Shown here piece after piece: positions 1 to 64,000 of a stretch of 64,000 nucleotides of DNA. A program made the position numbers and the translations under genes. The number at the start of each line of letters is the position of its first letter. The first letter of the stretch is position 1. The notes beneath the pieces were generated by a model. It saw only the letters and a program-made list of their open reading frames with translations. It did no database searches and was not told where the DNA came from. The stretch is from Candidatus Nitrospira neomarina (GTDB taxonomy: Bacteria > Nitrospirota > Nitrospiria > Nitrospirales > UBA8639), in the NCBI RefSeq assembly GCF_032051675.1, contig NZ_CP116968.1, positions 2,852,001 to 2,916,000 of the forward strand. Reading direction: 5' to 3'.

Positions 1-723
1 GTTTTTCCCATCCATCGCGACCGACACAACCTGACGCTGCGGCCCAGGTAACCGGCCCATTGCCTCGACCCTGGCATTGTCTTCTGTTTTCCATGGAAGG
101 CCCTTACCGAGAGAGCGGCCGATCATGGTGTCAGGATCGATCTGCAATAACTCACGGGCTTTTCCACTCACAAACGTCACCTCCCGATTCGCATCGACCA
201 TGATGGCCCCCAATCCCAGCCCGTCGAGCAGGGCCATCACATCATCCCGCTCTTGTTCGCTTTTCGCTAATCGATTACCAAGTTGAGTTTCCGTGCGTTC
301 ATGATGATCGACGGCCTGACGGTGCGAAAGCTGTTCTTCACGGGCCTTTTGCAGTAAGGGCTGGATCGGAAGGATCTCGGGTCCAAAGCGTTGTAAAATG
401 ACATATCGAACAGACCCATGACGGACGGCAGTGGCTTCCAGAACAACGTCTTCTCCAAATAATGCCGGTTCACTCCACAAACCGGATTTCCATTGGCCGG
501 TCTCAGCTGAATCCCACCATGCCTGCGCTTCATGGAGAAAATGTTGAAGAAAAAATGAATGCCCCATTAATTGTCCAGGAGACACCTCACTCCCCTGGGA
601 CAGGCCAGGAGGAGGAAACCAACTGGGCAAATCACCCACACAGTCGAAACGATCCACAGTTTTTTGGAAAATTAACGCATTAAAGACACTGAGAAGAGCG
701 GGATCGTGGATGGAACCGGACAT
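1..723 (-). CDS. PAS-domain regulatory protein, N-terminal part (cut by window edge)
   Basis: Open on the minus strand from ATG at 723 to the window edge, giving 241 residues with no stop. The first ~150 residues match no domain I recognise. A short helical, Glu/Arg-rich linker follows, then a PAS-like fold from about residue 160, with the typical stretches GLGLGAIMVDANREVTFVSG and RELLQIDPDTMIGRS. PAS domains sense ligands or redox state and feed kinases, cyclases or sigma-54 activators; the output domain lies outside the window. It is last in a same-strand run with a Ras-like GTPase, an OmpA-family protein and a coiled-coil protein, about 100 bases after the GTPase, so it may be the signalling member of that set (inference). 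GGTGAG just upstream is a plausible ribosome site. Confidence 0.7.
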   Translation of the reverse strand, partial: MSGSIHDPALLSVFNALIFQKTVDRFDCVGDLPSWFPPPGLSQGSEVSPGQLMGHSFFLQHFLHEAQAWWDSAETGQWKSGLWSEPALFGEDVVLEATAVRHGSVRYVILQRFGPEILPIQPLLQKAREEQLSHRQAVDHHERTETQLGNRLAKSEQERDDVMALLDGLGLGAIMVDANREVTFVSGKARELLQIDPDTMIGRSLGKGLPWKTEDNARVEAMGRLPGPQRQVVSVAMDGKN

Positions 724-823
724 GAGTCTCACCAATCACTGCTAGCGACAAGGGGATGAGGGAATCCTGTTAAGGATGCTAAAGAATATCTACCGGTTGA
801 CGCGTTTTTCATCCAGTCCGTCT

Positions 824-1321
824 TCAGGATTTCAGCATCGCTTCAGATAACGCGGAAAACGCCGCCTCGACACCTTCCCCGGTTTTTGCGCTAACCATGG
901 ACACCAGACAGGCCTGGCCACTGAGATCAGATACCATGGGACACTCCACCACCCACTCGTCCACCAAATCATGTTTATTAAGCAGGAGGACAAAAGGAAC
1001 AGGACCGATGGTCTTCAAAGCTAATTCATGTAATCTGCATGCCACATCAACCGTTTCTTGCCTTGTGCCATCAATAACCAGGATATATCCCGATGACCCC
1101 TGCAAATACGACGCCCGAACTTTTTGGAAGTCATCATCGCCATAGAGATCCCAAAGAACCAGCAGAATGTCCTGCCCGCGTACCGACAAAGATTTTTGGT
1201 CAATCTTGACACCAACCGTGGTGAGATATTTTTCGGAAAAAATGCCGGAGACCAATCGTTTCACCAGGCTCGTTTTCCCCACGGCAAACCCACCCAACAT
1301 ACAAATTTTTTTCTGAATCAC
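824..1321 (-). CDS. Ras/Rab-like small GTPase
   Basis: A 165-residue single-domain G protein of normal small-GTPase length. Visible motifs: P-loop GGFAVGKT (residues 10-17), switch I TTVG (34-37), G3 WDLYG (57-61), G4 NKHD (115-118) and G5 SAK (144-146). The residue after the G3 glycine, Gln61 in Ras, is Asp here, so intrinsic hydrolysis may be slow. Prokaryotic Ras-like GTPases such as MglA act in polarity and are regulated by roadblock/longin-fold partners. The GTG start at 1321 overlaps the stop of the upstream OmpA-family gene in a GTGA junction, implying translational coupling and a shared job. No membrane anchor or lipidation motif is seen, so it is probably cytosolic and recruited by a partner. 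Confidence 0.88.
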   Translation of the reverse strand: MIQKKICMLGGFAVGKTSLVKRLVSGIFSEKYLTTVGVKIDQKSLSVRGQDILLVLWDLYGDDDFQKVRASYLQGSSGYILVIDGTRQETVDVACRLHELALKTIGPVPFVLLLNKHDLVDEWVVECPMVSDLSGQACLVSMVSAKTGEGVEAAFSALSEAMLKS

Positions 1322-3114
1322 GGTCCGGTCCTCGCTCCCGCTTTCCTGGTCTGTGTTATCCCGGGCTCCACCACTTTGAAGGACACTCGCCGACTGGCAG
1401 AATACGCCTGTCCTTCCCCTGTCCCAGGCTTCACTTCGGGGTCAACCCCTTTGCCCTGGGCTGACAGTTTTAAGACATGAAAAGGCTTTTCACTGATGAG
1501 CTCCAGAACTTTGTTCGCTCGCCGTTCACTCAGGGATACATTGATCGGGTGAGAGCCCGCAGGGCTGGAATATCCCATGACCTCAATAGCGGGCTCCCGA
1601 CCGAGCAGCATAGCTTTGTTATCCAATTCCTGAAGAATGTGTTTCACCTGCTGAATTTTTACCAATTCCCGATTCGGCAACCGCTCCTGCCCTGGCAAAA
1701 AGTAAATCGCCTGCCCTTCCAATTCAACTTGAAGTGCTTCAAATTGTTTCATGTCCGTGTCAATGAGACGTTCCAGGGAAATCTCCGAAATCCCCGGGAT
1801 TGCCAATGCGGATTGCGTTACTTTGGAAATCCAGTCATGGGAACTTTCCCCCATCAGGATGATCCGGCTATCCTCAACGCGTACCTCTACCGATTGGGGT
1901 GGTTGTAAAGCTGTCACTGCCCGCTTACGAACCATCTCCGGAGTAAGGGCAATAAACGGTTCCAAATGAAATCCGACCGCATGGGAAGAATATCCCACCT
2001 CTTCCAGCAACCGTTCAGGATCCACCGCCAGAGGGTCCCTCAACCCATGGAACACCGTTCGCCCCCCTTCCTCCTGAATCGTCGTTACCACAATACCCGG
2101 CTCGGCCCCGATGCGCTTCAACAACTCAGTCCACTGTTGATGATTGAGAGAAGCCTGATAGGCCCACCATCCCAAAATAGCCAGAAGAAGAGCACACAAT
2201 ACCCAGAATACGACCGGAATGCCTTTTCGTTTTTTCAGGAATTGTGCTTGGAGACAATCTTCCAAATGAGGCCTGGTCTCTAAAAACACAGCGGCATCGC
2301 CTTGAAAATTCTGCAGAGAATCGGAATACTGGGCATGAAGGGATTCAAGCGTGTTTTGAAGAAAATCCCGCAATTTCACAGGTGGGGTTCCCCGAATCAC
2401 AGTGGCCAAAATAGCCTTGGACCCCTGTTCTATCCAGACCGTCAAATCGCCAATCCTGAGCGATTCCAATCCTTCATCCTGACCTTGCTGAAACGAATCT
2501 CTCACAAAATCCTGAATGGCCGTCAACATGCCGGAAATGGCCGCTTCCCCCTGGCTGGAAATCCCTTCGGCCATCACGTGATTGAGTAACAATCCCGTTT
2601 TTTTATGAATCAAAAATACCTGCTCCACTCTAAATCGAAGGGTATGCAACAACACCACTTCCACAAAAGGTCTTCCTGTTTTCCAGGCCTCCCATCGCCA
2701 CTGAAGTCCTTGCCAGGACATACTATATTCCAACGTCTGGTTGAGAGATTGGAGCATTTCCCGCATGGCCCGGGAAATGGCTTTTCGAATGGCGGATCCC
2801 AAGATGGGGGCAATGGAATCACTAATAAGCTGGGGAGATTGTTTGATGGAAAGGGCCAACGCTTCTTGTGTAATCGGGAGCATAGAAGCCAATAACCGAT
2901 TATCCTGCCGAGCTCGAAGCCGTATCGCATCCGGTAGGACGCGGCTCACCTCCTGCGCATCGACCACCAACGTATCGAGTCGTTGTCGTAACCGATCTAA
3001 TTGAACCTGCTCGGGGGACAGCAACAACCGGCGAAGAGCCGAAAAATCCTCAGACTTTCCTTTGTCATATTCCGATGGTGCCTGAGTTGGAGACGAACGA
3101 CCCGTACGTTCCAT
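1318..3114 (-). CDS. OmpA-family inner-membrane protein with cytoplasmic longin/roadblock-like region
   Basis: 598 residues without a signal peptide. Residues 25-135 are helical. Residues ~140-285 look like a longin/roadblock-type alpha-beta fold (VEQVFLIHKKTGLLLNHV, then SGMLTAIQDFVRDSF), a block I recognise from OmpA-family proteins encoded beside Rab-like GTPases. One transmembrane helix spans about 300-320. A linker with BON-like spacing runs from ~340 to 450, and an OmpA-C peptidoglycan-binding domain from ~465 to 582 (SLSERRANKV at 527-536). The predicted topology links the cytosol to the cell wall. The Asp of the usual OmpA GHTD motif is replaced (GYSSPAG), so wall binding may be altered. 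It overlaps the GTPase gene by four bases; the longin-like part is a natural GTPase partner (inference). Confidence 0.85.
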   Translation of the reverse strand: MERTGRSSPTQAPSEYDKGKSEDFSALRRLLLSPEQVQLDRLRQRLDTLVVDAQEVSRVLPDAIRLRARQDNRLLASMLPITQEALALSIKQSPQLISDSIAPILGSAIRKAISRAMREMLQSLNQTLEYSMSWQGLQWRWEAWKTGRPFVEVVLLHTLRFRVEQVFLIHKKTGLLLNHVMAEGISSQGEAAISGMLTAIQDFVRDSFQQGQDEGLESLRIGDLTVWIEQGSKAILATVIRGTPPVKLRDFLQNTLESLHAQYSDSLQNFQGDAAVFLETRPHLEDCLQAQFLKKRKGIPVVFWVLCALLLAILGWWAYQASLNHQQWTELLKRIGAEPGIVVTTIQEEGGRTVFHGLRDPLAVDPERLLEEVGYSSHAVGFHLEPFIALTPEMVRKRAVTALQPPQSVEVRVEDSRIILMGESSHDWISKVTQSALAIPGISEISLERLIDTDMKQFEALQVELEGQAIYFLPGQERLPNRELVKIQQVKHILQELDNKAMLLGREPAIEVMGYSSPAGSHPINVSLSERRANKVLELISEKPFHVLKLSAQGKGVDPEVKPGTGEGQAYSASRRVSFKVVEPGITQTRKAGARTGP

Positions 3115-3232
3115 AATTGGCCTTCAGGGGGAAGCTGACGTTTTTCTGATGGTGGGAGGGGGAAAAAATTCGTGGAATTGATCGTCTGCCTTCGTCATGG
3201 GAGGTATAACGCCAAGGACCGCTATCAAGGCT

Positions 3233-3871
3233 TCATGATTGGTTCTCAGTGTCCTTAGCCCCCACTTTGAGGCGCAAGGCGACTTCCATCAACATTTCGG
3301 CCAATACAGCCCGATCGGTTTTCTCAATCTTCAATTCATTGACCGCTTGGTGAAATTGAGATTCCATTCGGCGCATGGCCTCCTGATCCTGCTCAATCAG
3401 CTCATGCTTCTGCTTCTGCATTTCCTCGTTCATTGCCCGGAATTGATCCGAAGCATGTTCCGTTAATTCCAAAATCCGTTGACTGACTTGGGCTTCAACG
3501 GTCTTGATTGTTTGTCCCATGTCCTGAATGGTAGAGACGCGTCGGTCCTGTTCCTGCTGTAATTTTCCGACCAACCCCAGGATTTCCTGATTCATTTGCA
3601 TTTTCAGATCCTCAACGGACTTGGTGAGGTCTTCTCGTAGCCGCCCGCTTTCCTGTAACAACCGATTCTCCAATACAGCGAATCGTTTGTCGATTTCCCG
3701 ACTTTGGGCCCCGAAGAGAATATCCCTGACTTTATCCAGGCTCCCCTCTTCCGACTGCGTTGCCCATTCCTCCTCTTGAGATGACGAAGCTCCCTCTGAG
3801 GAACTCGAAACTTCATACGCCACGTTTTTGAATGTTTTTTTTGAGGGTTCGATCACGCTCATAGTCGTCAC
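3233..3871 (-). CDS. Coiled-coil protein of the GTPase/OmpA operon
   Basis: 212 residues: a polar, Ser/Glu-rich N-terminus (~1-45), then nearly continuous heptad-like coiled coil from ~50 to 195, beginning LFGAQSREIDKRFAVLENRL and ending KTDRAVLAEMLMEVALRLK. No signal peptide, membrane helix or catalytic motif. I recognise this as a recurrent but uncharacterised coiled-coil family with an FG(A/S)Q..(D/E).RF..LE opening and a K.DR..LA closing motif, seen near OmpA-family proteins. It is the first gene of the operon, 118 bases before the OmpA-family gene, and could be a scaffold or oligomerising partner on the cytoplasmic side (inference). No function is assigned. Confidence 0.75.
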   Translation of the reverse strand: MTTMSVIEPSKKTFKNVAYEVSSSSEGASSSQEEEWATQSEEGSLDKVRDILFGAQSREIDKRFAVLENRLLQESGRLREDLTKSVEDLKMQMNQEILGLVGKLQQEQDRRVSTIQDMGQTIKTVEAQVSQRILELTEHASDQFRAMNEEMQKQKHELIEQDQEAMRRMESQFHQAVNELKIEKTDRAVLAEMLMEVALRLKVGAKDTENQS

Positions 3872-4312
3872 TCCACGAGGTAGGTCAACAACTTCTACGT
3901 CTTAGGGGACACTTATTAAGCGCCATTATCCTAACATTGGTAAAAAATGGTAACAAGACACCAACCCCAGCAAATACAGCGGGAACTTTTTATCTTTAGA
4001 TGAATTTTTTGTTGAAGCGTCAGAATCCCGTTTCATTTTTTCGTTACAGCACGAAGATGAAACGGCCACACGTATTTAGAACGTCTCCTCCAATTATCAA
4101 AGACCATTTCCATCTTAATGCACAATGAATTCATGCACTTAGAACAATAAATCATTAATGAGCGTATCAAAAAGGACAGAGGGAAGGCCTACGCGTTGGA
4201 AGGGGTAAAACCCAGAATCTCTCTACAGAGGCAACGCGAGGATTAAAACCACGATATGGGGGAATGGGAATAAGACGCTCGGGAAAGGCAGGAATCTAGA
4301 TTGGTCTTTTCC
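3872..4312. other. Intergenic region upstream of the coiled-coil/OmpA/GTPase operon
   Basis: About 440 bases without a convincing gene on either strand. It is more AT-rich than its flanks and should hold the promoter for the minus-strand operon starting at 3871. I saw no tRNA, strong terminator or tandem repeat, and no promoter I could place with confidence. Confidence 0.5.
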
Positions 4313-4525
4313 CTAATCTTTTTCGGGCTCGGCATTTCCATGTTTATGCGTGACTCGATCCTCGTCAAACAGATCCGCCATTTCCTGAGCCATCACATCA
4401 TTATCATGCGGGAGAGACATAACCGACAATTCTTTTTTGATTTTTTTTTGAGAGACAGCCTTAGGATCCTCGGCGTCGGTACGTTCAGGATCGTTGGGTT
4501 CTTCGGACGTGTTATCGTGATTCAT
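4313..4525 (-). CDS. Small acidic hypothetical protein
   Basis: 70 residues, rich in Asp, Glu, Asn and Lys, with no hydrophobic stretch, so probably soluble and partly disordered. I do not recognise it. Support for a real gene: a strong ribosome site (AGAGGAG) about nine bases before the ATG at 4525, and its position 23 bases after the zinc-ribbon gene on the same strand, which suggests co-transcription. The sequence includes MSLPHDNDVMAQEMADLFDE, a possible short amphipathic helix. It could be an accessory or regulatory peptide for its zinc-ribbon neighbour (inference). Confidence 0.6.
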   Translation of the reverse strand: MNHDNTSEEPNDPERTDAEDPKAVSQKKIKKELSVMSLPHDNDVMAQEMADLFDEDRVTHKHGNAEPEKD

Positions 4526-4548
4526 GATGACATTCTCCTCTACGATGA

Positions 4549-4908
4549 TTATTCAAACGATTCCAAATGGGACCGCTCAGGAAACTTGAGCTGACAACTG
4601 GGACAGGTTACAAAATAGACCGATTCACGAACCGAGAGCACCGCTCTGAAATCCAGGGACACCCCGCGATGCCGACAAGATGGACATGGGATTTCCTTGA
4701 GATGATAGGGGATATCCGGCTGTGTTTGTACATAAAACTCCATATCGGTATGGACGGGAAACATATAATGACACCCTATGCAAATCGCTTTCCATTCCCC
4801 ATCTTCCGTTGCCGTCCTGGAGTCGATTCCAAAGCGATTGGCCTTGCAAATAGGGCACTTCACTTCTCCTAACCGCGCTTCAACCTGCTTGACGCTTAAT
4901 TGGGTCAT
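4549..4908 (-). CDS. Double zinc-ribbon protein of unknown function
   Basis: 119 residues with two zinc-ribbon-like modules. The first has CPIC near residue 18 and CIGC near 43; the second has CPSC near 75 and CPSC near 102. Each is two CxxC knuckles ~25 residues apart. The repeated layout suggests an internal duplication. No enzymatic domain or membrane segment is visible. Zinc ribbons of this kind bind nucleic acid or protein, or simply hold structure, so no specific role can be assigned. It precedes the small acidic gene at 4525 and probably forms a two-gene unit with it. Confidence 0.72.
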   Translation of the reverse strand: MTQLSVKQVEARLGEVKCPICKANRFGIDSRTATEDGEWKAICIGCHYMFPVHTDMEFYVQTQPDIPYHLKEIPCPSCRHRGVSLDFRAVLSVRESVYFVTCPSCQLKFPERSHLESFE

Positions 4909-4987
4909 TCTTCTTCCTTATCCATTCTGTTGAACATTTCTCTTTTTCAAGTATAGGCTTCCCCCCAGAGATCCCGCAACCAACGAC

Positions 4988-5025
4988 CCCAGGCCGCCGG
5001 AGGACTTTTTCAACACCCTGCTAAT
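4988..5025. repeat. Fragment of dispersed GTTGAAAAA / CCGCC repeat
   Basis: Read on the minus strand this gives TTAGCAGGGTGTTGAAAAAG followed by TCCTCCGGCGGCC. It resembles one end of the longer element at 55069-55190 (GTTGAAAAAAGCCGCCAGCGG). It lies in the 200-base gap between the zinc-ribbon gene and mutM. Only a partial copy is visible. Confidence 0.45.
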
Positions 5026-5106
5026 CTGATACAACCTTCCAGGCCATCAGGTAAAACTGACCCACGCACGCTCAACCCTTTTATTTTCCTCACGTCACCA
5101 CCCTTT

Positions 5107-5937
5107 ATGCCCGAGCTCCCTGAAGTCGAAGTCATTCTCAACCATCTGACCCGGCAGGTCCTGGGTGGGACCATTGCAACACTCACCATACACCGTTCGG
5201 ACATTGTGCGCACGGGGCACGACCTCATCCCCTGGTTTCAGCGCTCAACGATCACCAATATCACCCGGAAAGGCAAATGTTTAATCTTTACCTGCCATCG
5301 AGGCAACGATACCCGGTATTTGCTTTCGGAGCAGGGAATGACCGGACTCTGGTTTTATAATCCTGCCTTGGCCTCAACTCCTCAACACATCCATTGCCGC
5401 ATCGAGATTTCCGGAGCGGCGGCCACGGAACTACATTACTGGAATCCTCGCCGGTTTGGCCGGCTCTGGCTGTTCACCCCACCGGAATTGGATGCCTTCA
5501 TGCAGCGCCGATTCGGCGTTGACGCCATGGATATAGGTGCACAACCCTTTATCCAGCTCATTCAAAGTTGTCGAGGCAGGCTGAAACCCTTTCTTCTCGA
5601 TCAACATCGGCTCGCGGGTATTGGAAACATTTACGCCAATGAAATCCTGTTTCGGGCCCGGGTGCACCCCCAAGCTCGCGGCTATCGGCTGGGCGTCTCA
5701 GCCTGTCAACGGCTTTATGACACCATGCAGACCGTATTAGGTGAAGCCATTGCCGCTGGAGGGTCCTCCATCAGAGATTTTCGTGCTCCGGATGGGTCGT
5801 ATGGACGGTTCCAGCAAGCGCACCAGATATATCAGAAGGCAGGATTGCCTTGCTTGCATGGATGCCCCACTCTGATCACCCGCCTGCAGAGTGAACGCAG
5901 CTCGTTCTTTTGTTCGATCTGCCAAAAGAGACGGTAG
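5107..5937 (+). CDS. mutM: Formamidopyrimidine-DNA glycosylase (Fpg/MutM)
   Basis: 276 residues, the usual Fpg length. It begins MPELPEVE, with catalytic Pro2 and Glu3 (Pro1 and Glu2 after Met removal); RKGK near residue 57 carries the conserved beta-loop lysine. The helix-two-turn-helix motif LAGIGNIYANEILF lies near 175-190 and GGSSIRDF near 220. The C-terminal zinc finger is C-x3-C (CLHGC) plus CSIC, slightly unlike the usual C-x2-C first knuckle. The enzyme excises oxidised purines such as 8-oxoguanine and nicks the abasic site. The start is fixed because Pro2 must follow Met; no clear Shine-Dalgarno is seen. It heads a plus-strand run but is separated from phoH by ~90 bases. Confidence 0.95.
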   Translation: MPELPEVEVILNHLTRQVLGGTIATLTIHRSDIVRTGHDLIPWFQRSTITNITRKGKCLIFTCHRGNDTRYLLSEQGMTGLWFYNPALASTPQHIHCRIEISGAAATELHYWNPRRFGRLWLFTPPELDAFMQRRFGVDAMDIGAQPFIQLIQSCRGRLKPFLLDQHRLAGIGNIYANEILFRARVHPQARGYRLGVSACQRLYDTMQTVLGEAIAAGGSSIRDFRAPDGSYGRFQQAHQIYQKAGLPCLHGCPTLITRLQSERSSFFCSICQKRR

Positions 5938-6030
5938 CCTCCCATTTCATTCCTTGAGCCAAACTGAAACCTTTGCTAGAATCAAGTATCAGTTTAATGG
6001 CGGCTAACCGGAGGTTGAGTCGAATACGAC

Positions 6031-7077
6031 GTGCGAAAAATTAAACTACGAGAAGGGGTCGATTTAGCCAATCTATTCGGCCCGCACGATCTGCACCTCA
6101 AAATGATCGAAGGGGAGCTCCAGGTCCGAATGGCAGCCAGGGGCGATGAAATTACCCTTCATGGTCAACCGGAGTCAGTTCTGCGGGCCGAACACATTTT
6201 GCGGGAGTTGGCTGATTGGACCCGAACCTATTACGAATTGAAACCCGACGATATTTCACGAGCCATTCTGGCGACAGAAGAAAAACGAGATACCCCACTC
6301 AAACCCTATACCGTTTCGGCAAGCGCGCTTCCGACAAAAAAAGGGAATGTCAATCCGAAAACTCCCAATCAACAGGCCTATCTGGAAGCCATTAACAAGT
6401 CAGATCTGGTCATAGCCATTGGCCCCGCCGGAACCGGGAAAACCTATTTGGCGATGGCCATGGCCCTTGCCGCTCTCACGCATAAACAAGTCAGTCGCAT
6501 CATTCTCGCTCGGCCAGCCGTGGAAGCAGGGGAACATCTCGGCTTTCTTCCGGGCGACCTCTTTGCCAAAGTGCACCCCTACTTACGTCCATTGTACGAT
6601 GCGTTGTACACCATGATGGATATTGATCGGGCCAATCGGCTCATCGAACGTGGCGAAATTGAAATCGCCCCGCTGGCGTTCATGCGGGGACGAACGCTGG
6701 ACGATGCCTTTGTCATTCTGGATGAAGCCCAAAACGCCACCACCGAACAAATGAAAATGTTTTTGACGAGGCTCGGACTGAATTCCAAGGCCATTGTGAC
6801 TGGGGATATCACCCAAATCGATCTCCCCGATTCGCAGAAATCCGGATTGGCGCAGATTGCTGACATTCTCCTCAATATTGACGGAATACAATTCGTATAT
6901 TTTTCCGAACAAGATGTGGTCCGGCATCGATTGGTTAAAGAAATTATCAAAGCGTACGACCGGTATGAGCACCAACTGCCCAATAACAACCCCCACAATC
7001 TCTCAGCCGACCATTCCACCGCATCTCCCGGAATCCATTCAAAATCAGACACCAACGGCGAGAGGCCCACGCGGTAA
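6031..7077 (+). CDS. PhoH-family ATPase
   Basis: 348 residues. A KH-like N-terminal part (~1-95) with GDEITLHGQPESVLRAEHIL precedes the PhoH P-loop domain, with Walker A GPAGTGKTYLA near residue 130 and Walker B FVILDEAQNA near 235. PhoH-like proteins are RNA-associated ATPases, commonly next to ybeY as here, and are linked to rRNA maturation and RNA quality control. Start is GTG at 6031; an in-frame stop at 6016 excludes an earlier one, and GGAGG lies unusually far away (16 bases). The C-terminal ~25 residues are low-complexity. ybeY begins six bases downstream, so the pair is co-transcribed. Confidence 0.93.
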   Translation: MRKIKLREGVDLANLFGPHDLHLKMIEGELQVRMAARGDEITLHGQPESVLRAEHILRELADWTRTYYELKPDDISRAILATEEKRDTPLKPYTVSASALPTKKGNVNPKTPNQQAYLEAINKSDLVIAIGPAGTGKTYLAMAMALAALTHKQVSRIILARPAVEAGEHLGFLPGDLFAKVHPYLRPLYDALYTMMDIDRANRLIERGEIEIAPLAFMRGRTLDDAFVILDEAQNATTEQMKMFLTRLGLNSKAIVTGDITQIDLPDSQKSGLAQIADILLNIDGIQFVYFSEQDVVRHRLVKEIIKAYDRYEHQLPNNNPHNLSADHSTASPGIHSKSDTNGERPTR

Positions 7078-7083
7078 CACCCG

Positions 7084-7536
7084 ATGGCTGTGTGGCTTCG
7101 TTCTCATCTCCGGCGAGTATCCGTTCGCCCCAGAACGGTGCGCCGACTGGCACAAGCCGTGTTACAACAGGCAGGGTATGCTTCGGCTAATCTGAGTCTC
7201 ACCTTCGTCGGCAAGATTCGCATGCAGAACCTCAACCGGACGTACCGGCAGCGGGACTATGCGACCGATGTGCTAGCCTTCCCCATGCAGGATGCCTTAC
7301 AGTCGCCACTGGCATTCGTGGGTGATGTCGTGATTTGTCTTCCCGTGGCACTGGCTCAAGCTCCACGGTTTGGCAACACCGCCGATGAAGAAATCCTGCG
7401 TTTACTCATTCATGGCATCCTTCATCTGCTGGGGTATGACCATGAAACAACCGATCGGGAAGCCAAACGGATGAAGCGAAAAGAACGCACGATCTTCGGT
7501 CGCCTTTCTTCGCCTGCCCTCCGTCTTCTTGCATAA
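7084..7536 (+). CDS. ybeY: Endoribonuclease / rRNA maturation factor YbeY
   Basis: 150 residues. The signature metal site H-x3-H-x5-H is present in LIHGILHLLGYDHE near residues 118-131, preceded by the conserved RNRTYR-like NRTYRQRDYATDVLAFP near 53-69. YbeY is a metal-dependent RNase needed for 16S rRNA 3'-end processing and 70S quality control. It follows phoH by six bases and precedes ftsY by ~50 bases. The C-terminus after the histidines is short and basic. Start ATG at 7084 gives the expected N-terminus. Confidence 0.95.
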   Translation: MAVWLRSHLRRVSVRPRTVRRLAQAVLQQAGYASANLSLTFVGKIRMQNLNRTYRQRDYATDVLAFPMQDALQSPLAFVGDVVICLPVALAQAPRFGNTADEEILRLLIHGILHLLGYDHETTDREAKRMKRKERTIFGRLSSPALRLLA

Positions 7537-7585
7537 CCAAAAGCCATGCATCACGTATTTGTCGTAATCGTCGGGAACATCAACT

Positions 7586-8512
7586 ATGAAATGGGTTGAA
7601 CGTCTTCAACAGGGGTTAGCAAAAACACGTCAGACCGTGCAAAAGTCATTGCGCCGCCTGGGGCGGGGTCACCTGGATCCCGTCGCCCTGGAGGATGTCG
7701 AATCCAGTCTCCTGGAAGCCGATGTCGGCATACACACGGTCGAGCGATTTCTTGAGATGCTGAAAGATAAAACACGGGTGTTCAGTGGGACCGATCCGAC
7801 AGCAGTTCTCCATACTCTCCTCACGGACATTCTTCGGAAGGGCGAGTCCGAACCGCTGGAACAACTCATTCGACGCGGCCCTCGTCCATTTGTGATCTTG
7901 ATCATCGGCATCAACGGTGTCGGCAAAACCACGACTATTGCCAAACTCGGGCATCGGTTAAAGCAACAAGGGTTACACACACTCTTTGTCGCCGGCGACA
8001 CCTTCCGGGCTGCTGCGATTGAACAATTGGATATTTGGGGAAAACGCACAGGCATTGAGGTCATTAAACAAAAGCAGGGCTCCGATCCTGCCGCGGTAGT
8101 GTTTGACGGCATGGTCGCGGCGAAAGCTCGAAATGTGGACGTCGTGCTCATCGATACCGCCGGTCGGCTGCATACCAAAATTAATTTGATGGATGAATTG
8201 AAAAAAATCAAACGGATTATTGCACGGGAAATGCCCGACGCCCCACACGAAACCCTCCTGGTCCTGGATGGCACGCTGGGGCAGAATGCCATTGCACAAG
8301 CCCGACAATTTCATGAGTCACTCGGCGTCACCGGCTTAGCCTTGACCAAACTGGATGGAACCTCCAAAGGCGGAGTGGTCGTGGCGATCGTCGACGAACT
8401 CAATCTTCCCATTCGTTTGATCGGTGTGGGGGAAGGGGAAGCGGACCTCCAGGATTTTCAGGCTTCAGCGTTTGTCGAGGCCTTGCTCCCGACAGAAAAC
8501 TCAGAGGACTGA
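7586..8512 (+). CDS. ftsY: Signal recognition particle receptor FtsY
   Basis: 308 residues: helical N domain (~1-90), then the SRP-type GTPase G domain with GINGVGKTTTIAKL near 109-122, DTAGR near 192 and TKLDG near 252. FtsY is the membrane-associated receptor that docks the SRP-ribosome complex for co-translational insertion of membrane proteins. The acidic A domain found in E. coli is absent, as in many bacteria; the first helix WVERLQQGLAKTRQTVQKSL could act as the lipid-binding amphipathic helix. It is the last gene of the mutM-phoH-ybeY-ftsY run. Confidence 0.96.
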   Translation: MKWVERLQQGLAKTRQTVQKSLRRLGRGHLDPVALEDVESSLLEADVGIHTVERFLEMLKDKTRVFSGTDPTAVLHTLLTDILRKGESEPLEQLIRRGPRPFVILIIGINGVGKTTTIAKLGHRLKQQGLHTLFVAGDTFRAAAIEQLDIWGKRTGIEVIKQKQGSDPAAVVFDGMVAAKARNVDVVLIDTAGRLHTKINLMDELKKIKRIIAREMPDAPHETLLVLDGTLGQNAIAQARQFHESLGVTGLALTKLDGTSKGGVVVAIVDELNLPIRLIGVGEGEADLQDFQASAFVEALLPTENSED

Positions 8513-8590
8513 CCCGACCCAGCATTCTTCCACACAGCATTCTGTCGGAGAAAAACATGGTGTTCGGAAATTAACCAAGGAAATTGGCTA

Positions 8591-10759
8591 GTGGATTTTA
8601 TGCACCGAATTTTCCCGCAAGCTATACGAGTCCCATCATTTGTCCTCGGATTGGTATTGCTGTGCCTGGCGATGGCGAATCCCGTCCAAGCCAAGGCATT
8701 GATGCCTATTCACCATGGATTACATATTGAACTCAATCCAGACACCCATGCCATTACCGGATCGGACATCGTTCATCTTCCTCCATCCCATCGCGCCAAC
8801 TCATCTGTCTCATTTATCCTCCATCCTCAGCTCACAATCGATCGGGTTGAATTCAACGGCACACGGCTTCCAATCCCTCATCCCTCAAAAACCGCGATCC
8901 CGCCGTCATCAACGCGCCGGGTGATTGAAATTCCCCTCCCTCCCCTTCATGATCCGGACCAACCGGCAGTCCTGACACTGACGTATCACGGGCAGATTGA
9001 TGATTCTCCAAAAGCCTCAGGTGGACTTCGCTTCGTCAAACCGGATGACACCAACGGACATATTGGACCCAACGGGGTGTATTTGACCTATGAAACATTC
9101 TGGCATCCCACATGGGAACAGACCCTCTCGACGTATGATCTCACCCTCAGCCTCCCTTCAGACTGGGAAACGATCACCCAAGGCCGGGAAGTTATCAATA
9201 CCGTGACTGCCGGACGCCGAACCACCCAATGGAAGGTGAGTCTGCCGAGTGAAGCTCTGACGTTGGCGGCTAATCATTTTGTGGTGCAAAAGCAGGAATG
9301 GAAGGGCATTCAACTCGCCACCTATCTTTTCCCCGAAGACGCGCACTTGGCTCCGCAATATCTAGAAGCGACCATCGATTACCTTCAAATGTATACCGAT
9401 CTTTTGGGTCCTTACCCGTTTACAAAATTTGCCGTCGTGGAAAACTTTTTCCCAAGCGGACTTGGTCTCCCCTCATTCACCCTCTTAGGTGAAGGGGTCA
9501 TTCGGCGCGGATATACCCAACCCTATTCTCTCGGTCATGAAATCGTTCATTCCTGGTTCGGAAATTCCGTCTTCAATGACTTTGCTCAAGGCAATTGGGT
9601 GGAAGGACTCACCACCTATCTTTCCAATTACTATTTTGACGAGGCCAAAGGGCATCAGCAGGAGGCCTTCAATACCCGACGGCGGATGGTCTATGAATAT
9701 AATCTGTATGCCGAGCCGGACAAGGAATATCCCGTGCGGGCATTCCACCACAAAGAAACCCGGTTGGATAATGCCATTGGCTATCAAAAAACAGCCATGG
9801 TGTTTCACATGCTCAGACACGAAATGGGAGACGTGAAATTTTTCAACGGAGTTCGCGGAATTATTCAGGAAGGGACGGGCACCTATCTGGAGTGGAACGA
9901 TCTTCTCCGGATCTTTTCACAGGCGGCTGAAAGAGACCTCAGTTGGTTTTTCCATCAATGGATCGATCAACCCGGCGCACCAAACCTGGACATCCAGGAT
10001 ATCTTGGTCCAGGAAGATCCCGCGCAACAGGGACAGTTCACGCTGACCGGAACAATCCTGCAGGCGGACCCAATGTACACCATCCGCCTTCCCCTCCACC
10101 TCGATCTCCAAGGAGGACTCATGCATGACTCCGTCCTCAACGTGCGGGCCACACAACCGTTCACGCTGCATCTCCCGGCGAATCCGACCACACTGGCCAT
10201 TGATCCCGAGCACCATCTTCTGCTCCACCTTCTCCGTGCACACATTCCGCCCATGTTAAATAAATGGGAAACCGACACCCGTCGGATTCTCATCAAACCT
10301 CAGACCCTGACAAAAGAGGAGGCTCAAAGCTTAGGATCTCTATTTCAACGTCTAGAGGAACAACCCGGCATCGAAACGATCCAATCCGATGATCCGGTCA
10401 TTTCTGAAGCGGCCTCCTATCTGGTCATCGGGCCCTCTGCCCGTCGTTTGTTGGAATCCGGTTCCTTCAATAGCTGCGAAAAGTTCATGGACATGCATCC
10501 GGGACACCTCTCCATTGGGGAACAGACATTCGAGGGCCCGGAAATGGCCTTCCTGATTTCGTGCGCCCATCCCCAGGATGCGAACCATACCGTCACATTC
10601 TTTTTTGGATGGTCTCCTGAAGCCGTCAAGCCCGTTTCACGGCTGTTGTTTTTTTACGGGTGGGATAGCTATCTGGTCTTCAAGCAAGGAAAAGTGATTG
10701 CCCGGGGGATGTTTCAACCCGTACACTCTACACCCGAGATTATTCGCCATTCACCGTGA
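8591..10759 (+). CDS. Secreted M1-like (gluzincin) metallopeptidase
   Basis: 722 residues with a signal peptide (hydrophobic ~14-32, cleavage probably after VQA). An all-beta N-terminal domain like that of M1 aminopeptidases precedes the catalytic domain: HEIVH near 316-320, then GNWVEGL supplying the third ligand Glu. There are 17 residues between the motif and that Glu, against 18 in classical M1 enzymes. The usual GxMEN substrate motif appears only as VVENFFPSG. The ~190-residue C-terminal part is not assignable. Likely a periplasmic peptidase. GTG at 8591 is preferred over ATG at 8600 because AAGGA sits ten bases before it. The TolB-like gene starts nine bases after its stop. Confidence 0.85.
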   Translation: MDFMHRIFPQAIRVPSFVLGLVLLCLAMANPVQAKALMPIHHGLHIELNPDTHAITGSDIVHLPPSHRANSSVSFILHPQLTIDRVEFNGTRLPIPHPSKTAIPPSSTRRVIEIPLPPLHDPDQPAVLTLTYHGQIDDSPKASGGLRFVKPDDTNGHIGPNGVYLTYETFWHPTWEQTLSTYDLTLSLPSDWETITQGREVINTVTAGRRTTQWKVSLPSEALTLAANHFVVQKQEWKGIQLATYLFPEDAHLAPQYLEATIDYLQMYTDLLGPYPFTKFAVVENFFPSGLGLPSFTLLGEGVIRRGYTQPYSLGHEIVHSWFGNSVFNDFAQGNWVEGLTTYLSNYYFDEAKGHQQEAFNTRRRMVYEYNLYAEPDKEYPVRAFHHKETRLDNAIGYQKTAMVFHMLRHEMGDVKFFNGVRGIIQEGTGTYLEWNDLLRIFSQAAERDLSWFFHQWIDQPGAPNLDIQDILVQEDPAQQGQFTLTGTILQADPMYTIRLPLHLDLQGGLMHDSVLNVRATQPFTLHLPANPTTLAIDPEHHLLLHLLRAHIPPMLNKWETDTRRILIKPQTLTKEEAQSLGSLFQRLEEQPGIETIQSDDPVISEAASYLVIGPSARRLLESGSFNSCEKFMDMHPGHLSIGEQTFEGPEMAFLISCAHPQDANHTVTFFFGWSPEAVKPVSRLLFFYGWDSYLVFKQGKVIARGMFQPVHSTPEIIRHSP

Positions 10760-10768
10760 GGTTCATGA

Positions 10769-11878
10769 ATGCATCCAACCTTCTCTAGCCTTCGATCCAC
10801 ATTCTCGATACGAAACATTCTCCCGTTAACCCTGCTGTCCTTGTTGCTAGTGTGGCATAACGCCCTGGCTGCCGAACCACCCAAGGATCAGGAACAACCG
10901 GAACCTCATTTGGCCAATATCCGGCAGCTCACCTTTTCAGGAAAAAATGCCGAAGCCTATTTTTCAGCTGAGGGTGACCGTTTGGTGTACCAATCAACCC
11001 TGGAACCGGATGGCAAGACCCTCAGGTCCTGCTATCAAATCTATATCATGGACCTCGATGGCACGAATGTCCGGCGAGTCAGCCTGGGCTTGGGCGGCAC
11101 CACGTGCGGATACTTTTTCCCCGGCGGCCGGCGTGTTCTTTTTTCCTCCACGCATATCAGTAGTCAATTTTGTCCACCCGTCCCCGAAAGGACCGAACGC
11201 TACCGGTGGGCTCTTGATGATTATGACATCTTCTCCATGAATATCGGCGGCCGGGACGTACAACGGTTAACCTCCGCCCATGGGTACGATGCCGAAGCCA
11301 CCATTTCTCCGGATGGAAAAACCATTGTCTTCACCTCCATTCGTGATGGAGATTTAGATGTGTACACCATGGATATCGATGGAAAGAATCTGAAGAGACT
11401 GACACAGGAAGTCGGATATGATGGCGGGGCCTTCTTTTCTCCCGACAATACACGAATTGTCTATCGGGCCCATCATCCGAAAACTGACGAGGACGTGAAG
11501 ACCTATCGCGACCTGCTCAGTCAAAACCTTGTGGAACCCTCAAACCTGGAAATCTTCATCATGAATGCTGATGGCTCCAACAAGATACAGGTCACTCACA
11601 ACGGGCGTTCGAATTTTGCTCCCTTCTTTGCTCACGATGGGAAACGCATCATCTATTCCTCTAACTTGTCGACACCGCCCGATCATCAGGGGCGTCCCTC
11701 TTTTCACTTGCATATCATCAATGAAGATGGCACGCACCCCGAACAAATTACCTTCAAAGGGCACTTCAATAGCTTTCCGATGTTCTCGCCTGACGGAAAA
11801 CAGGTAGTATGGTCATCCGATCGGAATGCCGCCAACCCAAAAGAATTCAACATCTTTCTCGCTGATTGGGTACCCTAA
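10769..11878 (+). CDS. Periplasmic TolB-like (PD40) beta-propeller protein
   Basis: 369 residues with a signal peptide (hydrophobic ~17-33, ending ALAAE). The mature part is a run of PD40/TolB-like blades with repeated cues such as AYFSAEGDRLVYQS, ATISPDGKTIVFTS, AFFSPDNTRIVYRA and PMFSPDGKQVVWSSDRN, interleaved with IYIMDLDGTN-type strands. Such propellers bind peptides or partners in the periplasm; TolB itself works with Pal and Tol, but no tol genes are nearby. It follows the M1-like peptidase by nine bases with GTGAGG as its ribosome site, so a peptidase-propeller pair acting on extracytoplasmic peptides is plausible (inference). Confidence 0.88.
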   Translation: MHPTFSSLRSTFSIRNILPLTLLSLLLVWHNALAAEPPKDQEQPEPHLANIRQLTFSGKNAEAYFSAEGDRLVYQSTLEPDGKTLRSCYQIYIMDLDGTNVRRVSLGLGGTTCGYFFPGGRRVLFSSTHISSQFCPPVPERTERYRWALDDYDIFSMNIGGRDVQRLTSAHGYDAEATISPDGKTIVFTSIRDGDLDVYTMDIDGKNLKRLTQEVGYDGGAFFSPDNTRIVYRAHHPKTDEDVKTYRDLLSQNLVEPSNLEIFIMNADGSNKIQVTHNGRSNFAPFFAHDGKRIIYSSNLSTPPDHQGRPSFHLHIINEDGTHPEQITFKGHFNSFPMFSPDGKQVVWSSDRNAANPKEFNIFLADWVP

Positions 11879-12023
11879 CCTGACGAATATCATGTGGACT
11901 GAGCGCTTTGATTCCTCGCTTTGATCTTCACTGGTCGGGAGGGGGATCAAGGAGGAGAAGAATTTCCATAGACGGAAGAAAAAATACGACCAAGGCTGTT
12001 GACGAATCCCGTTCCCCAATCCT

Positions 12024-13133
12024 GTGACTGACCAATCACCCGCACCTCCTTCACCTCGACGTTCGCAGTTTCTTCTCCGCCAGACTCCTCTCGTGATATT
12101 CGTGCTATCCGGGCTCCTTTTTCTTGGCTTATTTGCTTTTCTTGCTCAGATAGATGGTCCAACTCTCCAGATCGTTCATAGCTTCACGCATCCGGCCATC
12201 GACCACATTGGCACTATAGGAAACCATATAGGAGACGGGGTCACCCTGGTCCTCATTTCCTTGGGAATTGGGGCAGTGGGATTCCGATTTGGATGGCCTA
12301 CCTGGAAATCCGCATCTATTCATACTTTACTTGCACATGGAGTCGCCGGACTCTTTACCCAAATATTGAAACACACCATCGGCCGCCCTCGCCCGAGACT
12401 CAAGCAAGGCCAGGACTGGGAAATGGCCCCGTCACTTGAAAGTGGATGGGACTCTTTTCCCTCCGGTCATACCACTGCATCCTTTGCCGTGGCCACAGTC
12501 CTGGCCTATCATTTCCCAAAAGCCAAAATGCTCTGGTTCGGACTTGCTGCATTTAGTGGGGCCTGTCGCGTCATCACCGGCGCCCATTTTCCTACCGATG
12601 TGCTTGGCGGTGTACTGGTGGGAATCGGAACTGCGCTGATAATCATTCATCCTCCTGAAAAGTGGAAGACATTCTTTCAGCGCACACTCACCCATGGTCT
12701 CCCCTGGCTGATCACGGCCTTTGGTATCGTATGGATTAGTGTTCCCCATCCAGGTATGGAATTGGAACCATCCCTCTCACTCTTTCTCGGCCTGATAGCT
12801 ATAGTTATTGGATTAGGGCAAAGACTCTGGTGGATACGGGAACTCTCTTCCGCAGGATTTCCATCTGCCGGACAAATGCCCCCTCAATGGCCACGCCTGG
12901 TCATGGGACTTGGTTTAGCGACCACAACGGGAAGTGCTGTGGTGCTGGGAGCAAGTCTGATGGCGGGAATTATCTGGTGGCGGGGGACTCAATCCGAATT
13001 AACAACTGAGTGCAGGAATCGCTTTTACGCAGGTCTCAATCCCATGTGGATTGAAGTGATTATAGGACTCGGCATATTTTCCCTCACCATTGTGACTTTT
13101 GTCATTCGATCCGGTTCACTTTTGCCGGCTTAA
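12024..13133 (+). CDS. PAP2-superfamily membrane phosphatase
   Basis: 369 residues with several transmembrane helices. The three PAP2 motifs are intact: KX6RP as KHTIGRPRP (116-124), PSGHT (146-150) and the R-x5-H-x3-D type motif in CRVITGAHFPTDVLGG (R182, H188, D192). These phosphatases act on lipid phosphates such as phosphatidate, undecaprenyl pyrophosphate or lipid A phosphate, on the outer face of the inner membrane. After the catalytic part there are ~170 residues with more hydrophobic helices, longer than the minimal family. GTG at 12024 is the first start in frame; no strong Shine-Dalgarno. A degraded copy of its 3' half lies at 14232-14620. Confidence 0.9.
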   Translation: MTDQSPAPPSPRRSQFLLRQTPLVIFVLSGLLFLGLFAFLAQIDGPTLQIVHSFTHPAIDHIGTIGNHIGDGVTLVLISLGIGAVGFRFGWPTWKSASIHTLLAHGVAGLFTQILKHTIGRPRPRLKQGQDWEMAPSLESGWDSFPSGHTTASFAVATVLAYHFPKAKMLWFGLAAFSGACRVITGAHFPTDVLGGVLVGIGTALIIIHPPEKWKTFFQRTLTHGLPWLITAFGIVWISVPHPGMELEPSLSLFLGLIAIVIGLGQRLWWIRELSSAGFPSAGQMPPQWPRLVMGLGLATTTGSAVVLGASLMAGIIWWRGTQSELTTECRNRFYAGLNPMWIEVIIGLGIFSLTIVTFVIRSGSLLPA

Positions 13134-13201
13134 TAATATAAATCAGAAGTCACCAACTGTTGGGATCGAGTACTTCCTCGAAAATGCCTACAATCTTTCT
13201 G

Positions 13202-13228
13202 CCGAGGGGGTTTTGCATCCCCCCTCGG
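13202..13228. terminator. Stem-loop at PAP2 / secreted-protein convergence
   Basis: CCGAGGGGG and CCCCCCTCGG can pair across an eight-base loop (TTTTGCAT). It lies between the convergent PAP2 and repeat-rich secreted-protein genes, where a transcription stop is expected. There is no clear T-run on either side, so it may be a weak or factor-dependent terminator. Confidence 0.5.
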
Positions 13229-13286
13229 AATGACCGTTAACGAATGGCGAGAAATTGCCTCAGCGGAAATCCTATGTAGAATTTGG

Positions 13287-13778
13287 TTATTGTCCAAGAT
13301 TCGGGTTTTGTCCCTCCATTGAATTTCCGCTCTCCATCCCGCTTTGGCTCTGGCTTTTAATTTGGCCTTGGCCTCCCATCTGATTATGACCTTCATTTTG
13401 GCGCTGCCCGGTAGTCTGGTTTTGTTTCGTCATATGTTCTTGTCCCGTCATCTGTTCCTGGCCACCCATTTGAGACCGATCACCCATCTGGTTCTGGCTC
13501 TCGGATTCGTTTGCTCCCGGTACACCGGACCGACGGGTTTTCAGATCTTCAGTATACTCTTTAGTTGCAGCTTCCAAGGCTTTTTGGCCATACAAATTTT
13601 CTCGCCCTGGGTCATTGGCCGTCGACACACCACTCACCGGACTTTTCGATTCTTTCATCGGATAACCGGGATGATCCGGCACCATGGATGGATTGGCAAA
13701 GGCGACAGTCCCTAATAAGCATATTCCGCCCAAACTTCCCAAAATTACGGAAGATTTATTTTTCATCACGTTTTTCAT
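13287..13778 (-). CDS. Secreted Gln/Asn/Gly/Met-rich hexad-repeat protein
   Basis: 163 residues from ATG at 13778, chosen for the strong GGAGG five bases upstream. A signal peptide (hydrophobic ~10-25, cleavage near AFA-NPS) precedes a polar region and then, from about residue 95, imperfect six-residue repeats: QMGGQE, QMTGQE, HMTKQN, QTTGQR, QNEGHN, QMGGQG. No enzymatic domain. The composition suggests an unstructured periplasmic or extracellular protein, possibly metal- or surface-binding through its Met and His residues (inference). I do not recognise the family. It is convergent with the PAP2 gene. Confidence 0.7.
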   Translation of the reverse strand: MKNVMKNKSSVILGSLGGICLLGTVAFANPSMVPDHPGYPMKESKSPVSGVSTANDPGRENLYGQKALEAATKEYTEDLKTRRSGVPGANESESQNQMGDRSQMGGQEQMTGQEHMTKQNQTTGQRQNEGHNQMGGQGQIKSQSQSGMESGNSMEGQNPNLGQ

Positions 13779-14231
13779 AATGCCTCCTGAGTAAGTTATC
13801 TTTAAAGTTGATTTGGAGTACCCGCGAAATTCCCGGATCCTCACTCTTCATTTTCCTCTTCTCAATCCTCGCTAATGAAAAATAGTGTCGCTAGGTTAAA
13901 ATTAAGGAAGAGGATTAATGCTTTGTGTATGCCTCCTTCCCGAAAAGCGATTAAAAGTTGAGGCTCCAACAGGTAGAAAATTAATACTATTCAACTTCAT
14001 CCTAAACCTCGTTTGCCAAGCCGTAACTGTCAAAAACCCTTGAAGGCCATGTTTAGGTATTTTTTTATTTCCGGCTGATCGGGCATGTCTGGTACGGAGA
14101 GGAACACCTCAGTAGCTTAACCCGTGAAGGTATTTACATATACCTACGGATGGTCCCGGCGGTATGGTAGTGGAATTTGTCCTAAGACGGGCCACTATCC
14201 ATCATTCTTAACCAAAATGAAGGAGGTCTTT
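13779..14231. other. Non-coding region with inverted repeat
   Basis: About 450 bases with no supportable gene on either strand. The left part must hold the promoter of the minus-strand repeat protein. An inverted repeat is at 14128-14145, and a strong ribosome site (AAGGAGG) at its right end leads straight into the degraded PAP2 copy, so the right part may be the old promoter region of that lost gene. Confidence 0.5.
14128..14145. promoter_or_regulatory. Perfect inverted repeat AGGTAT-N6-ATACCT
   Basis: Six-base arms around TTACAT. The size and symmetry suit a dimeric regulator site. It lies ~100 bases before the PAP2 remnant and ~600 bases before the methyltransferase gene. No regulator can be named. 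Confidence 0.3.
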
Positions 14232-14620
14232 ATGCAACCCCTCACTCATGATCTCCATCCTTGGTAAAGGACTTTTGTTTATATGAATTCTTGTTCCACA
14301 CCTTGGACTCGAATCAGCGCTGCCCTTCTCACTCTTCCTTGGATGAACAGTTCTAGAGGTTGGCTTAGGACTCAGACTCTGGGGGATTCATAAATTGCTC
14401 CACGAAGGACACCTATCTCACAGGCGTTTCCCCTCAAAATAGCCGTGGCCTACTTATAAGCCGTGGTTCAGCAACCACAACGGAAAAAGCGGTGGTTCCA
14501 CGAGCAAGCCTGGTGACGGTGACCATCAGGCAGTTAGGGGATTATCTAATCACTCGCATTTAATTGGGATAGACTCAGATCATTGGATTATTCCCACTGT
14601 CATCTGGACTCCTCATGTCA
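14232..14620 (+). pseudogene. Degraded second copy of the PAP2-gene 3' half
   Basis: This stretch aligns by eye with the 3' half of the PAP2 gene (about 12685-13080). Paired landmarks: CTCACTCATGATCTCC here against CTCACCCATGGTCTCC; TTCTCACTCTTCCTTGG against CTCTCACTCTTTCTCGG; GGCTTAGGACTCAGACTCTG against GGATTAGGGCAAAGACTCTG; and AGCAACCACAACGG against AGCGACCACAACGG, followed by GAGCAAGCCTGGTGACGG against GAGCAAGTCTGATGGCGG. It starts with a good ribosome site and ATG at 14232 but stops after 11 codons, and indels break the frame repeatedly. The catalytic half is absent. Best read as a decayed, truncated tandem duplicate; the right end is uncertain. Confidence 0.72.
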
Positions 14621-14724
14621 TGGCTTCATCTTTTACTTGAAACTCGTCTCCTCAATCGTTATAAAAGTAAGATATTTGCCGTTTACCCCTATCCAAATCA
14701 GGCATGAATGCAAGGATGATAAAT

Positions 14725-15444
14725 ATGAACGAACGATTGACGCCTCCAGTACAACCGTCCAAAAGGCTAACGATATTCTACCTCCTGTCTATTGCTGTTC
14801 TCGCAAGCCTGATCGCAAGTTGTGCGGAGAAAACATGGGATATCAACAGATACATTCATGCTCTTGAACGCCCGGAACGTGATCAGCACCAACAACCCGA
14901 AAAAGTCATCGAGGCCTTGAATCTCGCGCCTGGCATGATGGTGATCGATATCGGGGCAGGCTCGGGTTATTTCACGCGCCGCTTCGCAGAATCAGTGGGA
15001 GACAAGGGGCGGGTCATCGCCATCGATGTCGAACAAAAAATGCTGAATTACAACAAACAGCAGTTGGATAAACTTGGGCTCGCCAACAGAGTCCGTTTTG
15101 TTCTGGCCGAGTCAGAAGGTCCCACATTTTCCGGGAACAACGCCGACATCGTCTTCTTGTGCGATGTTTATCATCACATGGAAGATCAGATCGATTATCT
15201 GGCCAACACCAAGCCTGCGCTTAAGCCAAACGGACGTGTGGTCATCATCGACTACTATGCCGATGCGCGGTCCGGCACACTCGGCTTTTCAAAACGCCAT
15301 CTGGTTTCCAAAGAACAAGTGATCAAGGACATGGAACAAGCCGGCTTTACCTTAGCCAAAGAACACACCTTCCTCCCCCGCCAATACTTCCTGGAATTTG
15401 TCCCCAAAAAAACAAAAGATGACAGAATGATCAGTTCGAATTAA
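14725..15444 (+). CDS. Lipoprotein-type SAM-dependent methyltransferase
   Basis: 239 residues. ATG at 14725 is chosen over 14704 because AAGGA lies eight bases upstream. A hydrophobic segment (15-32) ends in the lipobox IASC, with Cys33 as the lipidation site. The rest is a class I Rossmann methyltransferase: motif I VIDIGAGSGYF near 70, acidic end of strand two in VIAIDVEQ near 97, FLCDVYHHMED near 140 and KPNGRVVIIDYY near 168. SAM-binding enzymes are normally cytosolic, so a lipobox is odd; SAM supply outside the cytoplasm is not established. Either the segment is a non-cleaved anchor with the enzyme facing inward, or the enzyme is repurposed. Substrate unknown. Confidence 0.8.
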   Translation: MNERLTPPVQPSKRLTIFYLLSIAVLASLIASCAEKTWDINRYIHALERPERDQHQQPEKVIEALNLAPGMMVIDIGAGSGYFTRRFAESVGDKGRVIAIDVEQKMLNYNKQQLDKLGLANRVRFVLAESEGPTFSGNNADIVFLCDVYHHMEDQIDYLANTKPALKPNGRVVIIDYYADARSGTLGFSKRHLVSKEQVIKDMEQAGFTLAKEHTFLPRQYFLEFVPKKTKDDRMISSN

Positions 15445-15501
15445 TCAGGATCTCTTCGTGGGTTCCCTAAGGGGGGATGACTTCCTATAAATACTTCGTG
15501 A

Positions 15502-16566
15502 ATTCAACTCGTAAGTGCAACTCTACCATGATGGATAGAAGGCAAGCTGCAGTAGGATCGTGGCTTTTCTCACCGCCAAGTAAGAGGAGCACCGATGAGT
15601 TACACACAGCTTACCGAAGCACAACGCTACCCAATTTATGCACTGATGAAAGCCGGTCATCGCCAAACCAAAATTGCTGCGGTCGTGGGGGTCCATAAGT
15701 CCACGATCAGCCGTGAGGTGCAGCGCAACAGAGGCTTGCGAGGCTATCGGCCCTTGCAGGCCCACCAGATGGCGGTTCACCGTCGCCAGACCAAGGCGCA
15801 ATGCCGTCTTACCCCAGAGCACTGGAGCCTGATCGAGCGTCTGCTGCAGGAGGACTGGAGTCCCGAACAGTTCAGTCTGTGGTTGGCTGATCAACGGGTT
15901 CTCACCATCAGTCCCGAATGGATCTATCAGCATGTTCTTCACAATAAGGCCCAAGATGGCACCCTCTACCGAAATCTGCGCTGCCAGAAGACTCGCAAGA
16001 AACGGTACGGAGCCTATGACCGCCGCGGCCACCTGCGTAATCGGGTCTCCATCGAGGAACGCCCCGGCATCGTCGAAAACCGCACCCGCCTCGGGGACTG
16101 GGAGCTCGATACCATCATCGGCAAAGGCCGCCGCCAAGCCCTCGTCTCGCTGACCGAACGCCGATCACGCACGCGTGGCGCTGATCGCGAAGGTGCCCAA
16201 TAAGGAAGCGGCGGGCGTCACCCGTGCCATCTTGAAACTTCTGGCGCCCCTGTCTGAGCATGTCCATACCCTCACGGCTGACAACGGAAAAGAGTTTGCC
16301 CAGCATGAAGCCATCGACAAGGCCCTTAAGGCCGACTTTTATTTTGCTTATCCGTACGCCTCCTCGGAGCGGGGCCTCAACGAAAACACCAATGGCCTCA
16401 TTCGCCAGTATTTTCCGAAGAGCGGTGATTTCACGACCATCACCCAGAGGGATCTTGACCACGTCATGCACAAACTCAACAACCGACCCAGGAAATGCCT
16501 TGGTATGCAAACACCCAATCAAGTATGTTTTGGCATCAACCCATTTGTTGCACTAGTGAGTTGAAT
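15502..16566 (+). mobile_element. IS30-family insertion sequence
   Basis: About 1,065 bases bounded by imperfect inverted repeats: left ATTCAACTCGTAAGTGCAAC (15502-15521), right end read in reverse ATTCAACTCACTAGTGCAAC. It encodes one IS30-type transposase split by a frameshift. I could not identify a target-site duplication in the flanks. The element forms the left edge of the accessory island with two broken TIR genes. Confidence 0.85.
15595..16564 (+). pseudogene. IS30-family transposase, frameshifted
   Basis: The N-terminal part (from ATG 15595, with AGAGGAG upstream) has the helix-turn-helix TKIAAVVGVHKSTISREVQR and the first catalytic Asp in LGDWELDTIIG. The reading frame then changes near 16165-16180; the second part, from about 16175, carries the second Asp (LTADNGKEF) and the Glu region (GLNENTNGLIRQYFP). 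All three DDE residues survive, but in two frames. The break reads as a one-base change between LTERRSR and ALIAKVPNKEA. IS30 transposases are normally one continuous protein, so this copy is probably inactive unless it frameshifts. Confidence 0.82.
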
Positions 16567-16851
16567 CCGCGTTTTTAATCTTTGGCTCTAGCCAGGATAA
16601 AAAACATTCTGAAACGCCCAAGGGACTAACTTCTTAAAGACAGATAGCGCTTGGCTGCGGCATCGTCAATCTGTCCGAATGTTCACTGTTCATTCCCAGC
16701 CCACGCTTAAGTCGTGTAGCACCATCTCCAACCTTTTTTGTCCGTCGGACAACGGTGCACATTTCATATTCCACACTAACAACTTCGAGTTTCTGCTGCG
16801 CGAGTGACAAACCGACCCAAATGCTTCGGTATACCCGTGGAATCTGTAACC
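16567..16851. other. Spacer between the IS30 element and the TIR pseudogene
   Basis: About 285 bases with no intact gene. One plus-strand frame near 16733-16803 reads PSDNGAHF, faintly like the second-Asp motif of a DDE transposase, but it is too short to claim. Confidence 0.4.
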
Positions 16852-18128
16852 CTACTTAGCTCCGCTCAGCCAATCAAGTTCGCGCCTCACCAAAGAAGCG
16901 TTGTCCTCGTTCTTCAGAAACTCGCCTTGGTCCCCAAGCAAATCCCACGTGCCCATCGCGATCACCTTGCCGCGGCCGCACAGACTAGGCGGCGCCTGAA
17001 CCGCGACCGGGCACCAATGCGCCGCGCCGTTACGCTCAAAATCCTGTTTGCCTGCCGTGAGTGTTCCGTCTGACGCGTAAATGGTCTTATCACGACAGGG
17101 GCGAAATACCGCGTTTGCGCCCACTCGCAGCCACTCGATGCCGCCTGGTTCAACCCTCAGAGTCTGAACGTTGGCAAAGCGTAGCACCGTTAAACCTTCG
17201 GTGAACGGATGGGGGTCAGCGTCACCTGGCCCAACTGCGAAGTCGACGGGTAGGCCATACGGCTTCCCCTCCTCCGAGGCTGGACCTACGATATCGGTCA
17301 CAGGCTCGATTCCAAAGTGGCGGGCGAGTTCTGACAGGTTCCCGTTGTGGTGACGATCGCCCAGCTCGAAGCCGAGCAACAAGACTCGTCCTCCATCAAA
17401 CACGAATTGCCGAATCGCATCGATCGTGTCCGATTCGAAGCGAGCACGCCAAGGATTACCGATAACGAGTCCTCGGAAATCCGAAATACGATCGAGCCGA
17501 AGTTGCTCAGAATCGTCGATGAATCCAATGGCCATGCTCGTCCAAGTAGATTTGGGAGCCTTCCATGCAGCAGGTCGAAGATGGATCCGTATTGTCCCTG
17601 AGGCCAGTGAGCCTGACCTGCAGTGCGGACGATGCCCACCTTTTCCCCTAGAGTCCGATCAGCCTCGGCCACCTGGCTTAAAGTGCTAGCAATAGCTGAA
17701 ATGTCGGCCCCCTCCCTCAACGTACAGGCCAACGCCCCGACAAGCTTACGAATGAGATCCTCTACCCCGTGTGCCCCGCGAGTGAGCGTCAGGGCTTGGA
17801 ACATGCTAAATGGATGCGGCAGTTCCTTCTTGATGAGACCTCCGTGACATATTGGGATAACTTGGACCCGCCGTCCCCACCCGCCCCCGCTCTCGAAGTT
17901 GACCCAGGGCCGAGCAATTGAGCGTGGACTGCACAGAACTAAGACCGCGCTCGAATTATCAAAGGCACGGTCAAGCGCGTCAAGCCACGCCCGACCCAAC
18001 TTTATGTCGACTCCACTGACGAATACCTCGAAGTCGGCGATCGCCTCTTCCAACGCCCGCTTCATTGCTGCGGCGAGCGGCCCTTCCTCTGCAATGTGGC
18101 TCAAGAACACCTTCATCATCGGGCTCAT
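16852..18128 (-). pseudogene. TIR-domain protein with C-terminal ThuA/amidotransferase-like domain, frameshifted
   Basis: From ATG 18128 the first frame gives a TIR domain: VFLSHIAEEGPLA near residue 7, the region with FVSGVDIKLG, and PWVNFESGGGW with the putative catalytic Glu at residue 79. It stays homologous-looking to HGRLP, then slips near 17553. The other frame continues with FIDDSEQLRLDRISDFRGLVIGNPW and ends at 16852 in a ThuA/class-I-amidotransferase-like fold (GGRVLLLGFELG, VIAMGTWDLLGD). A missing C in a run of three C at the junction would restore one ~425-residue protein. TIR domains of this sort cleave NAD+ in antiphage systems. The second frame has no ribosome site of its own, so it is a broken gene, not two genes. 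Confidence 0.78.
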
Positions 18129-18200
18129 TTCTGTCTGAGGGAAGCGCCTGCCAATCCAGATATTCCAATGGAGCGTATGTAAAAATCAAGCAATCTGGCT

Positions 18201-19398
18201 CTACGACCGCGGCCTAACTGAATCCGCGGCTGAGCAGGGAAACGGAGGCCCATCGGTTCGAACCGCGCGTGACTGAATTTTGCTAAACTCTTCACAACCA
18301 TCCTCTAATAGAATAATAGCGCGCTCAAATCCTAGACGACCTTGGAACATTCCAACCTCATGAATCACATTCATGCGTGCGTGGTGATTCCCATCAGCTT
18401 GTTCATCTTCAGCGGTCATCAAAAGAAAAGCAAAGCATGCTTGATCTAGCATTTGCGCAAGCCTAGTTATATTTGTTTTTCCGACTACTGGAACTCGATT
18501 AAACTCATCCCATGGCAGTTTTAATCTGTCACTCACGAAACCTTTAAGCTCTCGCCAACCTTGCGATCTCCCATGACTTATAAAAATATTGGTACCTATC
18601 CTTTCTTCCCTTACCCTCTTCCCCTCTATGTTTTGGATATGACTTGCAAGCCTAATAATTAATTTATGAAACTCATTGCACGCTTTGAAAGGAAAAGTGA
18701 CAGAATTGGTCTTTGCTTATACAGACAAATGAGGAGGAGCAACCTGACCTTTTTCTATTCCCACCATATTTCTTGACATCGCCTGGCCTTTAGGGCACCA
18801 ATATTCTATAAAGTCACTTTCATTTAGCATCTTTGCGATTTCAATTTTCTCAACTATCCCAGTTAAAAATTTATCAGTCTCTAAATCATAGTTTGCGTGA
18901 ACGAGTGACAGCACAGACGATTTTGCTTCCTCAAAAAACTTTCTGAGGTTTATTAGCAAGCTCCAGTTCTTTATCAATAGAGGGGTTACTAGCATTTCCG
19001 TAGATCAGTGTAACGACATCATCAAAACGGTACTCCTGCCACGCTCCGCGAGACCTTGAAAGGGAATCCATAAGTCCCCACTCCTGGCTAAACACAGCCC
19101 CAGGCAGAGGTACTTCGAAATTTTGATAGTAAACACGCGAATGATACCCAAACCACGAACCCGACCATGCCTTGCCAATATTAGTAGCAGCCTCAGACAA
19201 AGCATTAATTTCGTCTGATCCATACTCCTTGTATGAATCAAGTGTACTTGCGATTTTAAATAGTTCAGATAAACTCAAATCTTTGTTCCTTGATTTGCCC
19301 AACAATGGTTGACCGGATCCGCATAAGAGCCGAATCTGCCAATTTCTGTCCGTAAAAACCGCCATCACATTTTCTGAGCACACCCTCCGTTTTGCCAT
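18201..19398 (-). pseudogene. TIR-like nucleotide-binding protein (PF10137-type), disrupted
   Basis: Three pieces make one protein. ATG 19398 starts an N-terminal region (VYYQNFEVPLPGAVFSQEWG). A six-base T-run on the coding strand (18933-18938) is one base too long and shifts frame; removing one T joins KVF to EEAKSSVLSLVHANYD. An in-frame TAA at 18717-18719 then interrupts after PPHLSV, and the same frame resumes through TNIFISHGRSQGWRELKGF and ACFAFLLMTAEDE to VIHEVGMFQGRLGFERAIIL, the hallmark of the TIR-like predicted nucleotide-binding domain. No start codon follows the stop before the domain begins. The C-terminus after EEFSKI diverges from the family, so the end is probably lost too. 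Such proteins occur as NADase-type defence effectors. Confidence 0.75.
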
Positions 19399-20020
19399 TT
19401 ACCTGATTCTATAATTATTCGAAAAAATATTCCAAGCGTTCATGCCTGTTTAGCAAAACCACAACCGTTGAACAAACGGGGAATCCCGTCGACCACCAAG
19501 AGCGAATACTCCACTGCAAGGTGAAATCCCCCTAAAGCCCTTAAGTCACACTCTTTATCTATTTTTCGACGCCTGCCGTCAGGCTTCAGGGGTGGACGCC
19601 CTAATCATTGGTCGGGCCTTGTGTGAGCGCAGCGAGTTGGATCGCCCCTCCATGGCCTGCATCCGCCCCATCCGATGAAGGCGAACGGCGCGTCAATGGT
19701 TTTGGGTCCTTTTGGGCAAACAAAAAGGCCTCGTCTGCCGGGGCGAAACCCGGCAACACAGAACAACACATTGATACGAGAGTTGGGTCAAAGTGCGATG
19801 CATTCACCTGCCAGCACTTTTTTACTGGCAAACCTCAAGATAGATTCTCGATACACATCGTAAAGCTGTAAGGCCAATCCAATTATTCTATAGGTTCCAG
19901 AAAAATGGAATCAGCAATTGATCTGAGTATTACTCTCCTTTCCTACTTCACAAATCGATACAAGAAGATTCCCCATATCTCTCGACATGGAAGGATATAA
20001 TCCTGAATGTTTCACTAGAA
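19399..20020. other. Non-coding right edge of the TIR island
   Basis: About 620 bases without a supportable gene. It should hold the promoter of the disrupted TIR-like gene at its left end. A structured repeat related to the one at 61570-61786 is at 19616-19757. The remainder, 19860-20020, is AT-rich and unremarkable. Confidence 0.5.
19616..19757. repeat. Structured dispersed repeat, copy 1
   Basis: Shares with 61725-61781 the core ATGGTTTTGGGTCCTTTT, then AAACAAAA, a CCTCG and CTGCCGGG block and GAAACCC. In this copy GGTCCTTTT and AAAAAGGCC can pair imperfectly, followed by the clean hairpin GCCGGG-GCGAAA-CCCGGC. It lies at the right edge of the TIR island. Confidence 0.6.
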
Positions 20021-20479
20021 TTATTTAGGTGCAGCAGGCGCGGAAGGACGGTTCACCTTTTTGGGAGACTTGTTGGGAGCACTCGATTTTTCTTTCTTGC
20101 TGGACTGTTTTGATTTCGAGATGCCCCCATCATCCACAGCCTCCTGAAGCCGACGCACTTCGTCAAGAATTTTCAAAAATCGACAGCCGAACGGGGTGAG
20201 TTGATATTCCACTTCAACCGGAGGCTTTTGTCCCAACACCGTGCGCCGCATGATGCCGAAACGGATCATCTTTCGCCATCGCTCATTCATGACTTTGGCC
20301 GACAGACCTGGACAGGCCCGGAGCACCATACCTGGGCGATTGTGCCCCTCGGCACAAAGCTGGAGTAAGCGGACAGACCACTTACAGCCCACAATACTCT
20401 CCACCATCGAGGCCACAGGAATTTTCTTGCCATCCTGCAACTCCGACTCCACCCCCATCGACGGATCATCCTGAACCAT
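20021..20479 (-). CDS. HxlR-family winged-helix transcriptional regulator
   Basis: 152 residues. Residues ~20-115 form the HxlR winged helix: VESIVGCKWSVRLLQLCAEG, then LRACPGLSAKVMNERWRKMIRFGIMRR and the wing VEVEYQLTPFGCRF. HxlR/DUF24 proteins are redox- or electrophile-responsive dimers that often sense through a Cys near the N-terminus; Cys32 in VGCKWS is at about that place. The C-terminal ~35 residues are Lys/Ser/Pro-rich and look disordered. It is divergent from the redoxin gene at 20586 with only ~106 bases between, so it probably controls it (inference). Confidence 0.88.
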   Translation of the reverse strand: MVQDDPSMGVESELQDGKKIPVASMVESIVGCKWSVRLLQLCAEGHNRPGMVLRACPGLSAKVMNERWRKMIRFGIMRRTVLGQKPPVEVEYQLTPFGCRFLKILDEVRRLQEAVDDGGISKSKQSSKKEKSSAPNKSPKKVNRPSAPAAPK

Positions 20480-20585
20480 TCAGTCACCCCCTTACCAAAA
20501 AGTGCCTTCTTGAGAGATTCCTGCAGGCTTAGTATCTTGCATGAAAGACCAATACTCAACTATCAATCACCCAAGGAGACTTTTG

Positions 20586-21128
20586 ATGGAAACCCAGTTA
20601 GCTCCAGAATGGCAGACCACAGACTGGTTCAATACCCCCGAGCCCCTCAGCCTGTCCGGGCTTCGTGGACAAGTCGTGCTTCTTCATGCATTTCAGATGC
20701 TCTGTCCCGGCTGTGTATCGCATGGCCTGCCACAGGCTCAGCGTGTCGCCAAGCTCTTTCCCGACGTCCGGGTCATCGGGTTGCATACGGTATTCGAGCA
20801 CCATGAGGCTATGGGGTTGTCGTCGCTGCGCGCGTTTCTGCATGAGTACCGCATTCGTTTTCCGGTTGCGATCGACCTGCCAGGACCGGATGGCGATCCA
20901 CTTCCCCGAACCATGCGAGCGTATGCGATGAGGGGAACTCCAACCACGGTGCTGATTGACGCACAAGGCAGACTGCACCGCCAGGTGTTCGGAGTGCATG
21001 ACGATCTCCTTCTCGGAGCGGAACTTGGATTATTGCGGGAGCACGCAACATCTTCAACAGAATTCCCGGCAAGACCCGAACAGCTGGTGAAGCCTTCATG
21101 TGCAGACGACTCCTGTGCAATCGGATAA
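20586..21128 (+). CDS. Redoxin/TlpA-like thiol protein
   Basis: 180 residues from ATG 20586, chosen for AAGGAG seven bases before it. A thioredoxin fold of the AhpC/TlpA type: LRGQVVLLHAFQMLCPGC carries the CPGC motif near residue 40, and the cis-Pro site is in RGTPTTVLIDAQGRLHRQ near 120-137. No signal peptide, so it is cytosolic. Two further Cys sit near the C-terminus (SCADDSCAIG), perhaps resolving or metal-binding. Peroxide or disulfide reduction is the likely role. It is divergent from the HxlR regulator, a pairing that fits oxidative or electrophile stress control. Confidence 0.83.
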   Translation: METQLAPEWQTTDWFNTPEPLSLSGLRGQVVLLHAFQMLCPGCVSHGLPQAQRVAKLFPDVRVIGLHTVFEHHEAMGLSSLRAFLHEYRIRFPVAIDLPGPDGDPLPRTMRAYAMRGTPTTVLIDAQGRLHRQVFGVHDDLLLGAELGLLREHATSSTEFPARPEQLVKPSCADDSCAIG

Positions 21129-21237
21129 AACGAATCTGTTTGTTGGTTCTATTCGGCCCAGGACTCACCGGTACAGTGCGCACAGGCTACTTGTCCAAGT
21201 AGATAGTCCGGAGACTTCCAACATCCCTTGCCGGCTT

Positions 21238-22977
21238 TTACAGCAAGGGTTCGCTGGTGAGGAGAGAAAAACCGCCGTGGTCCAAGACGACAATCCAATG
21301 TGCCATGGCTTCGGGAAGTTGTCCTCGAAGCTGAGTTTGGATGATGGCCATTTTTCGGCCGGGAGCCGCGAGGTGTTGGGGGAGTTCTTCGTCATTCACT
21401 CCAAGAAAGTGTACTTTGCGTTTGGCATAAAAACTGAGGGAGGGGCGCTTCCGGCCAAATTGAATTAATCGGTCGTCCCGGCCTAAGTTATAGCCGGCGA
21501 TGACAGCTAACTCCTGCGGTGGTCCAATGAAATACTGTTGGTAAATTGAGAGTCCTCCTCGTGCGACCAAAACCGTGAAAATCAGCATCATCCCGCATCC
21601 CACCCAAAAGGCCAGATAGCGCTTGGTGTCAGATCGCATACACTGACGCATGAGCATGGTCCCTATTACCATGACAAGGCCTACCAGCGATGGAAGCCAT
21701 GCCAGATCCACCTGGACCGCGGCCGGGAATTCTTTGGCAATTTGTTTCATGAACAACTGAAAGACCGCCGGCACAAACATCATTGCGATGCCTAAGAGGT
21801 ATCCCACCCCAATGAGGAGACGAGTGGATGCGGTGAGTCCAACTGGACTTTCTTCTGTCAAAAAACGCTTCCACCACAGTGCGATGAGCACGGCTGCGGC
21901 CGGAAACAGCGGATAGATATAATGAGGCAGTCGCGTGGCCGAGAAGGTAAAGAACAACAACAATCCCACCACCCAGAGGCTCAGGAAACACTCCAAATGT
22001 TGCTCTTGCGTGGCAGGGCCTTGTCCCCGCCAGAACGCTTTCCAGCGCTTGACCGTGTGATACAACACGGAAGGGAGAAAGGCACTCCATGGGAAAAATC
22101 CAATCAACAACACCGGCACATAAAACAAGAGCGTCCCCCCATGGCCTTCCATGGGATTCATAAACCGGCCGGTGGTATTGGCTTGCGCCGCAGCCCAATA
22201 GGCTTCCCCATGGATTTGGAACATCATCACATACCAGGGAGCGGCGACAGCGGCGACCAAAATGATTCCGAGAAGGGGAAAGCCCCGTTGCCAGAAGGTT
22301 CCCCATTGGCGCGTGAGGGTGAGATAGGGGATCACACCCACCAGCGGAATGATGATGCCCACGGGTCCCTTGACCAACATGCCACATCCCATGGCCAGAT
22401 AAAAGATGACGAAAAGCCCTCGCTTGGCCTGTTCATGGTGGAGCGCGTGCCAAAAACTATATCCGGCTAATGTGGTGAACACGACCAGTTCCGGATCGGT
22501 CAGCACCATCCGGTTGATACCCAAAAACTCCAGATTCAGCAGCAACATGCAGGAAGCAAACAGGGCTACCATGGGGCCGGCCCACTTTCGCACAAACACG
22601 TACTGGAGCCACAGCAGGCAAAGACCGGACAAAGCCGAAGGCAACCGCGCGGCAAATTCATTGATGCCGAACAGGGAATACGACCCGCTGATGAGCCAAT
22701 ACACAAAAGCCGGTTTGGCATAACGTGGTTCATAATTGAGAGTCGGGGAAATCCAATCACCGGTCTCCAGCATTTCCCGGGCCGCTTCGGCATTACTCCC
22801 CTCATCCCGATCTGTCAGCCCCAGCGCGCCCAGATCCGGACCAAAGAACCATCCACCATCTACGCCCAAGAGCCAGGCAGCCAGGAGCAGCACACACATC
22901 AACTGAAAAAGAGGCGATTGCGTTATTGAAGAGCGGAAAGAGGACGGAAAGAGTGCTTGAGGGGGAGGGCTATCCAC
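21238..22977 (-). CDS. ArnT-like membrane glycosyltransferase (GT83/PMT fold)
   Basis: 579 residues with about a dozen hydrophobic helices. Early luminal region DRDEGSNAEAAREMLETGDW and NYEPRYAKPAFVYWL match the catalytic loop of ArnT/PMT-type enzymes, with Asp/Glu residues near 55-60 as candidate metal ligands. These transfer sugars, for example aminoarabinose in ArnT, from undecaprenyl phosphate to lipid A or proteins on the periplasmic side. The GTG start at 22977 overlaps the upstream LAB-N gene by eight bases. With the GT2 and LAB-N genes it forms a classic lipid-linked sugar transfer set; the sugar is not predictable. Confidence 0.88.
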   Translation of the reverse strand: MDSPPPQALFPSSFRSSITQSPLFQLMCVLLLAAWLLGVDGGWFFGPDLGALGLTDRDEGSNAEAAREMLETGDWISPTLNYEPRYAKPAFVYWLISGSYSLFGINEFAARLPSALSGLCLLWLQYVFVRKWAGPMVALFASCMLLLNLEFLGINRMVLTDPELVVFTTLAGYSFWHALHHEQAKRGLFVIFYLAMGCGMLVKGPVGIIIPLVGVIPYLTLTRQWGTFWQRGFPLLGIILVAAVAAPWYVMMFQIHGEAYWAAAQANTTGRFMNPMEGHGGTLLFYVPVLLIGFFPWSAFLPSVLYHTVKRWKAFWRGQGPATQEQHLECFLSLWVVGLLLFFTFSATRLPHYIYPLFPAAAVLIALWWKRFLTEESPVGLTASTRLLIGVGYLLGIAMMFVPAVFQLFMKQIAKEFPAAVQVDLAWLPSLVGLVMVIGTMLMRQCMRSDTKRYLAFWVGCGMMLIFTVLVARGGLSIYQQYFIGPPQELAVIAGYNLGRDDRLIQFGRKRPSLSFYAKRKVHFLGVNDEELPQHLAAPGRKMAIIQTQLRGQLPEAMAHWIVVLDHGGFSLLTSEPLL

Positions 22978-23284
22978 TCATGACTCGCTTATTGGCCTGA
23001 TGGAGCAGCATAATATTGCGGACATACACCACGGTTCCGACGCTTTGGCCGGCCATGAATACCAGATCGGCGATGTGAATGGCATAGGTCAGCACAATCA
23101 CACTCCCCACCAGGCTCATGTACCAGAACGACATGGGAATTTGGCTTTCCTCGTTGCGTTCCGACACCACCCATTGCACCAACCAGCGTGAGAAAAAAAT
23201 GCCTTGCCCCAAAAAACCAAAGCCGATCCAGAGGAGTTCCTCAGACGACATGGCCAGGAAAGCGTGCGTGAAGGAATCGAACAT
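22970..23284 (-). CDS. Lipid A biosynthesis N-terminal (LAB-N) domain membrane protein
   Basis: 104 residues with three hydrophobic helices. LWIGFGFLGQGIFFSRWLVQW, then SERNEESQIPMSFWYMSLVGS, is the LAB-N signature. Stand-alone proteins of this type sit between ArnC-like GT2 and ArnT-like genes and are thought to help lipid-linked sugar flipping or transfer; the function is not proven. It overlaps the ArnT-like gene and lies ~115 bases after the GT2 gene. Confidence 0.87.
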   Translation of the reverse strand: MFDSFTHAFLAMSSEELLWIGFGFLGQGIFFSRWLVQWVVSERNEESQIPMSFWYMSLVGSVIVLTYAIHIADLVFMAGQSVGTVVYVRNIMLLHQANKRVMSG

Positions 23285-23398
23285 CGTTAGTAACAGGGAA
23301 TGAATCGCCGAAAGGGGTCTATCAATTCAGATCCCTCCCGGTGCATAAAATGATTGTGGTATGTCAATTGTTTCCAGTAGGTGGTCAGCTCAAGAAAA

Positions 23399-24157
23399 CT
23401 ACAGTTCGGATTTTTCGGGATGACTACCCTTCATGGTGTAGTTCAAACAGCGTTTTTGCATCCATCTGACGGCGAAGAGATCATACAGACCGGCAAACAG
23501 CCTGTTGCCAATTCCATATTTGGATGTCCCATGGGCTCTTGGAAAATGCTGGACGGGTATTTCAGTCACCGTAAACCCATACATTTGGGCCAACGCCGGA
23601 AAAAACCGGTGCATGTTTTTAAATGGAGGAAGTCGTTTGACCACGGCCTGCTTAAAGACCTTCAAGGAACAGCCGGTATCTGAAATGCCGTCATGCACAG
23701 CCCAATTGCGAACCTGGTTGGCAATTTTTGACGACCATCGACGAACCAGATTGTCATGTCTGGATTGTCGTCGCCCACACACTAAATCATATCGTTCCAC
23801 GAATGGAAGAAGTTTCGCAAAGTCATTCGGATCATACTGTAGATCACCGTCCATGGTGGCAACGAGTTCTCCTCTGGCCTCCCGAAAGCCGGCATCGAAT
23901 GCTGCCGTCTGCCCGTGATTCCGGTCTAAATGAATCACCCGTATCTCAGGAAACTGTTTGGATAACTCATCCAGCAACGGCCCACTCCCGTCCACACTCC
24001 CATCATCCACAAAGACAAGTTCAAATGCCGCGGAGCCACTTTCAGGCCTTGACTCAAAAAATTTGAGTAATTGGCTCGCTAGTAGCGGGATGTTTTCCCG
24101 CTCATCTTTAATAGGAATGACAACGGAAATCCAATGGCGCGGCGGGTGGAGACTCAT
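23399..24157 (-). CDS. Family 2 glycosyltransferase (ArnC/DPM1-like)
   Basis: 252 residues with a GT-A fold: WISVVIPIKDERENIPLL at the start, FVDDGSVDGSG near 50 and the metal/nucleotide DXD-like TMDGDLQYDP near 97-106. There are no C-terminal membrane helices, so it is a soluble or peripheral DPM1-like enzyme that makes polyprenyl-phosphate sugars. The C-terminal basic stretch HGTSKYGIGNRLFAGLYDLF is typical of dolichol-phosphate-type synthases. It would supply the donor for the ArnT-like enzyme downstream. No clear Shine-Dalgarno at ATG 24157. Confidence 0.9.
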   Translation of the reverse strand: MSLHPPRHWISVVIPIKDERENIPLLASQLLKFFESRPESGSAAFELVFVDDGSVDGSGPLLDELSKQFPEIRVIHLDRNHGQTAAFDAGFREARGELVATMDGDLQYDPNDFAKLLPFVERYDLVCGRRQSRHDNLVRRWSSKIANQVRNWAVHDGISDTGCSLKVFKQAVVKRLPPFKNMHRFFPALAQMYGFTVTEIPVQHFPRAHGTSKYGIGNRLFAGLYDLFAVRWMQKRCLNYTMKGSHPEKSEL

Positions 24158-24403
24158 GGATTGCGCGAACTACGCTACAGATTTGAAAATAATGACAAAA
24201 CTCACGTTGCGGACCCTCCTACCCGGTCACCATTTTACTGAATAACTAAAAAATCGGTCAAACCGCCCTTCATCACGAGAGGCACTCCCCGTGATCTCGT
24301 GACCCCGTGATCGTCATGCTACACTCCACACCGACGGTCACAATAAGTTGACCACGGGAACAGCCTTTTGTAAGGTGGAGGACATTTTGAAGGAGGAACA
24401 TTC

Positions 24404-24658
24404 ATGCAAGAAGACATTCTGCAAGCCTATTTGGAAATAGAGCAAGCGATGCAGCGCTATTCCATGTTATTACAGGAGCATGTGAGCCGGCTCGAAACAC
24501 AGACCGATGCGGAATCCAAAAACCGATTCCATAGAATGAAAGCTGGCTCAAAGGCCATGAGAGATAGCAGCCAGATTTATCTCTCCTATGCAAAATATGT
24601 GGCGTATGGAATGCCCGAGGGTGAGGAGCTGGCTGAAGAGGAGGACTTACAAGCCTAG
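24404..24658 (+). CDS. Small helical hypothetical protein
   Basis: 84 residues with a strong ribosome site (AAGGAGG) before ATG 24404. Mostly helical, with the pattern YLEIEQAMQRYSMLLQEHVS, no membrane segment and an acidic C-terminus (PEGEELAEEEDLQA). I do not recognise it. It is isolated between the divergent GT2 operon and tRNA-Pro, so context gives no hint. Confidence 0.65.
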   Translation: MQEDILQAYLEIEQAMQRYSMLLQEHVSRLETQTDAESKNRFHRMKAGSKAMRDSSQIYLSYAKYVAYGMPEGEELAEEEDLQA

Positions 24659-24740
24659 CGAGCCTTCGTACTGCCCAATCGATTCTCCCCTATGAACACA
24701 CCGAGGAGATGAAGAAACCATTTTTGCTGAAAAGAAAACA

Positions 24741-24817
<77 letters not shown>

Positions 24818-24866
24818 ACATTAACCTGACCAATCGTATTCCCATCCGTCGTCATTGGTCGAAAAC

Positions 24867-25229
24867 CTACACCGTCGTTCGCCCCAGAATTTTCAGAATG
24901 CCTTGCAGTTCCACCTTCGCTTTTTCCACACGGTCTTTTGGGACTTGCACGGCTTTTTCTGACCGTTTTTTGCGATACCAATATCGCTTCAAGCCCGCAA
25001 TCGTATACCCTTCATCATAGAGCATTCGTTTAATTTCAAAGACCGTTTCAATGTCGGCTTTCGAATAAACCCGATGTTTGCCCTGACTTTTCTTCGGTTT
25101 AAGAAAAATGAATTCCGACTCCCAAAACCGCAGGACATACGCGGGAAGGTTCGTCAAATCGGCGACTTCCCCTATTTTATAAAAGGCCTTATCCTCGTAT
25201 TTGGTTCCACCTCCCATACCTGCAATCAC
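24867..25229 (-). CDS. MerR-family transcriptional regulator
   Basis: 120 residues with an N-terminal MerR winged helix: FYKIGEVADLTNLPAYVLRFWESEF, then QGKHRVYSKADIETVFEIKRML and GYTIAGLKRYW. The C-terminal helix is short and carries no metal-binding Cys, so it belongs to the small MerR group often found after an IHF/HU gene at the end of translation or biosynthetic operons. GTG 25229 and ATG 25217 are both possible starts. It lies 55 bases after the IHF-like gene. Confidence 0.88.
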   Translation of the reverse strand: MIAGMGGGTKYEDKAFYKIGEVADLTNLPAYVLRFWESEFIFLKPKKSQGKHRVYSKADIETVFEIKRMLYDEGYTIAGLKRYWYRKKRSEKAVQVPKDRVEKAKVELQGILKILGRTTV

Positions 25230-25284
25230 CCCACGGTGTATCTAGCAAGAGAGTGAACGAGACCGATTGCGAGATTCTCGCCCG

Positions 25285-25560
25285 TCAAGAATTGACATAT
25301 TTCTTAAAGAGTTGGCTTGGTCGGAAGGTCACCACGCGTCTGGGCGTAATGGCAATTTCTTCTCCGGTCCTCGGGTTCCTCCCTTTCCGCTCTCCCTTAT
25401 TCCGAACAACAAAGTTCCCGAATCCGGCAATTTTGACGACTTCCCCTTGTTGAAGCATGGACTTGATCAAATCCAAGACATGCTCCACCATTTCCATGGA
25501 ATCGGTTTTTTGGATAGCTGCCGTCTCTGTGATGATCTCGGCAATGTCAGCCTTGCGCAT
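25285..25560 (-). CDS. ihfA: Integration host factor alpha / HU-family DNA-bending protein
   Basis: 91 residues with the whole HU/IHF fold: MRKADIAEIITETAAI, VVKIAGFGNFVVRNKGERKG and the beta-arm GRNPRTGEEIAITPRRVV, which carries the intercalating Pro. The arm and C-terminal FRPSQLFKKYVN fit IHF-alpha somewhat better than HU. It bends DNA at specific sites to shape promoters and recombination. It sits between cimA and merR on the same strand; no partner ihfB is in the window. Confidence 0.87.
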   Translation of the reverse strand: MRKADIAEIITETAAIQKTDSMEMVEHVLDLIKSMLQQGEVVKIAGFGNFVVRNKGERKGRNPRTGEEIAITPRRVVTFRPSQLFKKYVNS

Positions 25561-25732
25561 AAATCAAAACCCCCTCACCAGTGGTCTTGAAGACCGTACA
25601 TACGGATTGTGAATTCACGCCTTTGACCCTTGTTGCTGGCAGCAACGTAACGGGCAACGCAGATGATGTCAAGAACCGGGCTCTTCAGAGGATTCCCCTT
25701 TGTCAGCCCATACGGAGGGACCGTTATCACTT

Positions 25733-27313
25733 TTACGGCTTCTCCTTCATGAGCTTATACTCAATACTGTCGGCCAGGGCCTGCCAACTGGCTTCAATGA
25801 TGTTCTCCGATACCCCGACCGTCCCCCATTTTTCCTTGTGATCCCCAGACTCAATCAGGACTCGCACACGAGAACCCGTTCCATGTCGTCCGGTCAACAC
25901 ACGGACCTTATAGTCCAGAAGTTTGACTTCCTTTAACTGCGGATAGAAATGCTCCAGCGCTTTCCGAAGGGCATGATCGAGCGCATTCACCGGCCCATCC
26001 CCGACCGCGGCGGTATGTTCAACCACTTCCCCGACTTTGACCATGATCGTGGCTTCGGAAATAGGATTTTCATTCGTCTTTCGTTTTTCCACAATGATCC
26101 GGCACCCCAGGAATTCGAAGGAGGGAGTATGGGTTCCCATGGCTTTCCGCACTAACAATTCAAAAGACCCTTCTGCGCCTTCAAATTGATATCCTTCATA
26201 TTCCAACGTTTTGAGAGAATCCAGTAATTCGAGAACCTTGGGATTATCCTGAGGAAGGTCCAGTCCGAAAGTTTCCATCTTTCCAAACACGGCACTTCGT
26301 CCGCTGCTATCGGAAATTAAGACGCGGCGATGGTTGCCGACAATATCGGGATTCACATGTTCATAGGTGAGCGGGTTTTTTTGCACCGCATGAATATGCA
26401 CCCCCCCCTTATGAGCAAACGCGGTATCTCCCACATACGGCTGCCGTTTGTTGGGAGTCAGATTGGCCATCTCGGCCACATAATGAGAAATGGCGCGAAG
26501 GTGTGCCAAACGTCCGTCCCCCAGGGCTGTTCGCTCCATTTTTAATTCTAAATTGGCCATCACGGAGCACAGGTTGGCGTTCCCGCACCGCTCTCCGATG
26601 CCATTGATGGTTCCCTGGACCTGGACCGCTCCCGCTTGCACAGCAGTCAAGGAATTGGCGACCCCCATCTCCGCATCATTGTGTGCGTGAATGCCCATGG
26701 GCACAGAACAGCTCTGGCGAACCTTCGCAAAAATCTCACCAATGTCCCATGGCATCGTTCCCCCATTCGTATCGCACAACACGATTCGTTCCGCCCCGGC
26801 TTCTGCTGCAACTTGAATGGTTTTCATGGCATAGGCGGGATCCGTCTTATAGCCATCGAAAAAATGTTCGGCATCGTAAAAGACCTGCCGTCCCCTCGAC
26901 CGGAGATAAGAGATGGAATCGGCAATCAGTTCTAAATTGATTGCCAACGTCGTTTCCAAGGCTTCCGTCACATGGAGGGTCCAACTTTTTCCAAAGATGG
27001 TCACAATATCCGTCTCAGCGGATAAGAGGGCTTCCAGCGTCGGATCGGCCTTTGCCGTATTTTTGGCTTTTCGCGTCGAACCAAACGCCACAATTTTGGC
27101 GTGCTGCAACGGAGTCGATTTCATGACTTGGAAAAACTCAATGTCCTTCGGGTTGGCTCCCGGCCACCCTCCTTCTATGAAATGGACCCCTAGCTCATCT
27201 AATTTAAGAGCGATACGAACCTTATCCTCCACCGAAAAGCTGACATCTTCGGCCTGAGCTCCATCCCTGAGGGTCGTATCGTAGATTTCGATGACCGGAA
27301 ATTTGGAATTCAT
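25733..27313 (-). CDS. cimA: (R)-citramalate synthase CimA
   Basis: About 526 residues from ATG 27313; ATG 27322 and GTG 27343 are alternatives. The HMGL-like TIM barrel begins IEIYDTTLRDGAQAEDVSFS with the catalytic DTTLRDG motif; HAHNDAEMGVANS supplies the metal-binding His pair near 200, and the LeuA dimer regulatory domain is at ~385-525. CimA condenses pyruvate and acetyl-CoA to citramalate, giving 2-oxobutyrate for isoleucine without threonine deaminase. The long, LeuA-like form with EGGWPGANPKD near the start fits the CimA rather than the 2-isopropylmalate synthase clade. It follows lysC by ~40 bases. Confidence 0.9.
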   Translation of the reverse strand: MNSKFPVIEIYDTTLRDGAQAEDVSFSVEDKVRIALKLDELGVHFIEGGWPGANPKDIEFFQVMKSTPLQHAKIVAFGSTRKAKNTAKADPTLEALLSAETDIVTIFGKSWTLHVTEALETTLAINLELIADSISYLRSRGRQVFYDAEHFFDGYKTDPAYAMKTIQVAAEAGAERIVLCDTNGGTMPWDIGEIFAKVRQSCSVPMGIHAHNDAEMGVANSLTAVQAGAVQVQGTINGIGERCGNANLCSVMANLELKMERTALGDGRLAHLRAISHYVAEMANLTPNKRQPYVGDTAFAHKGGVHIHAVQKNPLTYEHVNPDIVGNHRRVLISDSSGRSAVFGKMETFGLDLPQDNPKVLELLDSLKTLEYEGYQFEGAEGSFELLVRKAMGTHTPSFEFLGCRIIVEKRKTNENPISEATIMVKVGEVVEHTAAVGDGPVNALDHALRKALEHFYPQLKEVKLLDYKVRVLTGRHGTGSRVRVLIESGDHKEKWGTVGVSENIIEASWQALADSIEYKLMKEKP

Positions 27314-27354
27314 ATCACCCATTCGCCCCTTCGATGTCGACACACAATCCCACG

Positions 27355-28590
27355 CTAGGCCTTTCTGCTCCCCGGAGGTACTTCTAATTCAAACTCCTGG
27401 TGCAAGGCCCGAACAGCTAACTCCATATATTTTTCTTCTACCACACAAGAGATTTTTATTTCCGAGGTACTGATCATCATGATATTAATGCCTTCACGGG
27501 AGAGTGTCTGAAACATTCTGGCTGCGACACCGGAATGCGAACGCATTCCCACTCCCACTAGCGAAACTTTGGCAATGGATTCGTTCACCTCGACCGTCCG
27601 CGCTTCCACTGATTTGGCAATATCTCTGATGAGACCCATGCCTCGAGGAAGGTCAGCTCTCGGCACGGTAAAGGAAATATCCGTCAGGGAGTCCTGACTC
27701 ACATTTTGTATTATCATATCCACATTGATGGCGGCATCGGCAATGGAGCAGAACAATGTGGCCGCAATTCCAGGGTGATCGGGGACCCCGACCACCGTGA
27801 CCTTGGCTTGATTCCGGTCGCCCGTAACCCCCGAGACTAAGACTTCTTCCATATCGACATCCTCTTTTACCACGCAGGTTCCAGGCCCGTCCTGAAAACT
27901 GGACCGCACTTCTACAGGTACCTGATATTTCGCCGCTAACTCCACCGAACGAGACTGTAGAACTTTCGCACCCAGACTCGCTAACTCTAACATTTCTTCA
28001 TAGGAGATTTTATCCAATCTTCTCGCGCCCGGCACAATATTGGGATCGGCCGTGTACACCCCATCCACATCGGTATAAATAAAGCAGGTATCGGCCTTGA
28101 GCGCCGCCGCCAAGACCACGGCCGTCAAATCCGAGCCGCCGCGCCCTAATGTGGTCACATCGGATGCGGCGTTGATACCCTGAAATCCGGCCACGATGGG
28201 AACAATCCCGTCACGCAAGGCTCCCAGCACCCGGTCCGTATCGACACGGGAGACTCGGGCTTTGGTATGTGTGCTATCGGTCACAATCCCAACCTGACGT
28301 CCCGTAAAGGATTGCGCCCTGATCCCAAGACCCTTGAGGGTCATCGCCATCAGCGCAATCGTGACCCGTTCTCCAGAAGAAAGGAGCACATCCAGCTCCC
28401 GATCATCCGGATCAACGCTCAAGGTTTTGGCCATTTTCATGAGGCGATCCGTTTCCCCGCTCATCGCGGACAACACGACCACCAGTTGATGCCCCTCTCG
28501 GAAAGTGTGCTGAATAAGCCGGGCCACGTTTTGAATTCGTTCCAGGCTCCCCACTGATGTACCGCCGAATTTTTGAATATATAGGGCCAT
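27355..28590 (-). CDS. lysC: Aspartate kinase
   Basis: 411 residues from ATG 28590 ([15 protein letters not shown]). Kinase domain with KFGGTSVG at the start, [11 protein letters not shown] near 70 and [16 protein letters not shown] near 150; two ACT domains at ~265-405 provide feedback control by lysine and/or threonine ([26 protein letters not shown]). It phosphorylates aspartate, the entry to lysine, threonine and methionine synthesis. It begins four bases after the stop of the phosphoglycerate-mutase-like gene, so the two are coupled. An earlier in-frame start would overlap that gene and is unlikely. Confidence 0.95.
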
Positions 28591-28594
28591 GGTT

Positions 28595-29830
28595 TTAGTG
28601 AGTGGCCATAAATCGCTCAAACAGTTTGGTAGCATCACGGAGGGGGCGATTGGCGACCTCACGTTCATTCATTGGTCCCGCATGATTTTCAGATTTCTCC
28701 CCTGGCCCTTCAAACACCAGATAAGGCGATATGAAAGACCCTCCATCCTTCTGCCAATTCGGACATGGAGTCACTATAACAACGATGCGGATGGAGTTGG
28801 TGCTTCCAACAGACGCATGAATGGCTCCAATGACCTGTTCGTCCACTTGCCCAAGATATTCCACTAATTGTGCGGGTGGCACCACCTGTCCATTCTTCAA
28901 GCCCCACTCGTAAAAAGGAATGTGCAGACAGACCAGGTCATGCCTGTCCAAGGCCGTCGAAGCCTGATTAGCTACCGCCTGCAACCATTCGATATCTCCC
29001 CCTCCCACATGTTCGACCTTGACCGTCTGAAGTCCAGCGGCCATTCCAACACCGATATACGGCCCATCGGGGGAAATCACGAGACCGTTGACTGGCCACC
29101 GCTCCTGTAAATGAGGCAATTCCACAGGCTTTCCTGACCCCCACAACCACAGACAATTGGCCGGTTTCAAGCCGGCACTCAGGCGCTCGTGATTCACAGG
29201 ATGATGGCAGAGGATCACCCGGGACGCCGCCATGAGTTCACGTAAGATGTGCGATCCATCTCCGGTCGGCAGATACGCCTCGATCGATTGTCCTAAAGCC
29301 TCATATGGGTTGCGACAGGCCACTTTCCCGCTTGCGCCCACCCAGACCATAAGGTGACGATGATGGCTGCCCATGTAAAATTGAATATTTTCAGAAATCA
29401 ATTGTTCATTAACGGCATCAATGAGTTCTCGGGCCTCCTCAGTCCCGATTCCTCCGCCATAGGGATCGGCCATAAATAGGTGAGGACCAATTTTTTTCTC
29501 ATCCCCCCATCCATCCTGACCCCGGAGAGTCACCAAATGACAAAGATAGGCCACATCATGGGCGTCCAGAACAACCTCTAATCCCCCTGCCTCGAAAGCA
29601 CCAGCACCGGTATACCATTTATGGGGATCGTATCCCAATAAAGCCAGCAGGGCCATTTCTCCGAAAAAGGGACGAGTTTCCCGGGGAACCCCTAAGCGCC
29701 CCAATTCGCCATGCTCCGCCAATTCATCCAGGTGCGGTGTCCGAGCATATTGTAAGACGGTTTGGTCTCCTAATTCTTGATACGACTGTCCTGTCAATCC
29801 ATCGACGTGAATCACGATCGTTTTTCGCAC
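28595..29830 (-). CDS. Phosphoglycerate-mutase-like (ApgM) protein in the threonine operon
   Basis: 411 residues with the ApgM/alkaline-phosphatase scaffold: [11 protein letters not shown] and [17 protein letters not shown] at the start, [15 protein letters not shown] near 61-75. The family's phospho-acceptor motif, usually PGSD just before LSLLGYDP, reads FFGE here (55-58). The usual DEAGHDGD-like metal block is replaced by [13 protein letters not shown] near 320, and the HTSDPVP-like block by GGSFISPY. So the classical nucleophile and several ligands seem missing. It lies between thrC and lysC and starts 73 bases after thrC. ApgM-like proteins near hom/thrC have been proposed as alternative homoserine kinases; no GHMP-type thrB is in the window. 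Confidence 0.78.
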
Positions 29831-29903
29831 GACCTGAGCCTCGCTGTGTTGAATTAATGAGTAGTTGAACGAACAATCCTGGTTTTCAGAAGACCATGAG
29901 GGA

Positions 29904-30965
29904 TTATTGATTCGTTAATTGCGCTCTGACCGCTTCATGTGTTGCAGGAACCGTCACCGGTCGATAGGAGACCGAGATGGCCGTATCCGGATCCTTTAAC
30001 CCGTGTCCGGTTAAGGTACACACAATGTCCCCCACCTTCGGCAACAACCCGGCACGATTCATTTTGTCAATCCCAGCCAGAGACGCAGCGGAAGCGGGCT
30101 CGCAAAAGACCCCTTCTTCACTCGCCACCATTTGATACGCTCGAAGAATTTCTTCGTCCGATACCATGTCCAGATATCCGTGTGATTCTTCCACCGCTTC
30201 CAGAGCCAAACACCAACTGGCCGGATTACCAATCCGAATGGCTGAAGCAATGGTTTTCGGCTCCTCCACGACATGACCCCTGATCAAGGGCGCGGCTCCT
30301 TCCGCTTGAAACCCGAACATACGAGGCACCCCTTGCGTTTGTCCGGCCTTGTGGTACTCCCGATATCCTCGCCAATACGCAGTAATATTCCCGGCGTTCC
30401 CTACCGGGAGGGCATGAATGACCGGGGCATACCTTAACTGATCACAGATTTCCATGGCCGCCGTTTTCTGACCCTCCAAACGAAACGGGTTAATTGAATT
30501 GACCAATTCAATGGCGGTTTCCTCGCACAAATCTTTTACGATCGTGAGGGCCTGATCAAAGTTTCCTTCAATCTGAATGACTCGAGCCCCATGCATGAGC
30601 GCTTGCGTCAATTTACCCAATGCGATATTCCCTGCCGGCACGACGACATAGACCGGCAACCCCGCCTTGGCCCCATAAGCGGCTGCCGAAGCGGAAGTAT
30701 TGCCTGTCGAGGCGCACATGAGTCCTCTGGCCTTACTTTCTACGGCCTTGGAAACCGCCATGGTCATGCCCCGGTCCTTAAATGAACCGGTTGGGTTGGC
30801 CCCTTCGATCTTCAGATACAGACCCAGGCCAGGACAAATTTTCCCGGCTAAGCGCATTGCTGGAATGAGTGGAGTATTCCCCTCCAGTAGTGACACGATC
30901 GGAGTCTGCTCTCCCACCGGAAGGAATTTCCGATATTCCTCGATAATGCCACGCCAAGGAATCAT
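29904..30965 (-). CDS. thrC: Threonine synthase
   Basis: 353 residues, the short PLP fold-II class. The PLP-binding lysine is in NPTGSFKDRGMTMAVS near 60 and the phosphate-binding loop in ALPVGNAGNITAYW near 185; ASTGNTSASAAAYGAKAG near 85-102 is the Asn-containing substrate loop. It converts O-phosphohomoserine to threonine. It follows hom by ~41 bases and precedes the phosphoglycerate-mutase-like gene, so the threonine branch is contiguous, with the kinase step as the only unassigned one. Start ATG 30965 with GGGGGA upstream. Confidence 0.95.
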   Translation of the reverse strand: MIPWRGIIEEYRKFLPVGEQTPIVSLLEGNTPLIPAMRLAGKICPGLGLYLKIEGANPTGSFKDRGMTMAVSKAVESKARGLMCASTGNTSASAAAYGAKAGLPVYVVVPAGNIALGKLTQALMHGARVIQIEGNFDQALTIVKDLCEETAIELVNSINPFRLEGQKTAAMEICDQLRYAPVIHALPVGNAGNITAYWRGYREYHKAGQTQGVPRMFGFQAEGAAPLIRGHVVEEPKTIASAIRIGNPASWCLALEAVEESHGYLDMVSDEEILRAYQMVASEEGVFCEPASAASLAGIDKMNRAGLLPKVGDIVCTLTGHGLKDPDTAISVSYRPVTVPATHEAVRAQLTNQ

Positions 30966-31006
30966 AATGGCTTGTCCCCCTTCGTGACGCGATTTGGCTT
31001 CATGTC

Positions 31007-32317
31007 TTATTCCACCCCTTCCATCCGAAGTAACGTCGTTGGTTCTGATACCATAGGAAGCGCATTAATTTCCTGGAGTGCCTCTTGAACCGCTCGCTCT
31101 ACCGATCGATGTGTCAGGATGACCAATGGCACCGTTTGTCCTTCCTTTCGCCCTTTTTGCAGGACAGATGAGATGCTGATCCCACGCTGTCCAAGAATTC
31201 CCGATATGGCCGATAGAACGCCGGTTTGATCTTTAACCATGCACCGCAAATAATACCGGCTTTCAATCTCGTCCATCGGCCGTATGGCAATAGGCTCACG
31301 CGATTCCCATTGGAATGAGGTCACAGGAACCCGTCCGGCAACCCCGGCGATACGATTGCGTGCCAGATCGATAATGTCTCCCACCACGGCACTGGCTGTG
31401 GGAAGCGATCCAGCCCCTTTGCCGTAGAGCACAACATCTCCAACCGCGTCACCAACCAGATGAATGGCATTATAGACCCCATTGACCTGTGCAATGGGAG
31501 ATCCGGCCGGCACCAGAGCGGGATGCACTCGTGCCTCAATGGCATGCTCTTGAAGTTTTGCGATCCCCAGCAATTTAATGGTAAACCCGAGTTCACGGGC
31601 AAACTCGATATCCACAGTCGAAATACGGGAAATTCCCTCAGTGAAGATGGCTCCCATGGGCACGGGGGTCCCATACGCCAGATTCACCATAATAGCCAGT
31701 TTGTGAGCGGCATCCACTCCATCAACATCCAGTGATGGATCCGCTTCGGCATACCCTTCCCGTTTGGCTTCCTGTAAAATTTCCTCAAAATCACGGTGCT
31801 CATTGGTCATCCGGGTCAGAATATAATTTGACGTGCCATTCATGATCCCCGTAATCGACAAGATCCGATTTGCAGCTAAGCCTTCGGTAAGCGAGCGAAT
31901 GATGGGAATGCCTCCCCCCACACTCGCTTCAAACCCGAGATCAACGCCTGCCTTAAATGCCGCCTCGAATATCTCTTCCCCATGGTCGGCCAACAACGCT
32001 TTATTTGCCGTGACTACACACTTTTTTCGTTCAAGGGCCTGAAGAATAAACCGTTTGGCCGGTTCATACCCGCCAATCAACTCCACCACAATATCAATAG
32101 CCAGATCATCCAGAATGTCCCTGACATCCGTCGTAAGTACCCCTTGAGGTACCGAAACCCCACGATCGGTTTTCACATCCAGGTCCGCAATTCGGACGAG
32201 GGCCACCGGAACTCCAACACGTTTCGTAATGAGGTTGACATTTTCCTGGAGAATCTTCACCACTCCTGTTCCCACCGTCCCAAACCCGATCAGCCCAACC
32301 TGGATTGTCTTTCGCAT
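31007..32317 (-). CDS. hom: Homoserine dehydrogenase
   Basis: 436 residues: Rossmann NAD(P) domain with VGLIGFGTVGTGVVKIL, catalytic domain with NKALLADHGEEIF and GIMNGTSNYILTRM, and a C-terminal ACT domain (~350-425, YYLRCMVKDQTGVLSAISGI) for threonine feedback. It reduces aspartate semialdehyde to homoserine. Its ATG at 32317 overlaps the stop of the aminotransferase gene by one base (TAATG), implying translational coupling. Confidence 0.96.
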   Translation of the reverse strand: MRKTIQVGLIGFGTVGTGVVKILQENVNLITKRVGVPVALVRIADLDVKTDRGVSVPQGVLTTDVRDILDDLAIDIVVELIGGYEPAKRFILQALERKKCVVTANKALLADHGEEIFEAAFKAGVDLGFEASVGGGIPIIRSLTEGLAANRILSITGIMNGTSNYILTRMTNEHRDFEEILQEAKREGYAEADPSLDVDGVDAAHKLAIMVNLAYGTPVPMGAIFTEGISRISTVDIEFARELGFTIKLLGIAKLQEHAIEARVHPALVPAGSPIAQVNGVYNAIHLVGDAVGDVVLYGKGAGSLPTASAVVGDIIDLARNRIAGVAGRVPVTSFQWESREPIAIRPMDEIESRYYLRCMVKDQTGVLSAISGILGQRGISISSVLQKGRKEGQTVPLVILTHRSVERAVQEALQEINALPMVSEPTTLLRMEGVE

Positions 32318-33501
32318 TACACCGCTCCATCCAGTTTTAACGCCTGACGGATTCCTCGAACGGCCTGGAAAATCCGGTGCTCATTTTCGACTAAGGCAAA
32401 GCGAACATACTCATCGCCGCCTTCGCCAAATCCAATTCCCGGTGATACCGCCACTTTGGCATCTCGTAACAATAACTTGGAAAACTCCAACGACCCCATT
32501 CCAAGGTACGGTTGCGGGATTTTTGCCCAGGCAAACATGGTGGCGCGAGGATAGTCGATCGACCAACCAATGCGGTTGAGTCCACGGACCAAGGCATTGC
32601 GCCGTCGCTCATACCGTCCCACAATTTCCTTTACGCAATCCTGTGGACCGTTCAGGGCAATTATACTGGCAATTTGAATAGGCTGGAACATCCCATAATC
32701 CAGATAACTTTTGATTTTGGTCAACGCACCAATGACTTCACGATTCCCGACACAAAATCCAACACGCCAACCCGGCATGTTATAACTCTTCGAGAGGGAG
32801 TAAAATTCCACGCCAATTTGTTTGGCCTCAGGAATTTGAAGCAGGCTGGGCGCTTTGTAACCATCAAACACGATATCCGCATAGGCCAAATCATGAATGA
32901 CCCAGACTTGATGTTCCAGGGCAAACTCCACCACCTTTTTGAAAAATTCCAGATCCACCACTCGAGTGGTGGGATTATGAGGAAAACTGATGATCAAGGC
33001 CCGAGGAGCCGGTTGCGTCTGCTTGAAGGCCTTTTTCAGATTTTCGAAAAAATCCGAATCCGGCCCTAGTTCAACCCCGCGGACTTCACCACCCGCGATG
33101 ATCACACTGTACATATGAATCGGATACGTGGGAGTCGGGGCCAGAACGACGTCACCCGGTCCCACCATGGCCAGGGCCAGATGCGCCAACCCCTCCTTCA
33201 CCCCAAGGGTCACAATCGCTTCCGTCTCCGGATCGAGACTGACCTCGTAATTTCGTTGATACCAATCGCAAATCGCATGACGCAATTTCGTAATACCGCG
33301 TGAAGCCGAATAGCGATGATTGCGCCCGAGTCGCGCGGTCTCAATCAATTTGTCTACAATATGACGGGGTGTGGGCTGGTCAGGATTGCCCATACCTAAA
33401 TCAATGATATCTTCTCCCCGCTTCCGGGCTTGGAGTTTTAACTCTTGAACCTGAGAGAAGACGTATCCTGGCAGACGTTGAATTCGGTAAAAAGGTTCCA
33501 T
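32317..33501 (-). CDS. alaC: AlaC-type PLP-dependent aminotransferase
   Basis: 394 residues, class I/II fold: [20 protein letters not shown] and [15 protein letters not shown] at the start, [14 protein letters not shown] near 175 and the PLP lysine in [15 protein letters not shown] near 235. The opening most closely matches AlaC/AlaT alanine transaminases; some relatives are LL-diaminopimelate aminotransferases, so substrate is not certain from sequence. It is the first gene of the alaC-hom-thrC-ApgM-lysC-cimA run, which ties nitrogen transfer to aspartate-family synthesis. Confidence 0.87.
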
Positions 33502-33751
33502 TGTTTGTGTAAAATGACGAATCGTCCTTGATGGTTTGGGAAGGAAATGGATAGATAATCTTACGATTTAATAGAGTTTTTATTCTAGATGAGGTCACGC
33601 GACCAGTCAATTTCAGAGTGTGGGAATTTTCAGTCAAATTTTCACGATTCACTCCCCTGAACTGAAAATCTCTTTATTGCAGGAAGATTTTGCCTTTTGC
33701 CATAATGAGATCTCGTTAATTCATCACTCGCCCTGACTTTAAAGGACTTCC

Positions 33752-34465
33752 ATGGCACGACTCGGCGTGAATATCGACCATGTGGCAACTCTTCGCCAAG
33801 CTCGTGGAGGTCATGAACCAGACCCTATTGTTGCGGCTTCGTTGGCTCATCTTGCCGGCGCCGATGGCATTGTGGTGCACCTCCGGGAGGACCGGCGGCA
33901 TATTCAGGATCGGGATCTGACCATTTTGCGTGAAACCGTGCAGACGCATCTCAACTTAGAAATGGCCGCTGACGATGCGGTGGCCAAAATTGCCTTAAAC
34001 ATAAAGCCCGATCTGGTGACCCTGGTGCCCGAACGCCGCCAGGAACTCACCACAGAAGGAGGGTTGGACGTGATCGAACATCGGGAGCGTATTCAGACCA
34101 TGGTGCAATTACTCCATGAAGGCGGCATTCCCGTCAGTCTGTTCATTGATCCTGATGTCAATCAACTTCGCGCCGCCCACAAGGTCCAAGCAGACTGCAT
34201 AGAAATCCATACCGGTCGGTACGCCAATACCCGCCGTCAGCAGGAAGAAGATGTTGAGCTTGACGCGTTGGTTCAAACGGCCAAACTTGCGTCGAAATTA
34301 GGATTGCGTGTGAGTGCGGGGCATGGTCTGAATTATCGGAATATCAGGCGGCTGACCGGCATCTCAGAAATTGAAGAATTCAACATCGGTCATAGCATTA
34401 TTGCTCATGCCATGTTTGTCGGACTTGAACGAGCGGTCCGTGACATGAAACATCTCCTGGGATAA
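33752..34465 (+). CDS. pdxJ: Pyridoxine 5'-phosphate synthase
   Basis: 237 residues of normal length, starting [20 protein letters not shown] with the catalytic histidine region; [14 protein letters not shown] near 46-59, VSLFIDPD near 127 and [11 protein letters not shown] near 190 are PdxJ landmarks. It condenses 1-deoxyxylulose 5-phosphate with aminoacetone phosphate to make pyridoxine 5'-phosphate, the cofactor used by the adjacent aminotransferase and threonine synthase. It is divergent from alaC across a 250-base gap that must contain both promoters. Confidence 0.96.
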
Positions 34466-34638
34466 GGTCTCCGAGAAGAAACAGGATTTCCTCAGTGTGA
34501 ACGGTGAATGCTCCGAAGACACCCACGAGTCAATGCAAAAACTATATAAAGCTCGAATGTCGTCCTAACTCGTCTACGCATGACTTGCTGTTGCTCATGC
34601 TTTAACCAACCATTTCTCCTTGTCCCTAAAGTTTGCTT

Positions 34639-36192
34639 ATGTGGGTCGTGACCGCTGAACAGATGCAAACACTTGATCGGCGTACGATTCAAGAAACAAA
34701 GGTTCCCGGTATCACCTTAATGGAGCGGGCGGGAACCGGTGCGATGAGCCACCTTATCCAAGCCCATGGTTCCCCTAAAGGCAAAAAGGTCGTCATTCTT
34801 TGCGGCAAGGGCAATAATGGTGGAGATGGTTTGGTTGTTGCCAGGCTCATGGCAAAAAATGGTGCAAAGCTGAAGGTAGTCTTGATGGCTCCACTCAAGG
34901 CACTCAGTCCCGATGCAAAGATTATGTATCGACGACTTAGCAAAATCATCAAACCATCTCTGGTAACCGTCAATCCCTCGGAAGAATCCCTGCATTCCCT
35001 CACCCAAGACGCCGATATTCTTGTCGATGCGCTCCTTGGTACGGGCCTCTCTTCTGCAGTTCGACCACCCTACTCCTCCGCCATCGAAACCATGAATGCC
35101 TCGCAGGCCTTTACCGTAGCCATAGATATTCCGTCCGGCTTGGATAGCAACACCGGAGCCATACTGGGAGCCGCTGTTCAGGCCGATCTGACCGTGACGT
35201 TCGGATTCCCGAAACTCGGCCTATATCTTGGTTCAGCCATAGACAAAGTTGGAGTCATCCAAGTCGTCGATATTGGGATTCCCCAGGAATTTGTGGTGGA
35301 TCTGAACCCCCAGGTTCATCTTCTGTCACAAAAGATGGTTCGCTCCCTTATTCCTCTTCGCCCCCTGTCGTCACATAAGGGGACCTTTGGACATGCAGGA
35401 ATTGTTGGTGGTTCACAGGGGAAAACAGGGGCCCCGGCTATGGCTGGACTCGGGGCACTTCGTGTTGGAGCCGGCCTGGCAACCGTGGCTACTCCTCAAA
35501 GCATTTCCCCCATTTTGGAATCAAAACTCCTGGAGGTGATGACTGAGCCCATGCCGGAATCGTCCCAACATCTCCTGGGAATGGAAGCCTATCCAGGCCT
35601 TCTTGATTTCGCCGCTAAAAAATCGGCTCTGGCTTTCGGACCCGGTCTGGGGACCTCTCCTGACACAACCGAGGTCTTGCGTCATCTCCTTCCTCAACTG
35701 GAGGCACCCTGCGTTCTCGACGCCGATGCCCTCAACGGATTAGCTCAACATCACCAAATATTTTCAGCATTCAAGCGGCCGCCAATCCTGACCCCACATC
35801 CTGGAGAGATGGCCAGGCTTCTGGGAGTCTCCTCCAAACAAGTCAATGAGGATCGCATCGGCGTCAGCAGACGGTTTGCCATGCAACATCAGGTGGTCCT
35901 GGTACTGAAAGGTGCCCGAACCATCATCGCCGAACCCAAGGGGCAAGTGGCCATTTGTCCGACAGGGAATCCTGGAATGGCTTCCGCCGGAATGGGAGAT
36001 GTTCTAACCGGAATCATTACCGGTTTATTAGCTCAGGGCTTGAGCGGTTGGGATGCGGCCCGGGCCGGCGTCTATCTGCATGGATTGGCAGGCGATCTGG
36101 CTGCCGCCACCATCGGTGAACCAGGTCTGATCGCGGGGGATGTGTTAACCACTATTCCTCATGCATTGACCCATACCCTCTCTCATGCGTAG
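34639..36192 (+). CDS. nnr: Bifunctional NAD(P)H-hydrate repair enzyme (epimerase + dehydratase)
   Basis: 517 residues from ATG 34639. N-terminal NnrE-type epimerase (~1-215) with GKGNNGGDGLVVARLMAKNG and DALLGTGL; C-terminal NnrD-type ADP-dependent dehydratase (~225-510) with HKGTFGHAGIVGGSQGKTGAPA-like opening, LTPHPGEMARLLG and NPGMASAGMGDVLTGIIT. The fusion is normal. It repairs hydrated NAD(P)H. tsaE starts six bases after its stop, a common bacterial pairing. An upstream in-frame TTG is rejected as a start. Confidence 0.95.
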   Translation: MWVVTAEQMQTLDRRTIQETKVPGITLMERAGTGAMSHLIQAHGSPKGKKVVILCGKGNNGGDGLVVARLMAKNGAKLKVVLMAPLKALSPDAKIMYRRLSKIIKPSLVTVNPSEESLHSLTQDADILVDALLGTGLSSAVRPPYSSAIETMNASQAFTVAIDIPSGLDSNTGAILGAAVQADLTVTFGFPKLGLYLGSAIDKVGVIQVVDIGIPQEFVVDLNPQVHLLSQKMVRSLIPLRPLSSHKGTFGHAGIVGGSQGKTGAPAMAGLGALRVGAGLATVATPQSISPILESKLLEVMTEPMPESSQHLLGMEAYPGLLDFAAKKSALAFGPGLGTSPDTTEVLRHLLPQLEAPCVLDADALNGLAQHHQIFSAFKRPPILTPHPGEMARLLGVSSKQVNEDRIGVSRRFAMQHQVVLVLKGARTIIAEPKGQVAICPTGNPGMASAGMGDVLTGIITGLLAQGLSGWDAARAGVYLHGLAGDLAAATIGEPGLIAGDVLTTIPHALTHTLSHA

Positions 36193-36198
36193 AAGCTC

Positions 36199-36729
36199 AT
36201 GAATCAGGATCCCTCTCACGCCACACCTCATCTGACCTCAAACGGGAATGTTCTTCAACTACGGATGGCATCTGTCCAGGAAACCATCCGATTCGGTGAA
36301 CGGTTAGGGCAACAGTTAACAGGTGGAGACGTGCTGGCTCTTACGGGTGACTTAGGAGCAGGAAAAACCGTTCTTACCTGTGGCATCGCCTGTGGGCTAG
36401 GCATTCCCATGGATCACGTCAGCAGTCCCACGTTTACCCTGATTCAGGAATATCCAGGGACTATTCCGCTTATTCATGTGGATTTATATCGGCTTGAGGG
36501 GCCATCCGATATATCCACATTAGGATTAGAGGAATATTTCACTCCAAACACCATTGTCCTCATTGAATGGGCGGAGCGGTTCCCTCAGATATTACCCTCC
36601 GACCACCTGGCCATTTGCTTGGAATACGGAGAGGAAGAAAACATCCGCCTCATCACCCTGTCTGGAACCGGACCCAAAACTATCCGCCAAATGGCCAACA
36701 TACAAGGAAATTTGTCAAAACCACATTGA
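36199..36729 (+). CDS. tsaE: tRNA threonylcarbamoyladenosine biosynthesis ATPase TsaE
   Basis: 176 residues. P-loop LTGDLGAGKTVLTCGIACGL near 50-69, SSPTFTLIQEYPG near 75-87, HVDLYRLEGPSDISTLGLEEYF near 95-115 and IEWAERFPQILP near 124. TsaE is the ATPase that turns over the TsaB/TsaD complex making t6A37 on ANN-decoding tRNAs. N-terminal ~20 residues extend slightly beyond the core. It is translationally close to nnr; a 169-base gap separates it from mutS. Confidence 0.94.
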   Translation: MNQDPSHATPHLTSNGNVLQLRMASVQETIRFGERLGQQLTGGDVLALTGDLGAGKTVLTCGIACGLGIPMDHVSSPTFTLIQEYPGTIPLIHVDLYRLEGPSDISTLGLEEYFTPNTIVLIEWAERFPQILPSDHLAICLEYGEEENIRLITLSGTGPKTIRQMANIQGNLSKPH

Positions 36730-36898
36730 CTCAAATTATCGATTCCGCATACAACTGAACCGACGTATTCGCGCGACCATCCCATCCAATATTCAAGAAA
36801 AAAGGAGCGGCATGGATCCACAAATGACATAACCTGCACACTCATTTCAGACGATTCTTACCACATCCAACAAATATAAAAACGAAACAGCTCACCTG

Positions 36899-39547
36899 AT
36901 GAAAGACCAAGAACTCTCCCCGCTCATGCGCCAATTTCAGGATGTAAAGGCTCAACATCCTGATGCCATTGTATTTTTTCGTGTTGGGGATTTTTATGAA
37001 ATGTTTTTTGAGGACGCCGAAGAAGCCTCAAAACTCCTTGGCATCGTCTTAACAGCACGAGGCAAGGCCAAAGGGGAGGCCATCCCTCTTTGCGGAGTCC
37101 CCTATCACACCTCAACCGGGTATATCGCAAAGCTCTTAAAGGCTGGGAAAATAGTGGCCTTATGCGAACAAGTCGAAGACCCTAAGCTTGCCAAAGGTCT
37201 CGTCCGTCGTGAAGTCGTGCGAGTCTATACCCCTGGCACCTTATACGATCATGAGTTGCTTCCCGCAGGAGAGGCCAATTTCCTGTCAGCGCTGTGTTAC
37301 ACCCCGTTATCCTCATCGGAGAATACCACTCTAGCCAATCGCTTCGGACTGGCCTCCTTAGACCTTTCAACCGGGGAATTTTGGATATCGGAGTCCTGGA
37401 TGAAGCATTCGCTACAAAGTGTCGTCGATGAACTGGTCCGCCTTGAGCCCAAAGAAGTCATCTTTCCTGCTGGAATACAGGAAGCAATGACTTCCGCATT
37501 CCAATCCTTGCCTATCGCCCGTATCGTGCCTCGTGACGCCACGACCTTTGGGCTTGAGGAAAGCCAGGCCATCCTCACAAGAATTTTCCAAGTCAATCAT
37601 ATCGAAGACCTCCAGCTCCATGGCCTTCATTCCGGACTTCAGGCTGCGGGCGGCCTTTTACACTACCTGGCTGACACTCAGCCCACACTCGTGCACGCCC
37701 ATATACGGCGACCATGGATTCGACTCCTCGAACATGAAATGCAATTGGATCAGACCACCCTGCGAAATTTAGAAGTGCTCAAGCCCGTATCCGAACTACG
37801 ACAAAGCCCTACCCTACTCACGACATTGGACAAGACCAAAACTCCCATGGGCACAAGACTCTTGCGGGAGTGGATCGTCCGTCCCCTGACCCAGGTCACG
37901 GCCATACAACTACGCCAGGAAGCCGTGAAAGAATTGACCCTTCATCTTGGGATTCGCATGACGATTCGTGAGCATCTGAAAACGGTACAAGACCTTGAAC
38001 GACTGAATAGTCGAATTGTTTTGGAAGTGGCCAACCCACGCGACCTCATGAATCTACATCGCTCCCTTGAAAATTTGCTGGTACTTCAACAACTTTTATC
38101 GTCTCTTACGTCTCCCATGCTACAAACCATCCATGAGACGTGGGATCCCCTCCTGGATGTCTCATCCTGGATTGGCGACGCCATTATTCCCAATCCACCC
38201 CTTTCGGCCAAGGAAGGAGGCATCATTCAAGCAGGGGTGAATGCAGAACTCGATGAGTTGCGAATTCTGGCAAAAGAAGGCACCAGGGTACTGGCCGAAA
38301 TGGAAACTCGTGAACGCAACCGGACCGGCATCGACTCTCTCAAGGTAAAATTCAATCAGGTCTTTGGCTATTACATTGAAGTAACGAAAGCGAATTTATC
38401 GCGAGTCCCTTCCGATTACCACCGGAAACAAACCCTGGTCAATGCCGAACGGTTTACTACCGGTGAGCTGCAAGACCTCGAAGGTCGGCTCTCGAGCGCC
38501 GACCAAAAGATGAAAAATTTAGAAGGGCAGTTATTTGGTGAAATCCGTCTCCGTGTCGCATCTGCTACCATCAGAATCCAGGGAATGGCGCAGCAACTGG
38601 CCAGGTTGGACGTCCTGACAGGTTTGGCGGAGGCAGCTTCCGTCAACCGGTATCATCAGCCGACGGTCCATGAAGGCGGAACAATCCAGATCACGGAAGG
38701 TCGACATCCGGTTATTGAGCACCTCCAACAGACTGAAGGATTTATTCCCAACGATACAATACTAGACCTGGACACCAACAGACTTTTATTAATAACCGGT
38801 CCCAATATGGCAGGAAAAAGCACCTATTTGCGGCAGGTTGCCCTTATTGTACTGATGGCTCAAATGGGAAGCTTTGTGCCGGCTGAATCCGCCAGAATAG
38901 GAATCGTGGACCGGATTTTTACCAGAGTGGGTGCAGCAGATGACCTCAGCGCCGGCCAAAGCACATTCATGGTGGAAATGAGTGAAACAGCAAGAATTTT
39001 GGACACCGCGACTTCGCGAAGCTTATTGCTGCTGGATGAAGTGGGCAGAGGAACCAGCACCTATGACGGACTGAGTATTGCATGGGCATTGGCCGAATAT
39101 ATCTTAGATCGCGGACATCTGGGAGCACGAACCCTTTTTGCCACCCACTACCATGAAATGACTCAATTAGAGGCCCTCCGGGAAGGAATCAAGAACTATA
39201 CAGTCCTCGTCCAGGAGAAAGGGCAGGATGTTCTGTTCTTGAGAAAGATCGTCCAGGGAAAGGCCGATCGAAGCTACGGAATTCAAGTCGCCAAACTGGC
39301 AGGGATACCAAAACCGGTACTGGATCGTGCCAAAAATATTCTGTCTCAGCTTGAACAGGATACCTCGTCTGCAAATGTGTCAATCGGTGAGGATTCCTTA
39401 GATTCCACTCATCTCGAACACCTCTCACCAAAACCTCATGTTATATTGGATGAAGTTAAACAAATGGATCTTTTTTCTATGACTCCTCTTGAAGCTCTCA
39501 ATAGGCTTGCTGACTTTAAAGCCAGATTGAATGCGGACAATATATAA
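36899..39547 (+). CDS. mutS: DNA mismatch repair protein MutS
   Basis: 882 residues. Mismatch-binding domain I with FFRVGDFYEMFFEDA, carrying the intercalating Phe-x-Glu (F-Y-E) near 36; lever and clamp domains in the middle; ATPase domain with Walker A GPNMAGKSTYLRQ near 634, LLLDEVGRGTSTYDGLS near 705 and FATHYHEM near 748; a C-terminal tail ending in DLFSMTPLEALNRL. It recognises mismatches and recruits MutL. It ends just before a bidirectional terminator. Start ATG 36899 has no clear Shine-Dalgarno but gives the family N-terminus. Confidence 0.97.
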   Translation: MKDQELSPLMRQFQDVKAQHPDAIVFFRVGDFYEMFFEDAEEASKLLGIVLTARGKAKGEAIPLCGVPYHTSTGYIAKLLKAGKIVALCEQVEDPKLAKGLVRREVVRVYTPGTLYDHELLPAGEANFLSALCYTPLSSSENTTLANRFGLASLDLSTGEFWISESWMKHSLQSVVDELVRLEPKEVIFPAGIQEAMTSAFQSLPIARIVPRDATTFGLEESQAILTRIFQVNHIEDLQLHGLHSGLQAAGGLLHYLADTQPTLVHAHIRRPWIRLLEHEMQLDQTTLRNLEVLKPVSELRQSPTLLTTLDKTKTPMGTRLLREWIVRPLTQVTAIQLRQEAVKELTLHLGIRMTIREHLKTVQDLERLNSRIVLEVANPRDLMNLHRSLENLLVLQQLLSSLTSPMLQTIHETWDPLLDVSSWIGDAIIPNPPLSAKEGGIIQAGVNAELDELRILAKEGTRVLAEMETRERNRTGIDSLKVKFNQVFGYYIEVTKANLSRVPSDYHRKQTLVNAERFTTGELQDLEGRLSSADQKMKNLEGQLFGEIRLRVASATIRIQGMAQQLARLDVLTGLAEAASVNRYHQPTVHEGGTIQITEGRHPVIEHLQQTEGFIPNDTILDLDTNRLLLITGPNMAGKSTYLRQVALIVLMAQMGSFVPAESARIGIVDRIFTRVGAADDLSAGQSTFMVEMSETARILDTATSRSLLLLDEVGRGTSTYDGLSIAWALAEYILDRGHLGARTLFATHYHEMTQLEALREGIKNYTVLVQEKGQDVLFLRKIVQGKADRSYGIQVAKLAGIPKPVLDRAKNILSQLEQDTSSANVSIGEDSLDSTHLEHLSPKPHVILDEVKQMDLFSMTPLEALNRLADFKARLNADNI

Positions 39548-39580
39548 AAAAAGGGCCTGCGGACATCCGCAGGCCCTTTT
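39546..39580. terminator. Bidirectional rho-independent terminator
   Basis: GGGCCTGCGGA (39553-39563) and TCCGCAGGCCC (39566-39576) pair perfectly over a two-base gap (in practice a four-base loop). TTTT follows on the plus strand and AAAAAAA precedes, giving a T-run on the minus strand. It serves mutS (plus) and the secreted-protein gene (minus). Confidence 0.92.
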
Positions 39581-39614
39581 CACAAAACCCTTTTAGTAAA
39601 GAGTTTCTTGTTAC

Positions 39615-40304
39615 TTAATGTTTATCACCACCAGATGCCGGAACCTTGTATGGTTCTACTTTTTCAAACTTCCCTTGTGCAGGATCGTATATTTGGCCAG
39701 TCCCTTGATCAGAGTAGGGAATGATACCAACAATGGCCTGCCCGTCTGGGATCAATACATCATAGAGCATTTTACGGTTATTTGGCCAACTATCAGCCCG
39801 TATTGCCTCTAATACAGGCAATGCCCGGAGGCTATGAATACTTCGTGGTTTGTCAGGAGTTCCTGCTACCTCTGGAACTGCCTTGGCTGATGAAACCACC
39901 CGATGGTTTTGCTCGGTCTCTTGAACAACAATCTCCACCAACCCATAATTTGATGGCTTTGTGTCTGTCATCACGGCTTGGCTGGATGAATCCTTTCCTG
40001 CCTGGACAAGTGTTTTCCACACTTCTTCGTTGGCTGGGTAGACCTTGAGGTTCTTTCCTGGGAAATACTTCTGCCAGTAATACCCACTCTCCGCATTCCC
40101 ACCAAATACGGCAACATTAACCCACACGGCCTTATCGTAAGGATCTACCACAGCCACCCGCCCCTGAAGGGTCGTTGGCTTGCTTAAATCACCCCACTCA
40201 AACCGCTCCTGGAAAGCTTCGATTGCCATTGCACTTGAGGCCATAGCCCCAACTAGCGCCACGGCTCCAACAAGGGCCAACCCTTTCTTCTTAGCACTTT
40301 TCAT
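39615..40304 (-). CDS. Secreted protein of unknown function, A
   Basis: 229 residues with a clear signal peptide (hydrophobic 8-28, cleavage at AMA-IEA) and a strong AGGAGG ribosome site. The mature part holds LQGRVAVVDPYDKAVWVNVAVFG, suggesting a small beta domain, then GYYWQKYFPGKNLKVYPANE and a C-terminal segment ending VPASGGDKH. Single-domain, no Cys, no membrane helix after the signal, so probably soluble periplasmic. I do not recognise the family. The upstream gene encodes another secreted protein with a similar LKGRV motif 58 bases away, so they may act together (inference). Confidence 0.75.
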   Translation of the reverse strand: MKSAKKKGLALVGAVALVGAMASSAMAIEAFQERFEWGDLSKPTTLQGRVAVVDPYDKAVWVNVAVFGGNAESGYYWQKYFPGKNLKVYPANEEVWKTLVQAGKDSSSQAVMTDTKPSNYGLVEIVVQETEQNHRVVSSAKAVPEVAGTPDKPRSIHSLRALPVLEAIRADSWPNNRKMLYDVLIPDGQAIVGIIPYSDQGTGQIYDPAQGKFEKVEPYKVPASGGDKH

Positions 40305-40362
40305 AATGGCTTCCCTCCTCGACTAAAATTTTAATTCTAATCATGAATTATCAGACAATTTC

Positions 40363-40902
40363 TTATTCTGGCTGTAACAGTTTAAATCCCGTGACCGTAC
40401 GACCATCTACTTGCACTTCCATGGCCACGAAATCTTGGGCCGCTTTCGTGATTTGGTCCATTAACGCTTTATCCTTGACTGCTAAACGGACTGTCGTTTG
40501 AGGGGTATACCATCCTGAATATGGGTTGTTCTTTTCGTTCCCACCCTGATAACCCCAGGCACAACAGGAATACAATGAGTCAGGAAGCGTTTGAATTCGA
40601 TCGTCGGAAGCTCTGCCTGGAGGATTGCCTGTTTCTGCCGGTGCAGAGGTGTTCCAATACTGAATTCCGAATAAAATTTCTCCCTCAGGGTTGTCCGCCC
40701 AATGGCCAAAAACCCGCCCCTTTAAACTGGTAGCTGGTACACCTTTGAAAGAAATATCACCCTGGTGAGTGATATCATTTGGGTCACCCTTTGACTTGTC
40801 AGGACCAGGACCAGCTGCATACCCAACGCTCACTAATCCAAGACTCAACAGGCCAAAGGCACAGAGAGCTACCAATTCCTGACGTAGAGATGACTTCTTC
40901 AT
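40363..40902 (-). CDS. Secreted protein of unknown function, B
   Basis: 179 residues with a signal peptide (hydrophobic ~10-29, cleavage at GYA-AGP) and AAGGAGG six bases before ATG. The mature part contains SLKGRVFGHWADNPEGEILFG, an adjacent Cys pair (YSCCAWGYQGG) and a C-terminal EVQVDGRTVTGFKLL strand pair. The LKGRV start recalls protein A downstream (LQGRV), hinting at a shared beta domain, but the rest differs. The CC pair could form a vicinal disulfide or bind metal (inference). Function unknown; probably co-transcribed with A. Confidence 0.75.
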   Translation of the reverse strand: MKKSSLRQELVALCAFGLLSLGLVSVGYAAGPGPDKSKGDPNDITHQGDISFKGVPATSLKGRVFGHWADNPEGEILFGIQYWNTSAPAETGNPPGRASDDRIQTLPDSLYSCCAWGYQGGNEKNNPYSGWYTPQTTVRLAVKDKALMDQITKAAQDFVAMEVQVDGRTVTGFKLLQPE

Positions 40903-41091
40903 CTGCTCCCTCCTTACAGTGTTAGAATGACAGAAAATTAAAAACGACTTACCCTTTGTTTATCTTCTAAAACCACTTTTCCTCAGTGCTTTATACCCCT
41001 AATCCAAAAAGGAAAACAAGGTATTCGAGAGGGTCCAATGCTACTCATCCAGGGCATGGTTGTCAAGCGAAAAAATAAGCGGTTTTGATGA

Positions 41092-42360
41092 TCATCCCCA
41101 CCTCGGAATTCCCCTTTTTGGGATGGGTCCCAATGCCGTGACCACAAACTGCTGTAGATCAAATAATTTCTGGCTTAAATGACGAATTTGTTCAGGGGAA
41201 ATCCGATCAATCGCCTTCACCATCTCCTGGAGGGTGACATGACGCCCTTGGTACATTTCGTCTTTTGCCAATTTATTCATCCGCCCATATGTTCCTTCCA
41301 AGCCCAACATCAAACTTCCTTTTAATTGAGTTTTGGTTCGCTCTAACTCATTGCTCGCCACTTCCCGACGACATAATTTCCTGGTTTCTTGACAAATTCG
41401 GTCAATGACGGCTGCCATTTCATTCGGGCGAGTGGCGGCATAAACGGTAAGCGTCCCGCCATCAAAAAAACCAGAAAGATGCGAATAAATGGTATAGGCC
41501 AATCCGCGTTTTTCGCGGATTTCCTGAAATAATCGCGAACTGACTCCGCCTCCAAGAATGGTGCTTAAGACATGCGCCGCATACCGATCAGGATGCCCCA
41601 CAGGCAATCCCTTAAATCCAACACACACATGAACCTGCTCCAAAGGCTTAACGTGAAGACTTTGGCGTTCCTGCGGCTGATCGGGCCATGGTGTTTTCTG
41701 GACGGATGAGGAAAGCTTGCCGTATCCACCATGGTTCCACTTGCCAAAATACGTGTTGACGGTATCAATGATTTCTGGAAAGGAAAAGTTGCCGGCCACT
41801 GTAACAATCGTGTGTTCAGGGAGATAATGCTGTTGCCTATACTGCATCAGCGCTTGACGGCTGAGTCTTTTCATCACCCCAGGCTCTCCCAGGATCGGAC
41901 GCCCCAACGGGTGGGAGCCGAAGATATCCTTGGCATGCAATTCATGAATATAGTCCTCTGGGTCGTCCTGGGCCGTACGGATCTCCTCAAGGACGATTTG
42001 TTTTTCCTTAGCAATATCTTTGGCCGAAAACCTTGAATGGTGAAAAAGATCGGCAATGAGATCAAAAGCCAGCCTCATCTGCTGATCCAGAACCTTGACA
42101 TAAAAAGCCGTGGCCTCATGAGTGGTAAAGGCATTCATTTCACCACCCAAGGCATCGATCTCATTGGAAATTTGAGACGCAGTCCGCTTTGGCGTGCCCT
42201 TGAACATCATATGTTCAATGAAATGAGAGAGACCACCCTCACCCTTTCCTTCGTCACGACTTCCGACCGTGGCCCATACCCCTAAGGCCACGGACTTCAA
42301 AGATGACATCCGCTCCAGGACAACCCGGACTCCATTATCCAATATGACTTTTTTATACAC
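41092..42360 (-). CDS. M16-family zinc peptidase (processing-peptidase-like)
   Basis: 422 residues. Inverted zinc motif HFIEH at 46-50 within GLSHFIEHMMFKGTPKR, followed by the distal Glu region ALGGEMNAFTTHEATAFY; the second, inactive-type half contains GLAYTIYSHLSGFFDGG near 290. This is a single-chain, ~45 kDa bacterial M16 peptidase like those beside pnp in many genomes. No signal peptide, so it is cytosolic. It degrades peptides; specific substrate unknown. It begins 20 bases after pnp and closes the translation operon. Confidence 0.93.
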   Translation of the reverse strand: MYKKVILDNGVRVVLERMSSLKSVALGVWATVGSRDEGKGEGGLSHFIEHMMFKGTPKRTASQISNEIDALGGEMNAFTTHEATAFYVKVLDQQMRLAFDLIADLFHHSRFSAKDIAKEKQIVLEEIRTAQDDPEDYIHELHAKDIFGSHPLGRPILGEPGVMKRLSRQALMQYRQQHYLPEHTIVTVAGNFSFPEIIDTVNTYFGKWNHGGYGKLSSSVQKTPWPDQPQERQSLHVKPLEQVHVCVGFKGLPVGHPDRYAAHVLSTILGGGVSSRLFQEIREKRGLAYTIYSHLSGFFDGGTLTVYAATRPNEMAAVIDRICQETRKLCRREVASNELERTKTQLKGSLMLGLEGTYGRMNKLAKDEMYQGRHVTLQEMVKAIDRISPEQIRHLSQKLFDLQQFVVTALGPIPKRGIPRWG

Positions 42361-42380
42361 GCGTTGCGACTCAGGCAGGC

Positions 42381-44486
42381 TTAAGAGGTGAGCTGATCCT
42401 TATCCGTCTGTTCAGCCATGGCGTCTTTTCGGCTAAGACGGATTTTCCCTTGTCGATCAATTTCCAGAACTTTCACCAGAATCTGTTCCCCTTCGGAAAT
42501 TTCGTCCGTAACCGATGCCACACGGTGCGGGGCCAATTGCGAAATGTGCACAAGCCCATCCATACCGGGAAGAATCTCCACAAAGGCGCCAAAATCTACA
42601 ATCTTTCGCACCGTTCCGAGATAGATTTTCCCAACCTCCGCTTCTTCAACGATCCGCTGAACCATATCCATTGCCTTTTGGGCCGACTCCCCGTCTACGG
42701 CTGCAATCGTCACCACTCCTGAGTCATCGACATTCACTTTCACTCCACAATCGGCAATGATGCTACGAATCATTTTGCCCCCAGGCCCAATGAGGTCCCG
42801 GATTTTATCTTGTTTGATCTGGATGGTGGTGATACGTGGCGCATAGGCTGCCAGCCCGGTACGAGGAACAGCCAAGCATTCATCCATTTTCCCAAGGATG
42901 TGCAATCGTCCCTCACGGGCCTGCGCCAACGCCTGCCGCATCAGGTCGGGGGTTATTCCGGCAATCTTAATATCCATCTGAAGGGCTGTGACTCCATCTC
43001 GCGTTCCGGCAACTTTGAAATCCATATCGCCCAGATGATCTTCCATTCCTAAAATATCTGAAAGAATTGCGACGCCACCCTGTTCTAAAATTAACCCCAT
43101 CGCGATTCCAGCCACCGGCGTTTTAATGGGTACTCCCGCATCCATCATGGCCAATGCCCCACCACAAATCGTGGCCATTGAAGAGGACCCGTTTGATTCC
43201 AAAATATCCGAGACAAGTCGAATGGTATAGGGGAACTCTTCCTTGGTGGGAAGCACTGCGGCCAACGCACGTTCGGCTAATTTGCCATGGCCGACTTCCC
43301 GCCGACCCGGACCTCGAAGCATTTTCGCCTCACCCACACTAAAAGGCGGGAAATTGTAATGCAACATAAATGACCGGAAATACTCCCCTTCCAACGCATC
43401 AATCCGTTGCTCATCATCTGAAGTGCCCAGGGTCACGACAGCCAATGCCTGGGTTTCCCCCCTGGTAAATAACGCCGAACCATGAGTCCGGGGAAGAATC
43501 CCTGCCTCAGAAGATATGGGACGAATGTCGGATAGACCCCGTCCATCGGCTCTCTTCTTCTTTTCCAGGATCATTCTCCGGACCTCGGAATATTCCAAAT
43601 CGGCAAACACTTTTTTAACCTTCGCTTTTCGATCGGCATCGTCTCCGGCCACGGTCTCAATCGCTTCTTGGAGAATTTGGGCAAACCGATCCTGGCGTTC
43701 GGCTTTGGCTGCAATATACATGGCCTCACAAATGGGAGCGGCCGCGACTTGGCGTACGGCTTGCTCAATTTCCGCGTCGATGGCTTCCACCTGCAATACC
43801 CGCTTGGCTTTGCCAGCCTTCGCTTGTAATTCTTCAATTTTGGCAACAATATTCTTGATTTCACGATGAGCCAATTCGATCGCATCAATCATCGTGTCTT
43901 CCGAAAGCCCATCCGCACCAGCCTCGACCATCATCACAGCGTCCTTCGTTCCGGCCACCACGAGATTTAACTCGCTTTCCTCCTGTGCCTTCTTATCGGG
44001 ATTGACCACAAATTGGCCGTTCACTCTTCCAATTCGTACCCCTGCTAATAACCCGGACCCGGGAATATCGGATACGGCGAGTGCTGCTGACGCGGCCACA
44101 ATGCCGATGACGTCCGAGGACATGGTCTGATCAATAGAAAGCACTGATACAATGATCTGGGTTTCATAAAAGTAACCGTCCGGCATTAAAGGCCGAATCG
44201 GACGGTCAATGAGTCGGCTGGTTAACACCTCTTTTTCGCTGGGCGCCCCTTCCCGCTTGAAAAATCCACCAGGTATTTTCCCAGCTGAGTAGGCTTTTTC
44301 TTGATAGTTGACGGTCAGAGGCAGGAAATCGGCGTCAGCCTTCAAAGTCTTTGAGGCTACCGCCGTGGCGAGCACCACGGTATCGGCATAGGTGGCCAAC
44401 ACGGCACCATCCGCCTGCTTTGCCAGGCGACCAGTTTCCAAACGAAGCGGGCGACCACCAACTTCCATTTCAACGAAATGAATCAT
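42381..44486 (-). CDS. pnp: Polyribonucleotide nucleotidyltransferase (PNPase)
   Basis: 701 residues: two RNase PH domains with an alpha-helical linker (~245-320), KH domain with IRDLIGPGGKMIRSII near 560 and S1 domain near 625-690 (GKIYLGTVRKIVDFGAFVEI). RGETQALAVVTLGTSDDEQ and the FSVGEAKMLRGPGRREVGHG stretch mark the active core. It performs phosphorolytic 3'-5' RNA decay and degradosome functions. It follows rpsO by ~126 bases, the conserved order; that gap probably carries autoregulatory structure as in other bacteria, though none was resolved here. Confidence 0.97.
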   Translation of the reverse strand: MIHFVEMEVGGRPLRLETGRLAKQADGAVLATYADTVVLATAVASKTLKADADFLPLTVNYQEKAYSAGKIPGGFFKREGAPSEKEVLTSRLIDRPIRPLMPDGYFYETQIIVSVLSIDQTMSSDVIGIVAASAALAVSDIPGSGLLAGVRIGRVNGQFVVNPDKKAQEESELNLVVAGTKDAVMMVEAGADGLSEDTMIDAIELAHREIKNIVAKIEELQAKAGKAKRVLQVEAIDAEIEQAVRQVAAAPICEAMYIAAKAERQDRFAQILQEAIETVAGDDADRKAKVKKVFADLEYSEVRRMILEKKKRADGRGLSDIRPISSEAGILPRTHGSALFTRGETQALAVVTLGTSDDEQRIDALEGEYFRSFMLHYNFPPFSVGEAKMLRGPGRREVGHGKLAERALAAVLPTKEEFPYTIRLVSDILESNGSSSMATICGGALAMMDAGVPIKTPVAGIAMGLILEQGGVAILSDILGMEDHLGDMDFKVAGTRDGVTALQMDIKIAGITPDLMRQALAQAREGRLHILGKMDECLAVPRTGLAAYAPRITTIQIKQDKIRDLIGPGGKMIRSIIADCGVKVNVDDSGVVTIAAVDGESAQKAMDMVQRIVEEAEVGKIYLGTVRKIVDFGAFVEILPGMDGLVHISQLAPHRVASVTDEISEGEQILVKVLEIDRQGKIRLSRKDAMAEQTDKDQLTS

Positions 44487-44612
44487 GTTTCAACCTTTCT
44501 GATCCTTGAGTGGATATATTGATATGGAGTGTGAGGCTTCGCGTCGCATTGAGAACCGGGCATCTGTCTCCCATCTCATTGATTCTGCTCACCCTAAAAC
44601 CTGTAATCTGTC

Positions 44613-44882
44613 TTATTTTCGTATGCCCAGTGCAGCAATCACCGCTTGGTATTTTCCCTCATCCCGACGCCGCAAATAATCTAATAATTTTCTTCGCTTG
44701 CTCACCATTCGCAAAAGGCCCCGTCGGGAATGATGGTCTTTTTTGTGTGTCTTGAAATGTTCGGTCAACCCGGTAATTCTATTTGTCAACAAGGAAATCT
44801 GCACTTCAGACGAACCCGTATCCTTGTCGTGGATCCGATGCGATTCTATTGCCGCGGTTTTTGCTTCTTTCGTTAAACCCAT
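44613..44882 (-). CDS. rpsO: 30S ribosomal protein S15
   Basis: 89 residues, all-helical, with the conserved core [41 protein letters not shown] and [12 protein letters not shown]15 binds the 16S rRNA central domain early in assembly. Located between truB and pnp, as in most bacteria. Confidence 0.98.
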
Positions 44883-44980
44883 AACTTCTCCTCCAGTTCC
44901 TCAAGGTTACATGAATTCAGTAAAAAATTTCATCTACGAATATTGTCTTATCCTCACTAAACAAACCCGATTTTTTTTGA

Positions 44981-45970
44981 CTAGGCAAACACCGTTTCAA
45001 TCGCCAATACGGGACCTCCCTTGGCTGACTGAAACACCGGGCCTCTCCCCAAAGCGAGCAATTGCCCATCTTTCTGTTTCACTCTCACCATTTTGTCCCC
45101 CATGAGCGAAACTTTTTGTTCCAAATACGAGTTGACCACACGATCCCAGGAGATCGCATTTCCATGGAGCACCTTTCGAGCGTCATCTCCATCGACCTCC
45201 ACTGCGGGAAACCCTTCTAAAGCCTGGTCTAACCCCAAAAATGCACCATCCAGACGTGTGAATTCAAGCCCCCCAAGCAGGGATTCTATCCCAACTGCCT
45301 GATCAACATGAATAGGCCCGACCCGTCTTCGTTGGAGCCATTTCAAATGTCCACCCACCTGCAATATGTTTCCAATATCCTCGCAGAGCGTTCGAACATA
45401 GGTGCCCTTAGAACAGACAACCCGAAATGCCACCTCAGGGACATTCAGACTTTGGATTTCTAAATCATGGATCACCACCGTTTTTGCCGGTCGGTCAACC
45501 GTTTCCCCTCTTCTGGCTTTTTTATACAGGGGCTGCCCCCCGATTTTCACCGCCGAATACATGGGTGGCACTTGCTGGATAGACCCTTGAAAGGTCGAAA
45601 AGACGGAACGAATACGGTCCTCCGTCAGAGATTCCAGCGGGGATTCTTCCAATACCGTGCCCCAGGCATCCTGCGTATCAGTCCGTTGGCCCAATTGAAG
45701 CACAGCGCCATATTCTTTATCCCATCCCAACAGATACTGGGCAATTTTGGTTCCTTTTCCAATTAAAATCGGCAATACACCTGTCGCATGGGGATCCAAA
45801 GTACCAGCGTGTCCGACTTTCTGAATACCCAAACCCGACCTGAGGCGTTGCACCACATCATGTGACGTCCATCCATCAGGCTTATTTACATTCAAAACTC
45901 CATGTAAGGCCATCCCCTTCGCTGCCTTCCCTGAATTAGAATGGTCGATGCAAGACCCCACTGGTGCCAT
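44981..45970 (-). CDS. truB: tRNA pseudouridine(55) synthase TruB
   Basis: 329 residues. LNVNKPDGWTSHDVVQRLR near 26, the catalytic Asp in GHAGTLDPHATGVLPILIG near 55, KIGGQPLYKKARRGE near 140, CSKGTYVRTLCEDIG near 183 and a C-terminal PUA-like part. It forms pseudouridine 55 in the T-arm of tRNAs. ATG 45970 overlaps the rbfA stop (TAATG) and has AGAGGGG just upstream; ATG 45913 would remove 19 extra residues and has a poorly spaced site. The longer start is favoured but not certain. Confidence 0.94.
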   Translation of the reverse strand: MAPVGSCIDHSNSGKAAKGMALHGVLNVNKPDGWTSHDVVQRLRSGLGIQKVGHAGTLDPHATGVLPILIGKGTKIAQYLLGWDKEYGAVLQLGQRTDTQDAWGTVLEESPLESLTEDRIRSVFSTFQGSIQQVPPMYSAVKIGGQPLYKKARRGETVDRPAKTVVIHDLEIQSLNVPEVAFRVVCSKGTYVRTLCEDIGNILQVGGHLKWLQRRRVGPIHVDQAVGIESLLGGLEFTRLDGAFLGLDQALEGFPAVEVDGDDARKVLHGNAISWDRVVNSYLEQKVSLMGDKMVRVKQKDGQLLALGRGPVFQSAKGGPVLAIETVFA

Positions 45971-46389
45971 TACCCCTCTATACTCTTTCTCTTATTGGGG
46001 AGAGAGGAGGATGCCTCAGTCTCCCCAGAATCCCCGGATTCCTGGTGAAGGGAATCCAATAACTGTTCAATTCGATTCCCATACTCTGCACTCGTATCAC
46101 GATAGAAGACTAATTCCGGCGTATAGCGCAGATTCAATCGTCGTCCCAATTCGGTCCGAACAAACCCCACTGCGCTTTTTAGACCGGGACCCGTCACCTG
46201 ATCAAAATGGGCTTGATCCAAAGTGGTCACATATATCCGAGCAATTTTGAGATCAGCCGTCATCTTCACACCTGTCACGGTCACGAACTGGATACGTGGA
46301 TCTTTCGTTTTTCTGGAAAGAATCTCTGCCACTTCCATCCGGATCTGATCGGCAACCCGCGTTGCCCGGCTACTATTAATTTTTGCCAT
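45970..46389 (-). CDS. rbfA: Ribosome-binding factor A
   Basis: 139 residues from ATG 46389 (MAKINSSRATRVADQIRMEV); a TTG 12 codons earlier is rejected. KH-type fold with DPRIQFVTVTGVKMTADLKIARIYVT and GRRLNLRYTPELVFYRDTS. It assists 16S rRNA 5'-end maturation and cold adaptation. The C-terminal ~30 residues are Ser/Glu-rich and probably disordered. Overlaps truB by one base. Confidence 0.94.
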   Translation of the reverse strand: MAKINSSRATRVADQIRMEVAEILSRKTKDPRIQFVTVTGVKMTADLKIARIYVTTLDQAHFDQVTGPGLKSAVGFVRTELGRRLNLRYTPELVFYRDTSAEYGNRIEQLLDSLHQESGDSGETEASSSLPNKRKSIEG

Positions 46390-46411
46390 GACGTGAAAAA
46401 ATAATGGGAGC

Positions 46412-46699
46412 TTACAAGACTTCAATCTGGGATCGTAAAATCTCGAGGGAGGGATTTGATCGTATAAAGTTGAGGACTTGGTCTAAAACTTGATTGACCC
46501 TTCCCGTGTCATTCGCCACACACACCACCCCCAAAATGGCTTTCTGCCAAAGGTCTTGTTCATCAATTTCAGCAACGGAAACATTAAACCGATTTCGCAA
46601 TCGGGTAATTAAGCTTGAGAGGACCTGACGCTTTCCTTTCAACGATTGGACATCAGGGATATGGAGTTCGAGCGTGCACAACCCCACGATCATCCCCAT
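46412..46699 (-). CDS. DUF503 / YlxP-like protein
   Basis: 95 residues with the DUF503 signature: VGLCTLELHIPDVQSLKGKRQ and RLRNRFNVSVAEIDEQDLWQ, then GVVCVANDTGRVNQVLDQVL. The ferredoxin-like fold is widespread between infB and rbfA. A ribosome-associated role is assumed from context; the biochemical function is not established. Confidence 0.92.
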   Translation of the reverse strand: MGMIVGLCTLELHIPDVQSLKGKRQVLSSLITRLRNRFNVSVAEIDEQDLWQKAILGVVCVANDTGRVNQVLDQVLNFIRSNPSLEILRSQIEVL

Positions 46700-46724
46700 T
46701 CAGCATCCCCTTATCCATACAGCA

Positions 46725-49331
46725 TTATAATTTTGTGGCCTCCTCTTCCAAAACGTAGGCCTCTAACACATCACCAATTTTTAAATCATTAAAATTCTCA
46801 ACTCCAATTCCGCATTCATAGCCCTGCTGAACTTCCCGTGCATCATCTTTAAACCGCCTTAATGATCCAATTTTTCCTTCATAGACCATCACCTGATCAC
46901 GTACAACTCTCACTTTGGTATTCGAACGGGATATCAACCCATCATTCACATAACAGCCGGCAATGGTGCCCATTTTCGGAACGGTGAATAGTTGCCGAAC
47001 CTCCGCATGCCCCATCACTCGCTCCTTGATTGTTGGAGCCAGAAGCCCCTCTGCAGCCGAACGAATATCATCAAGTATATTATAAATGATGGTGTACAAC
47101 CGAATTTCCACACCCTCACGTTCCGCAATAGCAGCCGCCTTCGAATCCGGACGAACATGAAATCCAATAATAATCGCTTTTGACGCAGCCGCTAATAACA
47201 CATCGGTTTCGTTGATACCACCTACTCCACTATGAATGATCTTAAGCTTTACCGCGTCGGTAGATATCTTCAGAAGGGCATCGCCTAACGCCCCCACCGA
47301 TCCTTGCACATCGGCTTTGATCAGTAGTGGCAATTCCTTAATTTCCCCATCTTTAGATTCTGCATAAAGCTCCTCTAGGGTTCTTCTGGACGTGGATGCG
47401 AGCCCTACATCTTTTTGCTTTTGCTGCCTGGCCTGGGCAATTTCTCTCGCAGCCCGCTCATCCTTCACCACGACCAGCTGATCCCCGGCTTCAGGAACTC
47501 CCAATAAGCCAATGACCTCAAGCGGTATCGATGGTCCAGCTTCCTTCAAGCGTTCACCTTTGTCCGATGTTAATCCTCGCACCCGGCCGCTCACTGACCC
47601 CACGACAAACGAATCCCCGATTCGTAGGGTTCCGGCTTGAATTAACACCGTGGCAACAGGCCCACGCCCCTTATCCAATTTCGCCTCCAAGACAATCCCT
47701 CGAGCGGAACAGGTAGAATCGCCTTTCAATTCCATAATTTCTGCTTGAAGTAACAACATGTCAAGCAATTGGTCTAACCCCTTGTTTTGCTTTGCCGATA
47801 CTTCAACAAAAATGGTTTGGCCTCCCCATGCTTCAGGTTGCAAGCCATGCTCGGCTAAACTTTGCTTAACCCGATCAGGATTAGCCCCCGGTTTGTCCAT
47901 TTTATTCACGGCAACAATAATCGGCACATTAGCCGCTTGCGCATGATTAATAGCTTCAATGGTCTGAGGCATCGGCCCATCGTCTGCAGCCACAACCAAG
48001 ACGACAATATCAGTAACCTGAGCCCCACGTGCCCGCATGGCCGTAAAGGCTTCATGGCCCGGGGTATCCAAGAACGTCACGCCACGTTCACCAGCCTTCA
48101 CAAATGACGCCCCGATGTGCTGAGTAATCCCTCCCGCCTCTTGATCGGTCACCTGGGTCTGCCGAATGGCATCCAACAATGAAGTTTTTCCATGATCGAC
48201 ATGTCCCATAACCGTCACCACAGGCGCGCGAGGCTCTAACTTTCCTTGCTCTCCTCCCTCAAGCACCTCATCCAAGAGGGCTTCCCCTCCCTTTGCAGCC
48301 ACTGCTTCAACGACGAGGCCATAGCCCTCCGCAATAAGCACTCCAGCTTCCAAATCCATGGGTTGATTGAGAGTTTTTGCAATATTTAAATCCATTAATT
48401 TCCGAATAATTTCCGTGGGTTTTTGGCCGATCACTTCGGCAAAATCTTTCACGGATATCCCAGCAGTGACCTTCATAACTTTTTTCCGGGGTTTGGTGAC
48501 TTCACCCACCGAAGGCTGTTGAACCTGACGGGTACGTTCCTCACGTCGCAACGTTGGTAATGGTCGAAGATCTTGCCAGACCGCAGCATCCTCAAAACGT
48601 GCGGCGAAGAGATCTTCGTCTTTGACACGCGCAACTTTTTTAATTTTCTTGCCTTTTTCCTCTATTGGAACCTCTCGCGAAATAACCGCAGCCTTCTTGT
48701 CGGGCTTTCCTTCGCCTTTCCTCTCTTTTTCAGGAGATTTACTAGAGGGAGGGGTTGCGACACTTTTCTCCTCAAGAACAGTTGGTGGGGCCACATCACC
48801 CTGAAGCCCTCCCGAGTCAGTGGGCGATAAGGCGGGAACCTCTTGATGAGATTCCACGGCCGGTATGCCAGGACTCTGGGTCAGAACGGAAGCCGTCTCC
48901 AATGGAGCCTCTGATTCCTCCTGGATGACCGATGCCTCCTCTCCCTCACTTTCCCCGACTGGAGACAATTCCGCCATCTCTTCCAGGATTTCTTCTTCTG
49001 TTTTTTTCTTCTTAATCAGTATGTGCTTTTTTTCGGCTTTTTTAGGTTCTTCGGCCATTGCCTCAGACCTATGTCTTCCGGAAGTCGATTCTTTTTTCAG
49101 TAGGCGCCCCCCCTCAGAGCTTTTTACACCCACAGGCCCTGAAACGGATGATTCCCCAGGTTTGGGAGTTGTTTCAGGAATTTTACCAAGAATAATATTC
49201 ATCGCCCATTTGGCCATATTGTCTTCCACGGTATTACTATGGGAACTAACCTGAATGCCAAGTCGCACCAATTCAGGAATAAGCAAACGGCTCTCCATCC
49301 CAATTTTTTTGGCTATCTCATGAACTCTCAT
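46725..49331 (-). CDS. infB: Translation initiation factor IF-2
   Basis: 868 residues. N-terminal IF2-N module (MRVHEIAKKIGMESRLLIPEL), a long Lys/Glu/Pro-rich linker (~60-270), a second IF2-N-like part near 285-335, the GTPase domain with GHVDHGKTSLLDAIR near 377, DTPGHEAF near 424 and NKMDKPGANPDRV near 480, then domains II-IV ending in DVLEAYVLEEEATKL. It brings initiator tRNA to the 30S subunit. It lies ~30 bases after nusA in the classic nusA-infB order. Confidence 0.97.
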   Translation of the reverse strand: MRVHEIAKKIGMESRLLIPELVRLGIQVSSHSNTVEDNMAKWAMNIILGKIPETTPKPGESSVSGPVGVKSSEGGRLLKKESTSGRHRSEAMAEEPKKAEKKHILIKKKKTEEEILEEMAELSPVGESEGEEASVIQEESEAPLETASVLTQSPGIPAVESHQEVPALSPTDSGGLQGDVAPPTVLEEKSVATPPSSKSPEKERKGEGKPDKKAAVISREVPIEEKGKKIKKVARVKDEDLFAARFEDAAVWQDLRPLPTLRREERTRQVQQPSVGEVTKPRKKVMKVTAGISVKDFAEVIGQKPTEIIRKLMDLNIAKTLNQPMDLEAGVLIAEGYGLVVEAVAAKGGEALLDEVLEGGEQGKLEPRAPVVTVMGHVDHGKTSLLDAIRQTQVTDQEAGGITQHIGASFVKAGERGVTFLDTPGHEAFTAMRARGAQVTDIVVLVVAADDGPMPQTIEAINHAQAANVPIIVAVNKMDKPGANPDRVKQSLAEHGLQPEAWGGQTIFVEVSAKQNKGLDQLLDMLLLQAEIMELKGDSTCSARGIVLEAKLDKGRGPVATVLIQAGTLRIGDSFVVGSVSGRVRGLTSDKGERLKEAGPSIPLEVIGLLGVPEAGDQLVVVKDERAAREIAQARQQKQKDVGLASTSRRTLEELYAESKDGEIKELPLLIKADVQGSVGALGDALLKISTDAVKLKIIHSGVGGINETDVLLAAASKAIIIGFHVRPDSKAAAIAEREGVEIRLYTIIYNILDDIRSAAEGLLAPTIKERVMGHAEVRQLFTVPKMGTIAGCYVNDGLISRSNTKVRVVRDQVMVYEGKIGSLRRFKDDAREVQQGYECGIGVENFNDLKIGDVLEAYVLEEEATKL

Positions 49332-49359
49332 GCACGTCCTTTACTGTGAAGCCGTATCC

Positions 49360-50568
49360 TTACGATCCCGAGCTCTGCCCTGATTCTGTTGGTGCCACCG
49401 CTGGATTCTCCACGCTTTCCTCTTGTGAGGATCTTTCAATTTCCTTGGCGTTGTCCGCCGCCGGCTCTTCCGTAATTTGAGCTGCCTCTTCAGCCAAAGC
49501 TGCTTTAATTTCCTGGTCTCGTTCTAGCTTTTGCTTTTCGTATTCTGAGGAGCTAATGATATCAATTTTCCAACCTGTCAATTTTGCTGCCAATCGTACG
49601 TTTTGCCCATTTTTCCCAATGGCCAAAGAGAGCTGAGAATCGGCCACCACCACCAAGGCTGATTTTTTTTGTTCATCAATCCCTACTTTTTCAATGGAGG
49701 CAGGGTTCAGGGCTTCCCCGATAAAAACCCGAGGATCATTTGTCCATGGAATGATATCTATTTTCTCGCCATGCAGTTCACGAACAATAGCCTGAACCCG
49801 TGAACCTTTGACGCCAACGCATGCGCCAACCGGATCAACCGCCTTATCCCGCGAAGCGACTGAAATCTTCGTCCGGTCACCCGGCTCACGTACCACCCCT
49901 TTAATTTCAACAATTTTCTCTGTAATTTCAGGCACTTCCAGACCAAATAATTTCACCACGAATTGAGGATGCGCTCGGGAAAGGATCACTTGCACGTCCT
50001 TTGGAGTTCGTCGAACTTCTAGCAGCAAAGCTCGCACTCGATCGCCCCGTCTATGAGCTTCCCGTGGGATTTGCTCCTGAATGGGGAGAAGGGCCTCTGT
50101 TTTTCCAATGTCGACCAGGTAATTTCGACGCTCCTGGCCCAAAATTACCCCATGAACGAGCTCCCCTTCTTTTTTGGAATATTCCCGTTCAATCGATTCC
50201 CATTCAGCCTCTCGAACTTTTTGACAAATGACCTGCTTCGCGGCCTGTGCAGCTATTCGCCCAAATTCTTCCAAATCAATGAGTGAGCCAATTTCGTCTC
50301 CCATCTCAGCTTCATCATCAATTTTTCTGGCATCTTCCAATGAAATCTCTGTTTTAGAATCCAGCACGTTCTCGGCAATCGTCTTTTTCTTCACGATAGA
50401 AATTTCGCCGGTTTCCATATCAATGTCGACTTGAATATTTTCACCATGCCCAAATCGTTTCTTCGCAGCCGTGAGAAGCGCTGACTCCAAGGCCAAAATG
50501 ACTTTGGCCTTATCAATTCCTTTCTCCCGACCGATTTGATCTATGACCAACATGAGTTCACTTTTCAT
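49360..50568 (-). CDS. nusA: Transcription termination/antitermination factor NusA
   Basis: 402 residues from ATG 50568, preferred because GAGGGA lies eight bases upstream. N-terminal RNA polymerase-binding domain (~1-125), S1 domain (~130-200, VHGVILGQERRNYLVDIG), two KH domains (~225-345, VDPVGACVGVKGSRVQAIV and SLAIGKNGQNVRLAAKLTGW), and a Glu/Ser-rich tail of ~50 residues in place of the acidic repeats seen in E. coli. It modulates pausing and termination. Second gene of the rimP operon. Confidence 0.96.
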   Translation of the reverse strand: MKSELMLVIDQIGREKGIDKAKVILALESALLTAAKKRFGHGENIQVDIDMETGEISIVKKKTIAENVLDSKTEISLEDARKIDDEAEMGDEIGSLIDLEEFGRIAAQAAKQVICQKVREAEWESIEREYSKKEGELVHGVILGQERRNYLVDIGKTEALLPIQEQIPREAHRRGDRVRALLLEVRRTPKDVQVILSRAHPQFVVKLFGLEVPEITEKIVEIKGVVREPGDRTKISVASRDKAVDPVGACVGVKGSRVQAIVRELHGEKIDIIPWTNDPRVFIGEALNPASIEKVGIDEQKKSALVVVADSQLSLAIGKNGQNVRLAAKLTGWKIDIISSSEYEKQKLERDQEIKAALAEEAAQITEEPAADNAKEIERSSQEESVENPAVAPTESGQSSGS

Positions 50569-50640
50569 ATGTATCCCTCGCAAGGCACGATGAGCGGTTC
50601 AAACGGACATGGGCGATTGGTGCGCATTTCCAGTAAAACA

Positions 50641-51123
50641 TTAGAACGAGACCTCTAATCTCGCTTTGGCAATATCTTCCCAGGGCACAACGACTTCCTG
50701 AGGATTCTTGGTTTTGTCATCCATCAAATGAATTCCCATGTCTGTGACAGTAATCAATTGCCCCAAGACAACTGATTTCTTGTTGATCGAGGTTTTCAGA
50801 GTGACTCGAAGTCGTTCGCCCACCACTCGTTCATAATCTTTTAGATCTCGGAGCGGTCGATCTAGACCAGGCGAAGAAACTTCAAACCGATACGCGGCTT
50901 GCTCTGGATGAAGAACCTCCCAGGTTCGACGCAGGGATTGATGGAATTGTTCACAATCTTCAATTCCAACTCCCCCCTTTTTATCAAGAGTCAATCGAAC
51001 CAAAAGGTTGGCGGGTCTCCCGGTGCACTGAACCTCGAAGATATCCACTCCTAAGGCTCGAGCAATAGGCTCGCCCACTTGGCGAATCACTTGCTCAAGA
51101 TTTTCAGCCGAAAAGGCCACCAC
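50641..51123 (-). CDS. rimP: Ribosome maturation factor RimP
   Basis: 160 residues: N-terminal alpha/beta domain with GVDIFEVQCTGRPANLLVRL and DKKGGVGIEDCEQFHQSLRR, then YRFEVSSPGLDRPLRDLKDYERVVG, the family signature, and a small C-terminal SH3-like domain. It assists 30S assembly. First gene of the rimP-nusA-infB operon; start GTG 51123. A hairpin with a U-run lies 35-60 bases upstream in its leader. Confidence 0.95.
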   Translation of the reverse strand: MVAFSAENLEQVIRQVGEPIARALGVDIFEVQCTGRPANLLVRLTLDKKGGVGIEDCEQFHQSLRRTWEVLHPEQAAYRFEVSSPGLDRPLRDLKDYERVVGERLRVTLKTSINKKSVVLGQLITVTDMGIHLMDDKTKNPQEVVVPWEDIAKARLEVSF

Positions 51124-51157
51124 AATTCCTCACTACGAGCGGCCACAAACCTAGACC

Positions 51158-51182
51158 AAAAAAAAGTGGGCTCACGCCCACT
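51158..51182 (-). terminator. Leader hairpin with U-run upstream of rimP (possible attenuator)
   Basis: On the minus strand AGTGGGC-GTGA-GCCCACT forms a seven-base-pair stem followed by eight T. No gene lies between this hairpin and the divergent ATPase, so it terminates nothing obvious. It sits 35 bases before the rimP start, which fits a leader attenuator or anti-terminator control of the rimP-nusA-infB operon. A possible promoter just upstream is TTGCCT-17-TAGGTT (51230 to 51196 region). Confidence 0.75.
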
Positions 51183-51395
51183 CTACTCGAAAATAACCTA
51201 GCACTTTCCATTTTTAAAGGCAAGAGCTTACACGATTCACCATCATCTCCCTAGCTAAGATACATCCATCCCTTAACACTCCCATCACCCGTGGAGTCGC
51301 GGTCCATGGGCATAAGACAGACTCTATGATAGGCTATTTCTGAGTAGGGTTGTACTCACTTGCAGGTGAAATCAATGAGAGAGGATTAAAAATCG

Positions 51396-52325
51396 ATGCC
51401 TTGTATAATTTCAGTGGCCTCCGGTAAGGGCGGAGTTGGGAAAAGCATGGTCGTCAGCAATCTTGGACTCCTTCTCGCCAAAAAGGGACTTCGCGTTACG
51501 TTGGTCGACATGGACATTGGGGGAGCTAATCTCCACATCTTGTTCGGGATGTTCCATCCCCCATCCACTCTCACGGATTTTTTGACAAACACTCTCACTA
51601 ATTTAAATGAGATCGCCCACCCTATTCCCAGCCTCTCTTCCCTGAAGCTCATTTCTGGTACCGGGGAAACCCTGATTACCGCAAACGTGCAACATGCCAA
51701 AAAAAAACGCCTTATCCGGCACTTACAGAAGCTGGATGCAGATATCATTCTGGTTGACGTCGGCGCGGGCACCAGTTATCACGCACTGGACTTTTTTCTC
51801 CTCGCGGACTATTACCTGGCTGTGGCCACTCCTGACCCGACTTCGGTCTTAGATCTGTATCGATTCATTAAACTTGCCGCCATTCGAAAGGTCCTTACAG
51901 CTTTTTTAGCCCGCGACCCAGTGGCGGACGCCCTTATGGACAAAGACTTCCATAGTGTCACAGCAGTCCTGGAAGCCGTTGGAAGGACGAACACATCAGG
52001 TGTGGGAATTGCTCAAGAAGCCCTAAAAAGGTTTCAACCGGCCCTCATCGTAAATCGCATGACTCCCAAATCCCGGGTCAATACTCTGCACTTACAACAC
52101 CTTCTTAAACAATATGTTGGAACCGACCTCTCTATTTTAGGAAATATCCCGGAAGACATGCACGTGCAACAATCCATTTTAAAATATCTTCCAGTGGTAG
52201 AACTGGCCCCCACATCCCCAGCGACCATCGCGCTGAACCAAATTGCCGACAATGTACTTGAGATGGTGGAGCGAACAGCTGGATCACTTGGCCGGATGGA
52301 AGAGCCTAGAAAGATCCGAGCATAA
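51396..52325 (+). CDS. MinD/ParA-family ATPase, FlhG-like
   Basis: 309 residues. Deviant Walker A SGKGGVGKSMVVSNLG at residues 9-24, VDMDIGGANLHILFG near 39-53, switch II in ILVDVGAGTSYHALDFF near 115. The DxGAGxS form of switch II and overall length resemble FlhG/FleN and related MinD-like proteins rather than plasmid ParA. These ATPases position flagella, chemosensory arrays or other cell-pole structures. No flhF, flagellar or min genes are adjacent, so the cargo is unknown. AGAGGA lies ~11 bases before ATG 51396. Confidence 0.9.
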   Translation: MPCIISVASGKGGVGKSMVVSNLGLLLAKKGLRVTLVDMDIGGANLHILFGMFHPPSTLTDFLTNTLTNLNEIAHPIPSLSSLKLISGTGETLITANVQHAKKKRLIRHLQKLDADIILVDVGAGTSYHALDFFLLADYYLAVATPDPTSVLDLYRFIKLAAIRKVLTAFLARDPVADALMDKDFHSVTAVLEAVGRTNTSGVGIAQEALKRFQPALIVNRMTPKSRVNTLHLQHLLKQYVGTDLSILGNIPEDMHVQQSILKYLPVVELAPTSPATIALNQIADNVLEMVERTAGSLGRMEEPRKIRA

Positions 52326-52487
52326 ATAAATGATTGACTACCGTCCTGGACTTGGACTTGTTTTTTGGAAAAATCCGTCGGCTCGCTTTCCATTATGAAA
52401 GGGTCGAAAGACTGCCCACAAGTTGGCTAATCTTCGCCTAGACTTTAAAGTCACATTTCCCACGAGACCTGCCGCAAATCGCCCGAG

Positions 52488-53249
52488 CTAGTTTGATGTC
52501 TTTGAAAGTTCTGCCAATGAATCTTGCAATTGTTTGACCTTTTTCTCTAACACCCTGCAATTCTTTTGAGCCGCCTCAGCTTCCTCCTTTAAAACATGCA
52601 ATTTCTTCGTGAGTGTATCAACCATATCTTCGGCTGCTTGCAGGCTCCTCAAGGCATCAAGTCGATCTTCCTCTCCTTCCAGACATTGTGAATTGAGATG
52701 TTCAACTACACCTACCCATTCTCGAGCAACACCCCCAAGGGAACCAGGAACTGGAGGCAGGGTGGCCTCCTTACCTAACAGTCCAACGGCTTTCTGTACC
52801 CAATCGATAAACAGGATGGCTTCCCAAAAATTCAGATCACCCGCACCCCCGGATTCCTCCGCACGGGGTGCTTCGGCCCGTCCCCGCAGATCGGAAGGAG
52901 GAGCCGGCTCCTTATGATTTTCCTTGGCACCCGACTTGAGTGAGGAACCGTTATGGAATTGATGCAGTAACACCGCCACACAATGGCGACAAAAAGGTTG
53001 CTCAGTCGATGGACAGGAACACTTGGTCGACAAGGTCCCCGCTCGCAACTTAATAGTTTGCGTATACACGCCATAGACGCCATGGACCTCGGCCGTGATT
53101 TGGGTCTGGTCCGCATCAAGGATCTTGACTCGTTGGGTGGAAAAATATTGATGGCCTTCTTCGAAGACCGTTCCCCCAACCACGGATTGAATCATGTCAG
53201 CATCTAATTGGCTCAGCTCCTGAGCCGAGCAGGAAATTCTATTTCTCAT
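52488..53249 (-). CDS. SWIM zinc-finger protein with C-terminal coiled coil
   Basis: 253 residues from ATG 53249. A SWIM domain near residues 55-85: LSTKCSCPSTEQPFCRHCVAV gives the CxCxnCxH pattern. A Pro-rich linker (~95-125) and a helical middle (EAILFIDWVQKAVGLLG) lead to a C-terminal coiled coil (~200-250, VDTLTKKLHVLKEEAEAAQK). SWIM fingers bind DNA or protein and are usually paired with SNF2 helicases; no helicase is nearby. It is convergent with the FlhG-like gene and divergent from the HDOD gene. Role unknown. Confidence 0.82.
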   Translation of the reverse strand: MRNRISCSAQELSQLDADMIQSVVGGTVFEEGHQYFSTQRVKILDADQTQITAEVHGVYGVYTQTIKLRAGTLSTKCSCPSTEQPFCRHCVAVLLHQFHNGSSLKSGAKENHKEPAPPSDLRGRAEAPRAEESGGAGDLNFWEAILFIDWVQKAVGLLGKEATLPPVPGSLGGVAREWVGVVEHLNSQCLEGEEDRLDALRSLQAAEDMVDTLTKKLHVLKEEAEAAQKNCRVLEKKVKQLQDSLAELSKTSN

Positions 53250-53434
53250 ACAGGTAACACCCAATCAAAATAATGAGTCCCACCTCCACCTCAAAGGGAA
53301 AGCACGGTTTAATGTTTCGGAAAATATTACCGAGAATTAATCTGAGAGCCAATTACCTCATTCCATTGCCATGATCTAGAACTACCACGTCATTGCATCA
53401 CCGCCTGGCACTCTACCCTGCCGGACGTGCCATC

Positions 53435-55003
53435 ATGAAATCCGCCATTTCCACAAGCCACACGTCCCCTGCTTCCTTTCTGGAAAGTCTGCTCGCCCAA
53501 GCCCCGGAAACATTGCCTATCCTCAGGCAAAGTTGCATCCAAGTTCTAAATCTTACTCAGGATAAACGCTCAAATGCCAGCGATATTGGAGAAATCATCA
53601 TGCGTGATCAAGCCATGATGGCCAATGTCATTAAAATTGCGAATAGCCCTGCCTATCATACCCGCACACCAGTCAAAACCCCAACCTCTGCGGTGGCCCT
53701 TATCGGTTTTGACGTCATTCGGGCCATGGTGGTCTCTGCCCAATTAATTGAACAGGCCGATACCTTTGGGGCCGATACCACCAATCTGAAACACCTACTG
53801 GCTCGCGCTCTGGTCGCGGGGACCCAGGCACAGGAACTGGGAAAAGCCATCAATTACAGGGAGACGGGATCGTTATTTACCAATGCCATGCTCTACTCTC
53901 TCGGAGACCTCATCCTCGCCCTCTGTCGCCCCGACGTCGCCGAACAACTAGAAGTCCTACGCCGCGAGGATCCAGCCAGGATACCAAAAGCCGAACTCAC
54001 TCTCTTGGGAAGACCGCTGCATGTCATCGCTGCCGCCATGGCCAAGCATTGGAATCTGCCGGACACCCTGGTTCAGCTATTGGAGAAAAAGCCCGCCTGG
54101 CCTAAATCCCATCCAGAAGCAGATCAACAGATCATGGAAGGTATTGTTCGAGCCGCTAATGAATTAAGTTATTGCCTCCTGAACCCATTAATTATCGGAC
54201 AGGGAGAGGTCCTTCAAGGCCTGATCGAACAATTTCTTCCCCCTTTCGGCCTCTCCATGATCCAATTGGAACACACTGTCTCCAAAGCCTTTAGCCAGGC
54301 CTCAGAAATCGCCTCGGCCATCAATATTGACCGACAGCACTTTCTTCCCGCATCTGAGGCCGATGGGCAATTTCTTCACAATCAACACCTACATCGGCTC
54401 ACTCAAACGATCCATCAGGCTCTAGACCCCGAAGGGATTCTTTCCAAAGAATCAGCAACATTGGCCCAACAAGCATCCTCTTCTCTCCAGTCCTCTCCGG
54501 CTTCCGATAAGCCATTACTGGATTTCACCATTCAGTCCATGAAAATTTCCGAACCCTCCTCGCTGCTTACATTTGTCACCCGAACGCTCCATGCTTCCTA
54601 TGGATTTGAACGGGTCTGGCTCGCATTGGTCATACCAGGAAAAGATATGCTCCAGGCCAAAATCGGTTATGGTCCGCATGTGGAAACCATCCAATCAGCG
54701 TTTCATTGCCCTCTTTCCCATGGAAACTTCTGGGATCGACTGCTCCACAGGTTTCACCCTATTCAATATTCTTCCTTGGTCAAAGAAGGAGAATCCGGAG
54801 GGATGCCAACCGCCTTTTTAAAATGCTGGGGCGACCAACCCGGGTTTGCCGGAACCTTATATGCGCCCAACAGGCCTATCGGGGTCATCCTGGTGGATAG
54901 GTGTTCTACAGGGCATCCATTGACCGACACGGATTTTGCCGCCTTTGCCTTAGTGTTGTCCCAAACCAACGCTAACCTGGCTCGATTAACTCAACGCCAC
55001 TAA
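53435..55003 (+). CDS. HDOD-domain protein with C-terminal GAF-like domain
   Basis: About 522 residues from ATG 53435; an earlier TTG at 53393 is possible. HDOD domain at ~15-215: IGEIIMRDQAMMANVIKIANSPAYH, TPTSAVALIGFDVIRAMVVSAQL and AMLYSLGDLILALC. HDOD is the metal-less relative of HD phosphodiesterases and acts as a signalling scaffold. Residues ~350-520 look like a GAF domain (LTFVTRTLHASYGFERVWLAL, then PIGVILVDRC). Such proteins link c-di-GMP or redox cues to motility and growth. Divergent from the SWIM gene. Confidence 0.82.
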   Translation: MKSAISTSHTSPASFLESLLAQAPETLPILRQSCIQVLNLTQDKRSNASDIGEIIMRDQAMMANVIKIANSPAYHTRTPVKTPTSAVALIGFDVIRAMVVSAQLIEQADTFGADTTNLKHLLARALVAGTQAQELGKAINYRETGSLFTNAMLYSLGDLILALCRPDVAEQLEVLRREDPARIPKAELTLLGRPLHVIAAAMAKHWNLPDTLVQLLEKKPAWPKSHPEADQQIMEGIVRAANELSYCLLNPLIIGQGEVLQGLIEQFLPPFGLSMIQLEHTVSKAFSQASEIASAINIDRQHFLPASEADGQFLHNQHLHRLTQTIHQALDPEGILSKESATLAQQASSSLQSSPASDKPLLDFTIQSMKISEPSSLLTFVTRTLHASYGFERVWLALVIPGKDMLQAKIGYGPHVETIQSAFHCPLSHGNFWDRLLHRFHPIQYSSLVKEGESGGMPTAFLKCWGDQPGFAGTLYAPNRPIGVILVDRCSTGHPLTDTDFAAFALVLSQTNANLARLTQRH

Positions 55004-55068
55004 GTACTAGACGTCACAATCTGAAGTTCTGCGGCACAAAAGCTCCCCAGCGTCGTTCTTGGGTCTGT

Positions 55069-55190
55069 TGAAAAAAGCCGCCAGCGGCGTTCTCGCCATT
55101 TTCCCGTGCTCACGTACTACGCGTACGCTCCGCGCGTAAAAACGGCTGCGGCCTTGCTGGACGGACTTTTTTGAACCGACCCGGAGCCTT
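55069..55190. repeat. Dispersed intergenic repeat (GTTGAAAAAAGCCGCC type)
   Basis: An element that opens GTTGAAAAAAGCCGCCAGCGG and closes CTGGACGGACTTTTTTGAAC, with a CTCACGTACTACGCGTACGCTC centre. The ends are roughly complementary (TTGAAAAAAG.CCG against CGGAC.TTTTTTGAA), so it can fold back on itself. A partial copy lies at 4988-5025. I associate this sequence type with many copies in Nitrospira genomes (recollection, not checked). Confidence 0.65.
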
Positions 55191-55372
55191 TGATGAGTAA
55201 TCTAATCCTGGGCAATTTTGCTCTTGAATCCTTATTATTCAACACTTCGTTCTTGCATAGCGCGCAATGAAAAACCACAAGAATTGTACCTTCACATTCC
55301 ACCCTGAACTGATGACAGCCAGAAAGCTGTTCATGCCGGGAGGATCATGACCAAAGGATATGGTCTAATGAC

Positions 55373-56089
55373 TCACAATGGAGAACGAATCTGTTTAAGA
55401 TGGGGCAGACGGTAGAGGGCATACAGAAGCATGGCGATGGCAATCAACATTTCTTTGTGTTCATTCAGACCCCACAAAAATTCTTCATAAAAACGATCTC
55501 GGTAGCCCAATGGCGTTAGCCAAAAATAAATACCCTTGAGTTCACGATAGAGGGTGGCAAACGCAATGGTGAAAATGACCGGCCCTTCCGGGATAGCCGG
55601 TTTTAAATTTTTCGGCAACCGAAGAGGTCGTTGAAACTTCCAGACAAGGGGTAACAGAAAAAATATCATGAACAGAAATATCGCTGCCAATGTGCGAACA
55701 GGAAACCGGCTGCTATGGAGGTCGGTTGATCCACCAAAATTCGTACTCCACCAGATGGGAGTTTCCCACCCAAAATGGATCTGCCCCCAACCAATCTCTT
55801 CTCCGGCAAAAAGAAGCGTAGCGCCGGAAACCGCTCCGATCACACCAGCCGCAGGCCAATTTCCGCATTTCCAAAATTTCCAGCTTGACGTTAACAACAT
55901 GCCTCCGCCTATGAGTGCGGACCAGAATGTCACAATCTCCACTGCGCCTTGTTCCCGGTGAACCTCTTCCAGGATGTGTGCCAAATAGAATTCTGGTGCC
56001 ATTACGTAGATCAGTAAGAGCCCGAGAACAATGACAATTGGCGTGGCATACCCAATGCTATCTAAAACCTTTGTCATAGTAGTATTCAT
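55373..56089 (-). CDS. Hypothetical multipass membrane protein with EEIGWGQ motif
   Basis: 238 residues with about six hydrophobic segments. A conserved-looking charged motif AGEEIGWGQIHFGWETP lies at ~92-108 in a membrane-proximal position, followed by FGGSTDLHS; a second charged stretch YRDRFYEEFLWGLNEHKEML is near the C-terminus. I have seen EEIxWGQ in other uncharacterised bacterial membrane proteins, where the acidic pair may be catalytic, but no function is known to me. It stands alone between the dispersed repeat and a long gene-free stretch. Confidence 0.72.
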   Translation of the reverse strand: MNTTMTKVLDSIGYATPIVIVLGLLLIYVMAPEFYLAHILEEVHREQGAVEIVTFWSALIGGGMLLTSSWKFWKCGNWPAAGVIGAVSGATLLFAGEEIGWGQIHFGWETPIWWSTNFGGSTDLHSSRFPVRTLAAIFLFMIFFLLPLVWKFQRPLRLPKNLKPAIPEGPVIFTIAFATLYRELKGIYFWLTPLGYRDRFYEEFLWGLNEHKEMLIAIAMLLYALYRLPHLKQIRSPL

Positions 56090-56728
56090 ACCCTAAAGCC
56101 TGGCACACAAAACTGAACATGCGGAGGAAGCGACCACACACGAATAGGTAACCAGCAGGAAACCTTGGAAATGATCATGTCCTCACCACATTCTCCAAGT
56201 CCTAGAAAGTTAAGAATATTACGTCTTATACCTTCAATTGCACTTGTGTAAAATAAAAAGGGACCCTAGATACACCAAATGAAAGGCCGTGCCTTCCCCT
56301 TCGAGAAATTTCCCATTTTTCTTTTCCCCAAATCGAGCCCAAAGTGAAACTCCCCCACCAAGCTGGGGGCATCGTTTAAATATGTTGTCTAATGACATTT
56401 GCGTACCCTCCCCTCAAGAAACTGATGGGTAACTGCGCTGTTTTTATGAAATTCGTCACACAATGAAAGAGGGAAGATACTCAGGGAGTGGACTTATTTT
56501 TCTTAGAACTTTATTCAAGTCCAGCAGGGCAGAAAAGCTAATCTAAAGAGGAGAAAAGGAAAAATTTTTTCAGATGAGTCTTACAGCACGTTACACGAAC
56601 ACAACCTCGTGTAGGATAACTTGGTAAATCTAAGATTTTCTGGGGAAAATTTTTGAATTAACGTGACAACGAACCCTGTCACTCTCATAGAAAGAGATTG
56701 AGATGGAATGGCAATCTCTTGATACTTA
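56090..56728. other. Gene-free AT-rich region upstream of tRNA-Lys
   Basis: About 640 bases with no supportable gene on either strand. It is more AT-rich than its flanks and contains the promoter of the minus-strand membrane protein at its left end. I saw no tandem repeat, clear terminator or RNA fold worth naming. Read-through from tRNA-Lys on the minus strand would enter it. Confidence 0.5.
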
Positions 56729-56804
56729 TGGTGAGCCGCGTGCGGCTCGAACGCACGACCCTCGCCTTAAAAGGGCGATGCTCTACCAACTGAGCTAGCG
56801 GCTC
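56729..56804 (-). tRNA. tRNA-Lys (anticodon TTT)
   Basis: Minus-strand cloverleaf: acceptor GAGCCGC/GCGGCTC, D arm TAGCTCAGTTGGTAGAGCA, anticodon loop CTTTTAA with TTT, T arm with GTTCGAGCC, discriminator A and encoded CCA. Confidence 0.97.
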
Positions 56805-56882
56805 ACCGGGTCGCGATGCTAACAATGGATTCTGTTGTTGTCAAACTTACAGCCAAAAAAACACAAAGAAGCATGTTAATTA

Positions 56883-58187
56883 TTAGCCCTTGCGGGACCG
56901 AATCATTGGATTCTTCACAACAATGGTATCTTCACGTTTGGACCCGGTCGAAATCATATCAATTCGGCATCCGGTTAATTCCTCAATTCTGGCCAAATAC
57001 CTTTTAGCAGCAGGCGGAAGTCCCCTATATCCTTTCAATCCCGTGGTGTCGGTTGTCCACCCACTCCATCGTTCATATACCGGTTCACAACCGGCCAGCA
57101 CTTGTAGGTCACCTGGCATTTCTTTATGAAGTTTTCCCTGATATCGGTATCCTGTACAAATTTTCAATTCTTTGCAGCCATCCAGTACATCCAACTTTGT
57201 GATGGCCAATGAGGTGAGGCCGTTGATTCGAACAGCATATCGCAATAACACCATATCCAACCAGCCACACCGGCGGGCCCGGCCCGTCGTCGACCCATAC
57301 TCATTCCCACGCTGCATGAGTTGCTGACCCATTTCATCAGTCAATTCTGTCGGAAACGGACCTCCACCCACTCGAGTCGTATAGGCCTTCGTGACACCTA
57401 AGACTCCCGTTATGGTAGTGGGACCGACCCCACTGCCGGTGCATGCCCCACCCGAGCAGGAACTTGAAGAAGTGACGTAAGGGTACGTACCAAAATCGAC
57501 ATCCAAATGGGTCCCTTGTGCCCCTTCAAACAAGACACGTTTCCCTCGCTCAAAGGCCCGGTCCAGGACCAATGCTACATCCGTAATATGCGGACGAAGT
57601 CGCTCACCATAGGCTTGATAATCTTTAAAAACCTTCTCAACGGTAAAACCATCCACATTGTAAATGCGCTCTAAGAACGCATTAATTTCCACCAGATTTT
57701 CCCGGATCTTTTGTTGCAACACATCCGGATTCAGCAAATCTCCCATGCGAATGCCAACTCGCGCCATTTTATCGACATACGCCGGCCCAATGCCTCGGCC
57801 GGTCGTCCCGATTCGGCGAGCCCCTTTCGCCTGCTCTTCGGCCTTATCAATAGCCTTATGATAGGGCATGATGACATGGGCTCGATTACTAATAAGAAAT
57901 CGTTTTCCAACCGGAATCCCCTTGGTAGTCAAACGATCCAACTCCTCGATCAACCCAGCCGGATCAATGGCGACTCCGTTCCCCAAGGCGCACACCTTTC
58001 CTCGATAGAGAATACCCGAAGGAATCAAATGAAAAATAAAGGTGCCTTTATTGGTAATGACCGTATGGCCGGCATTGGACCCTCCCTGATAGCGGACAAT
58101 GACATCCGCATCTTTGGCCAGAAGATCCACAATTTTTCCTTTTCCTTCATCTCCCCATTGGGAGCCGACGACAACCAACGCGGCCAT
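56883..58187 (-). CDS. purA: Adenylosuccinate synthetase
   Basis: 434 residues from ATG 58187, preferred for GGAGG just upstream. VVVGSQWGDEGKGKIVDLLA carries the P-loop-like GDEGKGK with catalytic Asp; GGSNAGHTV supplies the catalytic His near 42; TTGRGIGPAYVDKMAR near 128 and FEGAQGTHLDVDFGTYPYVTS near 221 are conserved. It couples IMP, aspartate and GTP to adenylosuccinate in AMP synthesis. Flanked by tRNA-Lys and divergent from tRNA-Ala and the ABC-F gene. Confidence 0.97.
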   Translation of the reverse strand: MAALVVVGSQWGDEGKGKIVDLLAKDADVIVRYQGGSNAGHTVITNKGTFIFHLIPSGILYRGKVCALGNGVAIDPAGLIEELDRLTTKGIPVGKRFLISNRAHVIMPYHKAIDKAEEQAKGARRIGTTGRGIGPAYVDKMARVGIRMGDLLNPDVLQQKIRENLVEINAFLERIYNVDGFTVEKVFKDYQAYGERLRPHITDVALVLDRAFERGKRVLFEGAQGTHLDVDFGTYPYVTSSSSCSGGACTGSGVGPTTITGVLGVTKAYTTRVGGGPFPTELTDEMGQQLMQRGNEYGSTTGRARRCGWLDMVLLRYAVRINGLTSLAITKLDVLDGCKELKICTGYRYQGKLHKEMPGDLQVLAGCEPVYERWSGWTTDTTGLKGYRGLPPAAKRYLARIEELTGCRIDMISTGSKREDTIVVKNPMIRSRKG

Positions 58188-58371
58188 AGCTTCCTCCACA
58201 CGCACAGGACAAGAGCACGGGACAAAAAAAAACTCGGCCAGCGGGTCAGCCAGAGCTTCAAGGGTGAATCGTAGGTCTCAACGCATAATTTGTCAACGAG
58301 GGAGCTCTGCCTTTCTGGCTTCTGATTTTCTTGACCGAACCGTAGTCGCGTGATAGCATCATTTTCGGTGT

Positions 58372-58447
58372 GGGGCTGTAGCGCAGTTGGGAGCGCGCGT
58401 GAATGGCATTCACGAGGTCGCCGGTTCAATCCCGGCCAGCTCCACCA
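58372..58447 (+). tRNA. tRNA-Ala (anticodon GGC)
   Basis: Plus-strand cloverleaf: acceptor GGGGCTG/CAGCTCC, D arm TAGCGCAGTTGGGAGCGC, anticodon stem CGTGA/TCACG with GGC in the loop, T arm with GTTCAATCC, and ACCA at the 3' end. Confidence 0.96.
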
Positions 58448-58531
58448 ATTCATCCCTCCTTTCCGTCTTTTTGACCATGACAAAGGGGTTTTGACTCAGT
58501 TTTCATCTCACATTTTGGATGGTGTTTCCGC

Positions 58532-60394
58532 ATGCTGCATATTGAACAAATCTCCAAGAGCTACCCCACGAAACCCCTGTTCATTGAGGCTTCGGCCCAC
58601 CTCAAGCCTAACACCCGTGTGGGACTCGTTGGTCCGAATGGATCAGGGAAAACCTCACTGATGCGCATGATCCTCAATGAGGAGGAGATAGAAAGCGGAA
58701 AGATTCGACAACGGCCATTTCTTCGAATTGGCTATCTGCCACAGGAACTGGAGTCTTTGCCGGGAAATACCATTCTTGATGCCACACACCGGAATCAATT
58801 TCCCGATCACGAAGCCAAGCGGATTCTTGCGGGATTGGGATTTCAGGAGTCGGATTGGGAACGCAAGATTGACACCCTTTCCGGCGGCTATCGCATGCGG
58901 GTGGCCTTGGCTCACTTATTACTGTCAGCCCCCGACGTTCTCATGCTGGACGAGCCGACCAACCATCTGGACAAGCCCACGCAGCGTTGGCTGGAATCAT
59001 TTTTACTCTCTTCAAATTTCACACTGTTGATCATCAGTCATGACATTGGCTTTTTAGACAACATGGTCACCCATATTTGGGAAGTCCGGAACCATACCTT
59101 GCAGGAATACCGGGGCAATTATACGCGGTTTCAAAAGCTCCGTGCAGAGCGAGACGCCCAGGAAGAGGCCGCCGCCAATCGACAATCTAAAGAAATTGCA
59201 CGTGTCCAAAACTTCGTCGACCGGTTCCGATACCAGGCCAACAAAGCCAGCCAGGTGCAGTCCCGCATCAAACAACTTGAAAAAGTCAAACGTATTGAAT
59301 TGCAGCGGGACACGAAACGGTTGCGATTTAAATTTCCGGATCCGCCGGCCAGCGGGAAAGACGTATTTGAACTACGGGATATCGGGAAACGCTATGGGGA
59401 TAAAATCATCTATGAGGGCTTGGATTTTTCGGTTGAACGGGGACAACGCGTAGCCTTGGTCGGAGAAAACGGGGCTGGAAAATCTACACTTCTTAAAATC
59501 CTTGCTGGAGTCTTGGAATTCGAAAAAGGGTCCAGAACTTTGGGTCACGGGGTCACCCTCCACTATTTTGCTCAGCACCAGGCCGAAATCCTGAAATCTG
59601 AACATTCCATATTGGATTCACTGGAAGAAGCCGCGCCCATGACTGAACGAAATTTTCTAAGAGGATTGGCCGGCGCGTTTTTATTCTCCGGTGATGATCA
59701 GAAAAAACCCATCAAAGCCTTGAGTGGCGGGGAACGCAATCGAGTCGCCTTAGCCCGCATGTTAGTCGAGCCAGCCAACACCCTGCTCTTAGATGAGCCG
59801 ACCAACCACTTGGATCCCACATCCGTGGATATGTTAACGGACGCACTGCTCCAATTTCCCGGAACCATGGTGTTTATCTCGCACGACCCCACATTCCTCA
59901 TGCGAGTAGCCACGCGCGTCGTGGAAATCGACGATGGACAAGCCCGCGATTACATCGGCGACTATGAATACTATTGCTGGAAACGGGCCAAAGAATTGGA
60001 AGACCAGATTCCGCCGGAAGCCACACCCGACAAGAAAAAATCGAAGAAAAAAGAGAAGCCCCACAAAGAAAAACCCACCACCGAGCACCTCACCAATGGG
60101 AAAGCCAAGACAGCCGTCGCCACTCCTGACGCTCCCTCACGACGAGACCTCTCCAAAAGCATCGCCCGCCTGGAAAAGCAGGTCGCCACCGCTGAAAAAG
60201 AAATTGGTCAGCTCGAAGAACAAATCAAAGCTCGGGACGTGGAACTCGCCGACCCGGCAACCTATCAAGACTACTCCCGCTGGAATGCCCTCCACCACGA
60301 ACGCGAACAATGGGGACACGACCTGGACCGCCTCACGCACAAATGGGGCGATCTCAGCGCCCAACTCGAAAAACAACAATCCCAGATTTCCTAA
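58532..60394 (+). CDS. ABC-F family ATPase (Uup/EttA-like)
   Basis: 620 residues with two ABC domains and no membrane segments. First: Walker A GPNGSGKTSLM near 36, signature LSGGYRMRVALAHLL near 119 and MLDEPTNHLD near 144. Second: GENGAGKSTLL near 311, LSGGERNRVALARML near 400 and LLDEPTNHLD near 421. Between them is the ABC-F linker (~190-260, RFQKLRAERDAQEEAAANRQ). A Lys/Pro-rich stretch then a coiled coil (~540-620) resembles the Uup C-terminal domain. ABC-F proteins act on the ribosome or in DNA handling; subfamily uncertain. It starts 84 bases after tRNA-Ala. Confidence 0.92.
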   Translation: MLHIEQISKSYPTKPLFIEASAHLKPNTRVGLVGPNGSGKTSLMRMILNEEEIESGKIRQRPFLRIGYLPQELESLPGNTILDATHRNQFPDHEAKRILAGLGFQESDWERKIDTLSGGYRMRVALAHLLLSAPDVLMLDEPTNHLDKPTQRWLESFLLSSNFTLLIISHDIGFLDNMVTHIWEVRNHTLQEYRGNYTRFQKLRAERDAQEEAAANRQSKEIARVQNFVDRFRYQANKASQVQSRIKQLEKVKRIELQRDTKRLRFKFPDPPASGKDVFELRDIGKRYGDKIIYEGLDFSVERGQRVALVGENGAGKSTLLKILAGVLEFEKGSRTLGHGVTLHYFAQHQAEILKSEHSILDSLEEAAPMTERNFLRGLAGAFLFSGDDQKKPIKALSGGERNRVALARMLVEPANTLLLDEPTNHLDPTSVDMLTDALLQFPGTMVFISHDPTFLMRVATRVVEIDDGQARDYIGDYEYYCWKRAKELEDQIPPEATPDKKKSKKKEKPHKEKPTTEHLTNGKAKTAVATPDAPSRRDLSKSIARLEKQVATAEKEIGQLEEQIKARDVELADPATYQDYSRWNALHHEREQWGHDLDRLTHKWGDLSAQLEKQQSQIS

Positions 60395-60626
60395 TACCAC
60401 ACATTTCTGTTTTATCCCGCACAAAAAACCACTCCACCCGAAAAAGAGCCCAAGGCTTCAGACTCGCTGCATGCTCTAATCCAAAGGAGAAAAACTATAG
60501 AAACGATGCATACTTTCCCTTCAATTCCATTAAAATTAGGTGAATTTAAAATGACGCATGTAACACTATAGGGTGTTTCGTTACATTTTTAGGTCTTCCC
60601 TTCACCAATATTAAAGGTATCTTATT

Positions 60627-61400
60627 TTAAGAACCACTTTCCTTAAACGAATTTTTGAGATAATCCATTATGGTGGTATATGCCCAATGTCGTAGCATCA
60701 AAATCTCCAGACCAGTTAATTTGACGACTCCATCAGCTAAAAACGGTTTCAACGCTAAAGAACCCGTCCTCAAATCTTTAGGTAAGCGTTCAGCTAAGCT
60801 GTTCAGTCTAACTTTGCTCTTCTCTGATAATATGCCTGCACTATGAACTATTGCGTGTCTTATTTCTCTCATTTCATAATAGCGATCAAAGACCATATCC
60901 AGAGTAGACCGCCGGCCTTTAGGTGATTTAAGACCAGCATCATTAACAAGGAAATTGAAAATATTTACATGTTCGTTTTTATCTTGGCACCAAGATGCCC
61001 TTACTTTTTTAGTGATATCAGCTTCACTCAAATCTGGAAAGACTAAAGGAAGCGTTTTTTCATATATATCTTCTAGTACATCGTCCATTACAGCCACCAT
61101 TCGAATTATGAAGTCTTCAGCTAATTTTTTTGGTGCCTCGCCTCTGTAAGCGCCTGGCAAGTCATTTCGATGAAATACAACCTCTACCTTCCTCTCCACC
61201 TCAACTGGTAGCCGTAGAGAATCAGGTATATACATTGTTGTACTTAATTGAAAATTATCTTTACGAGCTTCGTACCCTTTTGCTGCAACATCACAGGCAT
61301 TCAGTAATAGAGCAGTATATGTATACAAATTTATGATTTTCTGAGTTCCTTCTTCCAGACAACCGATCGCAGCATTTTGTACTTCTGGCGTCATATACAA
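60627..61400 (-). CDS. HEPN-like protein (putative accessory RNase)
   Basis: 257 residues, mostly helical. The stretch YYEMREIRHAIVHSAGI holds R181-x4-H186, the R-x4-6-H motif of HEPN RNases; a second helical bundle precedes it (residues ~90-160). No signal peptide. HEPN domains with this motif serve as toxins or effectors in toxin-antitoxin, abortive infection and CRISPR systems. No nucleotidyltransferase antitoxin lies next to it. The gene is clearly more AT-rich than purA, the ABC-F gene and rarA, and is followed by a structured repeat, both signs of acquisition. Start ATG at 61400 or 61394; function is inferred only from the motif. Confidence 0.62.
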   Translation of the reverse strand: MYMTPEVQNAAIGCLEEGTQKIINLYTYTALLLNACDVAAKGYEARKDNFQLSTTMYIPDSLRLPVEVERKVEVVFHRNDLPGAYRGEAPKKLAEDFIIRMVAVMDDVLEDIYEKTLPLVFPDLSEADITKKVRASWCQDKNEHVNIFNFLVNDAGLKSPKGRRSTLDMVFDRYYEMREIRHAIVHSAGILSEKSKVRLNSLAERLPKDLRTGSLALKPFLADGVVKLTGLEILMLRHWAYTTIMDYLKNSFKESGS

Positions 61401-61569
61401 TCCTTTTACCTAGTCAAGGACTTTCGTTCGCATTTCTACCTTTTCCACGTTATAGCTAATTTTGATGGAAAAGATTTACGTATTCGTTTAGTTTTTTTCG
61501 GTGTTTTGTGTCAACTCATTTTTGAATCCGATTAAACCTGTTCCTTCCATGTTTCCGCCGTCTCTCCTG

Positions 61570-61786
61570 GCCTTGTGGTGTGGCCGAGCAGTGCAGGCGA
61601 CTTCGGGAAAAAGGCGCGCACTGTTTGAGCCCTTCGAGAAGACTCAGGCCAAGCTCCGCGAGTTTGCGCGCCGCCGGAGTCGGCGAACCGTGAAGGGAAC
61701 CCGAAGGGCCACACCACGGCCAACATGGTTTTGGGTCCTTTTACCGAAACAAAAGGACCTCGGCTGCCGGGAGGAAACCCAGCTCT
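61570..61786. repeat. Structured dispersed repeat, copy 2
   Basis: GTGGTGTGGCC (61575-61585) and GGCCACACCAC (61707-61717) are a perfect 11-base inverted repeat with 121 bases between. It is followed by GGTCCTTTT-ACCGAAAC-AAAAGGACC, a perfect nine-base-pair hairpin, and a GCCGGG block. The 61725-61781 core is shared with 19696-19757. It looks like a folded RNA or mobile repeat, not a gene. It separates the HEPN-like gene from rarA. Confidence 0.65.
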
Positions 61787-61826
61787 TAAATTCGGTACGC
61801 CACAATTACCAGGACGCGTTACGATC

Positions 61827-63149
61827 TCATTCCTCATCCAGATTAGACGAGGGAGAGGAAGGGCTCTTGGGGTGATAATATTTGCGACCTTCTAATTCTT
61901 TAGGAAGATGAGTTTGGGCTTTGGCTCCGCTTGGATCATCATGGGCATAACGGTAATTTTTCCCATAGTCCAAATCCTTCATGAGTGAACTCACTGCATT
62001 GCGCAGGTGCAGCGGGACGGAGAGATTGCCCTTTTCCTTGGCATCTTTCCTCGCTGCCCTCAGCCCCATATACGATGCGTTGCTTTTTGGAGCAGCGGCT
62101 AAATAGGTCACCCCATGCGCCAAGTTGATTTGTGCCTCGGGTAATCCGATGACCTCCACCGCATGGAAAACACCTGAGGCAATCAAGAGCCCCTGCGGGT
62201 CGGCCATCCCGATATCTTCAGACGCAAAAATCATCATGCGCCTGGCGATGAACTTGGGATCTTCTCCACCTTCCAACATTCTCGCCAGCCAATACAACGC
62301 CCCATCCGGATCGGAATCCCGCATACTTTTAATAAAGGCCGAAATTAGATTGTAGTGCTCTTCTCCATCCCGGTCGTATCGTAAGGCCTTCTGCTTCAAG
62401 GCTTGCTTGACGTGCGGTTGATCGATGGTGATCGGTTCGCCTGGCTTCGCAAATTGGCCAACGACAAATTCCAGGCCCGTTAACATCGACCGGGCATCGC
62501 CATTCCCATATCCAATCAACAGACGCTGCGCGTCGGGAGTGAGGGTGACGCGTGAGGAACCGAGCCCACGTTTCGTATCCGAAAGGGCACGATTCAAGAT
62601 ATGCCTCAACGCCTCTTCATTTAAGGATTGAAGCACCACCACCATAGACCGGGACAACAAGGGAGCAATCACTTCGAAGGAAGGATTCTGTGTGGTGGCT
62701 CCAATGAGTATGATATCTCCCCGTTCAACATAGGGGAGGAAGGCATCCTGTTGCGCTTTATTGAATCGATGGATTTCATCCACAAAAAGAAGGGTACGCT
62801 GTCCTGACACCTTCCGGCGTTGTTGGGCCGTTTTCAGCAATCCGCGCAACTCCGGCACGCCACTGAGCACCGCTGAAAACGGGACAAATGTTGCCCGGGT
62901 TTTATTGGCGATTAAACTTGCTAGGGTCGTCTTCCCCGTCCCAGGCGGGCCCCAGAGAATAAGTGAGGGCGCACGATCCTGTTCAATGGCCACACGCAGG
63001 GGCTGACCTTCGGCCAGGACGTCTTCCTGTCCCACAAACTCATCAAAGTCCAGCGGCCGCATCCTCTCTGCTAACGGAGCGTCGCGTTTATCGGAAGGTT
63101 CCTGAACGGGGAAAAGATCTTCTTGCGACTGTGGCTCAAAGGATTCCAT
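61827..63149 (-). CDS. rarA: Replication-associated recombination protein RarA (MgsA)
   Basis: 440 residues from ATG 63149. AAA+ core with LWGPPGTGKTTLASLIA near 60, LFVDEIHRFNKAQQDAFLP near 119, IGATTQNPSFEV near 145, then the C-terminal tetramerisation part with AFIKSMRDSDPDGALYWLARM near 275. RarA unwinds or remodels DNA ends at stalled forks and interacts with SSB. The last ~20 residues are Pro/Ser-rich. Divergent from the alpha/beta hydrolase. Confidence 0.95.
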   Translation of the reverse strand: MESFEPQSQEDLFPVQEPSDKRDAPLAERMRPLDFDEFVGQEDVLAEGQPLRVAIEQDRAPSLILWGPPGTGKTTLASLIANKTRATFVPFSAVLSGVPELRGLLKTAQQRRKVSGQRTLLFVDEIHRFNKAQQDAFLPYVERGDIILIGATTQNPSFEVIAPLLSRSMVVVLQSLNEEALRHILNRALSDTKRGLGSSRVTLTPDAQRLLIGYGNGDARSMLTGLEFVVGQFAKPGEPITIDQPHVKQALKQKALRYDRDGEEHYNLISAFIKSMRDSDPDGALYWLARMLEGGEDPKFIARRMMIFASEDIGMADPQGLLIASGVFHAVEVIGLPEAQINLAHGVTYLAAAPKSNASYMGLRAARKDAKEKGNLSVPLHLRNAVSSLMKDLDYGKNYRYAHDDPSGAKAQTHLPKELEGRKYYHPKSPSSPSSNLDEE

Positions 63150-63323
63150 AAAAATGCACGTACCCCTAAGCATTTCTGGAAGGCGATTCTGTGATTACCT
63201 CTCTATTCTCAGTATGCTATAACCACCGGTCATGCACCCGCAAATGAAACCAGCATATGGCTCCTTGATGACATCACTCGAGAAAATTCGAGGTGGCTCC
63301 CATCGACAAAAAAGGAGAGATCG

Positions 63324-64000
63324 GTGAAAGCGCTGATTCATGGAGTTACCGTCGGGTATTCCGATCAAGGGGACGGCACGCCGCTCGTCTTCATCCATGC
63401 CTTTCCACTTTCCAAAACCATGTGGCAACCTCAAGTCGATGCGCTGAAGGACACCTATCGAGTGATCACCATTGACCTTGGAGGACATGGAGAATCTGAC
63501 ATTGTGCCATGGAATGATACGTTGGACGATTATGCCAAGGATATCATGCACCTGCTCGATCATTTAGGGATTGCTCAAGCGGTGTTTGTGGGCTTATCGA
63601 TGGGCGGATATACCCTCTTTTCGATCTACCGACATTATGCTGATCGGGTAAAAGCCATGGTTTTGGCAGATACACGAGCGCAAGCGGATAGTGAAGAAGG
63701 AAAAGTTGGACGTGGGTCGATGGCTCAAGTCGCTTTTACCGATGGTGCACCGGCCATTGCCGACCTCATGCTTCCCAAACTTCTGGCCCCTTCCACCATT
63801 GAGCGTCATTCTGAAATTGTGGAGCAGGTTCGACAGATGATTCTTCAAACATCAACGGGGGGAATTGTCGTCGATTTGGTGGCTATGGCCGCTAGACCTG
63901 ATTCAACAGACATTTTATCCACAATCACCTGCCCGACTTTGATCATTGTGGGCGAGGATGATGTCGCTACCCCGATCTCAGAGTCTCAATACATGGCCAA
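63324..64000 (+). CDS. Alpha/beta hydrolase, N-terminal part (cut by window edge)
   Basis: 225 residues from GTG 63324 to the window edge, with AAGGAGA upstream. Oxyanion region VFIHAFPLSKTMWQ near 22-35, LGGHGES near 53-59 and the nucleophile elbow GLSMGGYT near 91-98 with Ser93; TCPTLIIVGEDD near 203 precedes the acid-base strand, and the catalytic His is beyond the edge. Typical of small esterases or dehalogenase-like hydrolases; substrate not predictable. Confidence 0.88.
   Translation, partial: MKALIHGVTVGYSDQGDGTPLVFIHAFPLSKTMWQPQVDALKDTYRVITIDLGGHGESDIVPWNDTLDDYAKDIMHLLDHLGIAQAVFVGLSMGGYTLFSIYRHYADRVKAMVLADTRAQADSEEGKVGRGSMAQVAFTDGAPAIADLMLPKLLAPSTIERHSEIVEQVRQMILQTSTGGIVVDLVAMAARPDSTDILSTITCPTLIIVGEDDVATPISESQYMA

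Follow-up and report, generated by a model that had tools for sequence, protein, structure and literature searches.

An eroded ortholog of the proposed homoserine kinase ThrB2 in the threonine operon of Nitrospira, a candidate ligand-binding pseudoenzyme

One gene in the threonine operon of Candidatus Nitrospira neomarina is an eroded form of TIGR02535 (ThrB2), the ApgM-like 'proposed homoserine kinase', to which it is orthologous. On balance, we think that the operon has kept its product as a ligand-binding pseudoenzyme, and that homoserine is phosphorylated by an enzyme that is not recognised as such. The gene lies in a window of 64,000 nucleotides (the whole stretch of DNA that was analysed; contig NZ_CP116968.1, positions 2,852,001 to 2,916,000). 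The finding points to a missing step in an essential pathway of the order Nitrospirales, to which the nitrite-oxidising and comammox Nitrospira belong: the genomes encode hom and thrC, and a described homoserine kinase was not found in those searched.

Results

The gene order at the locus is alaC-hom-thrC-ORF-lysC-cimA, with all genes on the minus strand (Table 1). A preliminary description made from the letters of the DNA had placed the ORF in the threonine operon near hom and thrC and had remarked on a four-base coupling to lysC. The HMM-checked neighbours agree with the former, and four bases indeed separate the TAA stop of the ORF (28597-28595) from the lysC ATG. In the 80 loci compared, the order thrC-ORF-lysC was found wherever both flanks were present.

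Table 1. Features of the threonine locus, in positions of the window
Feature	Position	Strand	Evidence
ApgM-like protein (the ORF), 411 aa	28595..29830	-	HMM scans, alignments, AF2 model, fold match; GTG start
lysC, aspartate kinase	27355..28590	-	NF005155 615 bits, over cut-off; ATG at 28590
thrC, threonine synthase	29904..30965	-	TIGR00260 300 bits, cut-off 167
hom, homoserine dehydrogenase	31007..32317	-	NF004976 551 bits, cut-off 205
alaC/LL-DAP-aminotransferase-like transaminase, operon head	32317..33501	-	NF006033 643 bits, cut-off 647; synteny
cimA, citramalate synthase	25733..27343	-	TIGR00977 775 bits, cut-off 450
D10 codon, sole remaining canonical metal ligand (VDGL)	29801..29803	-	alignment; computed from ORF start 29830
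FFGE, residues 55-58, aligned with the PGSD nucleophile motif	29657..29668	-	alignment; read from sequence

The likeness to phosphoglycerate mutases noted earlier was borne out by profile scores. The protein reached 248 bits against TIGR00306 (apgM, cut-off 320) and 238.4 bits against TIGR02535 (cut-off 446.3), below the cut-off in both cases, and even the top TIGR02535 score among matches of f1 and f2, the two main Nitrospirales families, 355 bits, stays under it. The PhosphMutase domain PF10143 passed its gathering threshold (122.9 against 21.5 bits), whereas the Metalloenzyme domain PF01676 did not (12.6 against 24.3 bits). The protein is thus related to the family, genuinely but distantly, and departs from it in the metal-binding half.

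Relatives from same-phylum whole genomes, a class-wide search and named loci were aligned, and eight positions were scored (numbering of ortholog L047): D10, S57, H120, D301, H305, D345, H346 and H355. From established knowledge of the iPGM family, we take these to be the nucleophile, the catalytic histidine and the metal ligands. All eight are present in each of the 14 intact orthologs read from Nitrospirota; the window protein has lost seven and keeps D10. The PGSD phospho-acceptor motif has become FFGE, as described earlier, with serine replaced by Gly57 and aspartate by Glu58. The broader claim that the classical catalytic residues are gone holds for the nucleophile and the later metal blocks and fails for the first metal aspartate, and the alignments recovered none of the missing nucleophile and ligands. 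Around H305 the alignment is uncertain, and the window protein has a histidine there under no reading. Between one and five of the eight residues survive in the 119 sequences of f1 and f2, which include some species twice from two collections, and H120 and H355 are absent from all 119. Some Nitrospira, such as N. moscoviensis, retain five. The substitutes at the canonical positions vary within f1 and f2 (entropy percentile 45-84), a pattern as under relaxed constraint.

A different set of residues is retained. R158, H159, H210, R216, N225, W228, W230 and H303 occur in 114-119 of the 119 sequences and, judged by this conservation, are presumed to form a ligand pocket. Thirteen further positions are newly conserved in the clade, with a commonest residue that differs from that of the intact proteins; these include K113, Q143, Q150, H157, C226, R398, A400 and T401. 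The AF2 model of the window protein, built with 50 aligned relatives as input, had a mean pLDDT of 89.8 and a pTM of 0.91. In the comparison with ApgM that the preliminary description had proposed, the predicted fold is still that of ApgM: among solved structures ApgM 2zkt matches best (Z 36.6, rmsd 4.0, 358 residues aligned, 25% identity), and Foldseek too gave ApgM enzymes as the closest structures. Pairwise dN/dS lies at 0.06-0.19 in the ORF, and hom, thrC, lysC and cimA have about 0.02-0.12. The ORF is thus under purifying selection, less than its neighbours, and does not decay freely.

A separate phosphoglycerate mutase, GpmA, scored over cut-off in all ten f1/f2 genomes searched, that of the window among them. 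One GpmA-type gene (G000:C1:3472108-3472707) and its counterparts in nine f1/f2 genomes match the model in two adjoining blocks (2-121 and 146-228); it is apparently a short form with about 24 internal residues missing. A longer GpmA lies at C1:2686123 of the window genome.

We searched the whole window genome for GHMP-type ThrB (TIGR00191) and found no match over cut-off, the best reaching 50 bits; the absence of a nearby GHMP thrB stated earlier thus extends to the genome. The GHMP matches, heptose-kinase-like and IspE-like genes, were rejected as ThrB. The APH-type homoserine kinase TIGR00938 had no match in the window genome. An APH gene is found in 24 of 24 genomes searched; in the window genome and the two relatives read, a nucleotidyltransferase follows it, the arrangement of AmgK-MurU, so that it looks like AmgK, and it was rejected as well. 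For the Desulfovibrio-type homoserine kinase NF040667 (cut-off 197) the best score was 90.5 bits in the window genome and 136 bits at most over the 24 genomes. The shikimate-kinase-type gene beside aroE, below that cut-off and scoring higher as shikimate kinase, was not accepted as a homoserine kinase; apart from a gluconokinase, it is the one full-length member of its type in the window genome. The ADP-dependent serine kinase SerK was set aside as a candidate, since the published enzyme does not accept homoserine (PMC5120207). These searches gave no recognised homoserine kinase in the order Nitrospirales, where a new family or a bifunctional AroK could possibly carry out the step. The open-access literature yielded no paper on homoserine kinase in Nitrospira and none on a pseudoenzyme of the ApgM-like/TIGR02535 family.

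Across 148 Nitrospirota genomes, thrB exceeded its cut-off in 28. A strong ApgM-like match was found in 3 of these 28, as against 105 of the 120 genomes without thrB (Fisher p 7e-15, or 8e-13 without f1 and f2; the genomes are non-independent and the p-values descriptive). Among 246 genomes of the class, thrB was over cut-off only outside the order Nitrospirales (families f3, f4, f5, f29, f31 and f33-f36). Outside this order, genomes with thrB mostly have no ortholog or an eroded one, whereas those without thrB mostly have the ortholog. The thrB-bearing families range from an intact ortholog with 8 of 8 residues (f3) through partial erosion with 4-7 residues kept (f33) to full erosion in f4 (a single sequence read) and absence from the operon in f5 (a single genome read). 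Of the families without thrB, f30 and f32 (one sequence each) have an intact ortholog and f27 a partly eroded one, with 5-6 residues kept. The f27 orthologs (L091, L094, L096, L098 and L100), possibly an intermediate stage, show serine to glycine in 3 of 5, aspartate to asparagine in 5 of 5 and histidine to glutamine or glutamate in 5 of 5. In the tree, f1 and f2 form one clade (support 100/100) with f27 as its sister. The Nitrospirales are the exception: their ortholog is eroded or deleted, and a known homoserine kinase was not found.

Two loci stood apart. In G245 (f2), a GHMP thrB-like gene just under the cut-off (167.7 bits) adjoins a divergent thrC in a separate thrB-thrC cluster (L226, G245:C1:1340000-1351000), for which contamination and transfer are both possible. 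In the fragmented assembly G029 (f6, outside Nitrospirales), locus L081 has hom-thrC-lysC with no ApgM-like gene, and thrB was not over cut-off.

The gene is dispensable in a sister genus. In g2, which belongs to the window's own family, 0 of 15 genomes searched had a match to the ORF. The genes alaC-hom-thrC-lysC-cimA are joined without the ortholog in G081 and G065 (g2) and in G133 (g4); the G081 assembly is a single contig and 100% complete. We found no thrB in these three genomes and no convincing residual homology to the ORF in their thrC-lysC gaps. Since hom and thrC are retained and Nitrospira is cultivated in mineral medium (enrichment study, PMC13049253), own threonine synthesis is expected both in these genomes and in Nitrospira. 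The preliminary description had argued from the coupling to lysC for an essential role and had proposed that the ORF fills the thrB gap. The genome-wide lack of thrB and the anticorrelation of the family with it speak for this proposal. The loss of the gene from g2 and g4 genomes that keep hom-thrC-lysC and have no thrB speaks against an essential kinase role, and the idea that the ORF must supply homoserine kinase is not supported.

Discussion

We propose that the window protein is a pseudoenzyme orthologous to TIGR02535/ThrB2. It has retained the predicted fold, the presumed substrate pocket and the place between thrC and lysC, but has lost the alkaline-phosphatase-type two-metal centre together with the serine nucleophile. 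It may still bind homoserine, phosphohomoserine or threonine as an aspartate-family ligand, and LysC, ThrC or Hom might be regulated by it or be its partner. In Nitrospirales, homoserine would be phosphorylated by an enzyme from a family other than those searched. Such a ligand-sensing or partner role would be favoured over a relic by the retained pocket residues, by the place in the operon and by purifying selection. If intact TIGR02535 proteins are homoserine kinases, as the TIGRFam curators proposed and the anticorrelation supports, the Nitrospirales protein would be their catalytically dead descendant. The preliminary description had offered a new kinase or transferase or a regulatory pseudoenzyme; the latter fits best, and a kinase is the weaker alternative given the g2 and g4 genomes without the gene. 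Several points count against a pseudoenzyme. Its ligand and partner are putative and its pocket is predicted from conservation, five of the eight residues persist in some Nitrospira, and the dN/dS above that of the neighbours could reflect slow functional loss. Moreover, with the site eroded and no replacement kinase found, one step of the pathway is left without an enzyme; an active protein with rewired chemistry would supply it.

It is unlikely that the protein is still the homoserine phosphotransferase of the Nitrospirales, with a rewired chemistry that would need neither the serine nucleophile nor a two-metal centre. Such a role would suit a conserved operon protein under purifying selection that gained clade-specific conserved residues, in genomes where GHMP, APH-type and shikimate-kinase-type homoserine kinases were not found. 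However, g2 and g4 genomes have hom and thrC without the gene, the clade is variable at what were the catalytic positions, and erosion is also seen in the thrB-bearing f33 and f4, where a second kinase is not needed. More specifically, it seems quite improbable that the window protein evolved a different, metal-centre-independent phosphorylation of homoserine; we know of no such mechanism in the alkaline phosphatase superfamily. We likewise give only a small chance to a slowly vanishing relic that has no present function and is kept by its operon position. Relative to the neighbours its dN/dS is raised roughly 2-4-fold, and this and the disappearance of the gene from the operon in g2, g4 and the thrB-positive f5 genome read would fit a relic, but dN/dS is well below 1, the model is well folded, and the open frame and near-invariant pocket residues persist through 119 sequences of two families. 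A phosphoglycerate mutase role, raised in the preliminary description, was rejected. ApgM enzymes are the nearest solved structures, but with the nucleophile and ligands lost and GpmA encoded separately in all ten genomes, an active cofactor-independent mutase that sits in the operon by chance is extremely unlikely.

Automated annotation is probably mistaken where it calls the Nitrospira proteins phosphoglycerate mutase or homoserine kinase. The orthologs, which grade from intact through partly and fully eroded to deleted, form, when set against thrB presence, a natural experiment on whether TIGR02535 is the long-proposed alternative homoserine kinase, a question that Bacteroides genetics left open (PMC7311316).

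Among known systems, GHMP ThrB (TIGR00191) would cover the same pathway step; GHMP ThrB and ApgM-like proteins belong to unrelated fold families. The archaeal cofactor-independent phosphoglycerate mutase ApgM (PH0037, PDB 2zkt) shares its fold with the window protein over 358 residues. Unlike ApgM, the window protein has no intact active site, and its genome has the separate GpmA. PhpG (NF038358, CMP-5'-phosphonoformate--3-phosphoglycerate phosphonoformyl transferase) is the sole other ApgM-like protein found in the window genome (G000:C1:1139525; 570 bits, cut-off 545); the window protein reaches 80 bits against that model, and the genomic context differs. The PhpG locus, outside the window (L005, G000:C1:1138025-1142275), is flanked by aldehyde-dehydrogenase-like and enolase-like genes and is probably a phosphonate biosynthesis cluster. 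In Bacteroides, the ThrB2 protein BT2402 retains its zinc sites (PMC9765024). It is required for threonine-free growth and yet does not rescue E. coli thrB, and O-phosphohomoserine formation is unproven even for BT2402 (PMC7311316). With TIGR02535/ThrB2 the window protein shares the superfamily, an orthologous position in Nitrospirota and the setting among threonine-synthesis genes (hom-thrC-ORF-lysC), and the family as a whole anticorrelates with thrB. It differs from TIGR02535 in scoring under the cut-off and in the catalytic serine and metal ligands, of which one position in eight is left.
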